From NCBI GenBank assembly GCA_025890175.1, contig JANPYM010000019.1, forward strand, positions 248,001-312,000: a stretch of DNA of 64,000 nt, in the 5' to 3' direction. This DNA is from Ciborinia camelliae (lineage: Eukaryota; Ascomycota; Leotiomycetes; Helotiales; Sclerotiniaceae). Shown here one piece after another: positions 1 to 64,000 of this stretch (its first letter is position 1; every line of letters begins with the position of its first letter). A model generated the notes under the pieces. That model worked only from the letters and a program-made list of their open reading frames with translations, was not told the DNA's origin and ran no database searches. The position numbers were made by a program, and so were the translations under genes.

Positions 1-240
1 AATCTTGTATACAAAACTTCAATTTCAAAATTTAATTTACGAAAAAATAATAACAATATTAAAAAATAAATTTAAAAAAATTAATAATGTTATATAAAAA
101 ATAAAAAAAAAATGATATTGATATATAATAAAAGATTATAATATTTATTATTAATATTAATTCCCAAAAAAATTTAAATTAAAAAAAATTAAAAAATATA
201 AAGTATTATAAACAATTGAATATTACAACTTTTGTTGAAG
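1..240. other. A+T-rich tract
   Basis: Almost pure A+T sequence with no ORF of note. The composition resembles the RIP-degraded tracts at 700-1115, 46210-46920 and 60480-63290. It is probably a decayed transposon; no terminal repeats or coding remains are visible to name it. Confidence 0.6.
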
Positions 241-451
241 TAGTAAGTCAGGTACTACGTTCTAGTACTAGCCTAGTCTAGTTTAGCTTAGCGTAGCTTA
301 GCGTAGCTACCCCATATCATCTACCATATAGTCGTAGATTGTCACGGAGTGAAATAGAAAAAGGAATTATAATCTTAGGCATCGGAATAGTATTATAGTA
401 AACTATAAAGAGGAAAGGATTCTGATCTGAAAGAGGATCTTTAAATACCCT

Positions 452-560
452 CTAGCTCCTGTCCTAGCTCTCTAGCTCCTGTCCTAGCTCTCTAGCTCCT
501 GTCCTAGCTCTCTAGCTCCTGCCCTAGCTCTCTAGCTCCTACCCTAGGTAGCTCTCTAGC
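452..560. repeat. 20-bp tandem minisatellite
   Basis: About five head-to-tail copies of a 20-bp unit built around CTAGCTCCTGTCCTAGCTCT, with single-base variants in the last copies. It lies between two A+T-rich tracts and carries no ORF. Confidence 0.85.
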
Positions 561-699
561 TTCTGCCTTAGACAGAAACCCTTGGCAGTTTCTAATATAG
601 ATCGCGTATAGCTTCAATCTACAACCTTTCCACCACTCCCGCTGCCCCGCCTTGATTCTGTAATGGAGTCATCCTCTTAATAACTTTTATAATAAATTT

Positions 700-1115
700 T
701 GTATAATTTAATTTTACTTAAATTAAATATAATTTAAAAAAAATATATAAATTTAAGTTTTAAAAATGAAAAAATAATTTATTAATTATATTTCAATTTC
801 TTAAAAAACTATATCGGAATTAATTATAATATAAAAATATTTAATTTCTTTTTTTGAAAAAATATTAAAAAATACAAAATACTAAAAATATATAATAAAA
901 AAATTATATTTAAAGATTTTAAAAAATTATATTATTAATTTAAATAAAAATATAGAAAAATTCAAAAATTAAAATATATATTATAATATATTAAATAAAA
1001 AAAATCAAATAAATAAAAATTCTAAATTAAAATCGAAAAATCCTATAAAGATTATCAAAAAATAGTTTGATTTTGTTAAAAAAAAATATAGATTAAAAAT
1101 TTAAACTAGAATTAT
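700..1115. other. A+T-rich tract next to a MITE end
   Basis: More than 80 percent A+T with long A runs and no coding potential. It ends exactly where the MITE-like terminal sequence at 1122 begins, so it could be the decayed flank or interior of a transposon. Confidence 0.5.
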
Positions 1116-1121
1116 TTATAA

Positions 1122-1188
1122 GCAAGGTCCTAAACTAATACTACGCTAGTCTAGTCCCTATATGACCTAATAAATCCACCCCTATTAT
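1122..1188 (+). mobile_element. Truncated MITE end (same family as 63319-63609)
   Basis: The sequence beginning GCAAGGTCCTAAACTAATAC, preceded by TTATAA, matches the left terminal inverted repeat and following bases of the complete MITE at 63319-63609 over roughly 65 bases. No matching right end is seen nearby, so this copy is truncated. Confidence 0.7.
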
Positions 1189-1382
1189 TGTAAATAAGTT
1201 ACCCGTAGTATTAATCCTGTTATATTGGGGAAGCTTTGTGGAACGATTCTTCTCCCGTATAGGGGTTTTACGTCATTCCGTATTTGTTACCGATGAGCAT
1301 TCTAGATCCGTCTCCTTATTCAGAAACCTATCATCGAAACAAATACAAAGTACCTCAACTCAGACTCTCCAAGAAACAGTCT

Positions 1383-1492
1383 ATCTATCTATCTATCTAG
1401 TATAGAAAAGAAATGTAAGTAGAAAAGAAAGAGAAAAGAAAAAGAAAAGGAAAAGGAAGTAGAAAAGAAAAGAAAAAGAAAAAGACTCAAGG
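1383..1492. repeat. CTAT microsatellite and purine-rich tract
   Basis: A short (CTAT)n run near 1383-1400 is followed by about 90 bases composed almost only of A and G (AGAAAAGAAA variants). Low complexity, no coding signal. Confidence 0.7.
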
Positions 1493-1499
1493 AGAAGTA

Positions 1500-3700
1500 G
1501 ATGCTAGACTACCCAGTCCTCCGATCTTAACTTGCAATAAGCCTCTGCCAATGAGAATTCTCATTAGAAAAATCGTATCCCAGACAATTTACAAAAAGGA
1601 ATTAGTCCCGGATGATGTATATCAGCTCCTGCCTCGAACTCTTCCCCGCCGAGCTTATAAGAAGATATACCCTGAATTTTAAACCCTTAACCGCCGCTGG
1701 AGATAATTCAAAAAAGGCTTTGGTAGTAAGCCGGTGCCAAGCGGTCAAATGCAAGGAGGAACAAAACAAGCCAGAAGATGGTGTACACGATTTTGATAGG
1801 AAACTCCGCAGCCGTAAAAAGCAAAATCGAACGTCAACGGAATCAAAGAAAGACCAGTCGTACCACCAAATAGTTGATTGACGATAACATTATCAGGAGC
1901 GATCCAAGAGATAATAATGCATGTAGTGGAGGTGGAATAACTTACTTCGTGATGCCGGCTATTGTCGACTCCCCCTCCGAACTCCAACTATTTTCCCGGC
2001 TCTATCCCATCTACAACCGCACTCCGCTCCCCCTTCTTTCCACAATTCCCTCCCCAGATCTTCTCATGGGCGAGGGTGGGAGTGGATGATTTGATGTTGG
2101 TTAGAGGGGGTTTGATTATTCCTCATGTGAGTATTTCTTTCCTTTTGATGCATATTCGACTTTCGGGTGATAGATCTAGATTTATAGAATTGTCCTGTGA
2201 TAATGGGCCGCCATATGTCTTCTTCATAAACAGATCCTTATTTTCACTCATTCCCATAACAATGAATACTGTTGCCAGGCACTTGCCGTAACATTCGATA
2301 TCTCTTTTTACATTCTCGAAGTTGCTGAGCATTGATTTCGAGGAAAGTTGCAAGCGCGCCCTCCTTTTAAAACTTAGCTCTTCTGCTTCCGCTGTTAGAT
2401 ATACCCCCGCAAATCAAATGGGCGACAACTCGAGGAAAAATGATCGGATTATGAAGATTGTGAAGGCAGCGCTGGAACCATTCTTACCGAAGAGTACGTA
2501 TCACATCACTAAAAGTATCAGGTTTTATTTATTGACTCCATCGCAGCTGCTTTCGAGATGTCAAGCGTTTTTGAGTAATAAATTTCAAAGGGTATTTGGG
2601 GTCGGAAACCAAGCGAAAAAGATTCGGATATGGTAGGTATCTGTTGTGCCTCCTAATGACGTATATCCTTGATCGTAGAGTGAACAGTAGGGAATATTGA
2701 GGTGGCGAATGAACTATTCTAGTGTTAGTTTTCCACGTGAAAGAACCGGCCCCTATTTTATCCGGATTCAGCCATTGATAATGGAAGTTTTGCTGCTTGC
2801 AAGCCCTGAGGTACCCCCTCCAACAATGATGAAATCGTATTCAGACAAAGGTCACCCAGCTCGAGTTCGTTCGTGAGTTCGTGAGTTCGTGAGTCCGGTT
2901 TTGAAATCTTTAAACGCTATGTTGAGAGAGACGAATATGGCCAGGAGAAATTTGTCACCGAGCATGAGGAGTGGGAGCGGCAGCAGTTAAGCCTAGCCAA
3001 AAATCAAATCCAAAGCACCGAACGATGAACCCCCATCTTTGAAACTCGTATAAAGCACACTCATAACCTAAAGTGATCTCCCTTCAATAAGGTCCATCGT
3101 CCTTTCTGGGTTAAGTTTATGATATCTATCAGGCGGAGGAGTTTTTTTCGATTCTTTTTCGATTGGTTTAGGGGGAAATAGCATTAGTGCAAACACCTAC
3201 CCTGCCGCCATCTGCTACAACAAGGGATACTCCCTTAAGAACAATGCTGGTAAGACCGGATTGTTGAGCGCAAAGTTGGAACTTGGCCTTCATAAAAGTA
3301 GCACAAAGAAAACCACGATAGTGACCATGCCTCAAGAGGACTTTGCCCTATTAGAGGTGGGATTCTGGCCATTTTCACCAAGGCCCCGAGAAGTAGCAAT
3401 GCTGAAATTCTGCAATGCTGCTCTCCGACTACAGCTAAAGCTCCCACGGCCTTCAATTCCACATCATCTTCCCCTTGTACATCTGCGAGCACATCTTCAG
3501 CTTGTCCGAGTGCGATTTGAGCTCTGAGTGATATAACGCGCGCTGGGAGTGCATTCTCCCAACATTGAATATTTCCAGAGTTTCATTTAGCCTTGCGTAG
3601 AAACCAACAAAAGTGCCTTGCATTGAACATGATACAAAAATGCATTTAGCCATGTAGGGAAGTAGATAAAGGCGTCCTGAGAGCGAGTGGGATAAGATAA
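1500..3700. other. No recognisable gene
   Basis: Only short overlapping reading frames are present, none with a family motif. A stretch at 2322-2636 (+) reads somewhat protein-like but matches nothing I recognise. I see no RNA gene or transposon end here. Confidence 0.4.
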
Positions 3701-3916
3701 GATTTTAAGATATCTTTATCTGTTTATGACTTAAGCACCACAACGGAAAGGCTTGTGGATCTTCCTAATGAGACGATTTTACAAATTGCTGAATCTCTAC
3801 CTGAGAGGTCCCTGTATACGTTTTCCCAGTACCGGTTTGACCGTATGCGAATATCGTACAGTTGTATCCCGCAAGCGAAACGGTTTAATTCTTCTAAATT
3901 CGTTTTATCGCGATAA
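3701..3916 (+). pseudogene. F-box domain fragment
   Basis: An open frame without its own start codon (stop at 3698-3700, next stop at 3914-3916) contains [20 protein letters not shown] near codons 20-40. This fits the F-box pattern: LP.E.I..I...L then a hydrophobic/Ser stretch. F-box proteins recruit substrates to SCF ubiquitin ligases. The downstream part is short and shows no ankyrin or LRR repeats. I infer a broken copy; an exon of a gene whose other exons I cannot join is the alternative. Confidence 0.45.
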
Positions 3917-5069
3917 TGAATCGATAGTAAAATTATTCCATAGCCTGACTCCAAAGCCATCTTCAAGCAAACCTTGACTTGAAACACGATTGACATCAAT
4001 CCTGCAAATATTCCACTGCACTCTAGGTACACTTCGTTTTTCGGCCATTCTGTATGCTCGCATTGTTGTTTGAAAGCTGGAAAATCATAATCTGTCGGCT
4101 TATTTACGGAAAATGATCCCTCTACACTTAGCGCCGCAAGTGTCTTGTTAAACTACCTACCTACCTATTTAGAAGTTGGGTTTAGAAACGATATCATATC
4201 TACCTAGATCTATCTATCCTTCCCAGGCTTATCCAGAAGCTCAAGTATTTGGCTGGCCTTTCTGGGCAGCAACTCTTTCCTGCTTCCGCAATCGCTGCAC
4301 TGGTACCAACACCATTCGACTTCGATTTCGATTTCGATTTCGATTTCAATTTCAACTTCGATTATAACGCACGTACCAGAATCCAACTTTTCTTAATATG
4401 TCGACGGAACAGGAATAATCTTTCAATGGGAGTACTTCGAGTGTTCCCCGAGTAAAGTGTCGCATCCTTGCCCTAGCGTATGAATAGGTTGAGACATGTT
4501 GTCTCGTACTGCAAAAGTTAACAAGCGGTTTCCGCAGAATGGACGAATAAATAATTTAAATTTGATTTCATATATTAATTTGTTAACTTAAATATTATAT
4601 AGCTAATTTTTCAACCTTTCGAAAATATCAATATTTTGTTGAATTTGACCCACTAACCTACAATGATTTTTTTTTTTGTTTTTTGGGGTGGGTTTTTTCG
4701 CTCTATTTTGCTTCTTCTTCTTTTTGGAGGTTGGTCTTTTGAGCACAATAAGCGCGGCAGGCACTGGTTTGCTTTTACATGACAGTACTTCCTCGATAAC
4801 GTGGTCCCCCTAAAAGCATTCTCTATAATTTGAAAATCCAGTACTCCTTGTAAGGAAATACCGTAATGTTCAAACAAAGTTGAGTTTTTTTGGGAAGTGG
4901 TGGGGTGAGGGTGAAGAGGAGGGGAGGGGAGGGGTCTTGCAGATATGTAGCGGGCCCGAGTCCATATATCTGCTTCCTCCTGCTGTTTCTAAGTGACCAA
5001 CAAAGCCTGGTTTGGCTGAATTAAAATCTACAGTAAAGTCTTCCATACCTGGGGGGGGTGCAGACTGGG
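3917..5069. other. Intergenic with a hexanucleotide repeat
   Basis: Contains a (TTCGAT)n-like tract near 4315-4365, a CTAC/CTACCTA run near 4155-4170 and poly-T/poly-C stretches near 4665-4700 and 5050. No convincing coding sequence. Confidence 0.5.
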
Positions 5070-5342
5070 CTAAATACACACGTAGATAAAAACAGAAACT
5101 TCCCCAAGGTATACCAAAGTCACCGGACTCTCACCATTGGTTCTCTTGCTATTTTCTCTTTTCAATAAGAAACGTAACATAGTACTTCCGCCCAACAAGA
5201 AAAGCGCCATGAAAGCAAGAACAACAGCGTGGCCTACAATGAACCGGGGTTTTTCGAAATAGATATTGATGCGTCCTCCCTTAGCAGAGACGCTTTGAAC
5301 ACTGGTTGTTCGTGCAACAAATATGCCAGCATTCTCGCTCAA
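5070..5342 (-). pseudogene. Possible C-terminal fragment of an MFS transporter
   Basis: The 90-codon frame has one strong membrane segment (about residues 35-55, VGHAVVLAFMALFLLGGSTM) followed by a charged end with FLLKRENSKR. The last helix plus an 'LxRENxKR' tail is typical of fungal allantoate/anion permeases of the major facilitator superfamily. Only this one helix is found, against twelve in a complete protein, so it would be a relic. The family call is inference from a short stretch. Confidence 0.3.
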
Positions 5343-5429
5343 TTCCGAACTCTTGATGAGTTAGTTTCCCACTTGCGCGTTCCAAGAACTTTGAGTTTGA
5401 TATCTAGGTATGATAAGTTAAGGTAGATA

Positions 5430-7390
5430 GTAATACTGGATAGATCAGATACTCGACCTAGGTAATCTATTCAATGAATCTTGAGACAGAACAAACATTT
5501 CACAAACTTATGCATGCAAACCAAATGGCCGGGTTTGTACCTCAAGAAGATCCCATGACGAGCTTAGAATGCTAACTGATACATATTAAAGTAGCAAATT
5601 TCCTACCAAGCAATTTTCCAGCTCGTTTTTTCTTTCGTTCATTAGCGGAGTGGGGTTGAAATATATGTATGTATATGAATTAGATTTTGTATCTCCCGTT
5701 TCTGTTTCAGAGCAGTGTGTTCGGGATATTCAAATCATCATCATATTTACAGTAAACAAAACCATTCCAAAAGTGTTGGAGAACCATTAAACTATATGCA
5801 TACATTATCACCACCAACTCCATCTCATCTCAAGCCCGACGAAAAGCTTGAGGCAATCGAACGTTCTGTCTGGAAAATTATTTGTATGTATAATATATAA
5901 TGCTTTTGATGAGTAACATGCCCTCGGTACAATAATCCAACTCTCGAGGAAGAAAACCAAGTTCTATGTTGAGTTGAGGTAAATTTGAGTCTTTTACATT
6001 CAGTCTGAGATTCGCATGGCTAAGATGTTTCCGGGAACCCATTTCTGATCTGCTCTGATCAAATAATCATCAAACAATCATGAAGTATGATTGTATAAAC
6101 AGACAGGTGGTATACCTATCGGATATGATGAATATCAATAGATGAGGTTGCCATTATCAGAAAGTTTCTTATTGCCTCGTTGTAGCCTTCTGTTGCCCAA
6201 GGGCGGGGGTGTGGATAGAGCATTGAGTGCTTTAGGTCGATTTAATGTAACTTTTGAAAAATGTTAGTAAATTATAAGCCATAGAAGGTAGAACAGAGTA
6301 CTTTGTCCTACGCCAGGTCGGCCTGGCGGAGGTGTATAACCCGAACCGGTTCTAGATGGAGGGGTCGAATTCTCTCCATTACCAAGCCCCATAAGTTTCC
6401 GCGCATGTAAGACAGCGGAGAATATCGAAAAAAGCCTCAACGGGCCCCAATACACTTGTCGCTGTCAGCACTGTCCGGTTGACAACTCTACCTAGATATG
6501 CAGATTGAAGTGGCATCATGATTCACCTGCATCACATCGCATCACATCGCATCACAATACAGATCCTTGGCAAAATACAACCTGTTGATGTACCACCAAT
6601 TTAGTATTGGCTGAAGCCCCCTTGTCCGTATACATCTGTACTACACATCTTGCATTGTTGTCTTCAACTTTTCTTCACGACCGATATAGAGATCCATGGT
6701 GCGAGGTTCCCATCTGGGAATTCTATGACGTGGATATAGTAACGTGGAAATTTTCTATCTTTGTCGTTGCCAAAGAGTTCAAAATAAACCAGAAGCAGCA
6801 GCCATCTAATAAGCAAGCTCAAGCTTGAGTCCTCATAGGCTCATTCATAGTTTACTCACCTTTGCAACCAAACCGGCATCGTTTGCCATCTTTAGACAGC
6901 GCGATTTCCATTGATGCCGGTCACAATAGTCCGACTCTTCCAATCAAATGGAAAAGATTTGGGGTGAAGTTCTTCTGAACTCGTCCGGTCTAGAGAAATC
7001 TGTAAGATGGCCGATTGACCCTCGAATGAAAGTATTTGGTCAAGGCAGGCGTAATGGTATGGAGATTGAATACGGGACAAGGGAAATACTGCACGAAGAT
7101 ATTATGATTGATGATGGGCGCAATTAGGAAGATTGGGTTGCACCTATAGGATTAACCCTCCTTGCTCGATAGTTTTTGCTAGTTCTCTAGAACTAGCACT
7201 TGAAGGCATCTCAATTCTCCATTTTAGTTTGTACATTAAAGATAGTGTCTATAAGTCCTGCTCGAAATAAAACGATTGGGAAGCTTCGACCACAATTCAA
7301 GCACCACTTGAATCACTTTCTGACTAACTTCAGATCAAATAAGAGCACCTCCGGACTCTAATCCAACTCGGCATTTTGCCATTATTGTGA
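5430..7390. other. No recognisable gene
   Basis: Short frames only. A perfect small hairpin CGCCAGG-TCG-CCTGGCG-like sequence lies near 6311-6328. No family motif, RNA gene or transposon end recognised. Confidence 0.4.
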
Positions 7391-7529
7391 AGTGGGAAAA
7401 GTTGTGAGCATATGGCACGTTGGAAAAAAGACGAATAGCTATGAGACTGAAGAGAAAAATCTGCGGCTGCGGTATCTGCTGCCTAGACGCCTTTTTTTTA
7501 AAGGCGAGATATTATTCAATAGGTGCGGC

Positions 7530-7688
7530 AATGATGGCATTGAAGAAACCTTTACCACCTACGATCCGATCTCCAGCACAGGCGGCCCGACGATCGTCGG
7601 CGAATTCTCCATCTCCCCCCCGGACAACGTGCAAGACACGGCCGGCTGGTCCACGTCGTCGCAAAAAGCCTTCTGGTGTATGCGATAG
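7530..7688 (+). pseudogene. GH5 exo-beta-1,3-glucanase fragment
   Basis: The frame that includes 7392-7688 (+) carries, from about 7530 on, GGPTIVGEFSISPPDNVQDT and AGWSTSSQKAFW. In fungal family 5 exo-1,3-beta-glucanases this is the strand holding the nucleophile glutamate (GE[WF]S), followed by the conserved 'PDD/N V..TA.W' segment. The Glu is present here. Upstream and downstream domains are absent and a stop follows at 7688. A secreted cell-wall glucanase of this family is normally 400 residues or more, so this is a fragment of about 50 codons. Confidence 0.7.
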
Positions 7689-7800
7689 GTGTAGAGGGAG
7701 GATGGATTGGTGGGGGTAGTGGTGGGGGTAGTGCACCAATTTTCGCGGTCATTAAATACCAACAACGAGAAGCCCTCGAATTGTGCTTACGGCATGATAG

Positions 7801-7992
7801 TGGCTCTATGGCCACCTTCGCCGCTCTCCCACTCCGGAGGGTCGGATTGAGTGGATAAACGCCATCTACGCCAATGGCTGGCAAGAAAAAGATGCGCAGA
7901 TCAAGATGGATGCCTGGAGTCTTCGCTACCCTACCAACACGGAAGACGTAGCACGAGTGCTTTCCGAGATCGGCCATCAGTTGCGACAGTGA
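7801..7992 (+). pseudogene. RmlD-type short-chain reductase fragment
   Basis: A frame without a start codon reads IEWINAIYANGW and then DAWSLRYPTNTEDVARVLSE. The 'RYPT.TEDVARV' block is characteristic of NAD(P)-binding proteins of the RmlD / MAT2B-like group (extended SDR superfamily), near their C-terminal third. A stop occurs at 7990-7992. The Rossmann glycine motif and catalytic YxxxK are not seen. It lies 110 bases from the glucanase scrap, suggesting an accumulation of gene fragments here. Confidence 0.45.
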
Positions 7993-7999
7993 CGCTGGA

Positions 8000-10900
8000 A
8001 ACAGGAACGTCTTCCTCTGGAATAAATTGGTGAGAGCAGTTGTTTTCCGCAAGATCCCGAGGGTAATATGCTCAGAATATCCACGACGGTCCAACCTAAG
8101 AAGAATCTGACTGTTGGCAATTGATATGCGATGGATACTCTGGTAAGTTCTTCACAAGACTTGTTTGGCACAACCCTCCTTCTGACCTTCCCCTCTCTTG
8201 TCTTTCACGTATTGTCTGTAGGCACCCCCGCCGAGATATTTGTGGGTGTTTCTGAGCCGAACTTGCTTGTTGAAGATCTGCGACCTTTCGGATTTCTGCA
8301 TGCATGAATTGGAGGTGCATGAGATGAGGCACTATATCAGCCAAGAGAAATTCCAATAGATCAGTTTGCTGTGCACCCCCAGCCGGCGGGCACAGAGCGC
8401 GGGAAACAGAGGAGCGAAATTTCGTCGTGCCTGAAGGAGGAGAAGTAGATGTTTGTGAGGGCCGCTGCGTCGTCGGCGTTCTGTAGTTGAAACTGGAGTC
8501 GCAGAGAGTTTATAAACAGGTACCAATTTCTGACAAGCATTGTTAAATTCAGATGAAGCTGCCGCTGATGCGCACGTTAATGAAGATAGTCGATCCGCAG
8601 TCGAGAATGAATATAAAATCCGTAGCTTCTTCATATTAGGATCTATATCGTTTTGAGGTTTCTCCGGGGTTTTTCATCCACCCACCACTCCACAATCCCA
8701 GAAATCTATACGGATAATGATAAAAACTTTCTTCCTCTTCCCCCTTCTTTCTTTTTAACTTCATCTTCATCCTTTCCCTCGTCTACTCCGTATCAAAGGC
8801 TGTGTACATGCAAGATACCAATCATACCATGTAAGCCATTATGTGACTGGAACAAAAAACAAGAAGGTAGGCATTTAGAATAGCATAGACAGAATTTGTT
8901 CATATATGAGATAGTGAGGGTAAATCCAAATTCTATAGAAAGAAAAGCTGGCATTGATGCCTTTGCCCTCAACATTGGCACCGACGATTTCACCGATACC
9001 CAACTCAGCTCCAAGGCCAGCGTGTGTTAAAAAGATAAAAAGTACAAAAAGATGAGAAAAACAAGCTGCGCGAAGAATCGCAGATGAAAAAGGACTAAGA
9101 AAACTACAAAATGTATGCCCATAAAACCTATAGATGTGTCCATTGCTTGTTTATATATTGCGATTCGGCTGTTTACTGTGAGTTCCGTTGAAGTCGTATT
9201 GGAACATAGCAATCAATAATCATTCCCTCATTCCATCATGAATCAACTCTCGATTCACACTCTGTACCAATTTTCCATAGCTATGACCTGCAAGATGTTT
9301 TCGTGATGGCTTTCCATATGTAGTTATTGTTTCGCAATCCAAACCCTCTCAATCTCATTCCTTATTCTCTTGCTACAGGTGATTATTCATTGGAGGGTAG
9401 GCATTGTTATATTACCTACGCCAATATCCGCCCAGGGGCCGGCCCGGAGCACCCGCCTCTTCTCGATAATGATTCATAAGATTATTATATAATCTTTACA
9501 GAGCTAGACTGGCGTTGATGTGTAGTTGAAGCCATTACAACTCTTCTTGACTGTTTTGAGGAGCAAGAAGTGGATATAGAAGGGGGAGAAGAGGATGGGA
9601 AGCGGGAAGTATATATAGAACTTTGTTGGACATAAAATGGCTTGCGACAACTTGGATAAGCGAGCCTACTGCTTTCAGAACACTGTAACCAGCACTGATC
9701 TGAATACAAGACTGCAAAAGAGAAAAAAAAATATCTGAAGGAAACACCGATTGAAATTGGGTCGGTTTCAGTCGCCACAGAACCGTCTCCATGCTTTTCG
9801 TCTACCGCCAAACTCATCCAACTAATCGACATTTCTTCGTTATTGGTAGATCATTTTGGCACGTACTTGATCTTCGATGTTTGGGCATGATGTGCTAGGA
9901 TCCAGCTGGGGTTATAGACGGTGACAAGGGTACATTCTTAAGGTTTGATTTATATTATGATGCTCCACAACAGCAACAGCCACTATCGCAGACTCAAATT
10001 CCTCCTCACATGCAAGCTGGACGTCCACCTCAATCTCAACCACCGCCACAATCACAACCCCAGCAGCTCCCGAGGTCAAACACTCATTGATCAGCCAGCT
10101 ACATCGAATACCTACCTACCTAGGTACTGTACATCAAACTCTGGGAAACCTTGAAGCAGATCATGGCAAAAGCACAAAAAGCTTCAGGAACGGCCCAAGG
10201 AAGTTCGACTTCTAATTGAAGATATACAATGAATGATGGATACATACAATAAGCCTTCTATATTGTATATTGTAATTCAAATATCTACCTATCTAGCCGT
10301 TCTCCATCTGTTCAATAGTTAGCATGATGAAAGAGCAAAATTTTGGCTATAACCTGGGGACAGTCATGGGTTGGCAGGTAAAATAGAAGTTTTTGTTCGA
10401 TCTTTGCTGGTTTGATAATGATCCCGGAAGATATTTCATCCATCCCGGATTCCCGTTCAAACATTGCGGGCCACTCGTCCAAGCCTTTTCGACTACCCTC
10501 CAGAGCAACAGGTAAAGACAGAGGAGTTTATTGCTCCAGGAGAATTGAGCCTCGAGCTCACTGCCCCTGAAAAGACATCTGAATGCACTAAATCCATCCC
10601 AACGTCAACTTGAGCATTCTTTCGTTTTTTCTCCTCCGCCTCCTTAGTTCGTGACATCAGAATCTTCTTCGTAATCCACATCACATTTCCTCCTGCTCAA
10701 ACGCTCACAACCTAGCAACTCTGCGTGGGGAGACAATAACGAAGTCATCGTTCATTACTTTGAACCAAGGGCATATTTGTCTCGGCACGGTCTGCGATTG
10801 GATGTTAATGCATATTCTGACCGATCCCTATCAGATATGGGTGAAGCTGAACGCAGGCTCAAGGGCCCAAATGCCACTCAAATCAAAGAAATCCGACCTA

Positions 10901-12290
10901 ACGATTTGGAAATTCTTGTTGAATATTTCGGTAATGCAGTAGCGCTACAGATCATTGAGCTCGACAAATATTACACTGGCTACTTGTGATTGCAACACCC
11001 ACTTTACCAATGCAAGATTTCAAGTTTTTCTCAGCTAAATGAAATAATGAAATACTCACTGGTATTCCATCTTGCGTGTACGAACCCAATGCGGAGGGCA
11101 CTGCCGTCGTGTTTTGTGGGTTTCTAGTTCTTCTGATATGCTTCTTTACAATGTATAAATCAACTCACTGATACAATCTATAATTCAGTGATTCCTAATA
11201 TCTCGTTAGAGGAAGAAACGCCCAACACAAGAGAATTATACATGATATTAGATCAGACATGTAAAGAAGAAGAGGGAGGGGGAAAGAAGCAGTTCTTTTA
11301 TGCAAAAGATAATTAGATTTGGAGATTGACTTGTAGGTCTGACTATTTCTCTATTCAGGGCTATGTTCACCTGGACGGCTACTCATCCACTCTCCTAATC
11401 TACTCATGAAGGAGTAGATGGGCTGTTATGCTGAGGGGAAGGATTTTCTAATAAGTGCTGGATCTGAGGCTGGATTGAGGCTGGATATCGTTGCTAGAGG
11501 GATGGCTCGATATATTGTTTGAATTGGTTACCAATGTTGGATCTGATTCGGTTTTGTTCAGCACCAGTTACTTTCCCAAACATCATATTTGTAATATCTG
11601 CTGATCTTTGGTCTAAATGATGTTCGAGCTGAGTATGGCCTTTGCTACTGCGAAACTGACCCCTTCGACCTTGAGCGCCCAGAGCTATGGTTGCCGATAT
11701 TGGCAAACAGTGTTCCCCAGTTCGATCGAATCCATCACCAATTCAGGATTACCAAATGTAGAGCCATCATTGACAGTGTCCAGACCTCATCCTTACTTAG
11801 AGGCTTCTAGTTTATTGGAGAGGAAACCTTTAGCTAATTTCTATGTGTTTCTATGTGTCGATATCGATATGGATACCAAAATCATATCAACAAGAAAAAG
11901 AAAACATAACGATACCAATTCTGGCTTGATTAGGAAAGTAAAAGAGCGTGGGGGTAATGGGGTTTGGGAGTGACAGCGAGGTCAACAGTGATGCCGATAG
12001 TGTAAATTAGTATTATGATGGTTGATATTAAGGACTTCACATTACGCGCGTCCATACTAAAGTTAACGACTTCGGCTTTAAGCTCAGATTCCGAATCTAG
12101 TTCAGTGGAGGAAGACGGCGATTTTGAGGATTTTGAATCCGTGGCCCCTTTTGCAGATGAATATATCGCTATGCGAGGTCTGATATTAGTAATTCAATAT
12201 CCAAATCCAAACAGCATATATACCGTTGACCTTTGTTACCTATAATCAATCCATGGGAATCTGGTCACAAATCTTATGGCGGTTATTGAC
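8000..12290. other. No recognisable gene in 4.3 kb
   Basis: Many short frames on both strands but none with a family motif. Frames at 10777-10989 (+) and 12015-12245 (+) are protein-like in composition (acidic/serine-rich in the second) but unidentified. Small CTACCTA runs occur near 10110. I could not build a spliced gene here. Confidence 0.35.
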
Positions 12291-12294
12291 GAGG

Positions 12295-12675
12295 TTAGAC
12301 TCGGGGGTTATGGTTGAGGAGATTAGTGTTAACGTTTGAGGGCTGGATGGGATGTCGCGCTGCCGCTTTCGCAGACTCTTCTTTGTTAGCTGCAATAGCT
12401 CTTGCCGAGTCACTTGCTCTTTCCTTCACAATTTTGGCAGCACAATACCCAAAGCTCTTTACGGATCTACCTACGAGCGAGGATCTTGATGAGGCCATCC
12501 AGGTAGCATGATGGTGGAGGAAGTAATGTGTCAAATCATAACAGATATAGCCGAAGATTCCTCCGCAGAATACTGCAGTAGCCACATGCCAGTCCCAATA
12601 AAACACAGCGTGTGCAAGCTTCCAGAAGGGAATCGCAAGAGCGATAAAGAGAGTAGGAGGCATAACTAGTCGTCT
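12295..12675 (-). pseudogene. Fatty-acid 2-hydroxylase (Scs7-like) fragment
   Basis: From 12663 down to about 12508 the frame reads MPPTLFIALAIPFWKLAH, FCGGIFGYICYDLTHYFLHHH. This is the membrane segment and the first part of the histidine cluster (HYFLHHH) of fungal sphingolipid alpha-hydroxylases (fatty acid hydroxylase superfamily, ER, di-iron). RLV immediately before the first Met also fits the family, but a stop lies just upstream. After the HHH the protein becomes unrelated, so the remaining histidine boxes and the N-terminal cytochrome b5 domain are missing. It is a chimeric relic and cannot be an active enzyme. Confidence 0.75.
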
Positions 12676-12809
12676 GCATCATCTTAAGCTTCATCTTGAA
12701 CTTCTCTGTTCATCTTGAAACTACAACAATCGATTATTTGTTCACACAACAAGTGATAATTTCAACTTGTTGCTATTTAACTTTCATCGGTCTATTTCGC
12801 AAGTCATAT

Positions 12810-13027
12810 TAATAATACTAATAAATAATACTAATAATACTAATAATACTAATAATACTAATAATACTAATAATACTAATAATACTAATAATACTAATAA
12901 TACTAATAATACTAATAATACTAATAATACTAATAATACTAATAATACTAATAATACTAATAATACTAATAATACTAATAATACTAATAATACTAATAAT
13001 ACTAATAATACTAATAATACTAATAAT
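12810..13027. repeat. (AATAATACT)n microsatellite
   Basis: About 24 nearly perfect 9-bp units over some 215 bases. Read in one frame it gives a poly-(Asn-Asn-Thr) artefact. The purity implies recent expansion. Confidence 0.95.
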
Positions 13028-13126
13028 GGTTTTTCAAAATTGTCGATGAAGACTTTGTACGTAGATGGCCTGGTTGCGTAGTGGGAGAAGTGATTGATGA
13101 AGTGCGAGTGTGTCGATTTAGAGAAG

Positions 13127-13360
13127 TTACGTAACTACCACTCCCCAAGCCAGTTTCACCAACATACCCGGTACAGTCCCCCTCTCTGCAATCTCAATCT
13201 CCTTAACCTCACAAGCCCCCCTCGCCCAATTATGTCTCAATTTATACTGTCCATCCAAATCCACAGTACTCGGGAGTGTATGGGCTTGCATAAATGCGCA
13301 ACGCTGCTCCATTCTCCTGGGTTTCTTGAAATTGTAGAGGTTATGGGGATCGTGAGACAT
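13127..13360 (-). CDS. Possible 5' exon of an unidentified gene
   Basis: Starting at an ATG at 13360 the frame runs 77 codons with even composition. It meets a good fungal splice donor, GTATGT, after the codons for ERGTVPG (near 13171). Any next exon would lie around or beyond the 9-bp microsatellite at 12810-13027, which may have disrupted the gene. I do not recognise a family. Confidence 0.25.
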   Translation of the reverse strand: MSHDPHNLYNFKKPRRMEQRCAFMQAHTLPSTVDLDGQYKLRHNWARGACEVKEIEIAERGTVPGMLVKLAWGVVVT

Positions 13361-13790
13361 TTTTGTATGTAGGATTTATATTTATTACTATTGTGTTGGT
13401 ATTTTCATTATTTGAGACATTAACTGCTATTCTGTGTACGAGCAGTGCGACTGAGGCAGTCGAGAGTTGGCATAAGAATAGCCACTCTACTGGTTGGTAC
13501 TTTCTTGGGTCTGTATAGAAGACGTTCAAGGACTGGGACGATAAATGCTGCAGTTGATTACATTACCCATTAATATGAATAGCTATTCGTTATATTCGTT
13601 ACATTTAATATATCCATTTATAATATCCTACATAATTTTCCATAAACTTTTTATTCTCTATCATTCGTTTAAAATTAATATCAAATCAATAAATCAAATA
13701 TATACCCAAACAAGCCTACCGCAAAAGAGAGGGTGTCGAAAAAGGTTATAAATAAGCTATTAATAGTACCATAAAAACCTACTTATAATT

Positions 13791-13860
13791 AAGGTTCGTA
13801 GGTTCGTAGGTTCGTAGATTCGTAGGTTCGTAGATTCGTAGGTTCGTAGGTTCGTAAGTG
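13791..13860. repeat. 8-bp tandem repeat (TTCGTAGG)n
   Basis: Eight or more copies of TTCGTAGG/TTCGTAGA head to tail. The following 13858-13900 is more G+C-rich and unidentified. Confidence 0.85.
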
Positions 13861-14084
13861 GGGTATAGACCTCGCTGTCGCTACCCCTGTCAACCATCCA
13901 ATTAAATCACTTAATTATGAAAACTTCAACAACTTCTTCAAAATTGCTTATTTCGGATCGGGCTTATCAATTTTCCGATCAAAACCTACTACTTTATATA
14001 TATATATTATAAATTTGAAGGATTTCGAGCTGGAAAACCAACGGAAAAGCACAGTTCAACATATATCTAATCAATTGCTACTAT

Positions 14085-14165
14085 ATCATCTACCATCTAC
14101 CATCTACCATCTACCATCTATCATCTACCATCTATCATGGTAGTCTATCATGGTAGTCTATAGAC
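14085..14165. repeat. CATCTAC tandem repeat and short inverted repeat
   Basis: Repeated CATCTAC/CATCTAT units, followed by a duplicated TCATGGTAGTCTA near 14135-14162. Confidence 0.75.
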
Positions 14166-15590
14166 TATAACGTTTCTTATTTTTGGTCTAGCTTTCTGTA
14201 ATAGGAAATCTTCCACATTAGGAAATGGAAGCGAGATTCCTCATACAAAATTTTATACCGAAGTTTATCCACACGGAACCTACATTACTCCGTGTTATTG
14301 AAAGACCGAAAGCTGTTTCCAGAACCGGTGAATGGTTCTAAATCTATAAAATAAATCTACCACTTCTAATCGATCTATTCTATTTTTCCAAATTAATTAT
14401 TTTCATTTACTCCTACCTTTCATGGGATCTCAAAAAGGGGGGGTGCGATTTATTTCGTACATCGCGTGAGCCTCCCGCTCTCTCGGCTCTGCGCTCCCAT
14501 TCTTACATCCAGACATTTTTGTGTTTAGTCAAAATTGTTGATCTGGATAGAAGAGACTTTCGTGGGATGAGTAGTTCCGACTGGAACGCCGACATCTATG
14601 AATGGAAGTGGAGAGACACCAAAAGTTTGTATGATCGAGTAACCATTCTTTTAATCCTTTCCGGAATAATTCGAGCTTAGGATCTTCTCCAGATTTCTGA
14701 GGAGAGTAGAATGGAGCTCTACCTTGTAAAACATTGAGACGGCTGCACAAATGGTCATCAATTTTCGACTCACCCAGTGGCCGTGCCCACGATTGTATGG
14801 AAACAAAGAAGGGGCTTGGCATTTTCTTGGGCCATTGAAGCCATTTGGTTGCCTTTTGATTTTCCAGAACCAACGGCAGCAATGCAACTCCATACCGGGA
14901 ATAACAGTCTAGTCTTCTCTACAATCACGACTACTACTACTACTTTCATCCAGACATTGGCGACTCGAGAAAGTCTTTGAAATCGAAAGGAATATCCGAC
15001 ACTTCTCTCATTTATGTATTTGAAACCCAACATCTCACAAGAAAAAACTAGGATTCGGCCATGGGGTTTTACGATTTCATGGCGAACGCTCTGAAGACGG
15101 AGAATTCATCTGTAACTTGTAACTTGGAACTTGTAACTTGTCTGTTAGAGAAGACTGCTTAGGGTTACTCAATTAATTGAAATACAAAATCGTTTGAATG
15201 ATCAAAATTCGACCCGCGTAGGTTGATCACAGTGATGGTTACACCAATGTATGATTAAAGTGTGCATGTGATCTGTAGACATGCGGGCGGCACATTCTGA
15301 ATAGCTTCAATTCTAATGATTAGTCATCAGGATTTGCCTAGATTCATTTGTTGAATTCTACATCCGCTTCAACTTTTTCGGTCGCACAAACTCCTATTTA
15401 ATTAAATCGACGGATATATAATTAAATGGGATGAAACGGGTTTATCGAGGCAAAATCTTTTCAAAATCGGATGGGTATTGGAAGTACAGCGGACCTAAAT
15501 ACCCCCTAAGGTAATTACAGTGTATTTGTCAGCCTAATTCACTGGTTTCCATGGAAATCACCTCACTTTACTTTGTTTCTCTATACAACT
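14166..15590. other. No recognisable gene
   Basis: Overlapping minus-strand frames of 80-117 codons at 14529-15033 show no family motif. Short TTGTAACTTG repeats occur near 15112-15140. Confidence 0.35.
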
Positions 15591-15617
15591 CTTCTTTCAC
15601 TTCAAATCAACCCTTCA

Positions 15618-15670
15618 ACCCTTCAATCCTTCAAACCCTTCAACCCTTCAACCCTTCAACCCTTTCACTA
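15618..15670 (+). promoter_or_regulatory. Pyrimidine-rich CCCTTCAA repeats upstream of the 15755 gene
   Basis: Six or seven copies of CCCTTCAA/ACCCTTCAA lie 85-140 bases before the start codon. C/T-rich tracts of this kind are common in core promoters and 5' leaders of filamentous fungi. The promoter role is inference. Confidence 0.5.
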
Positions 15671-15754
15671 CAAATCTTCTTCCGCTTAACCAGTTGATCA
15701 AAGATATTTCCTTGTACTAAAAACAACAGAAAAAACCTTCACGGATGATTCAAT

Positions 15755-16643
15755 ATGTCTTCAGAGTATTATTATCCAGTCGAACCAAATTTCGGGGTGG
15801 AAAGTGAAGCATATGCCAATTTCCGTGCCAATATCCAGTATGAACGATTGAGTTGCGATTTACCATTAACTGCTTATCCCCAGCGGATGCACGATTCAAT
15901 TGAAGGTATGCTTTTATCACCACAATTGGAAATTAATATAAACTTACAACTTCTTAGCAACACGAAGCTTTATGGCAGTGCTATGCGAAAACCTCAACAC
16001 CTCCGACTCTTGGGCATCAGCTGGGTTTGTTATTATACAGCCTCAACCAAAATCCAACAACTATCAACGACGTGCGAAAGAGTGTTCTGAATTTATACGA
16101 AGTCTTGAAAAAGCAGATGATTCATTACAAGTCATTGCAGAACGTCAGTTATCACTCACCTTATATATACAAGCCAAAGCTAATATTTGAGGCTCAGAGG
16201 ATCAAACTTGGTACAATTCTTTGCCATCCAACAATTCCAAACTTCAAGCATCCCTCATCGAAGATTTTGAGGCCTTTTGCCAGGCGCTGAAAGTCATGCG
16301 AGAAACGGCATACCGTAGTAATCTACCTTGGCTCGCTGTCTGTTTCTTTCCTGCATACATTCAGCGAAATTGCGTACCGTTGTATTACAAGCTTCGCAAG
16401 ACGGTCGACAAATTCTCTGTTGTCGGGAATGTAGAGATCTCTACAGAGGAGAAGGATCTCTGGGATATTATCATGACTAAAGTCAAACATCTGGGGCAAG
16501 TCATGCAAGAGTACGATCCTGATCTTCAAGGCTTTGTCCCCGATGCGATAAATCCAGAGCTTCAGCTGGAACCGGATAACTCTCCAAACTTTGAGCAAAA
16601 TCAATATTCAAACGACTTCGATTTGTACGATGATGAAGTTTGA
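15755..16643 (+). CDS. Intact three-exon gene, 260-residue protein of unknown function
   Basis: Joining exons 15755-15905, 15958-16143 and 16198-16643 gives one open frame of 260 codons. Intron 1 (52 bases) has GTATGC..TTAG and intron 2 (54 bases) has GTCAGT, a CTAAT branch-like site and CTCAG. All frames match across the junctions, strong evidence for a real gene. The start is the first ATG (AATATGTCTTCA). The protein is soluble and mostly helical by composition, with no signal peptide or membrane segment. Its middle contains LVMRETAYRSN-like and LWDIIMTKVKHLGQVM helices and the end is acidic (DFDLYDDEV). I recognise no domain. It is the best-supported cellular gene in the window. Confidence 0.8.
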
Positions 16644-16649
16644 GATTTT

Positions 16650-17190
16650 AATGTTAGGGTTGTTGAAGATCATGATTTCCGTGAGGGACTGATGGCTTAG
16701 GTGGGGACAGTTGGGGAAAGGAGGGACGTAGGGAAAGTCTGGATGGATAAGACAATTTTCGTAACGGTTTGATTTGCTCAAGATGGAGCTAAACTTGCGA
16801 GGCATTTTGCTGGTCTTTCTTCGATCCTATCAGTTAAGAGTAATCAAATGTGCGTTTTACTTATTCGTTCTGTATTCTATTTCGCACTGCTTTGGGGTCA
16901 ATGGATAATCATGACCGTGAAGTAAATTGATTGGTGAAATCGTTACCTCGTAATGAAGCGGAGTACTTGTTAGAGTTTAGTGGCTCTTTCAATTAGAGTA
17001 TCGTATTAATTGGTTTCGAAGCTATTATCCTATTAGAGGGATTTAACAAAATTTCCACGCTAGCTAACTCTAACGCCATACGCTAATTTAGTGCAGCCCC
17101 GCGCAGTAAGCTACCACCAATTTAGTATGGTACGATGCTGATTAATGCTTCAACTCATTATCAAAATTCGCATTCGGCAAGTGCCGTATT
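16650..17190. other. No recognisable gene
   Basis: Downstream region of the 15755 gene followed by A+T-leaning sequence; no terminator, RNA gene or transposon end that I can name. Confidence 0.35.
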
Positions 17191-17195
17191 TTTAA

Positions 17196-17483
17196 TTGAT
17201 GCCCAAAATGGTAGATTTTGAGGATATACTCTTTTTAGCGATCGCACATGCTACTACCATAGCTACCAGTAATCCCAATTATAGATACCGGCAACGTCTC
17301 CTTTATCAATATCAACGCAATGCCCTCAATTTAGAGCTAGTGCCACCAGGAAATGCCTCTAAACTCTTTCGATTCCAAATACCAGAGCTATTGCGATTAG
17401 CACCTTTACTTCAACTTCATCTTATCACCTATAGAGAGAGGGTCACTACTGATCCTACTACCGCTCTCGCAGTAGTATTGTAG
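17196..17483 (+). pseudogene. PIF/Harbinger-like transposase N-terminal fragment
   Basis: The 95-codon frame has the order expected at the start of fungal Harbinger-type (DDE_Tnp_4) transposases: a Tyr/Arg/Gln-rich stretch, then FRFQIPELLRLAPLLQL, then TDPTTALAVVL ('F....EL..LA..L.L......TALAV.L'). It stops at 17481-17483 right after VVL, where the family normally continues with an RL..P segment and the catalytic DDE domain. So only the N-terminal region survives. The assignment relies on this pattern only. Confidence 0.45.
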
Positions 17484-17499
17484 CAAGTTGCAGGTCACA

Positions 17500-19150
17500 T
17501 GCGACGTATATGCAAGGGTATATGTGTGGCGCAGAAAGTGTAGGCTAGGTTCTAGATTATAATTAATTAATTAATAAAAAATAAACGTATTTTATTATAT
17601 ATATATATATATATATACGAGCTTTAAGTACGGCCCTTTATAACCTACCTCGCAGCTCATCTTGCCGGAGGCTTATTAGACATTCAATTTAATAAGAATG
17701 AAGCTATTCCTAAGAGAAGGAGGGGGGGGCAAGTAGTACGGCGACTGCGATCGGGGAAGGGGGAATGGGGGGGAAGGGGGGAGAGGCAAGTAGTACGTAC
17801 GGCCGCCCCTCTCGCTTCTGGCTTGAGGGACTGATGCGTCGCAATCAAAAAAAGAGTTTTTTTTCTTTCTCTTTTTCTCCCTTTTTTCTCTCTCTCTGTT
17901 GGTTCGGTTACTCGATGGAAGTCACTATTGATCAATAGTAGTATGGTATAAAATTGTATTGTTAAAGCATACTGGTATCGCGACACTCTCCCTTTTCCTT
18001 TTTTTTCTCCCTCTCCCTCTCCCTCTCCCTCTCCCTCTCTCCCCTTCCCCTTCTCTCTTCTTTCCTTTTATATATATATTCTATATTTTATTATATCAAT
18101 TGAAATTTTATACATATATTATTATAATTATTCCAAATATTTTTAGTAATATAAAATATAATATGTATTATTATATAAACCTATATATAGATTATAGGAA
18201 ATACTAACGCAAACACTAACGAAGATTAAATCCTTCTTTGTTAATTAAAGGCTTTTATTTTTCTTTAGTATAAGTTTTCTACCTCCATGTGGTTTTTCTT
18301 ATACTGTAATGCAAATGCAAAGGAAATTCTTACTATATCCATTTCCTATGATTTCAAAATGATATTGTGATTAGACTAAGTGTGGTTTTTTACAGGAGGT
18401 GAATAACCTCTGAACCTACGAACCTAAAAGGAAGAGGAGGAGGAAAGGTGGAATTAGTGAGGGGATAGAATCACCCTAGTACTCTGGGTAAATGAGATAC
18501 GAGATGGAGTTTTTTGGGGTGTGTATTCCTGCCAATTAGTTGGAAGGATGGATGGAGGTGGCTGAAGGATGGAAATGGATGATGTCCCCCTCAATTCCAC
18601 CGAGAAGAGTTGCACAGTTACATAGCTAGGTCACGGGAACGATATTGCTATGTAGGAGGAGATTGGCATTTGTTGGAGAATATATGTTACATAGATTGAA
18701 TCTAGAAGTCAAATGTTATCCCATCCTCCTCGATAACAGTTGCCACCCTCATTATGGAATCTTCCACCTCCACCTTCACCACCCAGTTCGCTTCATCATG
18801 CACCGAAAACAAAGGATGATTCCATGAAGACATGAAGGTATTCCACCATTGCAAAAGATAAACGTAAGCCCGAAATTTCTGAAGTGCACCAAAAATGTTG
18901 TATGCCAGAATAATAATGGTATGAAATATTTCTGTGAGTCAGGGCGTAGAAAGGTATCTGCTGCACACAGTCCCTAAATAGGCTCACAGGCATTGGATTT
19001 CAGGAATTGCAGCTACGAACTTCAACTCCACAATCTATCAAGCGCCGTTTTCCACAATCTTTTACATGCTCTGTTATAGACTTGTAGACTGCGCAACAGG
19101 GCCCCGCAGGACAGATATTAAAGCTAACGGGTTATTTGCAAATAACCCAT
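17500..19150. other. Low-complexity and unassigned DNA
   Basis: Contains an (AT)n run near 17597-17617, G-rich tracts near 17718-17780, a CTCCCT repeat at 18000-18050 and A+T-rich DNA at 18070-18200. No gene is recognised. Confidence 0.5.
17725..17830. repeat. Short dispersed sequence shared with 46157-46205
   Basis: AGTAGTACGGCGACTGCGATC (17731-17751 area) and GCCCCTCTCGCTTCTGGCTTG (17804-17825 area) reappear adjacent to each other near 46160-46205. At this copy they are separated by a G-rich insertion. No coding content; the element type is unknown. Confidence 0.6.
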
Positions 19151-19156
19151 ATGTAA

Positions 19157-19321
19157 TGTTGAAAAAAGGTAGATCACGTGAAGGTGCAAGTTGTGTGATG
19201 TATTTGATATTACTATAGAACTAAGATTGAACCTTGTATGCTATTTAAGCTTAAGATAGGGCGCTAGACTGTATTAGGCCTACGGTCCGTACGGCTCATA
19301 CGGCCCTGGCTATTCTCAACA
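19157..19321 (+). mobile_element. Solo-LTR-like element, family A (TGTTGA..TCAACA)
   Basis: A 165-bp sequence with inverted TGTTGA...TCAACA ends, the TG..CA form of LTRs, and an internal GATCACGTGA motif. It is also present in reverse orientation at 45893-46070 with high similarity. Flanking 5-mers (TGTAA, ATTAT) do not match, so a target duplication is not demonstrated. Confidence 0.6.
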
Positions 19322-19364
19322 ATTATATATAAACTATTTTTTAAATAATATAAACAACGTAAAC

Positions 19365-19527
19365 TGTTGGTATCACTCTTGTGGTATTGTAAAATATATG
19401 TGAAGTATGATGTGATTGTATTAGGTTCTAGGTGGGTGCTACGAAGAGGGCTTATATGCCCGTAGATCGTACTAGTGAGTCTAGCGCGATCACGTACATA
19501 CTAGGCCTATTCACTAGGATCGCGACA
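19365..19527 (-). mobile_element. LTR-like element, family B, copy 1
   Basis: In minus orientation it begins TGTCGCGATC and ends ATACCAACA (TG..CA). It contains GGGCATATAAGCCC, a TATA box inside a hairpin. About 140 bases are nearly identical to 20647-20790 in the same orientation. No matching target duplication is seen. Confidence 0.55.
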
Positions 19528-19799
19528 CTGGCAACTTCCCTAAAAGCTAGATACATATGAAGAAGAACTCCTGCCCTGATATATCCTGTATACCCTGCAT
19601 GCCCATTCCTGCCATGCCTATTCCTGCCTTCCATCAACTACTGGCTTTACTGCGTGATGATGCGATGGGAATCGAATCGTATGCTATATCGTACCGTACG
19701 ACACTAGGCGAGTGTCTCACGCAATGATTGGCTACCAGTTCCCCCACTACTACATCAGAGTAGCAAGGAAGAGGAATATCGATTCCTCAATATAATGAT

Positions 19800-20470
19800 C
19801 TGGGCGAACTTGAATTTGAACTCGAAGTCGAAATAAGGTTTTGAGGCTGAATCGTAAAGTCAAATCGTAGAATCGAAGCGTAGAATCGAAGCGTAGAATC
19901 GTGTGGGGTAGCGCATAGGTGTAGGGATGACGTAAGTGGCGCAAGAGACTGTACAATTTGAAAGAGATGAGGCATAATTTGAAAAGAATGTAGGGAGGGG
20001 TAGGTCGAATTTTGAAAAGTGAAGTGGGGTACGTCGAATTTGGGTGAATCGTATTTTGAGGGAGATGAGGGGTAGGATTCGAATTCATTTTGGAATTGAA
20101 ATTGAGGGAGATGATGGGGTGGGAATTGAAATTGAGGAAGATGGTGGGGTGGGAATTGAAATTGAAGGAGATGATGAGTAGGCCGATTCCGAAAGGCGAA
20201 TCGAAATTGAAGGAGATGATGAGTAGGCCGATTCCGAAAGGTGAATTGAAATTGAAGGAGATGATGAGTAGGCCGATTCCGAAAGGTGAATTGAAATTGA
20301 AGAAGATGATGAGTAAGTCGATTCCGAAAGATGAATTGAAATTGAAGAAGATGATGAGTAAGTCGATTCCGAAAGATGAATCGAAATTGAGGGAGATGAT
20401 GGGGTAGGATTCGAATTCATTTTGTATTTGAAATTGAGGGAGATGATAGAAGGTCGAATTTGAGATAGAT
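19800..20470. repeat. Minisatellite with 45-bp core units
   Basis: The core (about 20155-20395) consists of five to six 45-bp units containing AATTGAAGGAGATGATGAGT and CGATTCCGAAAG. The shoulders are degenerate GAATTTGAGG / AGATGAGGGGTAG motifs. Because 45 is divisible by three, both strands show spurious long frames (Ser/Ile-rich or Lys/Glu/Met-rich). The same motif family fills 63680-64000. Confidence 0.85.
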
Positions 20471-20646
20471 GAGGGGGGTGCAGAAAAAGCTTAATAAAGA
20501 GATCTGCGATTCGAAATAGCTTAGCTAGAGCTGGTGCGTGATGGACCAGGAATTAGGTGGATTGCTGGTTCCCTTGAATTCAACGTCGTAGTAATTTTTT
20601 TGCTGCGTGAACTACAATAGCTCTCACTAGGGAAATCGTTGCGCAA

Positions 20647-20790
20647 CCTCTTGTGGTATTGTAAAATATATGTGAAGTATGATGTGATTGTATTAGGTTC
20701 TAGGTGGGTGCTACGAAGAGGGCTTATATGCCCGTAGATCGTACTAGTGAGCCTAGCGCAATCACGTGCATACTAGGCCTATTCACTAGG
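20647..20790 (-). mobile_element. LTR-like element, family B, copy 2 (abuts the Helitron remnant)
   Basis: About 140 bases nearly identical to 19379-19520, with TATAAGCCC and a CACGTG core. Its upper edge near 20790 is where the Helitron frame ends: the first in-frame stop after the Helitron DWHQP comes from this repeat. It therefore marks the truncation point. Confidence 0.6.
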
Positions 20791-21850
20791 GTTGGTGCCA
20801 ATCACAAACGCCGGTAGGAAACAAACTGGGGAATGCGAGAGCGAATAAAGGATATGAGCGGCCAATTTCATCCAATGGCGTGGATCGTATCACCGGTGCG
20901 GAAACGTGAGGTCGCGCAGATCTTTTTTGCCGCTGATGTTCTTTTTGTTGACTCAATTGTTCCATCAAAAGTGCACCTTGCGTAGAACGCGCGGCATGAT
21001 TTGGAATAAACAATTGAGTAGGAGGTAAAGCATCTTCACCATCGTCAGCGTCAGCATCAACGTCGCCCGAATCATCCATATCAACTGGCCCTCTCTCTGG
21101 ACCACGTTCTGTACCATCATCGTCATCCTCCACTTCCACTTGACAAACCTGATCCTCGACATCTCCATCTTCTGGCAACTGAGAAAGTCGCTCCCGCGAA
21201 ACAGTCACTCTGCGATTTCTTTAAACAATAGAATTCTGCAACAAATACTCTAACCATCTTTCTACCACTATCCGACGTATGGTAAACATCCACTTGAACT
21301 GACGCGAGGCAGATAATCGATTATTTTGGTGAGAGCGTTGTTTCGGAGGTCGAATTAAAATCAAATCCAACTCGTGTGGAAGATTCGGGAGACTGTCAAC
21401 AAATTTAGCCTCATTCAACATGAAAGAGCAAGTATGACCGGTATATTTATATTGATGCCCTCGAATGCGATGCATGCATATGTGTACATGCGCAACAGCA
21501 ATGACCATCTCCTTCATTTGCTCCAATTGGGGCAGATCGTAGGGAGCAAGTCCTGGCATCATATTGTTCTCTTTGCTCATCAAAAAAGATTCGCCAGCTT
21601 TTTGCTTCTTATCCCTCAACCTGCATTTTTTACAGACGCCCATATGAAGATCCCTTTCCATTTCAAACCATTTCTCTTCACGTCTGGAACACATGTCCAT
21701 ATTGCATTGGCTCAAATGAGACTGCCATTGTTTGATATCTGCCCGTCGATGTAATTCAATGGCTCGAGGCTGTTATGGCGGTGGTTGTTGAGAAGGAATG
21801 GGGGGTGACGCTGTTGGATAGGAGTTACACCGCCTCGTTAGAAACTTAGG
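20786..21850 (-). pseudogene. Helitron protein, N-terminal part only
   Basis: One minus-strand frame, broken by TAA codons at 21773-21775 and 21221-21223, reads from a Pro/Gln-rich leader through a Cys-rich stretch (CNMDMC...CKKC). It continues with MPGLAPYDLPQLEQMKEMVIA and RGHQYKYTGHTCSF, the DUF6570-type region found in front of fungal Helitron helicases. An acidic linker (DDDDG, DVDADADDGED) and LFALAFPSLFPTG, the entry to the Helitron_like_N domain, come last. The HUH Rep motif and the Pif1-type helicase are missing. It is cut at about 20790 by an LTR-like repeat and at about 21845 by the virus-like block. Confidence 0.8.
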
Positions 21851-22602
21851 ATTGAGTATATGTACGCATTGGGATCTGTACACAGGACCACATTCACATT
21901 CCTGTTCTTCACCGCATATATCTGCATAGCGGTATATGTACCCTCGCTGGCGAGCATAACGAGGTTGACCCTCTCGTACAACCCCATGTGCATGGACAGC
22001 TTCTTGAACATGATCGCGACCACAGCAGCATGCGTCACTGACGGTGATGAATCTAGGATCATAACGCCCTCTTCATGTCCAGCGCTCTCGACCCTCATCA
22101 GGAACTCCAAGACCGAAATCGAGTCGGACAGACACTCGTTCGTGACCGGGTTGTGCCTCATGGCCTTGTTTAATGCCGTATTTGATGATGTGGACATACC
22201 CAGATCGAACTCCTCGACGAAGCTCGGGATCCTGTCGGTCTCGATGTTGATCCTCTCGTACGCGACGTGTCCCGTCCTGGCGCCGGCTATATGACCACAA
22301 GCCACCGACTTGGACGACATCATGAGGGCCTCCGTGATGACCGCCAGATCCTCGTCAGCAACACCCCCTTGTCCACGGTTCATCTCCTCGATCATGTTCC
22401 ATATCATACCGATCTTTCTGAATGTCGGTAGGTTGTTGCATCTGATGATCGATATGGCCATGATACGTTCGTCGTTCTTCACATATACGCGTTGCTCCAA
22501 CAAGACCTTCCTCTCACAACACAGGTAGCGGCGCACGATCCAGTTGCAGACCTGGTCGATCATGGAGAACACATGGACGTTCAACGACAGGGATACAACC
22601 AA
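21838..22602 (-). CDS. Unidentified 254-residue protein of the viral block
   Basis: An uninterrupted G+C-rich frame. The first Met gives 254 residues; an internal Met at residue 14 (22563) would avoid much of the 59-base overlap with the divergent frame starting at 22544. The protein is mainly helical, with a Cys pair near residue 28 and GVMILDSSPSVTHAAVV about 70 residues before the end. No signal peptide or membrane segment. It stops exactly where the Helitron sequence begins, so its true C terminus may be lost. I do not recognise the family; an unrecognised viral transcription or virion protein is a guess from context. Confidence 0.5.
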   Translation of the reverse strand: MVVSLSLNVHVFSMIDQVCNWIVRRYLCCERKVLLEQRVYVKNDERIMAISIIRCNNLPTFRKIGMIWNMIEEMNRGQGGVADEDLAVITEALMMSSKSVACGHIAGARTGHVAYERINIETDRIPSFVEEFDLGMSTSSNTALNKAMRHNPVTNECLSDSISVLEFLMRVESAGHEEGVMILDSSPSVTHAAVVAIMFKKLSMHMGLYERVNLVMLASEGTYTAMQIYAVKNRNVNVVLCTDPNAYIYSILSF

Positions 22603-23500
22603 GAATCTGAGGGTGAGGCAAACAACGACAGCGGCTGCACATCAGGAGCGTGATCGAAGGACGAGATCGGTTGAGACGGTGTCCATGTTCGCCGGCAGGC
22701 TTATGAGGGAGTATCCGACCATGATCGCAAAGGAGTACCTGTCGGGGCTCATGAGGCAGAGGGGTGTTCCAAGTCTCGACTCATTCACGAGATCTCGAAT
22801 CGGATCATTCAGAGCCGGTCTGGGTCATCGCAGGGATACCGGCGGGGTCGTGCGCAAGCTCATGGTTCTGAGTAGATGGTCTAACCAGTCCACCATGATC
22901 AGTCTCTGGACAACGGAGCCTGTTGTGTCGACTTCGCTCATATACGGCAACTCGATCGACGTTACTGCGGCTAGGGACAACTTCATGCACGAGTTGCAGG
23001 TCATCGATCCCCTGACCATGACGACTCATACGCCGTCGATATCCACCAACCGTATAATGGGGAGGTGGGCCGGGTGGCTGGTCTGGAGGCAAATGGATCT
23101 CGTGGGAGGAGGTAATCCTGCATGCATGAACTGCAACTTGTCGGGGAGCACGCTCTTCTTCGCGGTCCACGATGGCAGCTCGAACGTCATTCACATGATG
23201 CTGACACCCGAGTCCATCCACATGCTCACATCATACTCAAGGGCAGTTTGTGCTCGCCTGGGGACTACCTCGTCAGTCGCGACGGGTGCGTCCACGAAGC
23301 TGAAGTTCCAGCCTGGACTAGTGATAGGCACCGCAACATCCCTGACGTTGTACGGCAATGGGTCCATGCAGTTGTGCGGATCACCTAATGACATAGAGGG
23401 TGTGTGCCAGTCGATGTTGGAGACGGTCAGGGTTACGATGGACTCGGAGATGGTCCAGTTCGTGGAGACTATGAGAAGGGCCGACGTAAGCGTGTTGTGA
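22544..23500 (+). CDS. Possible TBP-like protein of the viral block
   Basis: Open frame of 318 codons. A later Met at codon 48 (22685) is the more likely start because the first part overlaps the divergent frame. Residues about 253-296 read FQPGLVIGTATSLTLYGNGS then MQLCGSPNDIEGVCQSML. The order 'PGLVI....TSL.L..NG...L.G....DI......L' fits one half of the TATA-binding protein saddle. A C-x2-C pair lies near residue 192 (NPACMNC). Viral TBP-like factors direct promoter recognition by the viral RNA polymerase. The call is inference from one repeat, and the upstream 200 residues are unassigned. Confidence 0.4.
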   Translation: MQTWSIMENTWTFNDRDTTKNLRVRQTTTAAAHQERDRRTRSVETVSMFAGRLMREYPTMIAKEYLSGLMRQRGVPSLDSFTRSRIGSFRAGLGHRRDTGGVVRKLMVLSRWSNQSTMISLWTTEPVVSTSLIYGNSIDVTAARDNFMHELQVIDPLTMTTHTPSISTNRIMGRWAGWLVWRQMDLVGGGNPACMNCNLSGSTLFFAVHDGSSNVIHMMLTPESIHMLTSYSRAVCARLGTTSSVATGASTKLKFQPGLVIGTATSLTLYGNGSMQLCGSPNDIEGVCQSMLETVRVTMDSEMVQFVETMRRADVSVL

Positions 23501-23535
23501 CGGCTGGGGCTCAGCTAGCTACGACAACAACAGGA

Positions 23536-23799
23536 ATGCAACCTACATCGCCGATCATGTGCTTCTACAGGACCAACATCTGCAGCGTGTGTGAGGACAT
23601 GATATCGACCAAGATCTAGCTCTGCAACAAGGCCCCACCGGGAGCTGTGTGCCTCGACAAGGACAAGGTCACCGGGCGGGATATTTCCCTCATCATGGGC
23701 ATGGACACGAATGGCCGCCCGGTCATGGAGATATCCACGATCATGAGGGTGGTCGAGGTCACGAATATCTGTGTATCATGTGCACCATCCAGATTTTGA
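23536..23799 (+). pseudogene. Small Cys-rich (zinc-ribbon-like) ORF with an amber codon
   Basis: In the frame starting with ATG at 23536 the protein has CSVC near the start, LCNKAPPGAVC in the middle and CVSCAP at the end, about 87 residues. It is interrupted by TAG at 23617-23619. Spaced C-x2-C pairs suggest a zinc ribbon of the kind found in small polymerase subunits and viral transcription factors, but I cannot assign one. It begins 36 bases after the stop of the TBP-like frame on the same strand. Confidence 0.4.
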
Positions 23800-23842
23800 A
23801 CTTGCGCTCGATGATCATCATTATCAAAAACCAAGCAGATCA

Positions 23843-24392
23843 CTAGGTCCTGTTATAGCCTCCGCGACCCATTGCACGTAACGTGGTCGTGTCGCGAGCA
23901 ACTGCTGCACCTTGTGCATAATTTCGTGTACACATGACGATCATATCATAGCGTCGTACCATGACTACGTGTACTCTTACTGCTTGCGTGATCATATGAT
24001 TTTGATCATCACGCAGATTTTGTATGCCTTGTTGGGCCCGTTGAAGGGTCATGAGTTCGTATCAATATCAGTCGACGTCTGTCTCGACATCAGTTTCGTC
24101 GACCATCTCCGTATAGGTCGTCTTGATCCACGTCAGGATCGTATTGCCATTCTTGTCCTTGATCATGAACGTGCCCGCGAGGTCTGTCGTGGACTTATCC
24201 ACAAGCGCAACAATACCCTTGGGCGTATGCTTGTTGGAGCCACCATTCGCACACGTGGGGCAGAACAGGATCCCGATCGTGGTTACGAACTTGTCTGGTG
24301 TGGAAACCGCGTGTTGGTCGATCCAGCTCCCTGACGTGGGCCCCCTTTTGTCTGCCTTGTCCTTGCCCTCGTAGGTCTTATAATCATCACAC
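23843..24392 (-). pseudogene. Unidentified minus-strand ORF of the viral block, broken
   Basis: One frame without a clear start runs from about 24392. It contains SWIDQHAVSTPDKF, a C-x2-C pair (FCPTCANGG), GTFMIKDKNGNTILTWIKTT and an acidic DETDVETDVD. Two close TGA codons near 24056-24066 follow, then the same frame continues as a Gln-rich helix (LQRAQQGIQNLRDD) to the stop at 23843. It lies directly downstream of the RNA polymerase relic on the same strand and could be its continuation or a separate gene. No family recognised. Confidence 0.35.
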
Positions 24393-24436
24393 GAGGTTAT
24401 TGCGCAACTAATGCAACTGCAACTATATATAGTATA

Positions 24437-26300
24437 TCATAATTTTGTATTTACACATATCGTAATTCGTTTAATCGTTTTTATAAATATACTCGATTTG
24501 TACAAAATCGTTTTATGAATTGGATTATATGCTTGCGCAATGTATACTAAACTAATGATTTTGATTGTTATTGGGAATTCGTTATATTTTGCATTATATC
24601 TTTCAGCAATTCTTTCGACATTTGTGAGGTCAACTTTATCAATATTCTCGATCAGTACCACTGCCAAGATCGATTACGTAAAAAGATTTCTGCTTACTTT
24701 CGAGTTCGCTATCAAAGCTAGGTTTGTGCAGACTTTACTTTTGAAGTTCGCATCCGATACTCGAATTATGGTTGGTGCAGGGGATCTATTTATACAGATT
24801 ATCGTGTAACAGTATTTGGATGACTTGAACAGGGTCTCGATGGCTGCGGATTTTTCGTTGACGGATCCGTACTTGGACAAATCGATCCCCCTCTGGTACA
24901 TAATCTTTGTGAGCTTGGTTATCTCAAACGAACACGTGATACTGGTCATGGCCATGCACGTCAGGGAGGCGGGGCGTGACGGGGGATGCGATCGAGAGGA
25001 CTCCCTGGTTCATAGTTACGCATATTCCCAACATCATCCCCAGCCTTATTGCATTATATAATCCGGCCACTCTATGCATGCTTATCATTATATTTATTAT
25101 TCTATGCTTGAATCTTTCAACAAACGATATCCAATACATGCAATTGATCATGACCTTGTACATTACAGTCCATGACTTCTGCTTTAATATCAGTGTATCG
25201 TATAGGACTTTATCTTTGTGCATGGATATTTTTTTGAACGTTATTGTACTGTATATCATATTATCGATTTTACGTCTCTTTATTATTGTCGGCATAATCA
25301 ATTTTACAATCCGCATTATGTCGACAATCCCATTGCTAATCCACACCCTCCTTCACTCCTTCACCAGCTCCTCCTGGCCATCATCCGATGCGGATGCGAT
25401 GATCCAGCACTCGTCGCCGTCGAAATCCGCGTTGGTCAGGGGACAGACCTCAAGAGGAACCCTGCACAATTTCTCGCCAGTTCTCGACATCTTGATCATC
25501 ATCGGGAGCGCACTATCTGGCCCTTGAGATGGACATCGACCGAATGCGACTATCTCCCCCTCTCTCAGTGTCCTTATATTGCACTTTCCATCCTTCGTCA
25601 TGTGCACAAACCTGCCCTTGACGAAGACCTCCTCTGGTAGAATGATCGTCCCCATCTCGAGCGATTCGATCTGGATGCCGCCATCCGCATGAGGATGTGG
25701 AGGAGGCGTTATCAGGAACCTCATGCTGTTAGTCGGTCGACAGCCGTTGCACGCCTTCCTCAGGATTCCCCTCTTACCCTTGAGCCTCCTGAAGCAGAAG
25801 TCGGCGACGTCTAGCGCGTTCTTGTCCCCGCCCAGAACCGCCTTGTTCATCATGAACCCGTCAGACTGCACGAGCTCGTCTCCAGCGGCATACCCGTACG
25901 GGATCATGTATGTGCCGGTGTCCGGGTCCATGGTTAGATGCCCCTTGCAGCCCCTGTGCATCCAGCACCCCTTACTGGCGTTCATCTGCTCGGCGGTGGC
26001 GGATATTGGAGTCAGATTCCTGGTCTCGATGCTGGTCCACACACACCTCACGACCTTGGGCGAGTTTATAATCGAACGTTGGGGCCGAACGACTCTCGTC
26101 GCCGAGAATATCCTCTCCTGCTCACATATGGTGTTATCTGCGCTTATGTCCATATTCGTTATTACGATCTGCCTCGTTACCCTAAAGCGAGCTTTGTCAC
26201 CAACGTACCATTAGATCAACAACACATTCGAAATGCTATACCCAACATATAATCTATCCAAAACCGTAGAGGGGGTCAAATTCGTGTATATTAGATTCGA
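24437..26300 (-). pseudogene. RNA polymerase largest-subunit (RPB1/beta'-like) relic
   Basis: The best frame (25353-26153) holds FSATRVV at residues 16-22, matching the start of the RPB1 active-site region. It also has GEIVAFGRCPSQGPDSALP ('V...R.PS....S') and the absolutely conserved NADFDGDE at residues 241-248 (25410-25433), whose Asp residues bind catalytic Mg. The frame continues past TGA (25353-25355) to about 24924, where GMMLGI and SPVTPRLT resemble the trigger-loop entry (G...G....EP.TQ.T). A frameshift near 24950 follows, then KLTKIM and a further TAA at 24674-24676. Upstream residues YVGDKARFR lie before 26153 behind a TAA at 26211-26213. Only about 130 residues separate NADFDGDE from the trigger loop, against several hundred normally, so there is an internal loss. 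Not functional. Confidence 0.85.
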
Positions 26301-26325
26301 ACTCGATGAACCCACTGAACTTTAG

Positions 26326-28149
26326 TTATACAAATGTAGATTAGTTAACAAATCGATAAAACTAATCAATACGAAATTCATAACCGCAACGAAGTTTGTA
26401 TCCTCATTTGCAGTTTTTAGTTTAAGCCTTTTTCCTTTATTTAATATCAATGCGATATTGATTGAGTTTCTGTTCCAGATCCCAATCGTGGAGACCGAGA
26501 TAAGACTAGATGTAGCGATGTTCAAGAGCATGTACGATCTCATGGCCTCGGGTATGTTCGGCCATGTGGACAAGCGTACGATTACGGAGGAGGGGTGCGC
26601 CTGGTGGACGGGTCTACCCACGAACAAGAATGCGAAGGCGAGGACGAGGTCAACCGGAGAGAATGTCGTCAAGATACCTATGACAGTCCAGGCGATAGCG
26701 CCGGGGATCAAGTTCGCGGTGTCACACGAGTACATGTTCACAGGTAGGATTGTGAGACCTGAGTATAGTTCGGTAATGGAGGAGTACATGTGCGAGACTG
26801 TAATAGAATGCACGAGCGTGAGGCTGATATCCAGGATGTACATCAACGGCGATGAGCACTCGTACGCATCCGAGATCGAGATCATCAGTGATATCACACA
26901 CGAACTGCTGAGGATGCTCTTGAACACGATGGTCTCGGTTGTAGGAAGCATACAGTCCCTGTCGAACGAGATCGACCCTGAACTCATGACGGCGATCAGG
27001 CGAGCCGAACATGCCGTTGTTGATGTCAGGGACATATCCCCGTACAAGGGCATATACATGCCCAAGACCAATGGTGTGAAGGTCTACGTGTTCTGCTACT
27101 CGTTCGGATACGTGTTCTGCTACTCGTTCGGATACGTGGTCACGGCCACCGACAACAACCTGACCGTGAGAATGCTGAAGTTCGCGTTGATCGGGACGCC
27201 GATGTATGAGTGTACAGACAGGCCCGACATCATAGTTGCGGAGATGCTCATGGACGGGACACTGGTCTACATCGATACGCTATGTGATAGTGGATAACCA
27301 GTGTCGGAGTCGAGGGAGCACGTGCCCAGGCCGGTGACGATCATGCAAAGGCCACCTATGATAGTGAGGAGGTCGTGGCACCGACCGCCACCCAAGTCCG
27401 CGATCATCATCGAGTCCACGCCCAATGACGGAGTCGTATGCGTGACCTCGTTCAGGACGCTGCGCATGAAGCCGCCCACGATCGATCTCAGGTGCACTAC
27501 TAGGATTTTGATTATAAGTTTGAATGATGTCCAGATCTCGGTTGTCGTTGCAAGTCTGAACATAGTTGAAAATATAATCTACAAAATAAACGTAGTTAGG
27601 TCTTCATTTTTTGGTTATATTAGACTGACAAACCCAAGTGAACGAATCAGTAAAAGAATGCCAAACAACGCGGATGTGATCAAGCGAGCCTTTATGTCTA
27701 TACTAAAAGATGCAGATATGAACATGGTCCTGTTCGACCTCACGTCAATGTCCTTCAGCATGCGCACAAGGATATACGAGATGGCCCAGGCATGCGCGAG
27801 TTCCATGAGAAACGTGATCGTGATGTTCGGTGCAGGGAGGTTCCAGGAGTGGAGGGAGATGAGAACCGACCAGTTCTCATATATAGCCGTGGACCCGAAC
27901 ATAGACGTGGATGTGCTGGCAAGACACTCGAGCAGGATCAACATCGTGCCGTTCGATGTGAACAAGCCCTTATCCACGCAGATATCCTCGATATCTAGGT
28001 CAAGGGGAACTATCCTCTACTGCAAGATGAAGTCCGAGGACTTCGTGGCTCGAACGAATGCCGACACAATCATGGCATCGATGGGTGTACCAGCTGTCAT
28101 CGAATTCATTTCCACCAACATTGGGCGTTTCGGTGGGAAGCGACCTTGA
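26326..28149 (+). pseudogene. Viral-type trifunctional mRNA capping enzyme relic
   Basis: One frame, read through TAA at 27295-27297, shows the three cap-forming activities in viral order. Triphosphatase: IVETEIRLD (residues 10-18 of the frame from 26458) and SEIEI (138-142), the paired Glu motifs of metal-dependent RNA triphosphatases. Guanylyltransferase: KTNG at residue 203 (27064-27075), then after the stop NDGVV and MKPPTIDL, motifs IV and V. Methyltransferase: VIVMFGAGRF and YIAVDPNID, the SAM-binding motifs. In the nucleotidyl motif the usual Asp of KxDG is Asn. An in-frame 24-bp tandem duplication follows at 27088-27135. The C-terminal methyltransferase end is missing; the last 10-15 residues are probably junction sequence. 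Chromosomal ascomycete capping enzymes are not fused this way. Confidence 0.85.
27088..27135 (+). repeat. 24-bp tandem duplication inside the capping enzyme frame
   Basis: Two identical 24-bp copies (27088-27111 and 27112-27135), each coding VFCYSFGY, immediately after the nucleotidyl-lysine motif. Because it is in frame it does not end the ORF, but it would add eight residues to a core strand of the guanylyltransferase. Confidence 0.95.
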
Positions 28150-31100
28150 TGGCGGTGAATCCATTTTGAAGATAGATAGGTAAATAAACTAGTAGTGAAA
28201 TGAGTGAATAGATAATTCTGGGTCGATTCTTTTTTTGTTAAAAATCGATTCGATTTAATTGAATAAATAAAAGAAGGGGTTTGAGGATCAATAAATAGTA
28301 AATGAGGGTTTGAACAATTAATTATACCTTTATATTGGGGAATCAGGTCACATGGTTTCCGGTCACGTGATCAGGGATCACGTGGTAAGCTATACCGCAT
28401 AGGGTATGGGGGAGTAGCATATAAGGGCAGCTGGGCTGCCACCAAATACATACTCCTTAGTCAAATCAATCTACCATAATTCTACCCTAGTACTTCCTTC
28501 CTACCGTATTACTGGCCATCCCAGGATATACGATTAATACTTTATATCTTTATATCCTTTTTTTTTAATTTGTCTATAAATTGTAAGCCGTTTGTTAAAT
28601 TTGTTATTATTTTTTATCAAATTATGGTTGATTTGATGTAAATACTGAAATACTGTAGCAAATATTGCCTGTAGCACCAGCAACTGCCAAACCCCATGGC
28701 GAGATGGTGGCTTCTTTTGATAAAACTGGATCCCTCATCAGCAATTCAAATTTGCAATATGCATCATGGTGGAGACCAAACAAATGCCTGGTATTTGTCT
28801 GTTTTTCGATTTCAAGGAGATTTTGACATTGCGAACTTCCTTACCAAAAGTACCCTACAGCAATGTGATCTGGAATACCAGTTTTATACATTTAAACATT
28901 AAACTCACAATCTTTTTCCACGATAAATCCGTCTTTTGCTTAACCTTCTTGTCACACACTTTTTTCTTTTTCTTTTTCTTTATTTAAAGCTTTGATGTCC
29001 AGAGCCTTATGGTACATGATGCTATGCAGACATATCACATTTTAACCTTACATCTAGACAAGGATAGTTACGAACGATCAGGATTAGTAGGCAAACCGGT
29101 GAGCGGCTTCTTCGAGGTACTCGATCGCGTTGACTGTTTCTAGAATCCTCGTCGTCCCTCCCCATCGTTGAGGTTGCAAAATGACACAAAGAACTTCAGT
29201 TCCATTTACTACAAAGATCTCAACACCAATTGATGGTCGATCTGTACATAGAATACCTTTTTTTCTTCTTTTTTTTGCTCTTAGATCTCTCCCTTTTTCA
29301 GTTGTGCTAATCAATACCATTACAGGTCGAATACGTCGAGAGAGATTCCGTCGTACACACCCTATTTGAGATGTTGTTTCGCAAGCATTGCGGCGAAGGA
29401 CATTGCCGTCTGAAACAATGAAGACTGCTCAAAATGATCTTGTCTGTTGCGTATCATTCCACTAGTTGCTAGTTACTGGAACCTCCAAGATTGCTTGGTT
29501 GGCTAACCTCAACACTGAGTTCAAGCCCACCAAGAACTATCGCCATACTTCAATTATTTGCACAATTGGTGTCTCGACTCTCTTCCTCGTTCCTTTGCCC
29601 CACGCTTACCCCCCATCATACATACATCCATAGGCCGCCATACAATTTAAAAAGGCGTCAACATCAACAAGAACTCACGGTAAAAGTGTGTTCTGCCTGT
29701 GCCTGTGTCTTTTTGAAAGATTCAAGTGGACATGAAAAACTTATTAGATGGCAACGTTAAGTACCTGACTTGGACCCAGTGACTATCAATCACTACTGCA
29801 TCTCTATTTAAAGATAAATGGAATTTTATTTATCTTGGTGTGTTTTATATATAGAGGGAGAGAGAGAGATATACATATATAAAACCTACAGTGTACAGTC
29901 CCATCGCACATCGCATTTATTATTTATCGCGCAACGATCTAAAGACCCTAAGACTCTCAGATAGGAGACTGGTGGTGCCAGCCGATCTTTATTATTGCAG
30001 CTCCCTTTGATATTTCCGAATTTCGCGCCGTTGCAGACGCTTGCATCCTATTCTGGTCCAAAGTCCTTCCTATGGATCAGGACGGGCGAAGCATCCATAC
30101 AGTAACTTCGTAACCAAGGTGAAAAACAGGGTTAGGGTTACAACCGCATTGAGATCGAATCTATCTCACGCACCATGATCACCCCACACTTGGGGTCAGC
30201 ACACCTTCAATTTGTACGACTACGCCTTACCCGGAGAACAAAAGCGAAACGCAGTTGCTCGCGACTCAGATACCAAGTTCGACGCATAGCGCAATCGCTT
30301 GCAGTTGAAATACCAAGTTTGAAACGAAATTTCTAGCAGCAATTCAGTGGAATATTGGCTAACGTATTTAATGAGACAGAATACCAAAGTAGTCGTTGCA
30401 AGCAGCGATGAAAGAGAGCCCCGAGGTGCCACGTCGGCCGGAAACTCACCCACAAAGGCAGATAATCGTCCACAATCATGGGTTGTACTTCAAGTGGCGA
30501 TGAGCACGTAGCGCAAGTTGTATTAGAATATATAGCCCCGTGGTATTGATATTGACTACTTTTAGTAAGCGGGAGTAAACACTCCAACTATGTTCTACAT
30601 AAATTCGGGAAGAAAACTTTATCGCGCCTCTACGCCCCATCATTATCTATATTCTCCACTCGTGATAATTATCCATTCATTTGTACATTTCTTCATATTC
30701 TACCCGCTGGTTCATCACCACGTAAGTGCCATCGTCCTGCAAATATAGCGAGCGAAAGGAGTAGATGCGGAAATATATGTATGCAAGTCTTGCTTACCTC
30801 AACGAATAATCACCATTGGGTTTTCTCTTGGGACCGCCAATTTCCCTTCAGAGAAGACAAAATTCATTGGCGGTCGATGGGGATCGATGCATCATGATTA
30901 CACTTGATTAAAAGATTCGGTTCCAGTCAAGTTATCTTGCATCACAACCAGCCAGATTTTTTCCCTATGGGATTCCAGTTTCACAAGCAATCAATCTTTA
31001 AGACACCCCGTAAAGAGTGTACTAGTCGCTCACACACTCTCGGTCTTCGCGCCAACATTGTGTAATGATCCAACTCATCTAGCACATCAATGGCCCGAAT

Positions 31101-32540
31101 TTCTTTTGCATGAGAACAAAAGCAGGTCTGAGTAGACTTCGAAGGATTGCTCCCTGGGGAGATTACAAAACCATCATTACAAGATGCTGAACTTTTCGAA
31201 ATGCCAAAGGATGGGTTGGCTGAAGAGACCACGGACAGACAATTTGCGCAGAATCAGAACTTGAAAGAGAGAAAATATCCGATGACAAAGAAGCCCCAGT
31301 TGCAAGACTACTTTCCGGCAAACTAGTGGGCAGCGGCTCAAATTCATGCTTATATTCCTAACAAATAGGATCGGGATTGGTATCAATACCTCAACGGCAT
31401 TCACCGTCTTCCACGAATCAAAACGCCTCAGCCAGTAAAGGACCTTCAATCGCGACTAGGCAAATTTTGAGCATCGAGAAAGAGGAAAGACTTCCAGCTG
31501 GGGCATCGACTGTAGAACAGGAAATATCGGATCAATTAGCAGGAAATATTGAAGAGACTAGAAAGGTCTCTGGGGAGGAGGAAGAAAAGCGCACTCGCCG
31601 GTACCACGGTCGACCTGACTCTCTTTCCCCTCGACACTTTGAAGACCCGCCTTCAATCCTCCTCCGGTTTTATTGCCTCTGGAGGCTATTTTTCAAATTC
31701 TATTAATAAGAATGTCAATTTCTAAGGCTACATGAGACAATTAAGCATTTTCCTGCCAAGTCACATTTTCTTCCAAAAGAAAGACTTATTGCGACATGTA
31801 AGGCCTTAGGCGTAGAGTGGTTTGAAGATCCTCGCAAACTCCTTCCCCGATCCTAACCGTATCTACCCAAGCAACGATCCTCCGTAATGCCATAATGTGG
31901 CAAGCAAAGGGCGTACGGAGTACACCCGACGGCAGGCCAAAGAAAGAAATGCCAATCTCGTAATAACGAACAGCGTTCAATACCCGAAGTGTTTCGCACA
32001 TATCAACAAAATCATCACTTGAAAAATGGAATCATGATCGTAAATTTACTTTCATACACACTGTAAGTCTTGCACCAATACCTGGGCTAATCTTCCAGAT
32101 ACTCTCGCACAAGCCGCAAGCTCAGAAACTCGACTCCTCTTCAACCTCCACCTCCACCTCTACCACCACCGCCATCCCTCTTGCCCATTCTCCTCAGTTA
32201 AACATAACAACGAATTCAAATACAAACACTTGCTCCCGAAAAGCGTAAGATCTCGAGCATCCCGAGTAAATTCGCCGGACAATGGGTTGAGTATGGCTGT
32301 GTGAAAGATACATGCGCTCCCAGATGAAAGACAACGCTTGACTGTTTGGCCAGTCTGTCACAGCTTAGGAATTGTGCCCTCCCCAATTGTATTAGTCGGA
32401 TTACTTGTAACAGGCGCTTGAGAGTCAGAAGAAGCTCGTCCTGATTTCAAGAATGATTTGAATCTTCCACTGCCGCCGCTGCTAGTTTCTTCTGGTTACA
32501 ATTCAATTTGATTTTCATAGATACACTCCAGGGCTGTACT
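28150..32540. other. Gene-poor DNA after the viral block
   Basis: 28336-28523 is LTR-like: TGGGG..CCCA ends, GGTCACGTGATC/GATCACGTGG palindromes, CATATAAGGGC. It has no matching target duplication and no second copy in the window. 29855-29880 is an (GA)/(TA) microsatellite. Remaining frames up to 110 codons show no family motif. Confidence 0.4.
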
Positions 32541-32545
32541 AGCTC

Positions 32546-32863
32546 GTGATGCAGGTGGGTGCAGGTGCGTTGCAACAATGCAGATACTGGGGCATTGAAA
32601 GCTTGACACTAGGGAAGGTCGCAACTGAGTTCAGAAAATTTCTCGCCAGACACGCCACCATCAAGAAAAATGTTCTGGATTACGATATGGCAACTGGGAA
32701 GGCACTAACGCCTGATCAGTCCATCAAGATGCTAAGAAACCTGGCTGTTGCGACTGATTCGAATAAGTATTTGGTACCGATACATAAAGATAACGATGTG
32801 GAAATTCCATCTTCCCGTGAGCAATGTTGCTTAATCGGGAATGTATTCCTGAGACCGTCGTGA
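32546..32863 (+). CDS. Unidentified 105-codon ORF
   Basis: Even composition and a soluble, helical protein (EFRKFLARHATIKKNVLD, DQSIKMLRNLAVATD). No intron or family recognised. It could be an exon of a larger degraded gene, since further protein-like stretches occur at 33550-33880 and 33948-34172 in different frames. Confidence 0.25.
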   Translation: MMQVGAGALQQCRYWGIESLTLGKVATEFRKFLARHATIKKNVLDYDMATGKALTPDQSIKMLRNLAVATDSNKYLVPIHKDNDVEIPSSREQCCLIGNVFLRPS

Positions 32864-32869
32864 CCGAGA

Positions 32870-35130
32870 TAAAGAAGCAAACATTTATACGGGACCGGCC
32901 ATCCTATATTTGTTAATAGAAGAATTCATAGCCACGAATAATCAAATTCACTTTCGACTTTCATATCGCATTCCCTCTCCCCCCAAAAGGTTCTGTCAAT
33001 CTGTCCCGTTTACCGAAAACTTAGAATTAAGAACAACAACTTCTTTTGACAGCCGAGATAGTAGGCCAACATCGCCACATAATGTTTCATCGCCAACATG
33101 GAGAGGAAATCCAGGTTTCCTGGCAGTCCCTCGCCCTCGATCGCGACAGAATTCCATCTGAACTCGCTATAGATGATCATATGCCTCTTAATGTTGGTCT
33201 CGTGACGGCGAGAGATCAACCAGTATCCAAGTCTCAAAGTCCTTATTCACGCGAGATGACTGCACACACAAACATCAAATCCAACGGACAGGAACGAACA
33301 CAACAAGATGGTAAGGAATCGGCATTTCCATTTTGTAATTTTCTGAATTCCTCAAGATAAGTCGATTTGTGGATGTGTGCTCTTTGCGTGTAGTTCTCCT
33401 GAGATATAAATTAACCAGAGGACAACACTCATTTCCATTAATTGGCAATAGACTACAGTCTAGATCGAGGTGTATTGAGCTAGGATTTAATAGGAACAAG
33501 AACCACTCACAAAAATTGGTAGACTACGCCAGCCATAATTCGCCATGCCTTGGTAAGATTTCAGTGTCAAGGTTCTTGTGACCCTCAGACGTGGTACCAA
33601 GTCTGCCGCGTCCCAATTACGAAGTCTGATTTATTGACCGAATTTCAATTGGCGATTCGAGAGCGTATCCTGGCCTTGATCAAGAGTATCCACGAGGAAG
33701 TACTTAAGGACCAGTCCAAGATATTTGCCAAAGCTGCCAGTACAGCTAGTTTGTCTTTGGCTTCTGGGATATACAGGGCGGACAAAAGCCGCGATTATTG
33801 GATGTTATAAGATCTACAACGGAAGAAGTTGCCAAGACGCAGAAAAATCTTGACATTGCTTTCGGTGCTGTGCTGTAATAGCACGCGTACGATGGGCACC
33901 TCCAGGAATTGTCTTGATGACATCTGCCATATGTCTCAAGCCAGGTATTGCCAAAGCGTGGTCAAAAGGGCTGTAAGGAAAGCGAGCTTGATGTCCGGGT
34001 ATTTCGGATCTATCAACCATTCAAGAAAAAGCCGCATAGAAATGCAGCTCAGTACATGCAATTCACGTTGTTGTATCCACAATCATGTCAGGAATGGACC
34101 TATGTGCCTACCCTACCCCCCACGGTTCAATATCTTGGGACCTATCAAACACCAAGGCCACTCTGCCGGTAAAATCGAGGTACACTTCCTTGTACTCCTG
34201 ACTATACCGAAACCAAGAAGTGGGAACAGCTCTACGTTGATCACCCCAAAGATAATAACGAAGATGTTTGTGATATCTGACGTGCTTTTAACCTCCTTCC
34301 TAATTATGCTAACGTGGGATATTTTCTAGGGTCCTGGTACACATGTAGATTCAAAGGCGGGTCAAAATCGAAATTCTCGATTCTGTCAACTGAATAATAA
34401 ATTATTAACCCCTCCCTCCTCCTCAGGGTCGGTTGGCTCCACCATCCCATTCTATCACGCCGGTGAAGCCAGCCAACATATCAGAAAGGTCATGGGACAA
34501 CACTACCGAGCTGTTTGATATCGTTGGGAATAAAGTCCGTCGCATTTGGTAAAACGCAGGGGCGAAAAGTTACAACTTCACAACAACCATGAGGCAGATG
34601 TGGCTGCTGGATATTTTGCTATTTGTAGGGAATATTCACCGGGCGGCGTGAATGGGAAGCCTCCAGAACGAACAACACCTGTTGGCTCAACTAGATACCT
34701 AAGTAGGTCCTCCATATATGATATAATATAAAATCCATTCATCTATCCATCCATCCATCCATTCACCTATCCATCCATCCATTCATCTATCCATCCATCC
34801 ATTACAATCAAGTCCATCACATTGATTCCGTTTGCTACCATTGCAATAACTCGTAGCGCTGCATGCGCGGTGACATTTCCAGATCGCCTCGAGCTCCTGG
34901 ATGCGCTCCGAACGGGTATGTAGCTCATGCATTGCAGTATTCAAGTTCAACTCGAAGTTTGCCATAACGTCAGGATCATGCTCAAAATTCTCGGCAAGTA
35001 ATAATACAATACAAAACAATAGAATACAAAATAGTACAAACTCCGTTGAAGAACCGGGTAGGTTCCCGGCATTCAATGGAGATGGTATCATTAACGGAAA
35101 TCTAGATCATTTATAATGAATTCCATCGGC
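32870..35130. other. Scattered protein-like stretches, no gene model
   Basis: Frames at 33550-33870 (+) and 33948-34172 (+) look like remains of one gene in shifting frames, but no motif names it. A (CATC)n run (ATCCATCCATCC) occupies about 34735-34802. Confidence 0.35.
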
Positions 35131-35136
35131 CCAATA

Positions 35137-35626
35137 CAGTACTAGACAATGGAAAAAAGCCGAAACATGCAAACACACCAAAAAAAGCGATTTTTCAACC
35201 TTTTCAATTAAATATAATTCTTTAACTATCCTATCGATTTATTTCAAATTTTATACATTTATAATTATTTATATTATAATCAATTAAAAATTAGCAAAAT
35301 ATTTTTAATAATTTTTTTCAGCTTAAACCAATTGATTGAAATTGATAAATTTTAAAAGTTCAGATTTTTAGTATTTTTGTTAGCGATTTTTAACATTTTT
35401 AGAATTTTTGAAAATTTTCGATTTTAATCTTAATTTTCAAGATCAATTAAATTTTTAAAAATAAATTTTTTTATTTTTATTTAATTTAATATAAAAATAA
35501 ATATATATTCGAAATTTTAAATTGATTTATCAAAGCATTATATAAATATTTGAAAGTGAAAAGGTTGAAAAATGACGATTTTTGGTGTGTTTTTGTGTTC
35601 AGGCTCTTTTCCATTGTGGGTCACTG
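35137..35626. mobile_element. Tc1/mariner-type MITE
   Basis: Terminal inverted repeats of about 65 bases: left CAGTACTAGACAATGGAAAA, right end the reverse complement of CAGTGACCCACAATGGAAAA. Both ends sit in a TA dinucleotide (35135-35136 and 35627-35628). CAGT-start repeats with a TA target are typical of the Tc1/mariner (pogo/Fot1) group. The 490-bp interior is A+T-rich and non-coding, so it is a non-autonomous, probably RIP-mutated copy. Confidence 0.8.
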
Positions 35627-35628
35627 TA

Positions 35629-36050
35629 GGAATATTATTAATATTACTAGTTTTGATTTATATATATGCTTGTTCGTGATATTGAATCTTGTATTTATTG
35701 GTATAAATGGTATTCTCTTTATATCAGCCATTGTTTCACTACTGTATACTAATGCCTTCACTGCACTTGGTGGTCCAATCAGTATCATTTCTCTGTGTAT
35801 CATACTATCTTCTATCATGTATATCACCTATATTCGCATTCCTTGTTCGGCTTCTCTACTGCCCTGGCCTGTTAATTCGATCTATGCTGGCTCGGGTGTA
35901 TTTGAGGTCATATTCCTACGTAACATTTCCAATTGCATGTCCAAAAGGCAAGGGGATTCCACGGAACCACACATGAGAGAGTTATTCTGGGACATCTTGG
36001 CCTTTCTTGCGCGGGCTTGTCGCCGAGGATTCAGTCTGGCATATTGTTAG
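35629..36050 (+). CDS. Possible multi-pass membrane protein fragment
   Basis: The frame (open from 35550, but its first part is MITE terminal repeat) encodes three hydrophobic segments (ICLFVILNLVFIGINGILFI, LGGPISIISLCIILSSIMYI, SVFEVIFL-like) and then a soluble end with MRELFWDILAFLARACRRGF. The true start is lost or lies in another exon. Large fungus-specific membrane families have this look but I cannot name one. Confidence 0.3.
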
Positions 36051-36059
36051 TTGCCACCG

Positions 36060-36670
36060 CTATCTATGTATGATTTTGAAATGGGGTAGACTGTAATTAC
36101 CGTAGTTCATGGTTTTTTAGCTTGAAAATTGGGCTCTCTATATAAGGAATCACTCTTAGCATAGTTTATAGGAATCAAGATGCCGTATGAAATCTAAGTG
36201 TGTTAGATGGTGTATGGATCGATGTCCGAGTGAGTATATGGGTATGTGGGTAAGGTTGTCAGTACATTGAGTCTGTACAGTAATAAGTGATTTGTGGGTT
36301 CAGCGATGTCGTCCTCGTTTTGTAATTGTCGCATCGAGCATATAGTGTTCATGTCTTTCTAACAAAGCCTGCAAAGCGAAAGTCAATGATTGATTCATCT
36401 TCCTTATATTTATTTATCCTCCGGCCCTTCACGCCCCTGTAAGTATATAGGCGCGTGGGATAACGCGCCGTTGTAAACAAAAAGAAGATTAGATTAATTT
36501 AAATCAACAAAAAACCACTTTCGGCCGAAGAAGTTAAGAAATACGATGCCTACTTCCGTGCTTGTATGTATGTATCTATGCCTCGGAATGCTTTATCTTC
36601 GAGAAAATGCCCTACTTAAAGAGCCTCTCAAGAAAGAACATCTCAAAGCTCGACTTTTAGCCGACTCGGG
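36060..36670. other. Intergenic, nothing recognised
   Basis: A+T-leaning sequence with poly-A and poly-T stretches; no ORF or repeat of note. Confidence 0.4.
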
Positions 36671-36677
36671 CATATAA

Positions 36678-37286
36678 TTACTGCCTCCCGCTGCAGTACT
36701 TCTTGATATATCCTGTGCATCGACTTTTGCGCCCTGCTTCGCCATTTGTTTCCCTACTACTCGCGCAGTCTGCGCACCAGGAGCGACTTGCGTGTCGTGG
36801 GCTTCGAACAGACGAAATTGTAAATCTACCTTTCCTTTTAATATATTTCACCATATCCTTGATGTCTCCATGTCGATGAATTGAATGAATTGAATTCCGT
36901 ATTTCATGTCGAAACTCTAGATCCAAGGTCTTTCGATCGCTCTTGACACCTGAGTAGATACAAATGCACACGACAAGAACAACCAAAAGGGTAGATACCC
37001 CGTTTCCCATGAAGTCATGAAAGTTTATATTTACTTGATGCAAGTCACCGGTCTGTCCCGTTGTCAAACCATAACATCTACCTCCATTACTTTGAGATCC
37101 TCTGTTGCTAAATTTATTCTTCATATTGATCTTGACTGCAAATTCACAATCTGTATGTATCTTTTCCTTTGATCCACCACCTTGAGAGAGTTGAATAGGT
37201 TGTGAGAGATGAAAGGCGGATGACGAATCGGGGGATGCTGAGAATGAAATATACCGTGCTATGCATAGTTTGGGGGAATGGAGCAA
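36678..37286 (-). CDS. Unidentified 202-codon ORF with one membrane segment
   Basis: One of the longest non-repeat frames outside the transposon and viral regions. Starts with ATG at 37286. A single hydrophobic segment (VSTLLVVLVVCICIYSGV, about residues 97-114) is followed by a basic tail. No signal-peptide-like N terminus and no family motif. Codon use is ordinary for the region. It may be a single-pass membrane protein or a chance frame; no spliced alternative was found. Confidence 0.35.
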   Translation of the reverse strand: MLHSPKLCIARYISFSASPDSSSAFHLSQPIQLSQGGGSKEKIHTDCEFAVKINMKNKFSNRGSQSNGGRCYGLTTGQTGDLHQVNINFHDFMGNGVSTLLVVLVVCICIYSGVKSDRKTLDLEFRHEIRNSIHSIHRHGDIKDMVKYIKRKGRFTISSVRSPRHASRSWCADCASSRETNGEAGRKSRCTGYIKKYCSGRQ

Positions 37287-37299
37287 GATTCAGGAAACA

Positions 37300-38850
37300 A
37301 GTAGTTGTAATTCCTTGAACGTTACAAATGTATTTATTCCCTTTTTGTTGATTGTTTTACTTCGAAATCGTCTCTAGCGGCTTTTTTGGCGGAGCGGGTG
37401 AGGGGGTTGAGGGTTGGGAATATGGGGGTGGGGGTCGAGCCCGAGGTCGTGGTGGGGCTGCCGACGTTGGGGTTGGCGGTTGACCATGAACAGAAAATTT
37501 ATACGAAGATAAAGGAAATCGACAAATACGTCGAGAATGCTCAGAAAATCAAGGATCAAGGAGCCCTGAAAAGCTCAAAGTTCAGCAAGTCTATACAAGA
37601 TTGAGTACTAGTAGATGAAGCTGAGGATGCTGAGGAAGAGTCATCATCTATTGGCAGATCCGGTAGTTCACCAGAAGTATCAACCTCTTCCTCCTCATCA
37701 GCCTCGTTGGACCTCATAATATAAAGTTCTCGATGTTGATGGACATCAACAATAAGCAGTTACAGTAGTATGGCATTGAAAGATGCAGTGACAACTCTAT
37801 AGATGAACCCAAACCAAACCAATCTTAATCTATTTAAAACCAAGAAACTAACACAGCATAAGCAAGCATAAGCCTCGCAAAGAAAACAAACATATACTCC
37901 GGGATCTAGAACGAAGTTTCGAGTTTGAGAAAGGTCCCGCGGCGCTTTCTGCCACGGTTTCCCAATCTTCAGCCTCAGTGGGCGTGCTATGTTTCTCAGA
38001 CGATTCATGAGGTCGATCGTAAGGGGATTCCGGAGGAGCGGAGGAGAATCAGAGTTGAATGTCTTTGTTGGAAGTTTCAGTGGTAAGGTGGAGTTTGCAT
38101 ACTATTAAATACGATAAACTCGATGGAGTCAAGATACAATCTACCTAGGTAGGTAGAGGCATCCCAGACGCGGCGTGGACGCTGGCGGAAACGCAAAATT
38201 TTGATTTTAATTTATTAAAATTTTTATAAATGTGGCCGCGGTGCTAGAGTGGATCATCGCTTTTGTTTATACATTCTATGTGTGGAGTTTTGCGGTGGAT
38301 TTTCTGCCTGCGATTGGGGGGAGGGGGATGGGGATGGGAGGTGCGAAGAGGGAGAAATTGTGAAGATGATGATCACTAGACGATTTAAGTTAATATGAAA
38401 ATATAGCACGAGTGCTAGAAGCTTGCGATGTAAATTGTCGCTTTCCCATTGTACCCAGATGCTTTGACAAATATAAGATATGCTTGTGTGTTTGCGACTT
38501 GGGGGGTTGCCAGCTTATATAGGGCACTGGCACTGACACTAGCACTAGCACCGACAACATACCTACCTAGGTAGGTAGTCCACATTCACCCCCCACCTTA
38601 ATTTTCATCACCACTCATTTGACTTATCTGACAACCTTTCAATCCACCAAAATACAATACGTGGGGGAGGCAAACTGATGAAAGTGAAATGTAGGCAATG
38701 ATCATGAATTTGATTCCGACAAGGAGCCAGAGCCACCAGTGAAGGTTGTCGACAAGACTCCAGCCCGCAACGCCAAGCGCAATGCTACCGCAAAAATCGT
38801 GTCGGATATCAAAAACTCTCCAAATCAAATCCAATATCCCTACCTAGGTA
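37300..38850. other. Intergenic with an acidic mini-ORF
   Basis: A short minus-strand frame near 37555-37717 encodes a very acidic, Ser-rich peptide (NEADEEEEVD, DDDSSSASSASS) and may be an exon. Perfect palindromes containing CTACCTAGGTAG lie near 38140-38155 and 38560-38580. Nothing else recognised. Confidence 0.35.
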
Positions 38851-38856
38851 TGTAAG

Positions 38857-39035
38857 TGTTGCGATACCAGTGAATCTGCAGGGCAGATTCACCGGGGGCG
38901 CGGCCGCGTGCGGCCGATATGCCCGCGGTCCGCGGGCATATAAGCTCGCAGATCGATCGTAGATCGATCTGCATGCTTTTTATAATATATCATTTCGTAC
39001 TATACATATTTTGATACCACCGAGGTGATTCGACA
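38857..39035 (+). mobile_element. Solo LTR, family C, copy 1
   Basis: 179 bp with TGTTG..CGACA ends, flanked by a perfect 5-bp target duplication GTAAG (38852-38856 and 39036-39040). The interior has a G+C hairpin (GCCCGCGGTCCGCGGGC), a TATA box (GGGCATATAAGC) directly after it, and an 11-bp palindrome GCAGATCGATC-GTA-GATCGATCTGC. Related copies lie at 48238-48417 (reverse) and 57547-57690. Confidence 0.92.
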
Positions 39036-39040
39036 GTAAG

Positions 39041-40000
39041 GTAAGATAGTAGTAATATCAGTACACCCCCATGCCTTTCCCACCCAAAATCCCTCTAGCC
39101 AACACCCTTTCCATCTTTACATCAGGGGCAATTTAGTTAGGTAGGTCCGGACTTTTATATAGATTATTAGCCAAGAGGAACTACCATTTGATTCCCTTCG
39201 GATACGGTTGTCGTCAGTCGGTTGAAGAAGATTGCGGTTTGCCGAAGTAGTCAGAAGGTCCGGCTGTGCACTGAGCCATCGCTCTCTTGATGGTTGATGA
39301 GCAGTGATTACATGATACTGCCGATGATCACTTATCGTCCTTGGTTTGGTTGGTTGATGGCGTGTTCACGGAGTTGTCCCAGGGTGGGCGAATGTGAATC
39401 CACTCGGAATGGCGTGTTTCAACAAAAGTTGATATTCAACTTTAAACATGCATTCTATTCAATCATCTCACTTATGATGCTGCTATTGAGCCTCTCTAAT
39501 CCACAAACGGTTCTCTTCAACTTCCCGTTTAGAGTTATATGATGACACCTACAATAAAACCCCAAACCGCAACTTCCTTTTTTTTCTTTAATCAGATCTT
39601 TGAGATGGATATATTCTCATCTCATTCGATGAATACCCTACCTACCTACCTACCTAGAGTGATACTAGGTATTTAAAACACCCCTTCGAAATCCATTCGG
39701 TACACTACTACATCTGTAGAGTTTGTATTGTACCTTGACAATCTAAGTATGGTAGGTATTTGCCAGCTACCTATTCTTCTCTGTGCCTCTCGTGCAAATG
39801 CAGCCGGGTGGCGTTAAGATTCTGTTTGGAAAAGGGAATATTCTTAAATCTTTCAATGCTAACCAAAACCCAACCACAGTACTTCGACACGACATTCTGC
39901 GGCGCCGGAGCCGCCGACGATACATGATGATGGGATTTGGGGGATTCGTAGTAGTTTTTCTTTGGAGGTAGATGGGTTGATGGATGTTATTTGAAGGGTT
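39041..40000. other. Intergenic, nothing recognised
   Basis: Contains CTACCTACCTACCTACC near 39638-39656. Frames below 85 codons without motifs. Confidence 0.4.
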
Positions 40001-40002
40001 GT

Positions 40003-40323
40003 TCAATTGATGGTGTGAGGGACTTTGGCGGCTTTGACTCTAGGTCTACCTTCCATTTTAGCTGCTTCATCCTCCTGATGCTGCTTATCATTTAATCTTG
40101 AAATCTTCTCGAAAGCCCTTATAGCTGCTTCTGTATGTTGCCAATGTCTGCCATTAGCGACCTGGGCCTTATTTATACCGGATGCAAGAGCATTCAAAGC
40201 CGCGTGACCGATGTAGAGATCCGAGTCATTAGTACGCATTTGTTCGATGGCATATATAAGATTTGATCTCTCCAGTGTCGGAATCGGACATGCAGTTACC
40301 AGGCCGTAGATCGCAGTGCACAA
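40003..40323 (-). CDS. Unidentified 106-codon ORF
   Basis: A protein-like frame with amphipathic helices (LIYAIEQMRTNDSDLYIGHAALNALASGI and HTEAAIRAFEKISRLND) and a basic C terminus. It could be an exon or remnant of a helical regulatory protein; I recognise no family and no introns were confirmed. Confidence 0.3.
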   Translation of the reverse strand: MCTAIYGLVTACPIPTLERSNLIYAIEQMRTNDSDLYIGHAALNALASGINKAQVANGRHWQHTEAAIRAFEKISRLNDKQHQEDEAAKMEGRPRVKAAKVPHTIN

Positions 40324-40329
40324 GACAAG

Positions 40330-43300
40330 CCACGATGGAGCGGCCGCTAGTTTCCTTTAAAGAAAGGTCGAAGTAGCTAGCATCAAACTAGCTTCTTTCC
40401 TACTCTTGGTCTTCTCACCCACCGTCCTAACTTTCCCATCCATTTTCCTCTGGCCCCCGGGCCACATTGAATCTTTCAGAATAGTCTAATCCAAAGTGTC
40501 CAAATGCAAACCAAGTTGTGCGTTCCATTCTTCCTACTCCCTCCCCGACATTTGAAAGTATTGCGAAATCAATTAGAGACTCCGTTGCCCGCCTAAACAC
40601 CATTTCTCAATTTTGATCTGACTACTTGAAATCAAATCTTGAAGACCTTTCCCAACCGCACGATGTAGTGATGGAACCATAAATGCTACCTATTTCCAAA
40701 AGATCATCACCAGAAACTACAAGTTGCATCTTCAACTTCATCTCTCCGCCCAGGACGGTGTATTGATCTTGCAGACATTTCTGAAATACGCAACGAATGC
40801 AAAAAATAGACGAAACAATAGAGAGCTGATAATGAATATCAAAAAAACAGGGTATATACTATATATCGAGGATTTAGGTAACCGGGAGATCAAATAACTT
40901 CGACGGGGAATCGTTTGAGAACATTTGCAGAAACTAACCCCTCTTTGGACGAGTTTCCGATGCTTTGGGAAGATCGGAATAATGAGGTTATAGAATTGTT
41001 TTTTCTTTTTGTTGCGAATAGATGCCTACCTAGGTATCTAGAACTAACTATTCTAGTTTTAATAACAATTCGGATTATTGCAAATTTGGAAGGTTATCTT
41101 TTGTCCAGCAATTGTTTGATGTGCCTTTCCCATTGCCTCAACCTCCCCCTTCAGAACATCTAACGATTTGCGCAGAGTTCCTGTCTCTGAAGATCCCAAT
41201 GGTTTTCGGGATAATTGGAGCAATTTTCGAGCGCGCCCTCGATATCTTTTATCCTTTTAATAAATAACTTTCGGTACAATTATTGTGCTGTACTGTATGT
41301 ATCCTTTCACCACATATACATTCATACATAGACTCATACAGTTAAAATAAACTGGACAGGGTCTTTTCCCTGGTCCACCAGTTTCTGGTTGACGATTATA
41401 TTTTTAATTGATTGGAAATTTACTTCGGTTTCACTTCCAGTCAAATTGCTAGTTCACAATGATGCAATATTTCGGGATGTCGACTTCAACGGATTCAAGG
41501 ATGTTGGTCTTGGCAGCAAACGACAAGATAAATCAACTATCGGCATGTTTGGTCGAGGAAGCATGTTGACGATTCAATTTACTGCCTCCATCTTGAGATA
41601 CCATCTTGCCAGCTTATGAATTTGGACCCTCAAGGGATTTACATTAATGGGCGTCAGTATACAACAATTTTATCATAACAAAAAGGTGCTCTATTTCTCA
41701 AAGGCATCCAAAATCAAAATCCCATCCATCCTCCAAACCCAAATCCCACCCAACACCCAACCCCCAACCCCCAACCCCCAACCCCAAAACCCAAACCCAC
41801 TAACACCTCCCCCTCCCCACAGCTGCCTCAACTCCCGCCGTCGTCAAGCACCCGCCCCTCTACCAACTCTAAGCCAGACCCTCCCCGAATCTCGACCCTT
41901 GGGCCAACGGACAATGAATACCGATACCATCATGAGCTACGATGATGCCGACGACTCGGATTCGGATTCGGATGGAAACGCATTTATCTATATCTGGGGC
42001 TCGGTGTCTTCCCTACCCGCACTACGGTTATTCTGAGTGTAAGGTATTCAGCTGAAATGATTATAAACAGAAACCCCCCTTTCATCCACGCAGGCAAATA
42101 TACATATTCAAGATTCTAGAACTTTCTAGTTTCTCTCATCTTTAAGCGTCTTTTCAAAAGGGATCCTTTCGTATGCTAGCATATTAATAAGGGTTGTCAT
42201 TTTTAGAGTGGATTTCCTAAATCGACGTTAGTATACCGTAAACCTAATCGTTTGAAGCCTGACAATAGGAATCGGAAAGATGGAGGACTACAAGCTGCAC
42301 ACATGTCAGCATATTGATTCTTTATAACAAACCCCCTATAATAAAATAAACAACGTACTCTATATCCTAATTTCTGCAACTGTTCTTGGGATTACGAATC
42401 ACTTGTTAGATATGATATATATATATGAGAGTAGAAGTTGGGTAGATTATAAACTTGTGGCTAATTTAGCGCCGTAATTCATGTTGTGGTTTCTGGCTCG
42501 TGGATGTGAATTGAAGGGGCGAGGCGGCTGAAGTGGTCTAGGTTGGACATTGTATGGATTCTGTCAAACTGAGTGCTGGAACCAGGAGGCGCTTAAGAAG
42601 ATCTTGCCATCGATCAAAATTATGTGTTGAACGATCTTCTGCAAGACTTTTATGTTTCAGCCTCCTTCAAAGAATTACAGTGCTCGGCTAGAACAGTCGA
42701 CCAGAAATCAAGAGAATGGACGTATTGCCAGTTGTAAACTTGCTTATACGATCTTTTTGCCAACGGAGTTGACGCTGAAATAGGAAAGAGATACAGTTGA
42801 GCTGGCCCAGTTTGCGGTTGCCGAAACCCGAAGTAATTGTGGATTCCCATCAAGTACCTAGGATGCAAATAAGCTGTCGATGTGTATGATGTATATGATA
42901 CATCATCTATCCCAACAGAACACCACCTACAACTAAAGCATCAACACTTGCGGGAAAAGCTAAATTACCAACGCCAAAAGAATCACCTGATGCGATGCGA
43001 TGCGCTGCGATGTGGATGTCACCTTAATATATAAATATGTACTTCGTATGGACTCTGTATATGTATATATGTATATGTATATGTAAGTGAGAGCTGATGG
43101 TTCAACGTGTAATGTACTTTAGTACTTTATGCGGTGTATGTGTATGATGATTCGTGATTCCTATCATACTACCTACCTATGCTAACGAAGGTGGATGGAT
43201 CTCTGATATAGACCTACCTACCTACCTTACCTACCTTACCTTACCTTATCTTATCTTACCTCATGTACATAGAAATATAAATATAAATATAGAATACACA

Positions 43301-43540
43301 GACACTCCATCCCATCCCATCCCATAACCCGGGCCTTCAAAGAAGCCTTGAAGTATCATAAAAATATGGAACAGCGTGCGAGGAGAGGATTTCAGTCTGA
43401 TCAATACATTTGAGGCAGAATAGGGAAAAGAATTACAGGGTTTACGGAGATTGTATGAGAGTTTCACACTCACTAAACCTTCTCAGGCAAAGATGTGGGT
43501 TGGACTTTGGGCTGTTGGTATTGCGTACTATAAACGAATA
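40330..43540. other. No recognisable gene in 3.2 kb
   Basis: Holds CAACCCC/CCCAAC low-complexity DNA near 41745-41800, a short Asp/Ser-coding repeat near 41940-41975, TA/GT microsatellite near 43060-43085 and CTACCTTA repeats near 43190-43262. Frames lack motifs. Confidence 0.35.
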
Positions 43541-43541
43541 G

Positions 43542-43811
43542 ATGAGCCGTTTGTTACGTCATCGGATGATAGGAACGAATGGGAATTATAAGCGGACATG
43601 GCATGATATTTCTATACCTGAAATATGCTCGCTCAATGATCAGCCCAAAGATGAGTTGCTTAAAGTGGTAACATTAGAGCCCCAGAAAGATCTGCCGAAT
43701 GGCATAAAGGAATATCGAATATATAAGTTACGGATATACCATCCTGCTAATCAAAGGGTTTATATATTCAAGATGCATGCCGCGCTTAGGACTTTGGGAG
43801 ATGCTTTTTGA
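43542..43811 (+). CDS. Unidentified 89-codon ORF
   Basis: Even composition with KELLKVVTLEPQ-like and YRIYKLRIYHPANQRVYIF stretches, ending just before a long poly-T tract at 43890-44000. Could be one exon of a small gene. No family recognised. Confidence 0.25.
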   Translation: MSRLLRHRMIGTNGNYKRTWHDISIPEICSLNDQPKDELLKVVTLEPQKDLPNGIKEYRIYKLRIYHPANQRVYIFKMHAALRTLGDAF

Positions 43812-45890
43812 TTTCAAAATGAATTTCACCAGATTCGCGAGCAAATCCGTTTGGAGGATGAGAGAGTTGTTTCGACTGGACATAACGCTTTCATTATTAT
43901 TGTTTTTGCTACTATTTCTATTGCTATTCCTACTATTGCTTTTATCGTTTCCCCTAATGCTATTATTGCTTTTATTATTATTTTTATTGTTTTTTTTTAG
44001 TCCACAGCACTCGTAGATTTAGATTTTCGTCTTGCTTTAGTATCAAAATGCGCCATATGGCTTTTAGCTCCATCGATGACCTAAGCAACCAAGCCACACT
44101 CTTACTGCTGAAGACTTTTTTTGAATAATAGGCAGGCAAGCAAGCAAGTCTTAACAAATTCATCCATCTCAACATCTCAATCCAACCAATCCCATGCTAA
44201 ATCTCTCAAGATTCCGCGAGCGAACCCGGAATCGTCGTATTCGTTGATGGGAAATCGCAAAGGAATCGCTAATTGCTCGTTCTTTATTGTCTTGGTCTTG
44301 GTCTTGATTAGGGCAGCATCTGGTCATTTGGAGGTGAGCATTCCTTATCAAATGCATCTGGTTGACAGAATGAGGTAGAAGATAGATTGGATAAGGTCGA
44401 GTAACTTGAGATACTGGAGGATAAAAGTTGTTCGTCAGAAGATGAGCATTCTTCTTATCATGCAAGCTTGAAGAAGAAAGATGGAGAAAGAAAGAAAGAA
44501 GCATGCATCTAGACCACACGTCTCGCTCATCTCCCATTAATCCAGATATCCAAGAAATTCAACCTTTCTAGTACTATTCAATTTATTGAACGCCATGCAT
44601 CCGTCAGATGGAAAGAACTCGTGGATCCAGCAAAAATTGTCTCGGAAGCGGGTTTTCTAGATATCAAATTGGAACAGTGGAAAGTATATCTTCCTCCCGG
44701 CTGAAATTTTACGGTCAAGAAGCCGAAATATACGCTTATCAGACACCATAAGGTCTTGGCGGGCTTTCTGATATCAGCGTAGAAGAGGTATCATACCATC
44801 CATCATCAGTGTCGGCGATGTATTGCTAGCCATGAAATAATCTCTTTCCTCAAGATGATCTAGCCAGCATCGTTCAGAAATCTGCAAAAGAAGAAAATGC
44901 AGGCAATTTGGATGGTTCATTTCCTTGGTCGTAGTTTGGTGTTGGCTTGGGGGAAAATATAAATATTGGTCGGGGGATAGGGGTCTTTATATATATATAT
45001 GTGTGTGTGAGTGTGTGTAGATATTATATATCCCCAAGAGCTATCATATTAAATGAAAAGGGTATTTGAATGGATATATATGGACCATCAGTAAGTTTAG
45101 GATTAGGGTTAAGATGGTATAAGAGAAGATGAAAACATGACTATGCCATATTAAATACCGAGCCAGCACTGAGATACGTAGACAGGTCTCTATATATTTC
45201 TTCCCAGCTTAAATTGAAGTCGGCCCTAAAAACAAATTAAATATAAAAATCAAAACATGGTTGACTTTGCTGTCAACATATTGAATCGAATTGTAGTTTG
45301 AGGTTAGGTTGAGAATGATTCGTATGCAATCTTGCGGGTCTATCAGTCTAATAAGTCTTGCTACTCGTAAGGTTATCTGTCTCTATTCAGTTCCGGTGAA
45401 GATAATAGTGAGGATAATAATTTTTCTGGAAATTGGCGTGTGGGTACTTTAACAGAATGGTTTCTTGAGGACCTGAGCTTGTAGCAACCGTAGGTTCTTC
45501 CGTGTTAACGGCAACTCCTGAGGTTGTTGTGGCTGCCGGTTCTTCAGTGTTGATGACCTCGGAAGTTGTACTAGTTCCTGGTTCTTCCCTCTTCAAATCT
45601 CCAACGGGAGGGAAGAAAAAAAGAAGAGCAAGATCCGGAAGAGAAAATGTGTAAAAATGTAAATATATAATAATTCGTATTGTGATCCATCGCTTCGGTT
45701 CCTCTCATCTATCTAATCTAATCTAATCTAATCTAATATGCGATATCAGTTAAATCCACCTAGACCTAACGATTATTCGTTTGCCCTCATAATAAAGTTT
45801 TTTAAAAATATATAACTTATATTTGTAATATTCCATTAAATCTATAAAAGAATTTTTTAAATTAATATTTTTATATTATTTTTTATCAAA
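43812..45890. other. Low-complexity and unassigned DNA
   Basis: T-rich tract at 43885-44000 (gives a false Leu/Phe-rich frame), (TA/TG)n at 44990-45020, ATCTA repeats near 45705-45735, and a minus-strand Thr/Ser/Glu repeat frame at 45387-45596 (TTSGVAVNTEEP) that may be a fragment of a mucin-like gene. Confidence 0.4.
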
Positions 45891-45892
45891 TA

Positions 45893-46070
45893 TGTTGAGA
45901 GTAGCCAGGGCCGTATGAGCCGTACGGACCGCGAAGCGGCCCGTAGGCCTAATACGGTCTAGCGCCCTATCTTAAGCTTAAATAGTATACAAGGTTCAAT
46001 CTTAGTTCTATAGTAATTTCAAAATACATCACACAACTTGCACCTTCACGTGATCTACCTAATTTCAACA
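45893..46070 (-). mobile_element. Solo-LTR-like element, family A, reverse copy
   Basis: Reverse-oriented copy of 19157-19321 (TGTTGAGAGTAGCCAGGGCC at the left edge, CACGTGATC and TTTCAACA at the right). It carries an extra GCGAAGCGGCCC segment. Flanks AAATA/AATTA are only similar, so the target duplication is uncertain. Confidence 0.65.
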
Positions 46071-46156
46071 AATTATAATTAAAATTAAAAATAGGCTTAT
46101 TTGAAAAAAAATCTGTTTAAGTATTAAAAGTTATGTTTTGGACATACGTTATAAAA

Positions 46157-46206
46157 TTTGGTGTAGTACGGCGACTGCGATCCGCCCCTCTCGCCTCTAG
46201 CTTGTA
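46157..46206. repeat. Short dispersed sequence, second copy
   Basis: TAGTACGGCGACTGCGATCC joined to GCCCCTCTCGCCTCTAGCTTG, the two parts found apart at 17725-17830. Sharply more G+C-rich than both neighbours. Confidence 0.6.
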
Positions 46207-46257
46207 TTATAATAGTAGAGATTTTATAGGTTAAAAATGTAAAATTTAATAAATAAG

Positions 46258-46942
46258 TATAGTCAATAACAAACAAACCTTATTTAAAAATAAATTTTAT
46301 TTATATTTATTTTTTTTGATTTTAGAATATACAGATTTTTAAACCGATTTTAATGATATAAAAATATTTTTAAAATTTTATTGGGAAAAGCTTCAAAAAA
46401 CTAAAAAACAAAATTCTAAAATTTGAATTGTTGTTATATAATTATTCAATTTCTTATATAAGCTATATTAAATCAACAATGTTATTTATATATAATTTAA
46501 TAATATTATTTGATTTTTTTAGTTTTAATTTATCGTTCTATATTATTTAAATTTTAAAAAACTAAAAATTAAATAATATTATATGATTTTATTTTTTTTT
46601 TCTTCTTTTTCTTTTAGGTTTTATTTGAACGATTTTTTTTCATTCAATCATTTTGGACGATAATATTTTATTATATATAATATAAAATAATATAGGATGA
46701 TATAGTATAAATATAAAATAATATAATATAAATTTAAATAATAGTTTAATTTTTCAATTGTTGTTATATAATACTCCTTGAATTTTTTATATATTAAATA
46801 TTAAATTAAATATATATTGAATTATATTTTTTATTATATATTTGAATTTTTTAAATTATTCTATATATATTATATTAAAAAAATTAAATTAATTAATAAT
46901 TTATTTTTTAAATAAGATTTACTTGTTATCGATTGTAGGTAT
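46258..46942. mobile_element. A+T-rich element with degenerate inverted ends
   Basis: The left edge TAGTCAATAACAAACAAACC followed by TTATTTAAAAATAAAT is mirrored at the right edge (reverse complement TACAATCGATAACAAGTAAA then TCTTATTTAAAAAATAAAT). The interior is almost only A+T. Probably a RIP-mutated DNA-transposon derivative; the terminal repeat is imperfect and no target duplication is certain. Confidence 0.45.
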
Positions 46943-47313
46943 AGTATACGGGCATGGAAGGGCATACAGGGTTCAATGAGTCATATATATCGATCGAAAT
47001 AAATAAGGATGGAAATAGCTTCAATTCCAATGAAATTCGATATACGGTGAGAATAATACAGATAGATGGGAATAAGATATATATAGTGTTTTTTTAAGGG
47101 CTATATCATCTGCATGATATTCAATATAATATAATCTTAAAATGAGGGATGCATAATGGTTTATATTGATTAATCTATATAAAGTTTCAAAAATGCGGAA
47201 TAAATACTAAAAACCCAGATTTTCATAGGGATTCGACTTCCAAACGAGTCCTTATTCATTCTAATAATTCTGCTCTTACCATAACACCTGCAAAGCTAGC
47301 ACGAAATCCAGGA

Positions 47314-48116
47314 GTGTTACGACTCACCACTCTAAGGTCCAGCAACTTGAGGGGCGTGTATCTTGCTATGGGCAATGTCGATAGGGGATACGAAGAGGAT
47401 TTCGCAATCACATCAAGGTATCCATCAATTTCTCTTGCACAAGTGTACCCAATCCACTCCGAAACCCACCCGTCATCAACTCCTTCTGGTCTATCCGAGT
47501 CTCTTACTAGTCTAGTGTTTACATATGACCCACTTTCAGAGATTTCGCTTTTAATTGGTGATTTAAGCGACCTCCTGGCGGACCATCACAATATCACATG
47601 ACGCCGGGTCGATCCTAATGTAATCACTATGAGTTTCTTTATAAATCAACCGCGCATCCCACACCGAATTTGCCACATCCTATAGATTTTAGCATCCCTC
47701 GTTTCGTTGAATGCATGAAAGGTTAGTACCCTAATCCTATTAGGAATTCTTTTCTAATGACTTTAGCCTTAATATCAATGAATAAAGCTCTCAGAGTCTT
47801 TCTTGTTTTGGTGAACAATGCACAAAGAAACAATACCATCCGTGTTTCTCAACGTGATTATCTTTTTATTATAATGCCAATAAACATTTTGATCATTCAG
47901 TCTGATAACATTCTGGATCAATGCGATTATTCTGTACGAGAAATCCAAGATCCTCACCGGGCTGGTTGGACTATGAAGAATATCGCTTTATACCTACCTT
48001 CCCTACGTGGCATGCTATCTCGAATTCGATTTTTACTTTCTTCCAATGAGTCCCAGATTCATCTAGCGAACCTTTTCTTCATTCAAAATATCGAAAGAAG
48101 GGTATTTCGTCATTAG
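47314..48116 (+). other. Two unidentified protein-like frames
   Basis: 47314-47601 (95 codons) and 47757-48116 (119 codons) look coding by composition (the second has VNNAQRNNTIRVSQRDYLFI and hydrophobic stretches) but no motif was recognised and no clean splice links them. They could be remains of one gene or a transposon. Confidence 0.25.
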
Positions 48117-48237
48117 CAACAAAATAATCGAAGAGAACTCTGGATTTGATTTCTCAAGATAATTGGGACATTTGGAAACCTGTCTTCGCCGAGGCATTAC
48201 AAATTAGGTCTTAAAGTATTCGATTTGTGTATCTAGG

Positions 48238-48417
48238 TGTCGGATCACCTCGGTGGTATTGTTGATATCAACAGGTTTCATAAAGTAGTATATTGTAATT
48301 GCATCTGGATCGTAGATCGATCTGCATGGGCTTATATGCCCGCTGCGCGGGCATATCGGCCGCACGCGGCCGCACGTCCCGGTGAATCTGCCCTGCAGAT
48401 TCACTGGTATCGCAACA
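48238..48417 (-). mobile_element. Solo LTR, family C, copy 2 (reverse)
   Basis: 180-bp reverse-oriented copy of 38857-39035, with TG..CA ends and a perfect 5-bp target duplication CTAGG (48233-48237 and 48418-48422). Same TATA/hairpin core (GGGCTTATATGCCC, GCCCGCTGCGCGGGC). Confidence 0.92.
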
Positions 48418-48603
48418 CTAGGAAAGGGTGTAACAGATAAATTTGAAGAGGGGTGAAGTGGTGGGTGAAGTGGAAGATGGAGTGGGGGGTAGATAAATGT
48501 AGGAAACTACGGATTGGGAATAGCTTCATTTTAGCGTGCTTTGGAGTAGCATAAAAGCTTGTACTTTCGAAGTCTTAAAACAAACCAGTTCCTTCCTCTT
48601 CAA

Positions 48604-48978
48604 CTATTAGTGAACCACTTTTCTAAGGTAAAGTGGAATATAAATTGGTAGGAGTAAAGTGGGAGGGATGAAATAAAAAAAATAGAATGGGAATAGGAAA
48701 GATAAAGTGGAAGAAATAAAGTGGCAAAAGTAAAATGAAAGAAGTGAAATGGAAAAAATGAAATGAAAGAAGTAAAGTAAAAAAGATAAAATAGAAGGGA
48801 TGAAGTGAAAGAGGTAAAATAGAAAAAGTAAAATAAAAAACGTAAAGTGAGAAGAATGAAATAGAAAAAAAGAAATGAAAGAAATAAAGTTAAAAAAAAA
48901 GAAAAAAAAAAAGAAAAAGTGCAATGAGAGATAGAGTGGAATATAAAATGGAAGAAATGAAATGGAAGGGGTGAAATG
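48604..48978. repeat. Purine-rich tandem repeat truncating the gypsy integrase
   Basis: About 370 bases of degenerate AGTGAAATGGAAAAAATGAA / GAAATAAAGT units, nearly all A and G on the plus strand. The integrase frame runs into it right after its second catalytic Asp region and turns into a false Phe/Ser/Leu-rich protein. Confidence 0.8.
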
Positions 48979-49560
48979 TCGGCTCCAGTAGCGCCTACAG
49001 TAGGAAAAGCCCATATGTAACGTGAGAAATAATCTATAACTAAAAGAATATGTGAAAAGAAAATGAAGCCTTCTTTGTCGAAAAGTTCGTCATTGTAATC
49101 GAGAGGCTGTACTGTCAATCTTAAACGGATGAGTTTTTGGACTACTGGCCATATTAGTCCGAGTAGTTGAGCTTTGTTGACGTAGGTAGGAGGGAAAGGT
49201 CCGATGTAGTCAAAACCCACGAGGATGAGAGGTCTGTTGATTTTGTATGGGACCAGTTGAGTGATTCTTTGGCGAATTCCGTGTTTAGCGCATTTGATAC
49301 ATCCCAGGATGTAGTACTTGACGTCTGCGACGAGGGTTGGCCAATAGTATTCTCTTAGCCTCTTGATGGTGAGCTCAGCGGCGTAGTGTCCTTCCAGGTC
49401 GTGTGCGTGAGACAAGATGTCGGCGACTTCGTTCTTGAGAATGCATTTCTTCTCCACTTCACGGAGGCAATAAAAGAGTTCGTCCCCGAACATAACGAAG
49501 TTCTTGGCGTGTCGAATGAAGGAGGCTCGATCCAGGCGGGACATCTCCTCGGGGATTGTG
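48979..49560 (-). pseudogene. Ty3/gypsy integrase, partial
   Basis: The frame has the zinc-binding H..H..C..C region (HAHDLEGHYAAELTIKRLRE, YILGCIKCAKHG), then FDYIGPFPPT with the first catalytic Asp and ILLVIDYFSRYIWAFP with the second. The third acidic residue, the rest of the catalytic core and the C-terminal domain are absent because a purine-rich repeat follows. It is linked to the upstream RNase H frame by a frameshift near 49530. Confidence 0.85.
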
Positions 49561-50970
49561 CCTGTAGAAACGTAATTGAATATATCTCACCATACCATTC
49601 GTCATCTTCATACTTGCTGGACACAGGGCCGAACTGCGTGTTGTAAGAAAGAACGAAAAGCTGAGATGAATGAAGGGAGTATTCGGGAAGGGCAATCTCG
49701 CCGTGCGTGTCGAGTTGAGTTTGGGAACTCGCGGTGTCCCGTAGACGAAGAAGTTCGTTATAGCCTCCCTTGCCGTCCTTCCAGATCCATACTGGCTCAC
49801 CGGGATCTCGAGACAAGTGGCCGAGAGAATGGATGATGTCGTCTGGCTCGCAGTTTTCGTCTGGGAAGATGGTCCGAGAGAGAGCGTCTGCAACCTTGTT
49901 GCGAGGACCTGGAATATAAGCGATGGAAATGTTGAGAGCAAAGAGCTCCATCGCTTAGCGAGCGTAGATGCCCTGAGTTTCAGCGTGAGGAGAGAGAAAG
50001 TGAGTGAGGGGTAGGTGGTTTGTGTGTACTATACTCTCCTCGATACCTCTAAAGTAGTAATAGTATTTCCGGACGAATTCGACAATAGCGAATAATTCCC
50101 TTTTGTATATCCCATAATTTCTCTGTGTCTTATTGAAAAAAAAGGAGTCGTAAAGTACTGGGTAGGTGATTGGTTTCGCAAAGGATCCCGTGGAGCAGGG
50201 TCGGAGTTGGGTAATAAAGCATCCCGCGCCGTAAGCGCTAGCGTCAGAGTACATGCGGATAGGAAGGGTATAGTCAACGCCATATGATTCCACGACCTCG
50301 GAACATTTGGTGCGCAAAAACTCGAAAGCAAGTTTTTCGCATTCCCCCCATTTCCACTCAACCTTACCAGTAAGTTGGGAAAGAGGGCGAGAAATTTCTG
50401 CAAAGTTCTTAACGCCTCTCCGAGTAAGTTGTACTGTAGCCAGAAAGCTCCGAACGGCCGTTTGGTCCTTGGGTACAGGAAATGTGCTGATTTTAAGGGA
50501 GCGGGAGGGTTTAGTTTCCATAGCGCCACCGGCTTTGTGAAGAACTCCTAGGGCTTCTATCTGACCCACGAACAGGTGTAGTTTCTTGAAGAAAAGCCGC
50601 AACTGCGCGAACGCGAGTCTTGGAAAAATGTGACTGGCCAAAGTCTCGTACGCGGCCTCGAAGGTCTTCTAGCCGGAAAAGATATCATCGACGTAAAACT
50701 TGGTCTTAGCCAAGCCTTAAGGGGTGCTTGGTTCTAAGATAGAAGAAAAGAATCCATCATGAGAGGGAAAGCGGTACTTAGCTGGCAAAGGGGGTATATA
50801 CTCGAAAATGATGTAAAGCAGCTCAAACATAAAGAAACAGGCTGTCTGCGTTCCCTGGGGAACTCGGGTGGGTTGTTAATAAACGAAATTTCCGATGGTA
50901 AATGCAAAAATATAACGATCGTCAGGATGAAGTGGCATAGCCCAGTAAACGTATTTCAAATCAAGTTAGC
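49480..50970 (-). pseudogene. Ty3/gypsy reverse transcriptase core and RNase H
   Basis: A single frame with in-frame stops. The RT palm is seen as LDLKYVYWAMPLHPDD, RVPQGTQTA and FYVDDIFSG (catalytic YVDD near 50672-50683). RNase H follows with MYSDASAYGAGCF (first catalytic Asp), TQRNYGIYKRELFAIVEF (Glu) and IPGPRNKVADALSR (last Asp). Stops fall at 50966-50968, before QPTRVPQG, before GLAKTK, after FSG and at 49953-49955. All are TAA or TAG where family members have sense codons such as CAA or CAG, consistent with RIP. Confidence 0.9.
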
Positions 50971-51781
50971 AGAAGACTTGATGACTAGGGTGAGAAAGAT
51001 ACTCATGCACATCCTGAGAAAGTCCGCAGTAACTACCGGGCATGATCTCCTTAACATTGGAATAATCGAAGACTACCCACAACTCGGGTTCTGGGTCATC
51101 ATCCTCGAGATTGGCCGGGTAGTGCATTCCTGGCTTCTTCACGACTAAGGGCGTTGCCGACCAATCGGATAAACATCCATTGGCATGAACGGTGTATTCA
51201 TACATGTGACAAGCTTGTCCTTCGGACACGATCTTGTTGAGCCAATACAACTGTTGAGGAGTGTATCTTGGTCTGAACCTACTTTTATGGGGTTTTGTCC
51301 CTGGTCTCAGCCGTACTCGATGAGTATAGAGAGGAGTGGGAGGTATGTGCTCGAGCTCCGTGGCATTCAAATCCTTGTAGGTGTATAGCAAACGAATCAC
51401 TTTTTGTCTAAGCTCACCTGTGGCCAATGGTCCTATATCGGTTGTGTTCCGGGGAATGGAAAACCATTCGTCTATCTTCTCCTGAGGGTCATTAGACAAT
51501 TGTCGTGGACGAGGACGCCTTTTGGTCGGGTAAGGATGCTCCCTTGGGGGGGAAGTTCCCCTATCATCTTCGGAAATGACGGCTGTGGCTGAAGCAACGT
51601 ACTCGTCACCTCTCTTAACGGTTAGTTTGATCTTTGGGGAAGATGAGCAAAAAGAGAAATCCATTTCTGAGAGGATCCCTGGTGGAATATCGGTTCCGCT
51701 AAGCTGGTCAAGGGCATTGATATCCTGGAACAGTTGGGCACGAGGGGCAAAAGAGAAAGTGTTAGCATTTGAGGTCATCAT
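50966..51781 (-). pseudogene. Ty3/gypsy RT N-terminal region
   Basis: Begins with a linker and continues into YTHRVRLRPGTKPHKSRFRP, the leading strand of gypsy RT ('H.I....G..P......R'). SDWSATPLVVKKPG and ELWVVFDYSNVKEIMPGSY follow. It is in the same frame as the downstream RT core, separated only by a TAA. An Arg-rich spacer between protease and RT is visible (PTKRRPRPRQ). Confidence 0.9.
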
Positions 51782-51885
51782 ATTAGAATAGCAATTGAGG
51801 GCGAGGCTTTTATAACAGACTTTCTCAGGTCCTTCTTCACTTGGCCGCAGAGGGAAATTGAACAGTTTATAGTCGTGCCGGGGAC

Positions 51886-52656
51886 TTATAAGTTTAAAGA
51901 ACCGGAAGTTGAGGAATCGTCGCTGCCGGAGCTGGATTGAGAAGATTCGTCGGTAGACGAGGATTGGGTGGAAGAACTCGAAGAGTCTGATGGCGCGTCG
52001 TCCGAAAAGTGAACATGCTTCTCTGGCTTGAAGGTTGCTCGAGACTTCTCGTCTCCGGATGTCATGAGCAACTTGGCCTTCTGCACTACGGATCTGTACT
52101 TTGGGTCGGTTGGATAAAGAACCAATTGATGAGACGCTGATTGTCGAAGTCGAGAGGTCTCTAGCTCCACACGTTCTTCATGTCGGTCCCCGTCTCCAAT
52201 GACAATTGTTGAACGGAAAACGTCCAGATGTGCCTTGACGGTGAAAAGCCATGGTAAGCCGAGAAGAAGGTTCTTTTGGTTCTTGTTGGCAGTGGTCTTG
52301 TTGTCGTCCGGGCGGATGAAAGCGTGAACAATGCGCTGAATTCCCTCAACAGTGAAGGAGAACGAGGTATATTCTGAAAGACTGGTGTCTGAGCCGTCTG
52401 CGACTCCCATAGCAATTCGCTGATTCGGAGATATGACGAAGCGGGGTAAGGCGAGATGATCGGCGAGTGCAGAAGATATGATGTTTCCGTCCGAGCCTTG
52501 GTCGACGATACAATGAGCTGTAGACAGGACTACGGAAGTAGGTTGTCCTTCATAGTCGGGTACTAGACATGTGCCGGAAATGCGAAAGGGGCGGTCGGAT
52601 TCGCTGATTCGGATCATGACTGGAGTTGTAGGTACTTCGCAGGCTGGAAGGTTCAA
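51886..52656 (-). pseudogene. Ty3/gypsy aspartic protease
   Basis: The active-site segment CIVDQGSDGNIISSALADHL and the later LLLGLPWLF are the two hallmarks of gypsy retropepsins (D-S/Q-G..; hydrophobic-LG..W). The C-terminal third is a low-complexity Ser-rich tail. The frame is open, but differs from that of the flanking gag and RT frames. Confidence 0.85.
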
Positions 52657-52762
52657 GCTATGCTCGCTTCCAACTTGGGCTGAAAGGCTCGGAATGTGAT
52701 AAGCTGGGTCGTTCTGCTTGTGCGGAAAGAACTGCTCGGACTGCTTCTTGTTAATATGGATG

Positions 52763-54028
52763 TTAGACAGATTGGTATATATCTATCTGGCTGATTCTGG
52801 AAGGATGGACATGGCTCAGCTCATCGAGCTCTGCGACTAAGGCAGTCGACTTTGTTTGTAATTCTTCCTCGAATTGTACAGTGGGGGAGCGATACTTCAT
52901 CTTCTTCTTGGTGTTAACTCGTTGAATGAGAAGCTTCAAATTCTTTGCGGCATCTGGGGAAACCTGAAGGAAGTCGAGAAGGTTGATGCCGTTTGCACCT
53001 AGTGTAAAACGTTGCATAAGTTCTTTGTAGTCAATCGGGTCTGAGCCTTCTCGAGCAGCGATGTTGGAAAGGGGTCTGGGAACTCTGTGTTTTAGTTTGC
53101 CCGAGGGAAGGGAGGGAAAGTCCGTGACTTGAGAGGCTGTTTGGGAAGAATGTTCGGTAGTTGGTTTCTTAGATTGTAAATCTTTAGGTTTGGGTGGAGA
53201 TTGAGTTTGTTGTGGCTTTTCAGGTTGTGGCTGAGTTTGTTCTTCTCCCCTATCGGTTAGGGCGGATGTACGTTGTCGCTTCCGAGCAGCCAGCGAGTTA
53301 GAGTAAGATGAGACTTGTTGTTCAAATTCGTCATCTGCATCGGTTCCTTCATCCTCAGGGTCGGGATTCTGAAAGGAAGAAGGAGTATCATCGAGACCGA
53401 AAGTGTTGTATTTCTCGTACTCCTGAACTGAGTTCTTGTTTGGGGAAGGGGAAAAGATGTGTCCGGATCTGGCGTAGACTGTGCCATTGCCAGTATTGGG
53501 TGACGAAGTGTTGCTGCGGAAATCCTGTAACTGCACTGTTCGTGGGGCTGGTCCCGGGTTTCGTTCGACATACTTTCGATACTCGTCTTCCTGGCTCCAA
53601 TTGCCGACGCATATATATGCCATGTTGCTTCGTACGGAGGTCGTGTTAGGGAGGATGATCTTTCGAAGAACGGCTTGTTCCCAGATGGGTAAGTGTCGGT
53701 TTCCATTTGGGCAGTTGTTTCTATAATGACCGTAATCACCGCAGGCGAAGCACAGAGGTTTTCGGGAGAAATCGTACTCATCGGATTCATTCACGATGGG
53801 GTGAGATTCTGTGGAGGGATCTGGCCTTATTGTTCGAGGATTGGTTGTTGTTGTAGGAAGCGGTGGGTTGTTGCTGTTGAGAAGGTGCGTTATTGTAGTT
53901 GGAGTTGTTAGAATTGTTTGAATTATAATTATGGCTGTTATTGTTATTGTTGGGTCAATTGTTATCTCGATTTTGAGCAGGTTTGAGTTGCTGCTGCAAG
54001 ACCTCGAGTTTCTTGGGAACATCCTCAA
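52763..54028 (-). pseudogene. Ty3/gypsy gag, nucleocapsid part with CCHC knuckle
   Basis: Open frame of 421 codons. Residues about 95-108 form the zinc knuckle CFACGDYGHYRNNC (C-x2-C-x4-H-x4-C), which binds element RNA. Around it are Asn/Thr/Pro-rich linkers, an acidic DPEDEGTDADDEFE stretch and a helical end (IDYKELMQRFTLGANGI). The N-terminal part of this frame overlaps the end of the upstream gag frame, indicating a frameshift. Confidence 0.85.
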
Positions 54029-54894
54029 GACTAACGTCTTTCAAATGATCTTTGACGAGCTTGAGGGCTTCGTTCTCGTTCAGAGAGGCTTGAAGGTCAA
54101 GATTCTTTTGAGTGTTGCATAGGATGGAGTAGGATTCTTTGAGGGACTTACACACTGCATTATTAGAGATAGCGGTTTTGCGAAGCTTGGCGTCACTTAG
54201 ACCCTTGATGAAGTTGGTGACGAGAGTTTCCTGGAGTTCTGTATTGAGGATGTTGGCATTTTTTTTCCGTGAAAGATATATCTTTCGTTCCGAGTTCATA
54301 TTGGAGTTCTGCGGTGCGTTTGAAATATGCAGCCAGCGTCTCGTTCTTGGTTTGTCGGTGGCTTCTGAGGTTGAGAAGAGCCGTTTCTGACGAATCCTGG
54401 TCCTTGTGGGAAGGAAACTTGTCTTTAAGGTTCTGGATGAAGCTGTTTTGCAGTTCAATGGTGGCTGCGTTCATATTATCAAGGATCTCAGAGTATTTGT
54501 CCTGATCTTCGAGCCATCTGAGGGCTTTACTGGTTAGTTTCAGCTGGGTGATGTTGAAGAAGGCGTAAGGCTGGTATTGCCGATCCTCGAGGCTGAGATT
54601 GATAACTTGTTTGGTTTTTCGAAGCCATGAGATGGAGGTCATGTTGATACCATCGAACTCGGGGATATCTTTGGTTTTGATGAGCTTCCAATGCGCTCTG
54701 GCTGCTGCCGCGTCAAACGCCATGGCGGATGTGGATTCCGAAGGAACCAGATGTCTAAGTAGTGCAAGGTTGATAAAATTATTAGAAGAATGATCTGAGG
54801 ACGAAGATGAACGTGAGGGTGAAGGTGAAAGTGATTTGGGGATCAGATCGATGAGGTTGAGTTTCAAGATAAGGCGAAAGAGTTGCAGAACCAA
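53955..54894 (-). pseudogene. Ty3/gypsy gag, capsid part (frameshifted)
   Basis: From 54894 a Ser-rich leader is followed by HWKLIKTKDIPEFDGINM, WLRKTKQVINL and LRSHRQTKNETLAAYFKRTA, the order of the retrotransposon gag domain ('F.G....W......F.......L..L.Q...E.....'). At an A-run (plus strand T8 at about 54258-54265) the frame changes and continues as ILNTELQETLVTNFIKGLSD and a helical tail to 53955. The homopolymer points to a one-base slippage mutation. Confidence 0.85.
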
Positions 54895-55387
54895 ACGTTC
54901 TGAAGGGTTGCGGATTGTTCTTGTGAGCTCGAGGATGAGAGGTAGATATTGTTCCTTGTTTGTCGAATCAAGTTCTGGGAGGTATTGGAATAGTCTAACT
55001 AGAAGGTGACGGTAAAGGTGAGATGGGGAAGGTGGGTTCCAGATTGGCTGTTTTACCGAAGTGATCTAATTGTTGGTGTGGGGTTGGGGTTTCTGGAAGA
55101 GAAAGAAGGTGGTTGTGGGGATGGTTCTGAGGGAGTGACCCCAAGTAAAGGAAGAAGAAGGACGAAGGTATTTATTTTGTGTTTGTCAAGAAGGTGTGTT
55201 AGATAGGATGGAAAGAAGTTGCTGAAAGAGAGTCATTCAACGTAGAAAATTCCGGATTCTTGTTGGAGTTTATCATCAATAGAATAGCTTCTGGCGATCT
55301 CGATGGGTCAAGCTTTAAACATTTGAATGGCGTTTAGTTCTTTGCGATCTTCTCAAGTAAAGAGTTTTTTGAAAAACACAATTTTTA
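54895..55387. other. Leader side of the gypsy element, no LTR found
   Basis: The element's 5' LTR would be expected here (minus strand), but I see no TG..CA repeat with a partner elsewhere. No 3' LTR is seen below 48600 either. The element is probably truncated at both ends. Confidence 0.45.
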
Positions 55388-55830
55388 TCATTCCTATAGT
55401 ATTAGGTTCCAAGCATAGTACTCGCTTAGTACTATACGCTAGGCACTAGCGTCAGTTCAGTACAGCTAGGTACCTAGGTCTATATAAGGTTCAGCTATCC
55501 TGCACCTTCTTTTAGCATTAGAATCTAGATTTTCATCAATACGAACCTAGTTCTTCATTCATTATGTTGGGAAAATCATGTGACCACCTGCACGTGACTA
55601 GCACGTGATCAGGCACGTGATGGTTCGACTAGCATCGCGAACCTACTAGAACGCCTAGTGCGTCCTAGTACGTTCTAGTACAGCACTAGACCTCTATATA
55701 ATCATCTACTCTAGCATAGCTTCATCAATCAGAGATTATCAACATACACACACTACAGACTGAAAGTACTTTACACTTTTGAAACCACGTTGATACCAAC
55801 ACATTAGATTCCCAAGTCGTCCTCGTGATA
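55388..55830 (+). repeat. 201-bp direct repeat, left copy, split by a solo LTR
   Basis: TCATTCCTATAGTATTAGGT to GTCGTCCTCGTGATA, about 92 percent identical to 56799-56996 once the LTR insertion (55565-55801 plus the 5-bp duplication) is removed. It contains TCTATATAAGG, a likely TATA box, and lies directly upstream of the AT-hook/coiled-coil gene. It may be the promoter and leader of that gene, or an LTR without TG..CA ends. Confidence 0.8.
55565..55801 (+). mobile_element. Solo LTR, family D, with CATTA target duplication
   Basis: 237 bp with TGTTGG..CCAACA ends, flanked by the perfect 5-bp duplication CATTA (55560-55564 and 55802-55806). The uninterrupted copy at 56799-56996 gives the empty site. 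Inside are three CACGTGA motifs (near 55590-55621) and CTCTATATAATC, placing U3 and TATA in plus orientation. Confidence 0.95.
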
Positions 55831-55930
55831 CATACTACTATTTTGTCTTCATCACTCCATCGTGATTTCCACAACAAATACACCATCTACTATTCTTCTT
55901 ATCATACTTTTTTACACATACTCTTTTACT

Positions 55931-56713
55931 ATGCCGAATAATCCCCGCGGCCGGCCTAAGAAGGGACAAGTTCCTATAGCACAGGCCGACGAACCGGATG
56001 TTGCAGCGGGGGCTAACCTTCGTTCTCAAAGCGACATGATGGAGTAAGTCTATATTCAGAATGTATATTTCCAAAAATAGAAAAAAAAGCTAACCTTTTT
56101 CCCAAGACAACACCGAAACGAAACAAGAGAATACGAAAATAAGATTCAGGATTTGAAGACTGAGTTGGAGAATGCCAAAAACGAATACGAAAAGGGGATT
56201 CAGGATTCCAAGACCGAGTTGGAGAATGCCAAAAACGACTACCAAACGTGGATTCAGGATTTCAAGACCGAGTTGGAGAATGCCAAAAACGACTACCAAA
56301 CGAGGAGTCAGGATTTCAAGATTAAGTGGGAGAATGTCAAAAACGAATACGAAAAGGGGATTCAGGATTTGAAGACTGAGTTCGAGAATGCCAAAAACGA
56401 CTACCAAACGAGGATTCAGGATTTCAAGATTAAGTGGGAGAATGCCAAAAACGAATACGAAAAGGGGATCCAGGATTTGAAGACTGAGTTGAACAATGCC
56501 GAAGCCGAAGTAAGAGATACCAAAACCAAATTGAACAATGCCGAAGCCGAAGTAAGAGATACCAAAACCAAATTGAACCATGCCCATGATGAGTTGCAAG
56601 AGAAGAAAGCTTCGATGAATAAGTTGCAGAAGGAGAATGATTCATTGCACAAGGAGAAAGATTCATTGGAAGAGCGCTTGAATCACATTCGAGATATGGC
56701 CACAACCGAGTAA
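55931..56713 (+). CDS. AT-hook and coiled-coil protein, two exons, 239 residues
   Basis: Exons 55931-56043 and 56107-56713 join in frame over a 63-base intron with GTAAGT, a GCTAAC branch site and CCCAAG. The N terminus has the AT-hook-like PRGRPKKGQ, suggesting DNA binding in A+T-rich minor grooves. From residue about 45 on come six 18-residue repeats of the form ENAKNEYEKGIQDLKTEL, then two 14-residue repeats NNAEAEVRDTKTKL, then a heptad-rich end (KENDSLHKEKDSLEERL). All of this predicts a long coiled coil. No catalytic domain. The 54- and 42-bp DNA repeats imply recent length change. It lies between two 200-bp direct repeats, so it may be a repeated or mobile gene. Confidence 0.75.
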
Positions 56714-56798
56714 TATTGATTGGAAACCATATGAGTTGGGTTGTATGTGTGACGAAGTTACAGGTGTACGGGTCACGTGTCTAGGTGGTGAATGCTCT

Positions 56799-56996
56799 TC
56801 ATTCCTATAGTATTAGGTTCTAGGCATAGTACTCGCTTAGTACTATGCGCTAGGCACTAGCGTCAGTTTAGTACAGCTACCTAGATCTATATAAGGTTCA
56901 GCTATCCTGCACCTTCTTCTAGTATTAGAATCTAGATTTTCATCAATACGAATCCTAACTTCCAAATCATTAGATTCCCAAGTCGTCCTCGTGATA
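56799..56996 (+). repeat. 198-bp direct repeat, right copy
   Basis: Uninterrupted copy of 55388-55830 with the same TATA box. No gene follows it. It begins 86 bases after the stop codon of the coiled-coil gene. Confidence 0.85.
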
Positions 56997-56999
56997 GTA

Positions 57000-57345
57000 T
57001 GGATTCATACACCCAATACCCTTAAGTTAGGGTCTATGGGATATAATTGATCGCCCGCATGTACTATAGCTTTACACATATGGTCTAACAAGATTATTTA
57101 GTGTTAGAGTTAATTTATTCAATCGATGCAATCCATCAATAAACATTACTCATAGACCATTTATCCTCTCTTCTGAAGACAATCGAACACCCATAGGAAC
57201 CCCAGCGTAGGCTCTTCCAGTCCATCGAGACCTTAGGGATTGTAGATTAGATAATCAATAATATTGTTGAACATGTAGTGTGTATTGACTAAAAGCTATG
57301 TATAGGAACTGTAGAGTAGGTACTGTAGAACGAAAGGAAGCTAAG
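57000..57345. other. Intergenic, nothing recognised
   Basis: No ORF, repeat or RNA gene recognised. Confidence 0.4.
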
Positions 57346-57860
57346 CTATACTAGTACGTGGGGTAGACCAGGGGGTAGAAAATAGGTAGGTTTCGTTGAA
57401 GAGGGATGCATCAGCCTTCCATAGATCCCACAGACTTCACGCTCAGCTTCATCGCGAATTTCCATATAAAAGTTCTGCATGCAACTCTTGACGGTTTTCA
57501 GGTCGATCAACTCAGGCCAAGTTTGAGATGATTCGTAAAATGTTTGTGTTGCGATATCGGCCGCGTGCGGCCGATATGCCCGCGGGGCGCGGGCATATAA
57601 GCTCGCAGATCGATCTACGATCGATCTGCATGCTTTTTACAATATACTACCTTACCATTAATATTTTGATACCACCGAGGTGATTCGACAGTTTGAAAGT
57701 CATCCTTTAACAGACTATGAATTGGTTCATTGGAAGTGCTAAGTTGGTGAAGCCTCTTACCTCTAGGTAGCCGTGAGGAAGAGTTGCCTCCAGATATTGA
57801 TTCGCGCGACGGAATGTAGCCAAATTCAGCGCGCTTACGCTTCCGAGATTTTGGAATCAT
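57346..57860 (-). pseudogene. Host ORF interrupted by a solo LTR
   Basis: The frame starts MIPKSRKRKRAEFGYIPSRE, runs through a Ser-rich stretch to LLKDDFQ and then meets the family C LTR at 57690. Below the LTR (57541 downwards) the frame resumes as FYESSQTWPELIDLKTVK and then MEIRDEAEREVCGIY, ending at TAG 57346-57348. Leaving out the LTR and one copy of the GTTTG duplication makes a continuous frame of about 120 codons, so the gene was intact when the LTR arrived. The N terminus has a basic, nuclear-signal-like KSRKRKR. Related sequence occurs at 60348-60445 and 63285-63670. Function unknown; upstream exons are possible. Confidence 0.65.
57547..57690 (+). mobile_element. Solo LTR, family C, copy 3
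   Basis: 144 bp with TGTTG..CGACA ends and a perfect 5-bp target duplication GTTTG (57542-57546 and 57691-57695). Lacks about 30 bases near its start compared with 38857-39035 (the CAGTGAATCTGC segment). Keeps the hairpin and GGGCATATAAGC box. Inserted in the ORF at 57346-57860. Confidence 0.93.
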
Positions 57861-57956
57861 AATTGATAACGTTGTTGGCTGGTGAAGTGATAATGTTGTT
57901 GACCGATGTAATGATGATAGTCCTGACTGTGTATTCTGATGAGAAAAAGATGTAGT

Positions 57957-59215
57957 CTAAGCCCGACTGATCGTTCTAGGAAGAAAAGTAAAAATGGAAG
58001 GAATAAATGATTTTGCAAATCTCAAAGCATCCTCTTTCAACCATTCTGGGCTAAATCGTTCGAATTCAGTTGGTGCATTGCTGCTTGCAGAATCACTCGC
58101 CTCAGCATTGAGATCCACTTCCTCCGGTTCATGATTGATAAGGTTGACATAGGGGAAATTGACTGGAAGGGGAGCCTCGGGATTCGTGTAAGCTGAACTC
58201 TGGAGGCGATTTGGCAAGGAAGATGAACTGTGAGTATATGATGGATGGGAAGGAGATGGTCTTATGATTCAATTATCAATATCTGAGGGAAGAGCATTAA
58301 AGGGCCTCACATCTCTCATCCCAAGATGTAATGGAAGAGAACTAGATGGCCTCATACCCCCCATCTCCACATGGGAAGGATAAAGGCTAGATGGCCGGAT
58401 ATCTCCCATTTTAACATCACTCTCTAGAAAGGGTTCCTCCCTATATTGGACGTGACTGGTAATGTTGCTGCGGCATGTGGAAGGACATGAAATTTGAGTG
58501 TTAGATAAAGATGATGGTCTAGCTTGGGATTGGGTTTGATTGCTAGCATGATGTTGATTTGAGACGAGAAGTCCCAGTTGTGCATTGACTATGTTCGTGA
58601 ACTCATTTGTTTTCTGTTGAATTTGATTCACAACGAAAGAATAAATTCGATTTTTAAGGGAGTCTTGATAAATAGAAGAAACAAAGTGCATAACATCTTT
58701 GTAATAAAAGAAAGATGAAGATGAATAAGCAAAGCCCACAACTGAATAAATGACTTTTCGAGTATCTGATGTTGTCCAGTCCGATGATTCCGAAGCAAAC
58801 ATTGAATCAATCCTTGTTATGTCAGAAGTCTTTCCAAGATTCTCAACAAGGGTGCGAATTCATCTTTGGACAGAAAATGCATTGGATCCCCATGATGAAT
58901 TGAAGATGGATTCGAAAGCGAAAATGTAATAGCATTTGCAAAAGCTTTGGGAGTATCTGAGGTTGCCCAATCGAGAGATTCCGCCGCAAGCATTGAGTCT
59001 AAACTTAATCTATAAAGGAAACTACTTGGAGATTGAGAGATGAATTTAAAGGGTTCTGCTTACATAATAGAGACCTGAGCTTCTTCCAAAGGGGTGGGAA
59101 TGACGAATTCAGATGAAGAAGAAATCAAGATAAGGCCTAGCAGTTTTTCCAGCATGATATCTGATTGAACATCAGTATGTGGCTGTATCATAGGGGTTGA
59201 ACTTGAATTAGACAT
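57957..59215 (-). CDS. Multi-exon gene with a duplicated exon and one in-frame TGA
   Basis: Exon 1 59064-59215 (starts MSNSSSTPMIQP), a 54-base intron with GTAAGC..TATAG, exon 2 from 59009 to about 58890. A short intron ending AACAAG follows, then exon 3 to 57957. Exon 2 (DSMLAAESLDWATSDTPKAF, MHFLS) and the start of exon 3 (DSMFASESSDWTTSDTRKVI, MHFVS) are clearly copies of one another. Exon 3 has three DNA-level repeats ending in MGDIRPSSLYPSH / MGGMRPSSSLPLH / MRDVRPFNALPSD. A TGA at 58269-58271 interrupts the frame, which then continues openly to TAG at 57957. The exon 2-3 donor is uncertain. Soluble, Ser/Asn-rich, no recognised domain; pseudogene or TGA mutation cannot be told apart. Confidence 0.5.
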
Positions 59216-59219
59216 AATG

Positions 59220-59985
59220 GAATGAAATGTGAATATTTAGCAAAGATAAAGAAGTAAAACGAGAAATAACAAATAGGAGCAATAGATAGCTTGTTAGAAG
59301 AACTTGCATAAAAGCTTGAGTTGGAGCAAGAAAGGAAAAACTTAACTGTTCTCATTACAATGAAAGGCATCCAGACTATATGCTGCTATGGATGGTTGAA
59401 ATCCAGCATTGCATCCATCAGATTGAATGCAAGTTCGGCCCAATGCATGAAGGTTTGAATGAGCGGCAAACACAAAGTACATACTATATATGTATGTTGA
59501 GGTTGTAGAAGTTCATCCAAGGTGTAAGGCAAGAATCAAGAGAGAAAGGGTCACAAATCAAATTGGAATGGCGGCTACTACATTAAAGTGTGGGTTGGTG
59601 GTCTATTATTTTGATGATGAAGATAAAGTTGCGGAAGGTAGTTGCCCTAGCTTCCCTATGCATTTTGAAAGGAAGAACTGATAAATAGAACTCAGAAAGA
59701 GCCAGAAGTTACGATCAAACCTCCCGGGCCTCGCTTGATGACAAAGGAAACGTAAGAAAGAACATAGAAGATACTAGCAATATTGAAGCGACATACCTTA
59801 CATATCAGATCGAACGTAAAAGATAATATATCGATAATCCTTCAACGACAACAAACGAGGACAAGAAACGATTGATTACATGCCCATGGACTATCGCAAA
59901 AAAAAGGGCGTAGAATAATGCGAAGAAAAAAGAAAATAAAGAATATAATCAGTACCATGCATCTGTTGCAAAGAAGTACGAGGGA
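59220..59985. other. Intergenic with a small plus-strand ORF
   Basis: 59490-59681 (+) encodes 63 residues with an acidic middle (YYFDDEDKVAEG), unidentified. Otherwise nothing recognised. Confidence 0.3.
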
Positions 59986-59988
59986 AGA

Positions 59989-60303
59989 TTGCCCTACGGA
60001 ACAAGAGAGATTGCGATAGCACTGAGAAAGAAAGAAGATGAGATAGAATTAACTGATTTTGATGAGGAATGTTTGGAATATGCTGAGCAGACCACAACGA
60101 GAAAGGTGGAGGAGAAGGATAAGGAGCTTCTTGGCTTTCATTCCTATATGAGAGTTGAAAATGAAGAATGGTTGAGATGGGAGATGTTGGATAAGGAGAA
60201 GGATAGGAAGGATGTGTTTGAAGCAATTAAATTGAAGAAGAAAAGGCTGAAGGGGAAGATCATTGTGCCAGATTGTTACATTAAGGCGAATAAGTATATC
60301 TAA
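59989..60303 (+). CDS. Unidentified charged ORF (3' part of a gene?)
   Basis: About 105 codons, strongly charged and helical (TTRKVEEKDKELLGFHSYM, DKEKDRKDVFEAIKLKKKRLKGK). It may be a C-terminal exon, as upstream frames on the same strand (59890-59990) are also Lys/Arg-rich but broken. No family recognised. Confidence 0.35.
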   Translation: MPYGTREIAIALRKKEDEIELTDFDEECLEYAEQTTTRKVEEKDKELLGFHSYMRVENEEWLRWEMLDKEKDRKDVFEAIKLKKKRLKGKIIVPDCYIKANKYI

Positions 60304-60347
60304 AAAGAAAAATGAAGAGATGAGGTCGGCGAAAAGTTGCAAGATTG

Positions 60348-60445
60348 CAGGGTGCAGAAAATAGCTAGGTTTCGTTGGAAGGGGATGTGGATTGAAGATC
60401 TAAACTGGGATTGTTTATAAACCAGAGGAGATTCCGCATACAACT
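60348..60445 (-). repeat. Paralogous segment: empty-site copy for the MITE at 63319
   Basis: Read on the minus strand, GAGTTGTATGCGGAATCTCC, TGGTTTATAAACAATCCC, AGTTTAGATCTTCAATCCAC and AACGAAACCTAGCTATTTTC match in order the sequence flanking the MITE at 63285-63670. Part also resembles the 3' end of the ORF at 57346-57860 (AACGAAACCTACCTATTTTC). Confidence 0.8.
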
Positions 60446-60479
60446 CGCTTAAAATAATGAAAATACATTAATTCATTCT

Positions 60480-63285
60480 ATCGTTCTGTATAGACCCGTT
60501 TTTATTTTATATATATATAATTAATAAAAAAATAAATCCATTGTTATTATATAAAGCAATATATTATTTCAATCTTATTATTAATTCTTTATAATGAAAA
60601 TATATTATATATATTTTTATTAATATTAATAATTATAAATATTTTTAATAATATTTATATACATTCTTTTCCTTTTCTTATCTACATTGCATCTTTTATC
60701 CCACTTTATATATTTAACCTTACTATTACCTTGACTTTGTTAATTTTTATACAATTTATCTTCCTCCAATTAATTATTAACATTTATAATTTCTAACTTC
60801 GATATTACTAAAACTATTTATCAATTAAATACTTTTATAATATATTCAATATTCTTTTCTAATATTTTCCCAACATATAATTTATTCTTTAAAACGAAAC
60901 GTTAATCTTAAACATATATTATAATCTTTTTAATATTCTACTTACTTTTATACAACATTTTATCCAATATATAATCTTTTTAAAAGTTATATCCAATTAC
61001 AATTTATTTAAATTGTATATTCATCCTTTTATATATATCGAATTTTTATTTATTAAATATATTAATATATTTTTTTTAATCAAATTCGAAATTGTTTCTT
61101 TTATAAATATACATCTCCATTATATACTCATATAACAATTACTACAATTAAAATGCTTAGTAATTATACTTCTCCAAATAATTAAATTTTCGAAATATTT
61201 AACTATATTCAATTTGTTAATTTTAAGTACATTTATAATAATATAAAAAAATCTTTTATACTAAATAAAAAAACTTAATTAACCATAATAATTAATTACA
61301 AACATTCAATTACTTATTTAACTATATAACTATATACTTTTTATACCGCATTTACTAAATTCAAACTATATTCACCTAATATTTTATAATACTAATTAAT
61401 AAATATACAGAATTAGCTTCTTTTCTTAACCCTATTATTTTTTTTAATATTATATAAAATATTTTTATTAAATTAATAATTTTAATTTATATTAAAATAA
61501 ATTTATATTATTTTATATATTAAACCCACATTATCTTTTTTTTACACTATTTCTTTACAAAATATTTTTTCGAATCCCATAATTTTTTATTAATTTTAAA
61601 TTTTTTATTAATTAATATTAAATTAATTATTAATTAAATAAATATATTATATTCAGTTTTTATAATATATAACTAAAAAATAATATTTATATAAATATAT
61701 ATTATATAAAAATCTAAATCTTTAAATCTTTATTTCAAAATTTGATTATAATATTATTAATATAAAAAATATATAATATTATTAAAAATATTATTAAATT
61801 AATTAATAATTTTATTAAAAAATATATTATATATAATATATTATTTTATAATACTATCATCTATAAAAATATATCTAATTTTATAATTATATTCTAAATC
61901 TTTTATCCAAAATACCATTTAATACATACAAACTACAATAACATTTTTATTTTTCCCCAAAAATAATATATTTACATATAATATATATAAAAATTTATTA
62001 ATTTTAATTTAATATATTCAAATAAAAAATTTTAATTTTTTAATATTTGTTTTATAAATATTATCAAAAAAAATAATATAATCTTAAATAAAAAAAATTT
62101 TAAATTGTTTTTTAAAAAACTAAACAATACTATAAATAAATTACCCTAATTAATTTTTAATTATAACAATTTTATAATAATATTTTTATACAATATACTA
62201 TTTCTTAATATTTTTAAATTTTACTTCCCAAAACATATTTTTCAATATTTTATATAAATTAACTACATTAATCTTAAATCCTAATATTTTCTTCTAATTC
62301 TAAATCATTCGTTTTTTCAAATATTATTTTTCACATTATTATATAAAAACATTAACTTTATTTTTTCCTTTATCTATAAAATTATTAATAATTTATTCGA
62401 AAATATAATTTTTTATTAATTCAATTTTAATAACAATTCAAATAACATTATTAATTTTTATATTTAAAATATTTAAATTATAATTATATTTTTTTAAAAA
62501 AATATATTAATATTATATAAAATTTAAAAACTTTTATTTAATAATTTTTATATATATTAAACAAAATATTACAATATAATTTTATTATAACTTTTTTTTA
62601 AACTTTAAAATTGTTTTATCTGATTTTTAATATTATCAATATTAATAATATTTTTAAATATAATTTTTTAATTTGTATAATATTTTAATAATATTTTATA
62701 TATTCAATATAAAAAATTATATTTCTTTATATTATTCTTTATTTATAACAAATAATATATTATTTTATATAATAAAATTAAAAAAAATATAATAAATATT
62801 TTTGATTTGAAAATAAATATTAAATATAAAATTTATTAAAAACAAAATAATATATAAAAATATAATAAATAATAAATAATATATAATTAAATAAAAAATA
62901 AAAATAAAATAAAATTAAATTTGAAAATTTAAAATTTGATTTTATTATAAAAAATTAAATATTTCATTTTATCAACAATTTATCCCCTTTTTCCCTTTTT
63001 TTCCCCATTTATATATTTTTTAAAATATATATATACATTTAATAAATATAAATTATACTTTAAATCATACCTTTTTATAATATATATTATTAAATATATT
63101 ATTAAATTAAAATAAAATAAAATAATATAATATATTTTTATTTTTAATAATAATAATAATAAAAAATAATAAATAAATTAATAAACAATTAATTTATAAT
63201 ATATTAATTTAATATAATAATAATATTAATAATTATATATTATTTATACAAACACTATCTTTTTACTATTTATATTATAATATGG
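60480..63285. other. 2.8-kb extremely A+T-rich tract
   Basis: Nearly pure A+T with scattered C and almost no G, no ORF and no readable protein remains. The T/C against A/G balance shifts along it. Typical of fungal A+T isochores made by RIP of transposons. Too degraded to name the source element. Confidence 0.8.
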
Positions 63286-63672
63286 GATTGTATACGGAAT
63301 CTCCTCCTCTGTTTATAAGCAAGGTCTTAAGCTAATATTACGCTAGTCTAGTCTCCATATGATCTGATAAATCCATCCCTGTTATTGAGATCTGACCAGC
63401 TTTTGTTTACAAATGTAGCTCAACATCCCGAGGTCGCGTGTGAAACCACAAAATTGACCGCCCACAACGCCCTAATCTTATATTGGCAACAAATTAAAAA
63501 ATCGATCCGAACAGGCCCTTAGATTTGTAGTTGTAGGGAGGAGTAACAAGGGTGGATTTAACAGATTACGTGGGGATTAGACTAGCGTAGTATTAGCTTA
63601 GGACCTTGCTTATAAGCAATCCCAGTTTAGATCTTCAATCCATATCCCTTTTTGACGAATCCTATCTATTTT
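63286..63672 (+). repeat. Paralogous segment carrying the MITE
   Basis: Flanks 63286-63318 and 63610-63672 together match 60348-60445 (reverse strand) at roughly 85 percent; the MITE splits the GTTTATAA box. Confidence 0.8.
63319..63609. mobile_element. Complete 291-bp MITE
   Basis: Terminal inverted repeats of about 38 bases (GCAAGGTCTTAAGCTAATAT on the left; the right end is the reverse complement of GCAAGGTCCTAAGCTAATAC). The element is flanked on both sides by TTATAA (63313-63318 and 63610-63615). The empty paralogue has a single TTTATAA at this place. No coding content. A truncated relative lies at 1122-1188. Confidence 0.9.
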
Positions 63673-63679
63673 CTGGAGG

Positions 63680-64000
63680 AGGTAGGATTGAAGAAAGGAA
63701 AGTGGGGTATGTCGAATTTGGGTGAATCGTGAATCGAATTTGAGGGTAAGGTGTAGAATTCGAATTTGAGGGGTAGATCGATTCCGAGAAGTGAATTGTA
63801 TTTGAGGAAGATGAAAGGTAGAATTCGAATTGGAGGATAGGTCGAATTTGAGAGGGGGTTGGATTTGAGGTTATCTCCGAGGGTAGGTCGAATTTGAGAG
63901 GGGGTTGGATTTGAGGGAGATGAGGGGTAGATCGATTCCGAGAAGTGAATTGTATTTGAGGAAGATGAAAGATAGAATTCGAATTGAAGGATAGGTCGAA
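63680..64000. repeat. Minisatellite related to 19800-20470 (runs off the window)
   Basis: Degenerate repeats of GGTCGAATTTGAG, AGATCGATTCCGAGAAGTGA and TTTGAGGAAGATGAAAGGTA. The same vocabulary (TTGAGG, CGATTCCGA, GAATTCGAATT) makes up the repeat at 20 kb. A 40-bp segment around GGTAGGTCGAATTTGAGAGG is itself duplicated. Confidence 0.8.

What the first reader, a model, noticed from the sequence alone, without database searches (positions are those of the whole stretch)
21838..28149. Endogenous large-DNA-virus transcription module in an ascomycete genome
The block encodes an RNA polymerase largest-subunit relative (FSATRVV, NADFDGDE) and a fused triphosphatase/guanylyltransferase/methyltransferase capping enzyme, with a possible TBP-like protein between unrecognised ORFs. 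Fused capping enzymes of this layout are known from poxviruses, asfarviruses, other nucleocytoplasmic large DNA viruses and yeast linear plasmids, not from ascomycete chromosomes. The G+C-rich, intronless, partly divergent gene order differs from the flanks. It suggests a past infection of a filamentous ascomycete by a large DNA virus, a group poorly documented in such hosts.
Basis: partly seen in the sequence, partly recalled or inferred. Interest (0 to 1): 0.93.

Follow-up and report, generated by a model that had tools for sequence, protein, structure and literature searches.

The report
Fossil DNA-virus transcription genes in ascomycete
A fungus chromosome carries a broken piece of a foreign DNA element that had its own gene-reading machinery; relatives of its genes turn up in other mould genomes, and those of one gene, mostly full length, in environmental DNA, which points to an undescribed group of DNA viruses or virus-like plasmids of moulds.

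Summary
The host is Ciborinia camelliae. Window 21838-28096 is an alien, decaying four-gene block: a divergent RNA-polymerase largest subunit (Pfam Rpb1_2), a capping enzyme (guanylyltransferase motif order), a protein with a probable TBP-like fold and an unknown ORF. GC at third codon positions is 0.65-0.73 against 0.40-0.45 in four host genes. RPB1 and the capping gene are broken. Single genes of the set occur in seven other Pezizomycotina genomes and in metagenomes. Of 32 unnamed TBP-like relatives 30 are full length; 14 of 15 whose longest contig reaches 20 kb have one of 21-33 kb, suggesting a free element of that size. It resembles yeast virus-like elements and large DNA viruses in logic, but membership in neither is shown: the polymerase tree is unresolved and in one test leans to jumbo-phage polymerases. 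My searches found no report of it.

The parts
20789..21772 (-). Degraded Helitron-type fragment (DUF6570), left flank, not part of the viral block
   Evidence: DUF6570 E 2.6e-17 in frame 21221-21715; assignment of DUF6570 to Helitrons is recalled
21838..22602 (-). ORF-A, 254 codons, unknown function, possibly cut at its 3' end by the left junction
   Evidence: GC3 0.72 like the other block frames; one match in the genome, itself; no Pfam match above a cut-off, no PHROG match; the Monosporascus protein P0045 matches the opposite strand on to 22391, upstream of the TBP-like start
22562..23500 (+). TBP-like protein, intact ORF
24677..25352 (-). Continuation of the RPB1-like gene beyond the TGA, then in another frame (25009-24677)
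   Evidence: P0002 matches 26123-24957 in one frame and 24982-24899 in the next
25353..26153 (-). RPB1-like (RNA polymerase largest subunit) main frame with active-site motif NADFDGDE
   Evidence: Pfam Rpb1_2 E 1.6e-5; PDB Rpo1N E 3.8e-6; homologs 39-48% identical
26458..27297 (+). Capping enzyme, first frame: RNA triphosphatase-like part and guanylyltransferase motifs I (KTNG, 27064) and III (DGTLVYID, 27253); ends at an in-frame TAA; the true start codon is not settled (open from 26326)
   Evidence: 60% identity to Bombardia P0006, and homologs P0007-P0009; motif order in P0008 and P0009
27091..27138 (+). Perfect 24-bp tandem duplication (FCYSFGYV twice); relatives P0007-P0009 have one copy of this stretch
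27298..28096 (+). Capping enzyme, second frame: guanylyltransferase motifs IV (DGVV, 27427) and V (MKPPTIDL), then a possible methyltransferase start; cut at the right junction
   Evidence: aligns with P0008 and P0009; methyltransferase by motif only, 0 Pfam hits
28097..28187 (+). 91-bp host patch: copy of the 5' start of a host gene on contig C12 (349476-349566), at the right junction
   Evidence: 98.9% identity; a neighbouring frame of the gene has a sub-threshold Swi3 match (E 0.017)
28193..28400 (.). Host repeat sequence: 28193-28333 is 85% identical to C23; 28333-28400 recurs in at least 39 other places

Best explanation
The block is a decaying insertion, in a Ciborinia camelliae chromosome, of about 6.3 kb from an undescribed dsDNA virus or virus-like element of filamentous ascomycetes. 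In the source element a compact RNA polymerase (largest subunit seen here) would start at promoters bound by the element's TBP-like factor, and the fused triphosphatase-guanylyltransferase(-methyltransferase) would cap the transcripts, so that the element could express its genes without host Pol II, probably in the cytoplasm. A stray piece was caught in the nuclear chromosome by break repair that also copied in a 91-bp patch of a host gene, and has since accumulated stops, a frame change and a small duplication. Shown: the genes, their alien composition, their breakage, the host patch at the right end, relatives in other ascomycetes and in metagenomes. Inferred: the gene roles, the 25-33 kb free form, cytoplasmic life, the repair route.
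For: RPB1 profile hits; capping motifs; TBP-like fold; GC3 0.65-0.73 against 0.40-0.45; no second copy found in the genome with four block proteins or with the block DNA; host patch at 28097; relatives in Pseudovirgaria, Bombardia, Colletotrichum, Xylaria, Pyricularia, Fonsecaea and Monosporascus; 30 of 32 unnamed TBP-like relatives full length, and 14 of the 15 whose longest contig reaches 20 kb have one between 20,959 and 32,916 bases; two separate clades of fungal copies in the TBP-like tree.
Against: The three recognisable genes are seen together only in Ciborinia; each other genome showed one of them. Length limits of the search (0.55-1.75 times the query) hide intact RPB1 and capping proteins, but it also means that the RPB1 and capping relatives in hand are all pieces, several out of frame at one end by eye; only the TBP-like relatives are shown full length. 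One unnamed relative (P0016) has a 283,578-base contig, so some environmental copies may be chromosomal. No relative was found in IMG/VR with RPB1, the first capping frame, the TBP-like protein or ORF-A, and no virion or capsid gene is known. The capping model failed (pLDDT 37), a profile search of solved structures gave nothing and the only Pfam match of a capping relative was below threshold (LEF-4, E 0.033). The left junction is not demonstrated.
Confidence: 0.72

Rival explanations
1. It is a fragment of a true nucleocytoplasmic large DNA virus (NCLDV) that infected an ascomycete.
For: RNA polymerase, fused capping enzyme and TBP-like factor are all part of NCLDV gene sets (recalled); weak BFVD matches of the TBP model include an iridescent-virus, a Terrestrivirus and, lower, a TFIID-named Mimiviridae protein. 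PMC10640383 (passages) reports an NCLDV-like endogenous region in the fungus Rhizophagus and cites single-virion nucleocytovirus genomes from crustal fluids where Ascomycota are the main eukaryotes.
Against: RPB1 does not group with the NCLDV-like RPB1s sampled, though its place is unresolved; contigs with the TBP-like gene stay at or under 33 kb in 14 of 15 cases of at least 20 kb; no relative found in IMG/VR.
Confidence: 0.13
2. It derives from a Pezizomycotina branch of the yeast cytoplasmic virus-like elements (killer-plasmid type).
For: Same logic: own polymerase plus a three-part capping enzyme on a small linear dsDNA element, with hosts in Ascomycota (PMC6211774, abstract, sections 10-11 and passages).
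Against: The yeast RNAP large subunit is a fusion of beta with the beta' start; here RPB1 begins with its own Met and lies beside a divergent capping gene, so no upstream fusion is present. The terms TBP and TATA-binding do not occur in the VLE paper's main text. Contigs are larger than the 13-kb class (size recalled). No VLE sequence could be put in the tree.
Confidence: 0.1
3. It is an old duplicate of host nuclear genes, a contaminant, or an assembly chimera.
For: The assembly was not checked against reads.
Against: Host Pol I, II and III share only 25-31% with the block and fall outside its 100% clade; GC3 differs sharply; the block lies inside a 536-kb contig with a host-gene patch at its right end; related genes are in other, separately sequenced ascomycetes.
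Confidence: 0.05

Closest known systems
Yeast cytoplasmic virus-like elements (pGKL2 type)
   Same: Small dsDNA element of ascomycetes with own multisubunit-type RNA polymerase and a capping enzyme with triphosphatase and guanylyltransferase activities, similar to the three-domain poxvirus enzyme
   Different: RPB1 not fused to beta, keeps an N-terminal part of about 120 residues before the barrel region, a TBP-like protein is present, contigs of 21-33 kb, filamentous hosts
Nucleocytoviricota (poxviruses, asfarviruses and others; endogenous region in Rhizophagus irregularis)
   Same: Transcription module with RNAP, capping enzyme and TBP-like factor (TBP-like in NCLDVs recalled); integrations in fungi
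   Different: RPB1 outside the sampled NCLDV-like sequences; no core replication or capsid genes seen; apparent size far smaller
Jumbo-phage RNA polymerase beta' subunits
   Same: Best PHROG family of P0002 (phrog_2987, E 2.3e-11); P0002 matches 4 phage records at E up to 1, best 7e-4; the clade groups with phage FLC6 at 92% in one tree
   Different: All long branches, so attraction is likely; phages have no TBP-like factor or eukaryotic-type capping enzyme (recalled); P0003 found no phage match
Baculovirus LEF-4 (capping enzyme)
   Same: The only Pfam family that surfaces for the capping relatives (P0008, E 0.033)
   Different: Below the family cut-off and in 1 of 6 members

Membership tests
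Multisubunit RNA polymerase largest subunit (RPB1/beta') | Double-psi beta-barrel region with the NADFDGD active-site motif | tested here: met
   Pfam Rpb1_2 above cut-off for the window frame and P0002, below cut-off for P0003; PDB matches
Fused viral-type mRNA capping enzyme | Guanylyltransferase motifs in order | tested here: met
   Motifs I, III, IV, V in P0008 and P0009 (definitions recalled, pattern written after seeing the sequences); a stricter pattern with motif VI did not match; window frames align to the same columns
Fused viral-type mRNA capping enzyme | Tunnel-type RNA triphosphatase and methyltransferase domains | tested here: inconclusive
   Glutamate motifs (VETEIRL, YASEIEI) and a glycine-rich stretch seen by eye; no Pfam hit; poor model
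TATA-binding protein fold | Two-repeat saddle fold | tested here: met
Nucleocytoviricota | RPB1 groups with NCLDV RPB1 | tested here: inconclusive
   Own clade on a very long branch, placement 33%, with phages; NCLDV-like sample limited to the IMG/VR hits of one query
Nucleocytoviricota | Major capsid protein, packaging ATPase, D5 helicase-primase, family B DNA polymerase | not testable with these tools
   The block is 6.3 kb and the source contigs could not be fetched
Yeast virus-like elements | beta-beta' fused large RNAP subunit | tested here: not met
   RPB1 frame starts with its own Met at 26153, as P0002 and P0003 do; VLE fusion per PMC6211774
Yeast virus-like elements | Linear DNA with terminal proteins and protein-primed DNA polymerase | not testable with these tools
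   No element ends available; PF03175 gave no match in the host genome, which does not test the free element

The most novel reading that the evidence does not exclude
A new major lineage of dsDNA viruses (about 25-33 kb) infects Pezizomycotina. It carries its own divergent RNA polymerase, TBP-like factor and fused capping enzyme, lies outside Nucleocytoviricota and yeast virus-like elements, and has left pieces in genomes of at least four ascomycete classes. It would be the first dsDNA virus group of moulds known from both fossils and present-day sequences.
Probability: 0.45. Interest if true: 0.95.

Novelty: new variant of a known kind. Interest (0 to 1): 0.85.

Why it matters
[quoted passage not shown] Here a broken transcription module, full-length environmental relatives of its TBP-like gene, and copies of single genes in eight ascomycete genomes point to such an agent, or to a large mould counterpart of yeast killer plasmids. 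It gives bait sequences to find the free element, and bears on how small dsDNA elements came to own viral-type transcription systems.

Tried and rejected
Nuclear duplicate rejected. Other pieces of the element in the host: none found with the RPB1, second capping frame, TBP-like or ORF-A proteins or with the block DNA; the first capping frame was tested only as DNA. RPB2 family search of the host: three matches, all with E under 1e-120, so host-like, and no divergent one; no PF03175 DNA polymerase. The one extra capping match, on contig C12, is the host patch. IMG/VR scans with the block's RPB1, first capping frame, TBP-like and ORF-A, and a GTDB scan with TBP-like, found no relative; these scans depend on short peptide patterns. 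Tree choices: one search dropped three of 19 rows that were identical over the region; one search left out L022, L025, L030 and the aberrant, long-branched L032 and kept the short C27 fragment out of the tree. A phage-like origin of RPB1 is kept open, not adopted, because every branch involved is long. PDB profile search with the TBP-like alignment gave only chance-level matches. Foldseek's first eight PDB hits for the TBP model were aspartate kinases with TM-scores of 0.13-0.19. Families not listed by VIA-align are not excluded. NCBIfam gave only chance-level matches for the capping alignment. Literature: searches (listings and abstract starts only, except the parts of PMC6211774, PMC10640383 and PMC8400408 that are cited by call) found no report of this element; most subscription journals are not held. 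Gong et al. 2020 on dsDNA virus fossils in fungi was seen only as a reference entry and is not held.
Full report
What is there. The window is contig C11:248001-312000 of a 46.2-Mb, 27-contig genome. A protein search names the record: Ciborinia camelliae, proteins NHQ30_011340 and NHQ30_011341 on a contig of 536,084 bases, the length of C11. In 21838-28096 four genes lie closely packed on alternating strands: ORF-A (-), a TBP-like ORF (+), an RPB1-like gene (-) and a capping-enzyme gene (+).

Polymerase. The frame 25353-26153 (-) reaches the Rpb1_2 family just above its cut-off (E 1.6e-5) and archaeal Rpo1N chains (E 3.8e-6). Relatives: P0002 and P0003 from metagenomes (48 and 46% identity) and P0004 from Pseudovirgaria hyperparasitica (39%). 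P0002 runs on beyond the block's in-frame TGA and into a second frame, so the gene is broken by a stop and a frame change. A genome-wide Rpb1_2 search found five matches: the host's three polymerase genes (on C21, C3 and C1, taken as Pol II, III and I), this block, and a fragment on C27. In a tree of the barrel region (174 columns, 16 rows; three of 19 rows identical over the region dropped) the block and its three relatives form a 100% clade on a branch of 2.7 substitutions per site. Its placement beside Pol III has 33% support. Identity of the block to nuclear and NCLDV-like RPB1s is 25-31%. With three phage polymerases added and four IMG/VR rows left out, the clade groups with phage FLC6 at 92%; the best PHROG family of P0002 is a phage polymerase subunit (E 2.3e-11), and P0002 matched four phage records (best E 7e-4) while P0003 matched none. 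These are all long branches. I read this as unresolved, but it counts against a simple NCLDV origin.

Capping enzyme. Two frames of the same phase, 26326-27294 and 27298-28096, are split by one TAA. Relatives: Bombardia bombarda P0006 (60%), and P0007-P0009 from unnamed sources. P0008 and P0009 carry the guanylyltransferase motif order I-III-IV-V; 0 of 300,000 shuffles of each match the same pattern. The pattern was written from recalled motif definitions after I had seen the sequences, so the shuffle count overstates the strength. A stricter pattern with motif VI did not match either (P0009 was cut before that place). Family searches gave only a sub-threshold match to the capping enzyme family LEF-4, and the structure prediction failed. 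The triphosphatase part rests on two glutamate motifs, and the methyltransferase part on a glycine-rich stretch, both seen by eye.

An alien, decaying insertion. GC at third codon positions is 0.72, 0.71, 0.72, 0.73 and 0.65 in the five block frames, against 0.45, 0.42, 0.41 and 0.40 in four host genes. The same value in ORF-A supports it as a real gene of the same source. Searches of the host genome with four block proteins and with the block DNA found no second copy. At 28097 the sequence switches to a 91-bp copy, 98.9% identical, of the start of a host gene on contig C12, followed by host repeats. That is the signature expected of end-joining with filler DNA (inference), and it shows that this end lies in nuclear DNA. 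One difference in 91 bases suggests the junction is not old, in keeping with a modest number of lesions in 6 kb (inference). The left end lies somewhere between 21772, the end of a Helitron-type fragment (DUF6570), and 21838; no left junction was demonstrated.

Distribution. Besides Ciborinia, single genes of the set occur in Pseudovirgaria (Dothideomycetes), Bombardia (Sordariomycetes), Fonsecaea erecta (Eurotiomycetes), and Colletotrichum caudatum, Xylaria castorea, Pyricularia pennisetigena and Monosporascus sp. (these four are Sordariomycetes, recalled). In the tree of TBP-like proteins (38 sequences) five of six fungal copies group with one environmental sequence, and Fonsecaea falls in another clade with P0040 at 99%, so at least two lineages have entered ascomycete genomes. 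Four of the five other fungal copies lack between 19 and 136 of 310 columns, and the Colletotrichum copy has a foreign start, although gene models may share the blame. Of 32 unnamed copies 30 miss at most 10 columns. For 15 of these 32 the longest contig listed is at least 20 kb; 14 of the 15 are between 20,959 and 32,916 bases, and one is 283,578 (from the table). Intact genes on contigs with a ceiling near 33 kb suggest a free element of about that size. I could not fetch these contigs. IMG/VR holds no relative that my scans could detect.

How it would work. An element with its own polymerase, promoter factor and capping enzyme does not need host Pol II and can be expressed outside the nucleus, as the cytoplasmic yeast virus-like elements are (PMC6211774, abstract, section 11 and passages) and as poxviruses and asfarviruses are (PMC8400408, passage). 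The RPB1 without beta fusion, and the TBP-like partner, set it apart from the yeast elements, whose large subunit fuses beta to beta' (section 10). Whether it makes virions is unknown.

Verdict. The endogenous viral-type reading is supported. 'Large DNA virus' in the NCLDV sense is not shown. The finding is of high interest because it ties fossil copies in several ascomycete classes to full-length environmental relatives of at least one of its genes.

Noticed in passing
L036 1423-1752 (G000 C27:1679043-1679372, +): A second, different RPB1-like fragment in the same genome (Rpb1_2 E 3.8e-8; motif NGDYDGDEMHL). Its best PDB match is a polymerase beta' subunit, 7s01 (E 1.6e-6; a phage enzyme by recall), and it matches phage beta' genes (best E 2e-5, Bacillus phage Goe21). 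It is 25-30% like the C11 block and its relatives and is flanked by degraded frames.
   Followed up: partly
window 28097-28187 and L007 9476-9566: 91-bp patch of a host gene (sub-threshold Swi3 match) copied to the right junction at 98.9% identity: a possible clock for the insertion.
   Followed up: partly
protein P0008 residues 275-310 against window 24944-24837 (-): The tail of the capping relative P0008, which looks out of frame, matches the RPB1 region of the window in another frame (44%, E 3e-5); unexplained, perhaps a rearranged copy.
   Followed up: no
window 48600-55065 (-): Frames that look by eye like a Ty3-type retroelement (gag, protease, reverse transcriptase, integrase), broken by stops.
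   Followed up: no
window 61000-63000: Very AT-rich stretch (7.5-11% GC) with extreme GC skew.
   Followed up: no
window 28333-28400: A 68-bp sequence found in at least 39 other places of the genome, family not identified.
   Followed up: no
proteins P0035 and P0043: Colletotrichum and Pyricularia copies of the TBP-like protein carry N-terminal stretches that look alike by eye, perhaps a neighbouring gene of the element fused by deletion.
   Followed up: no
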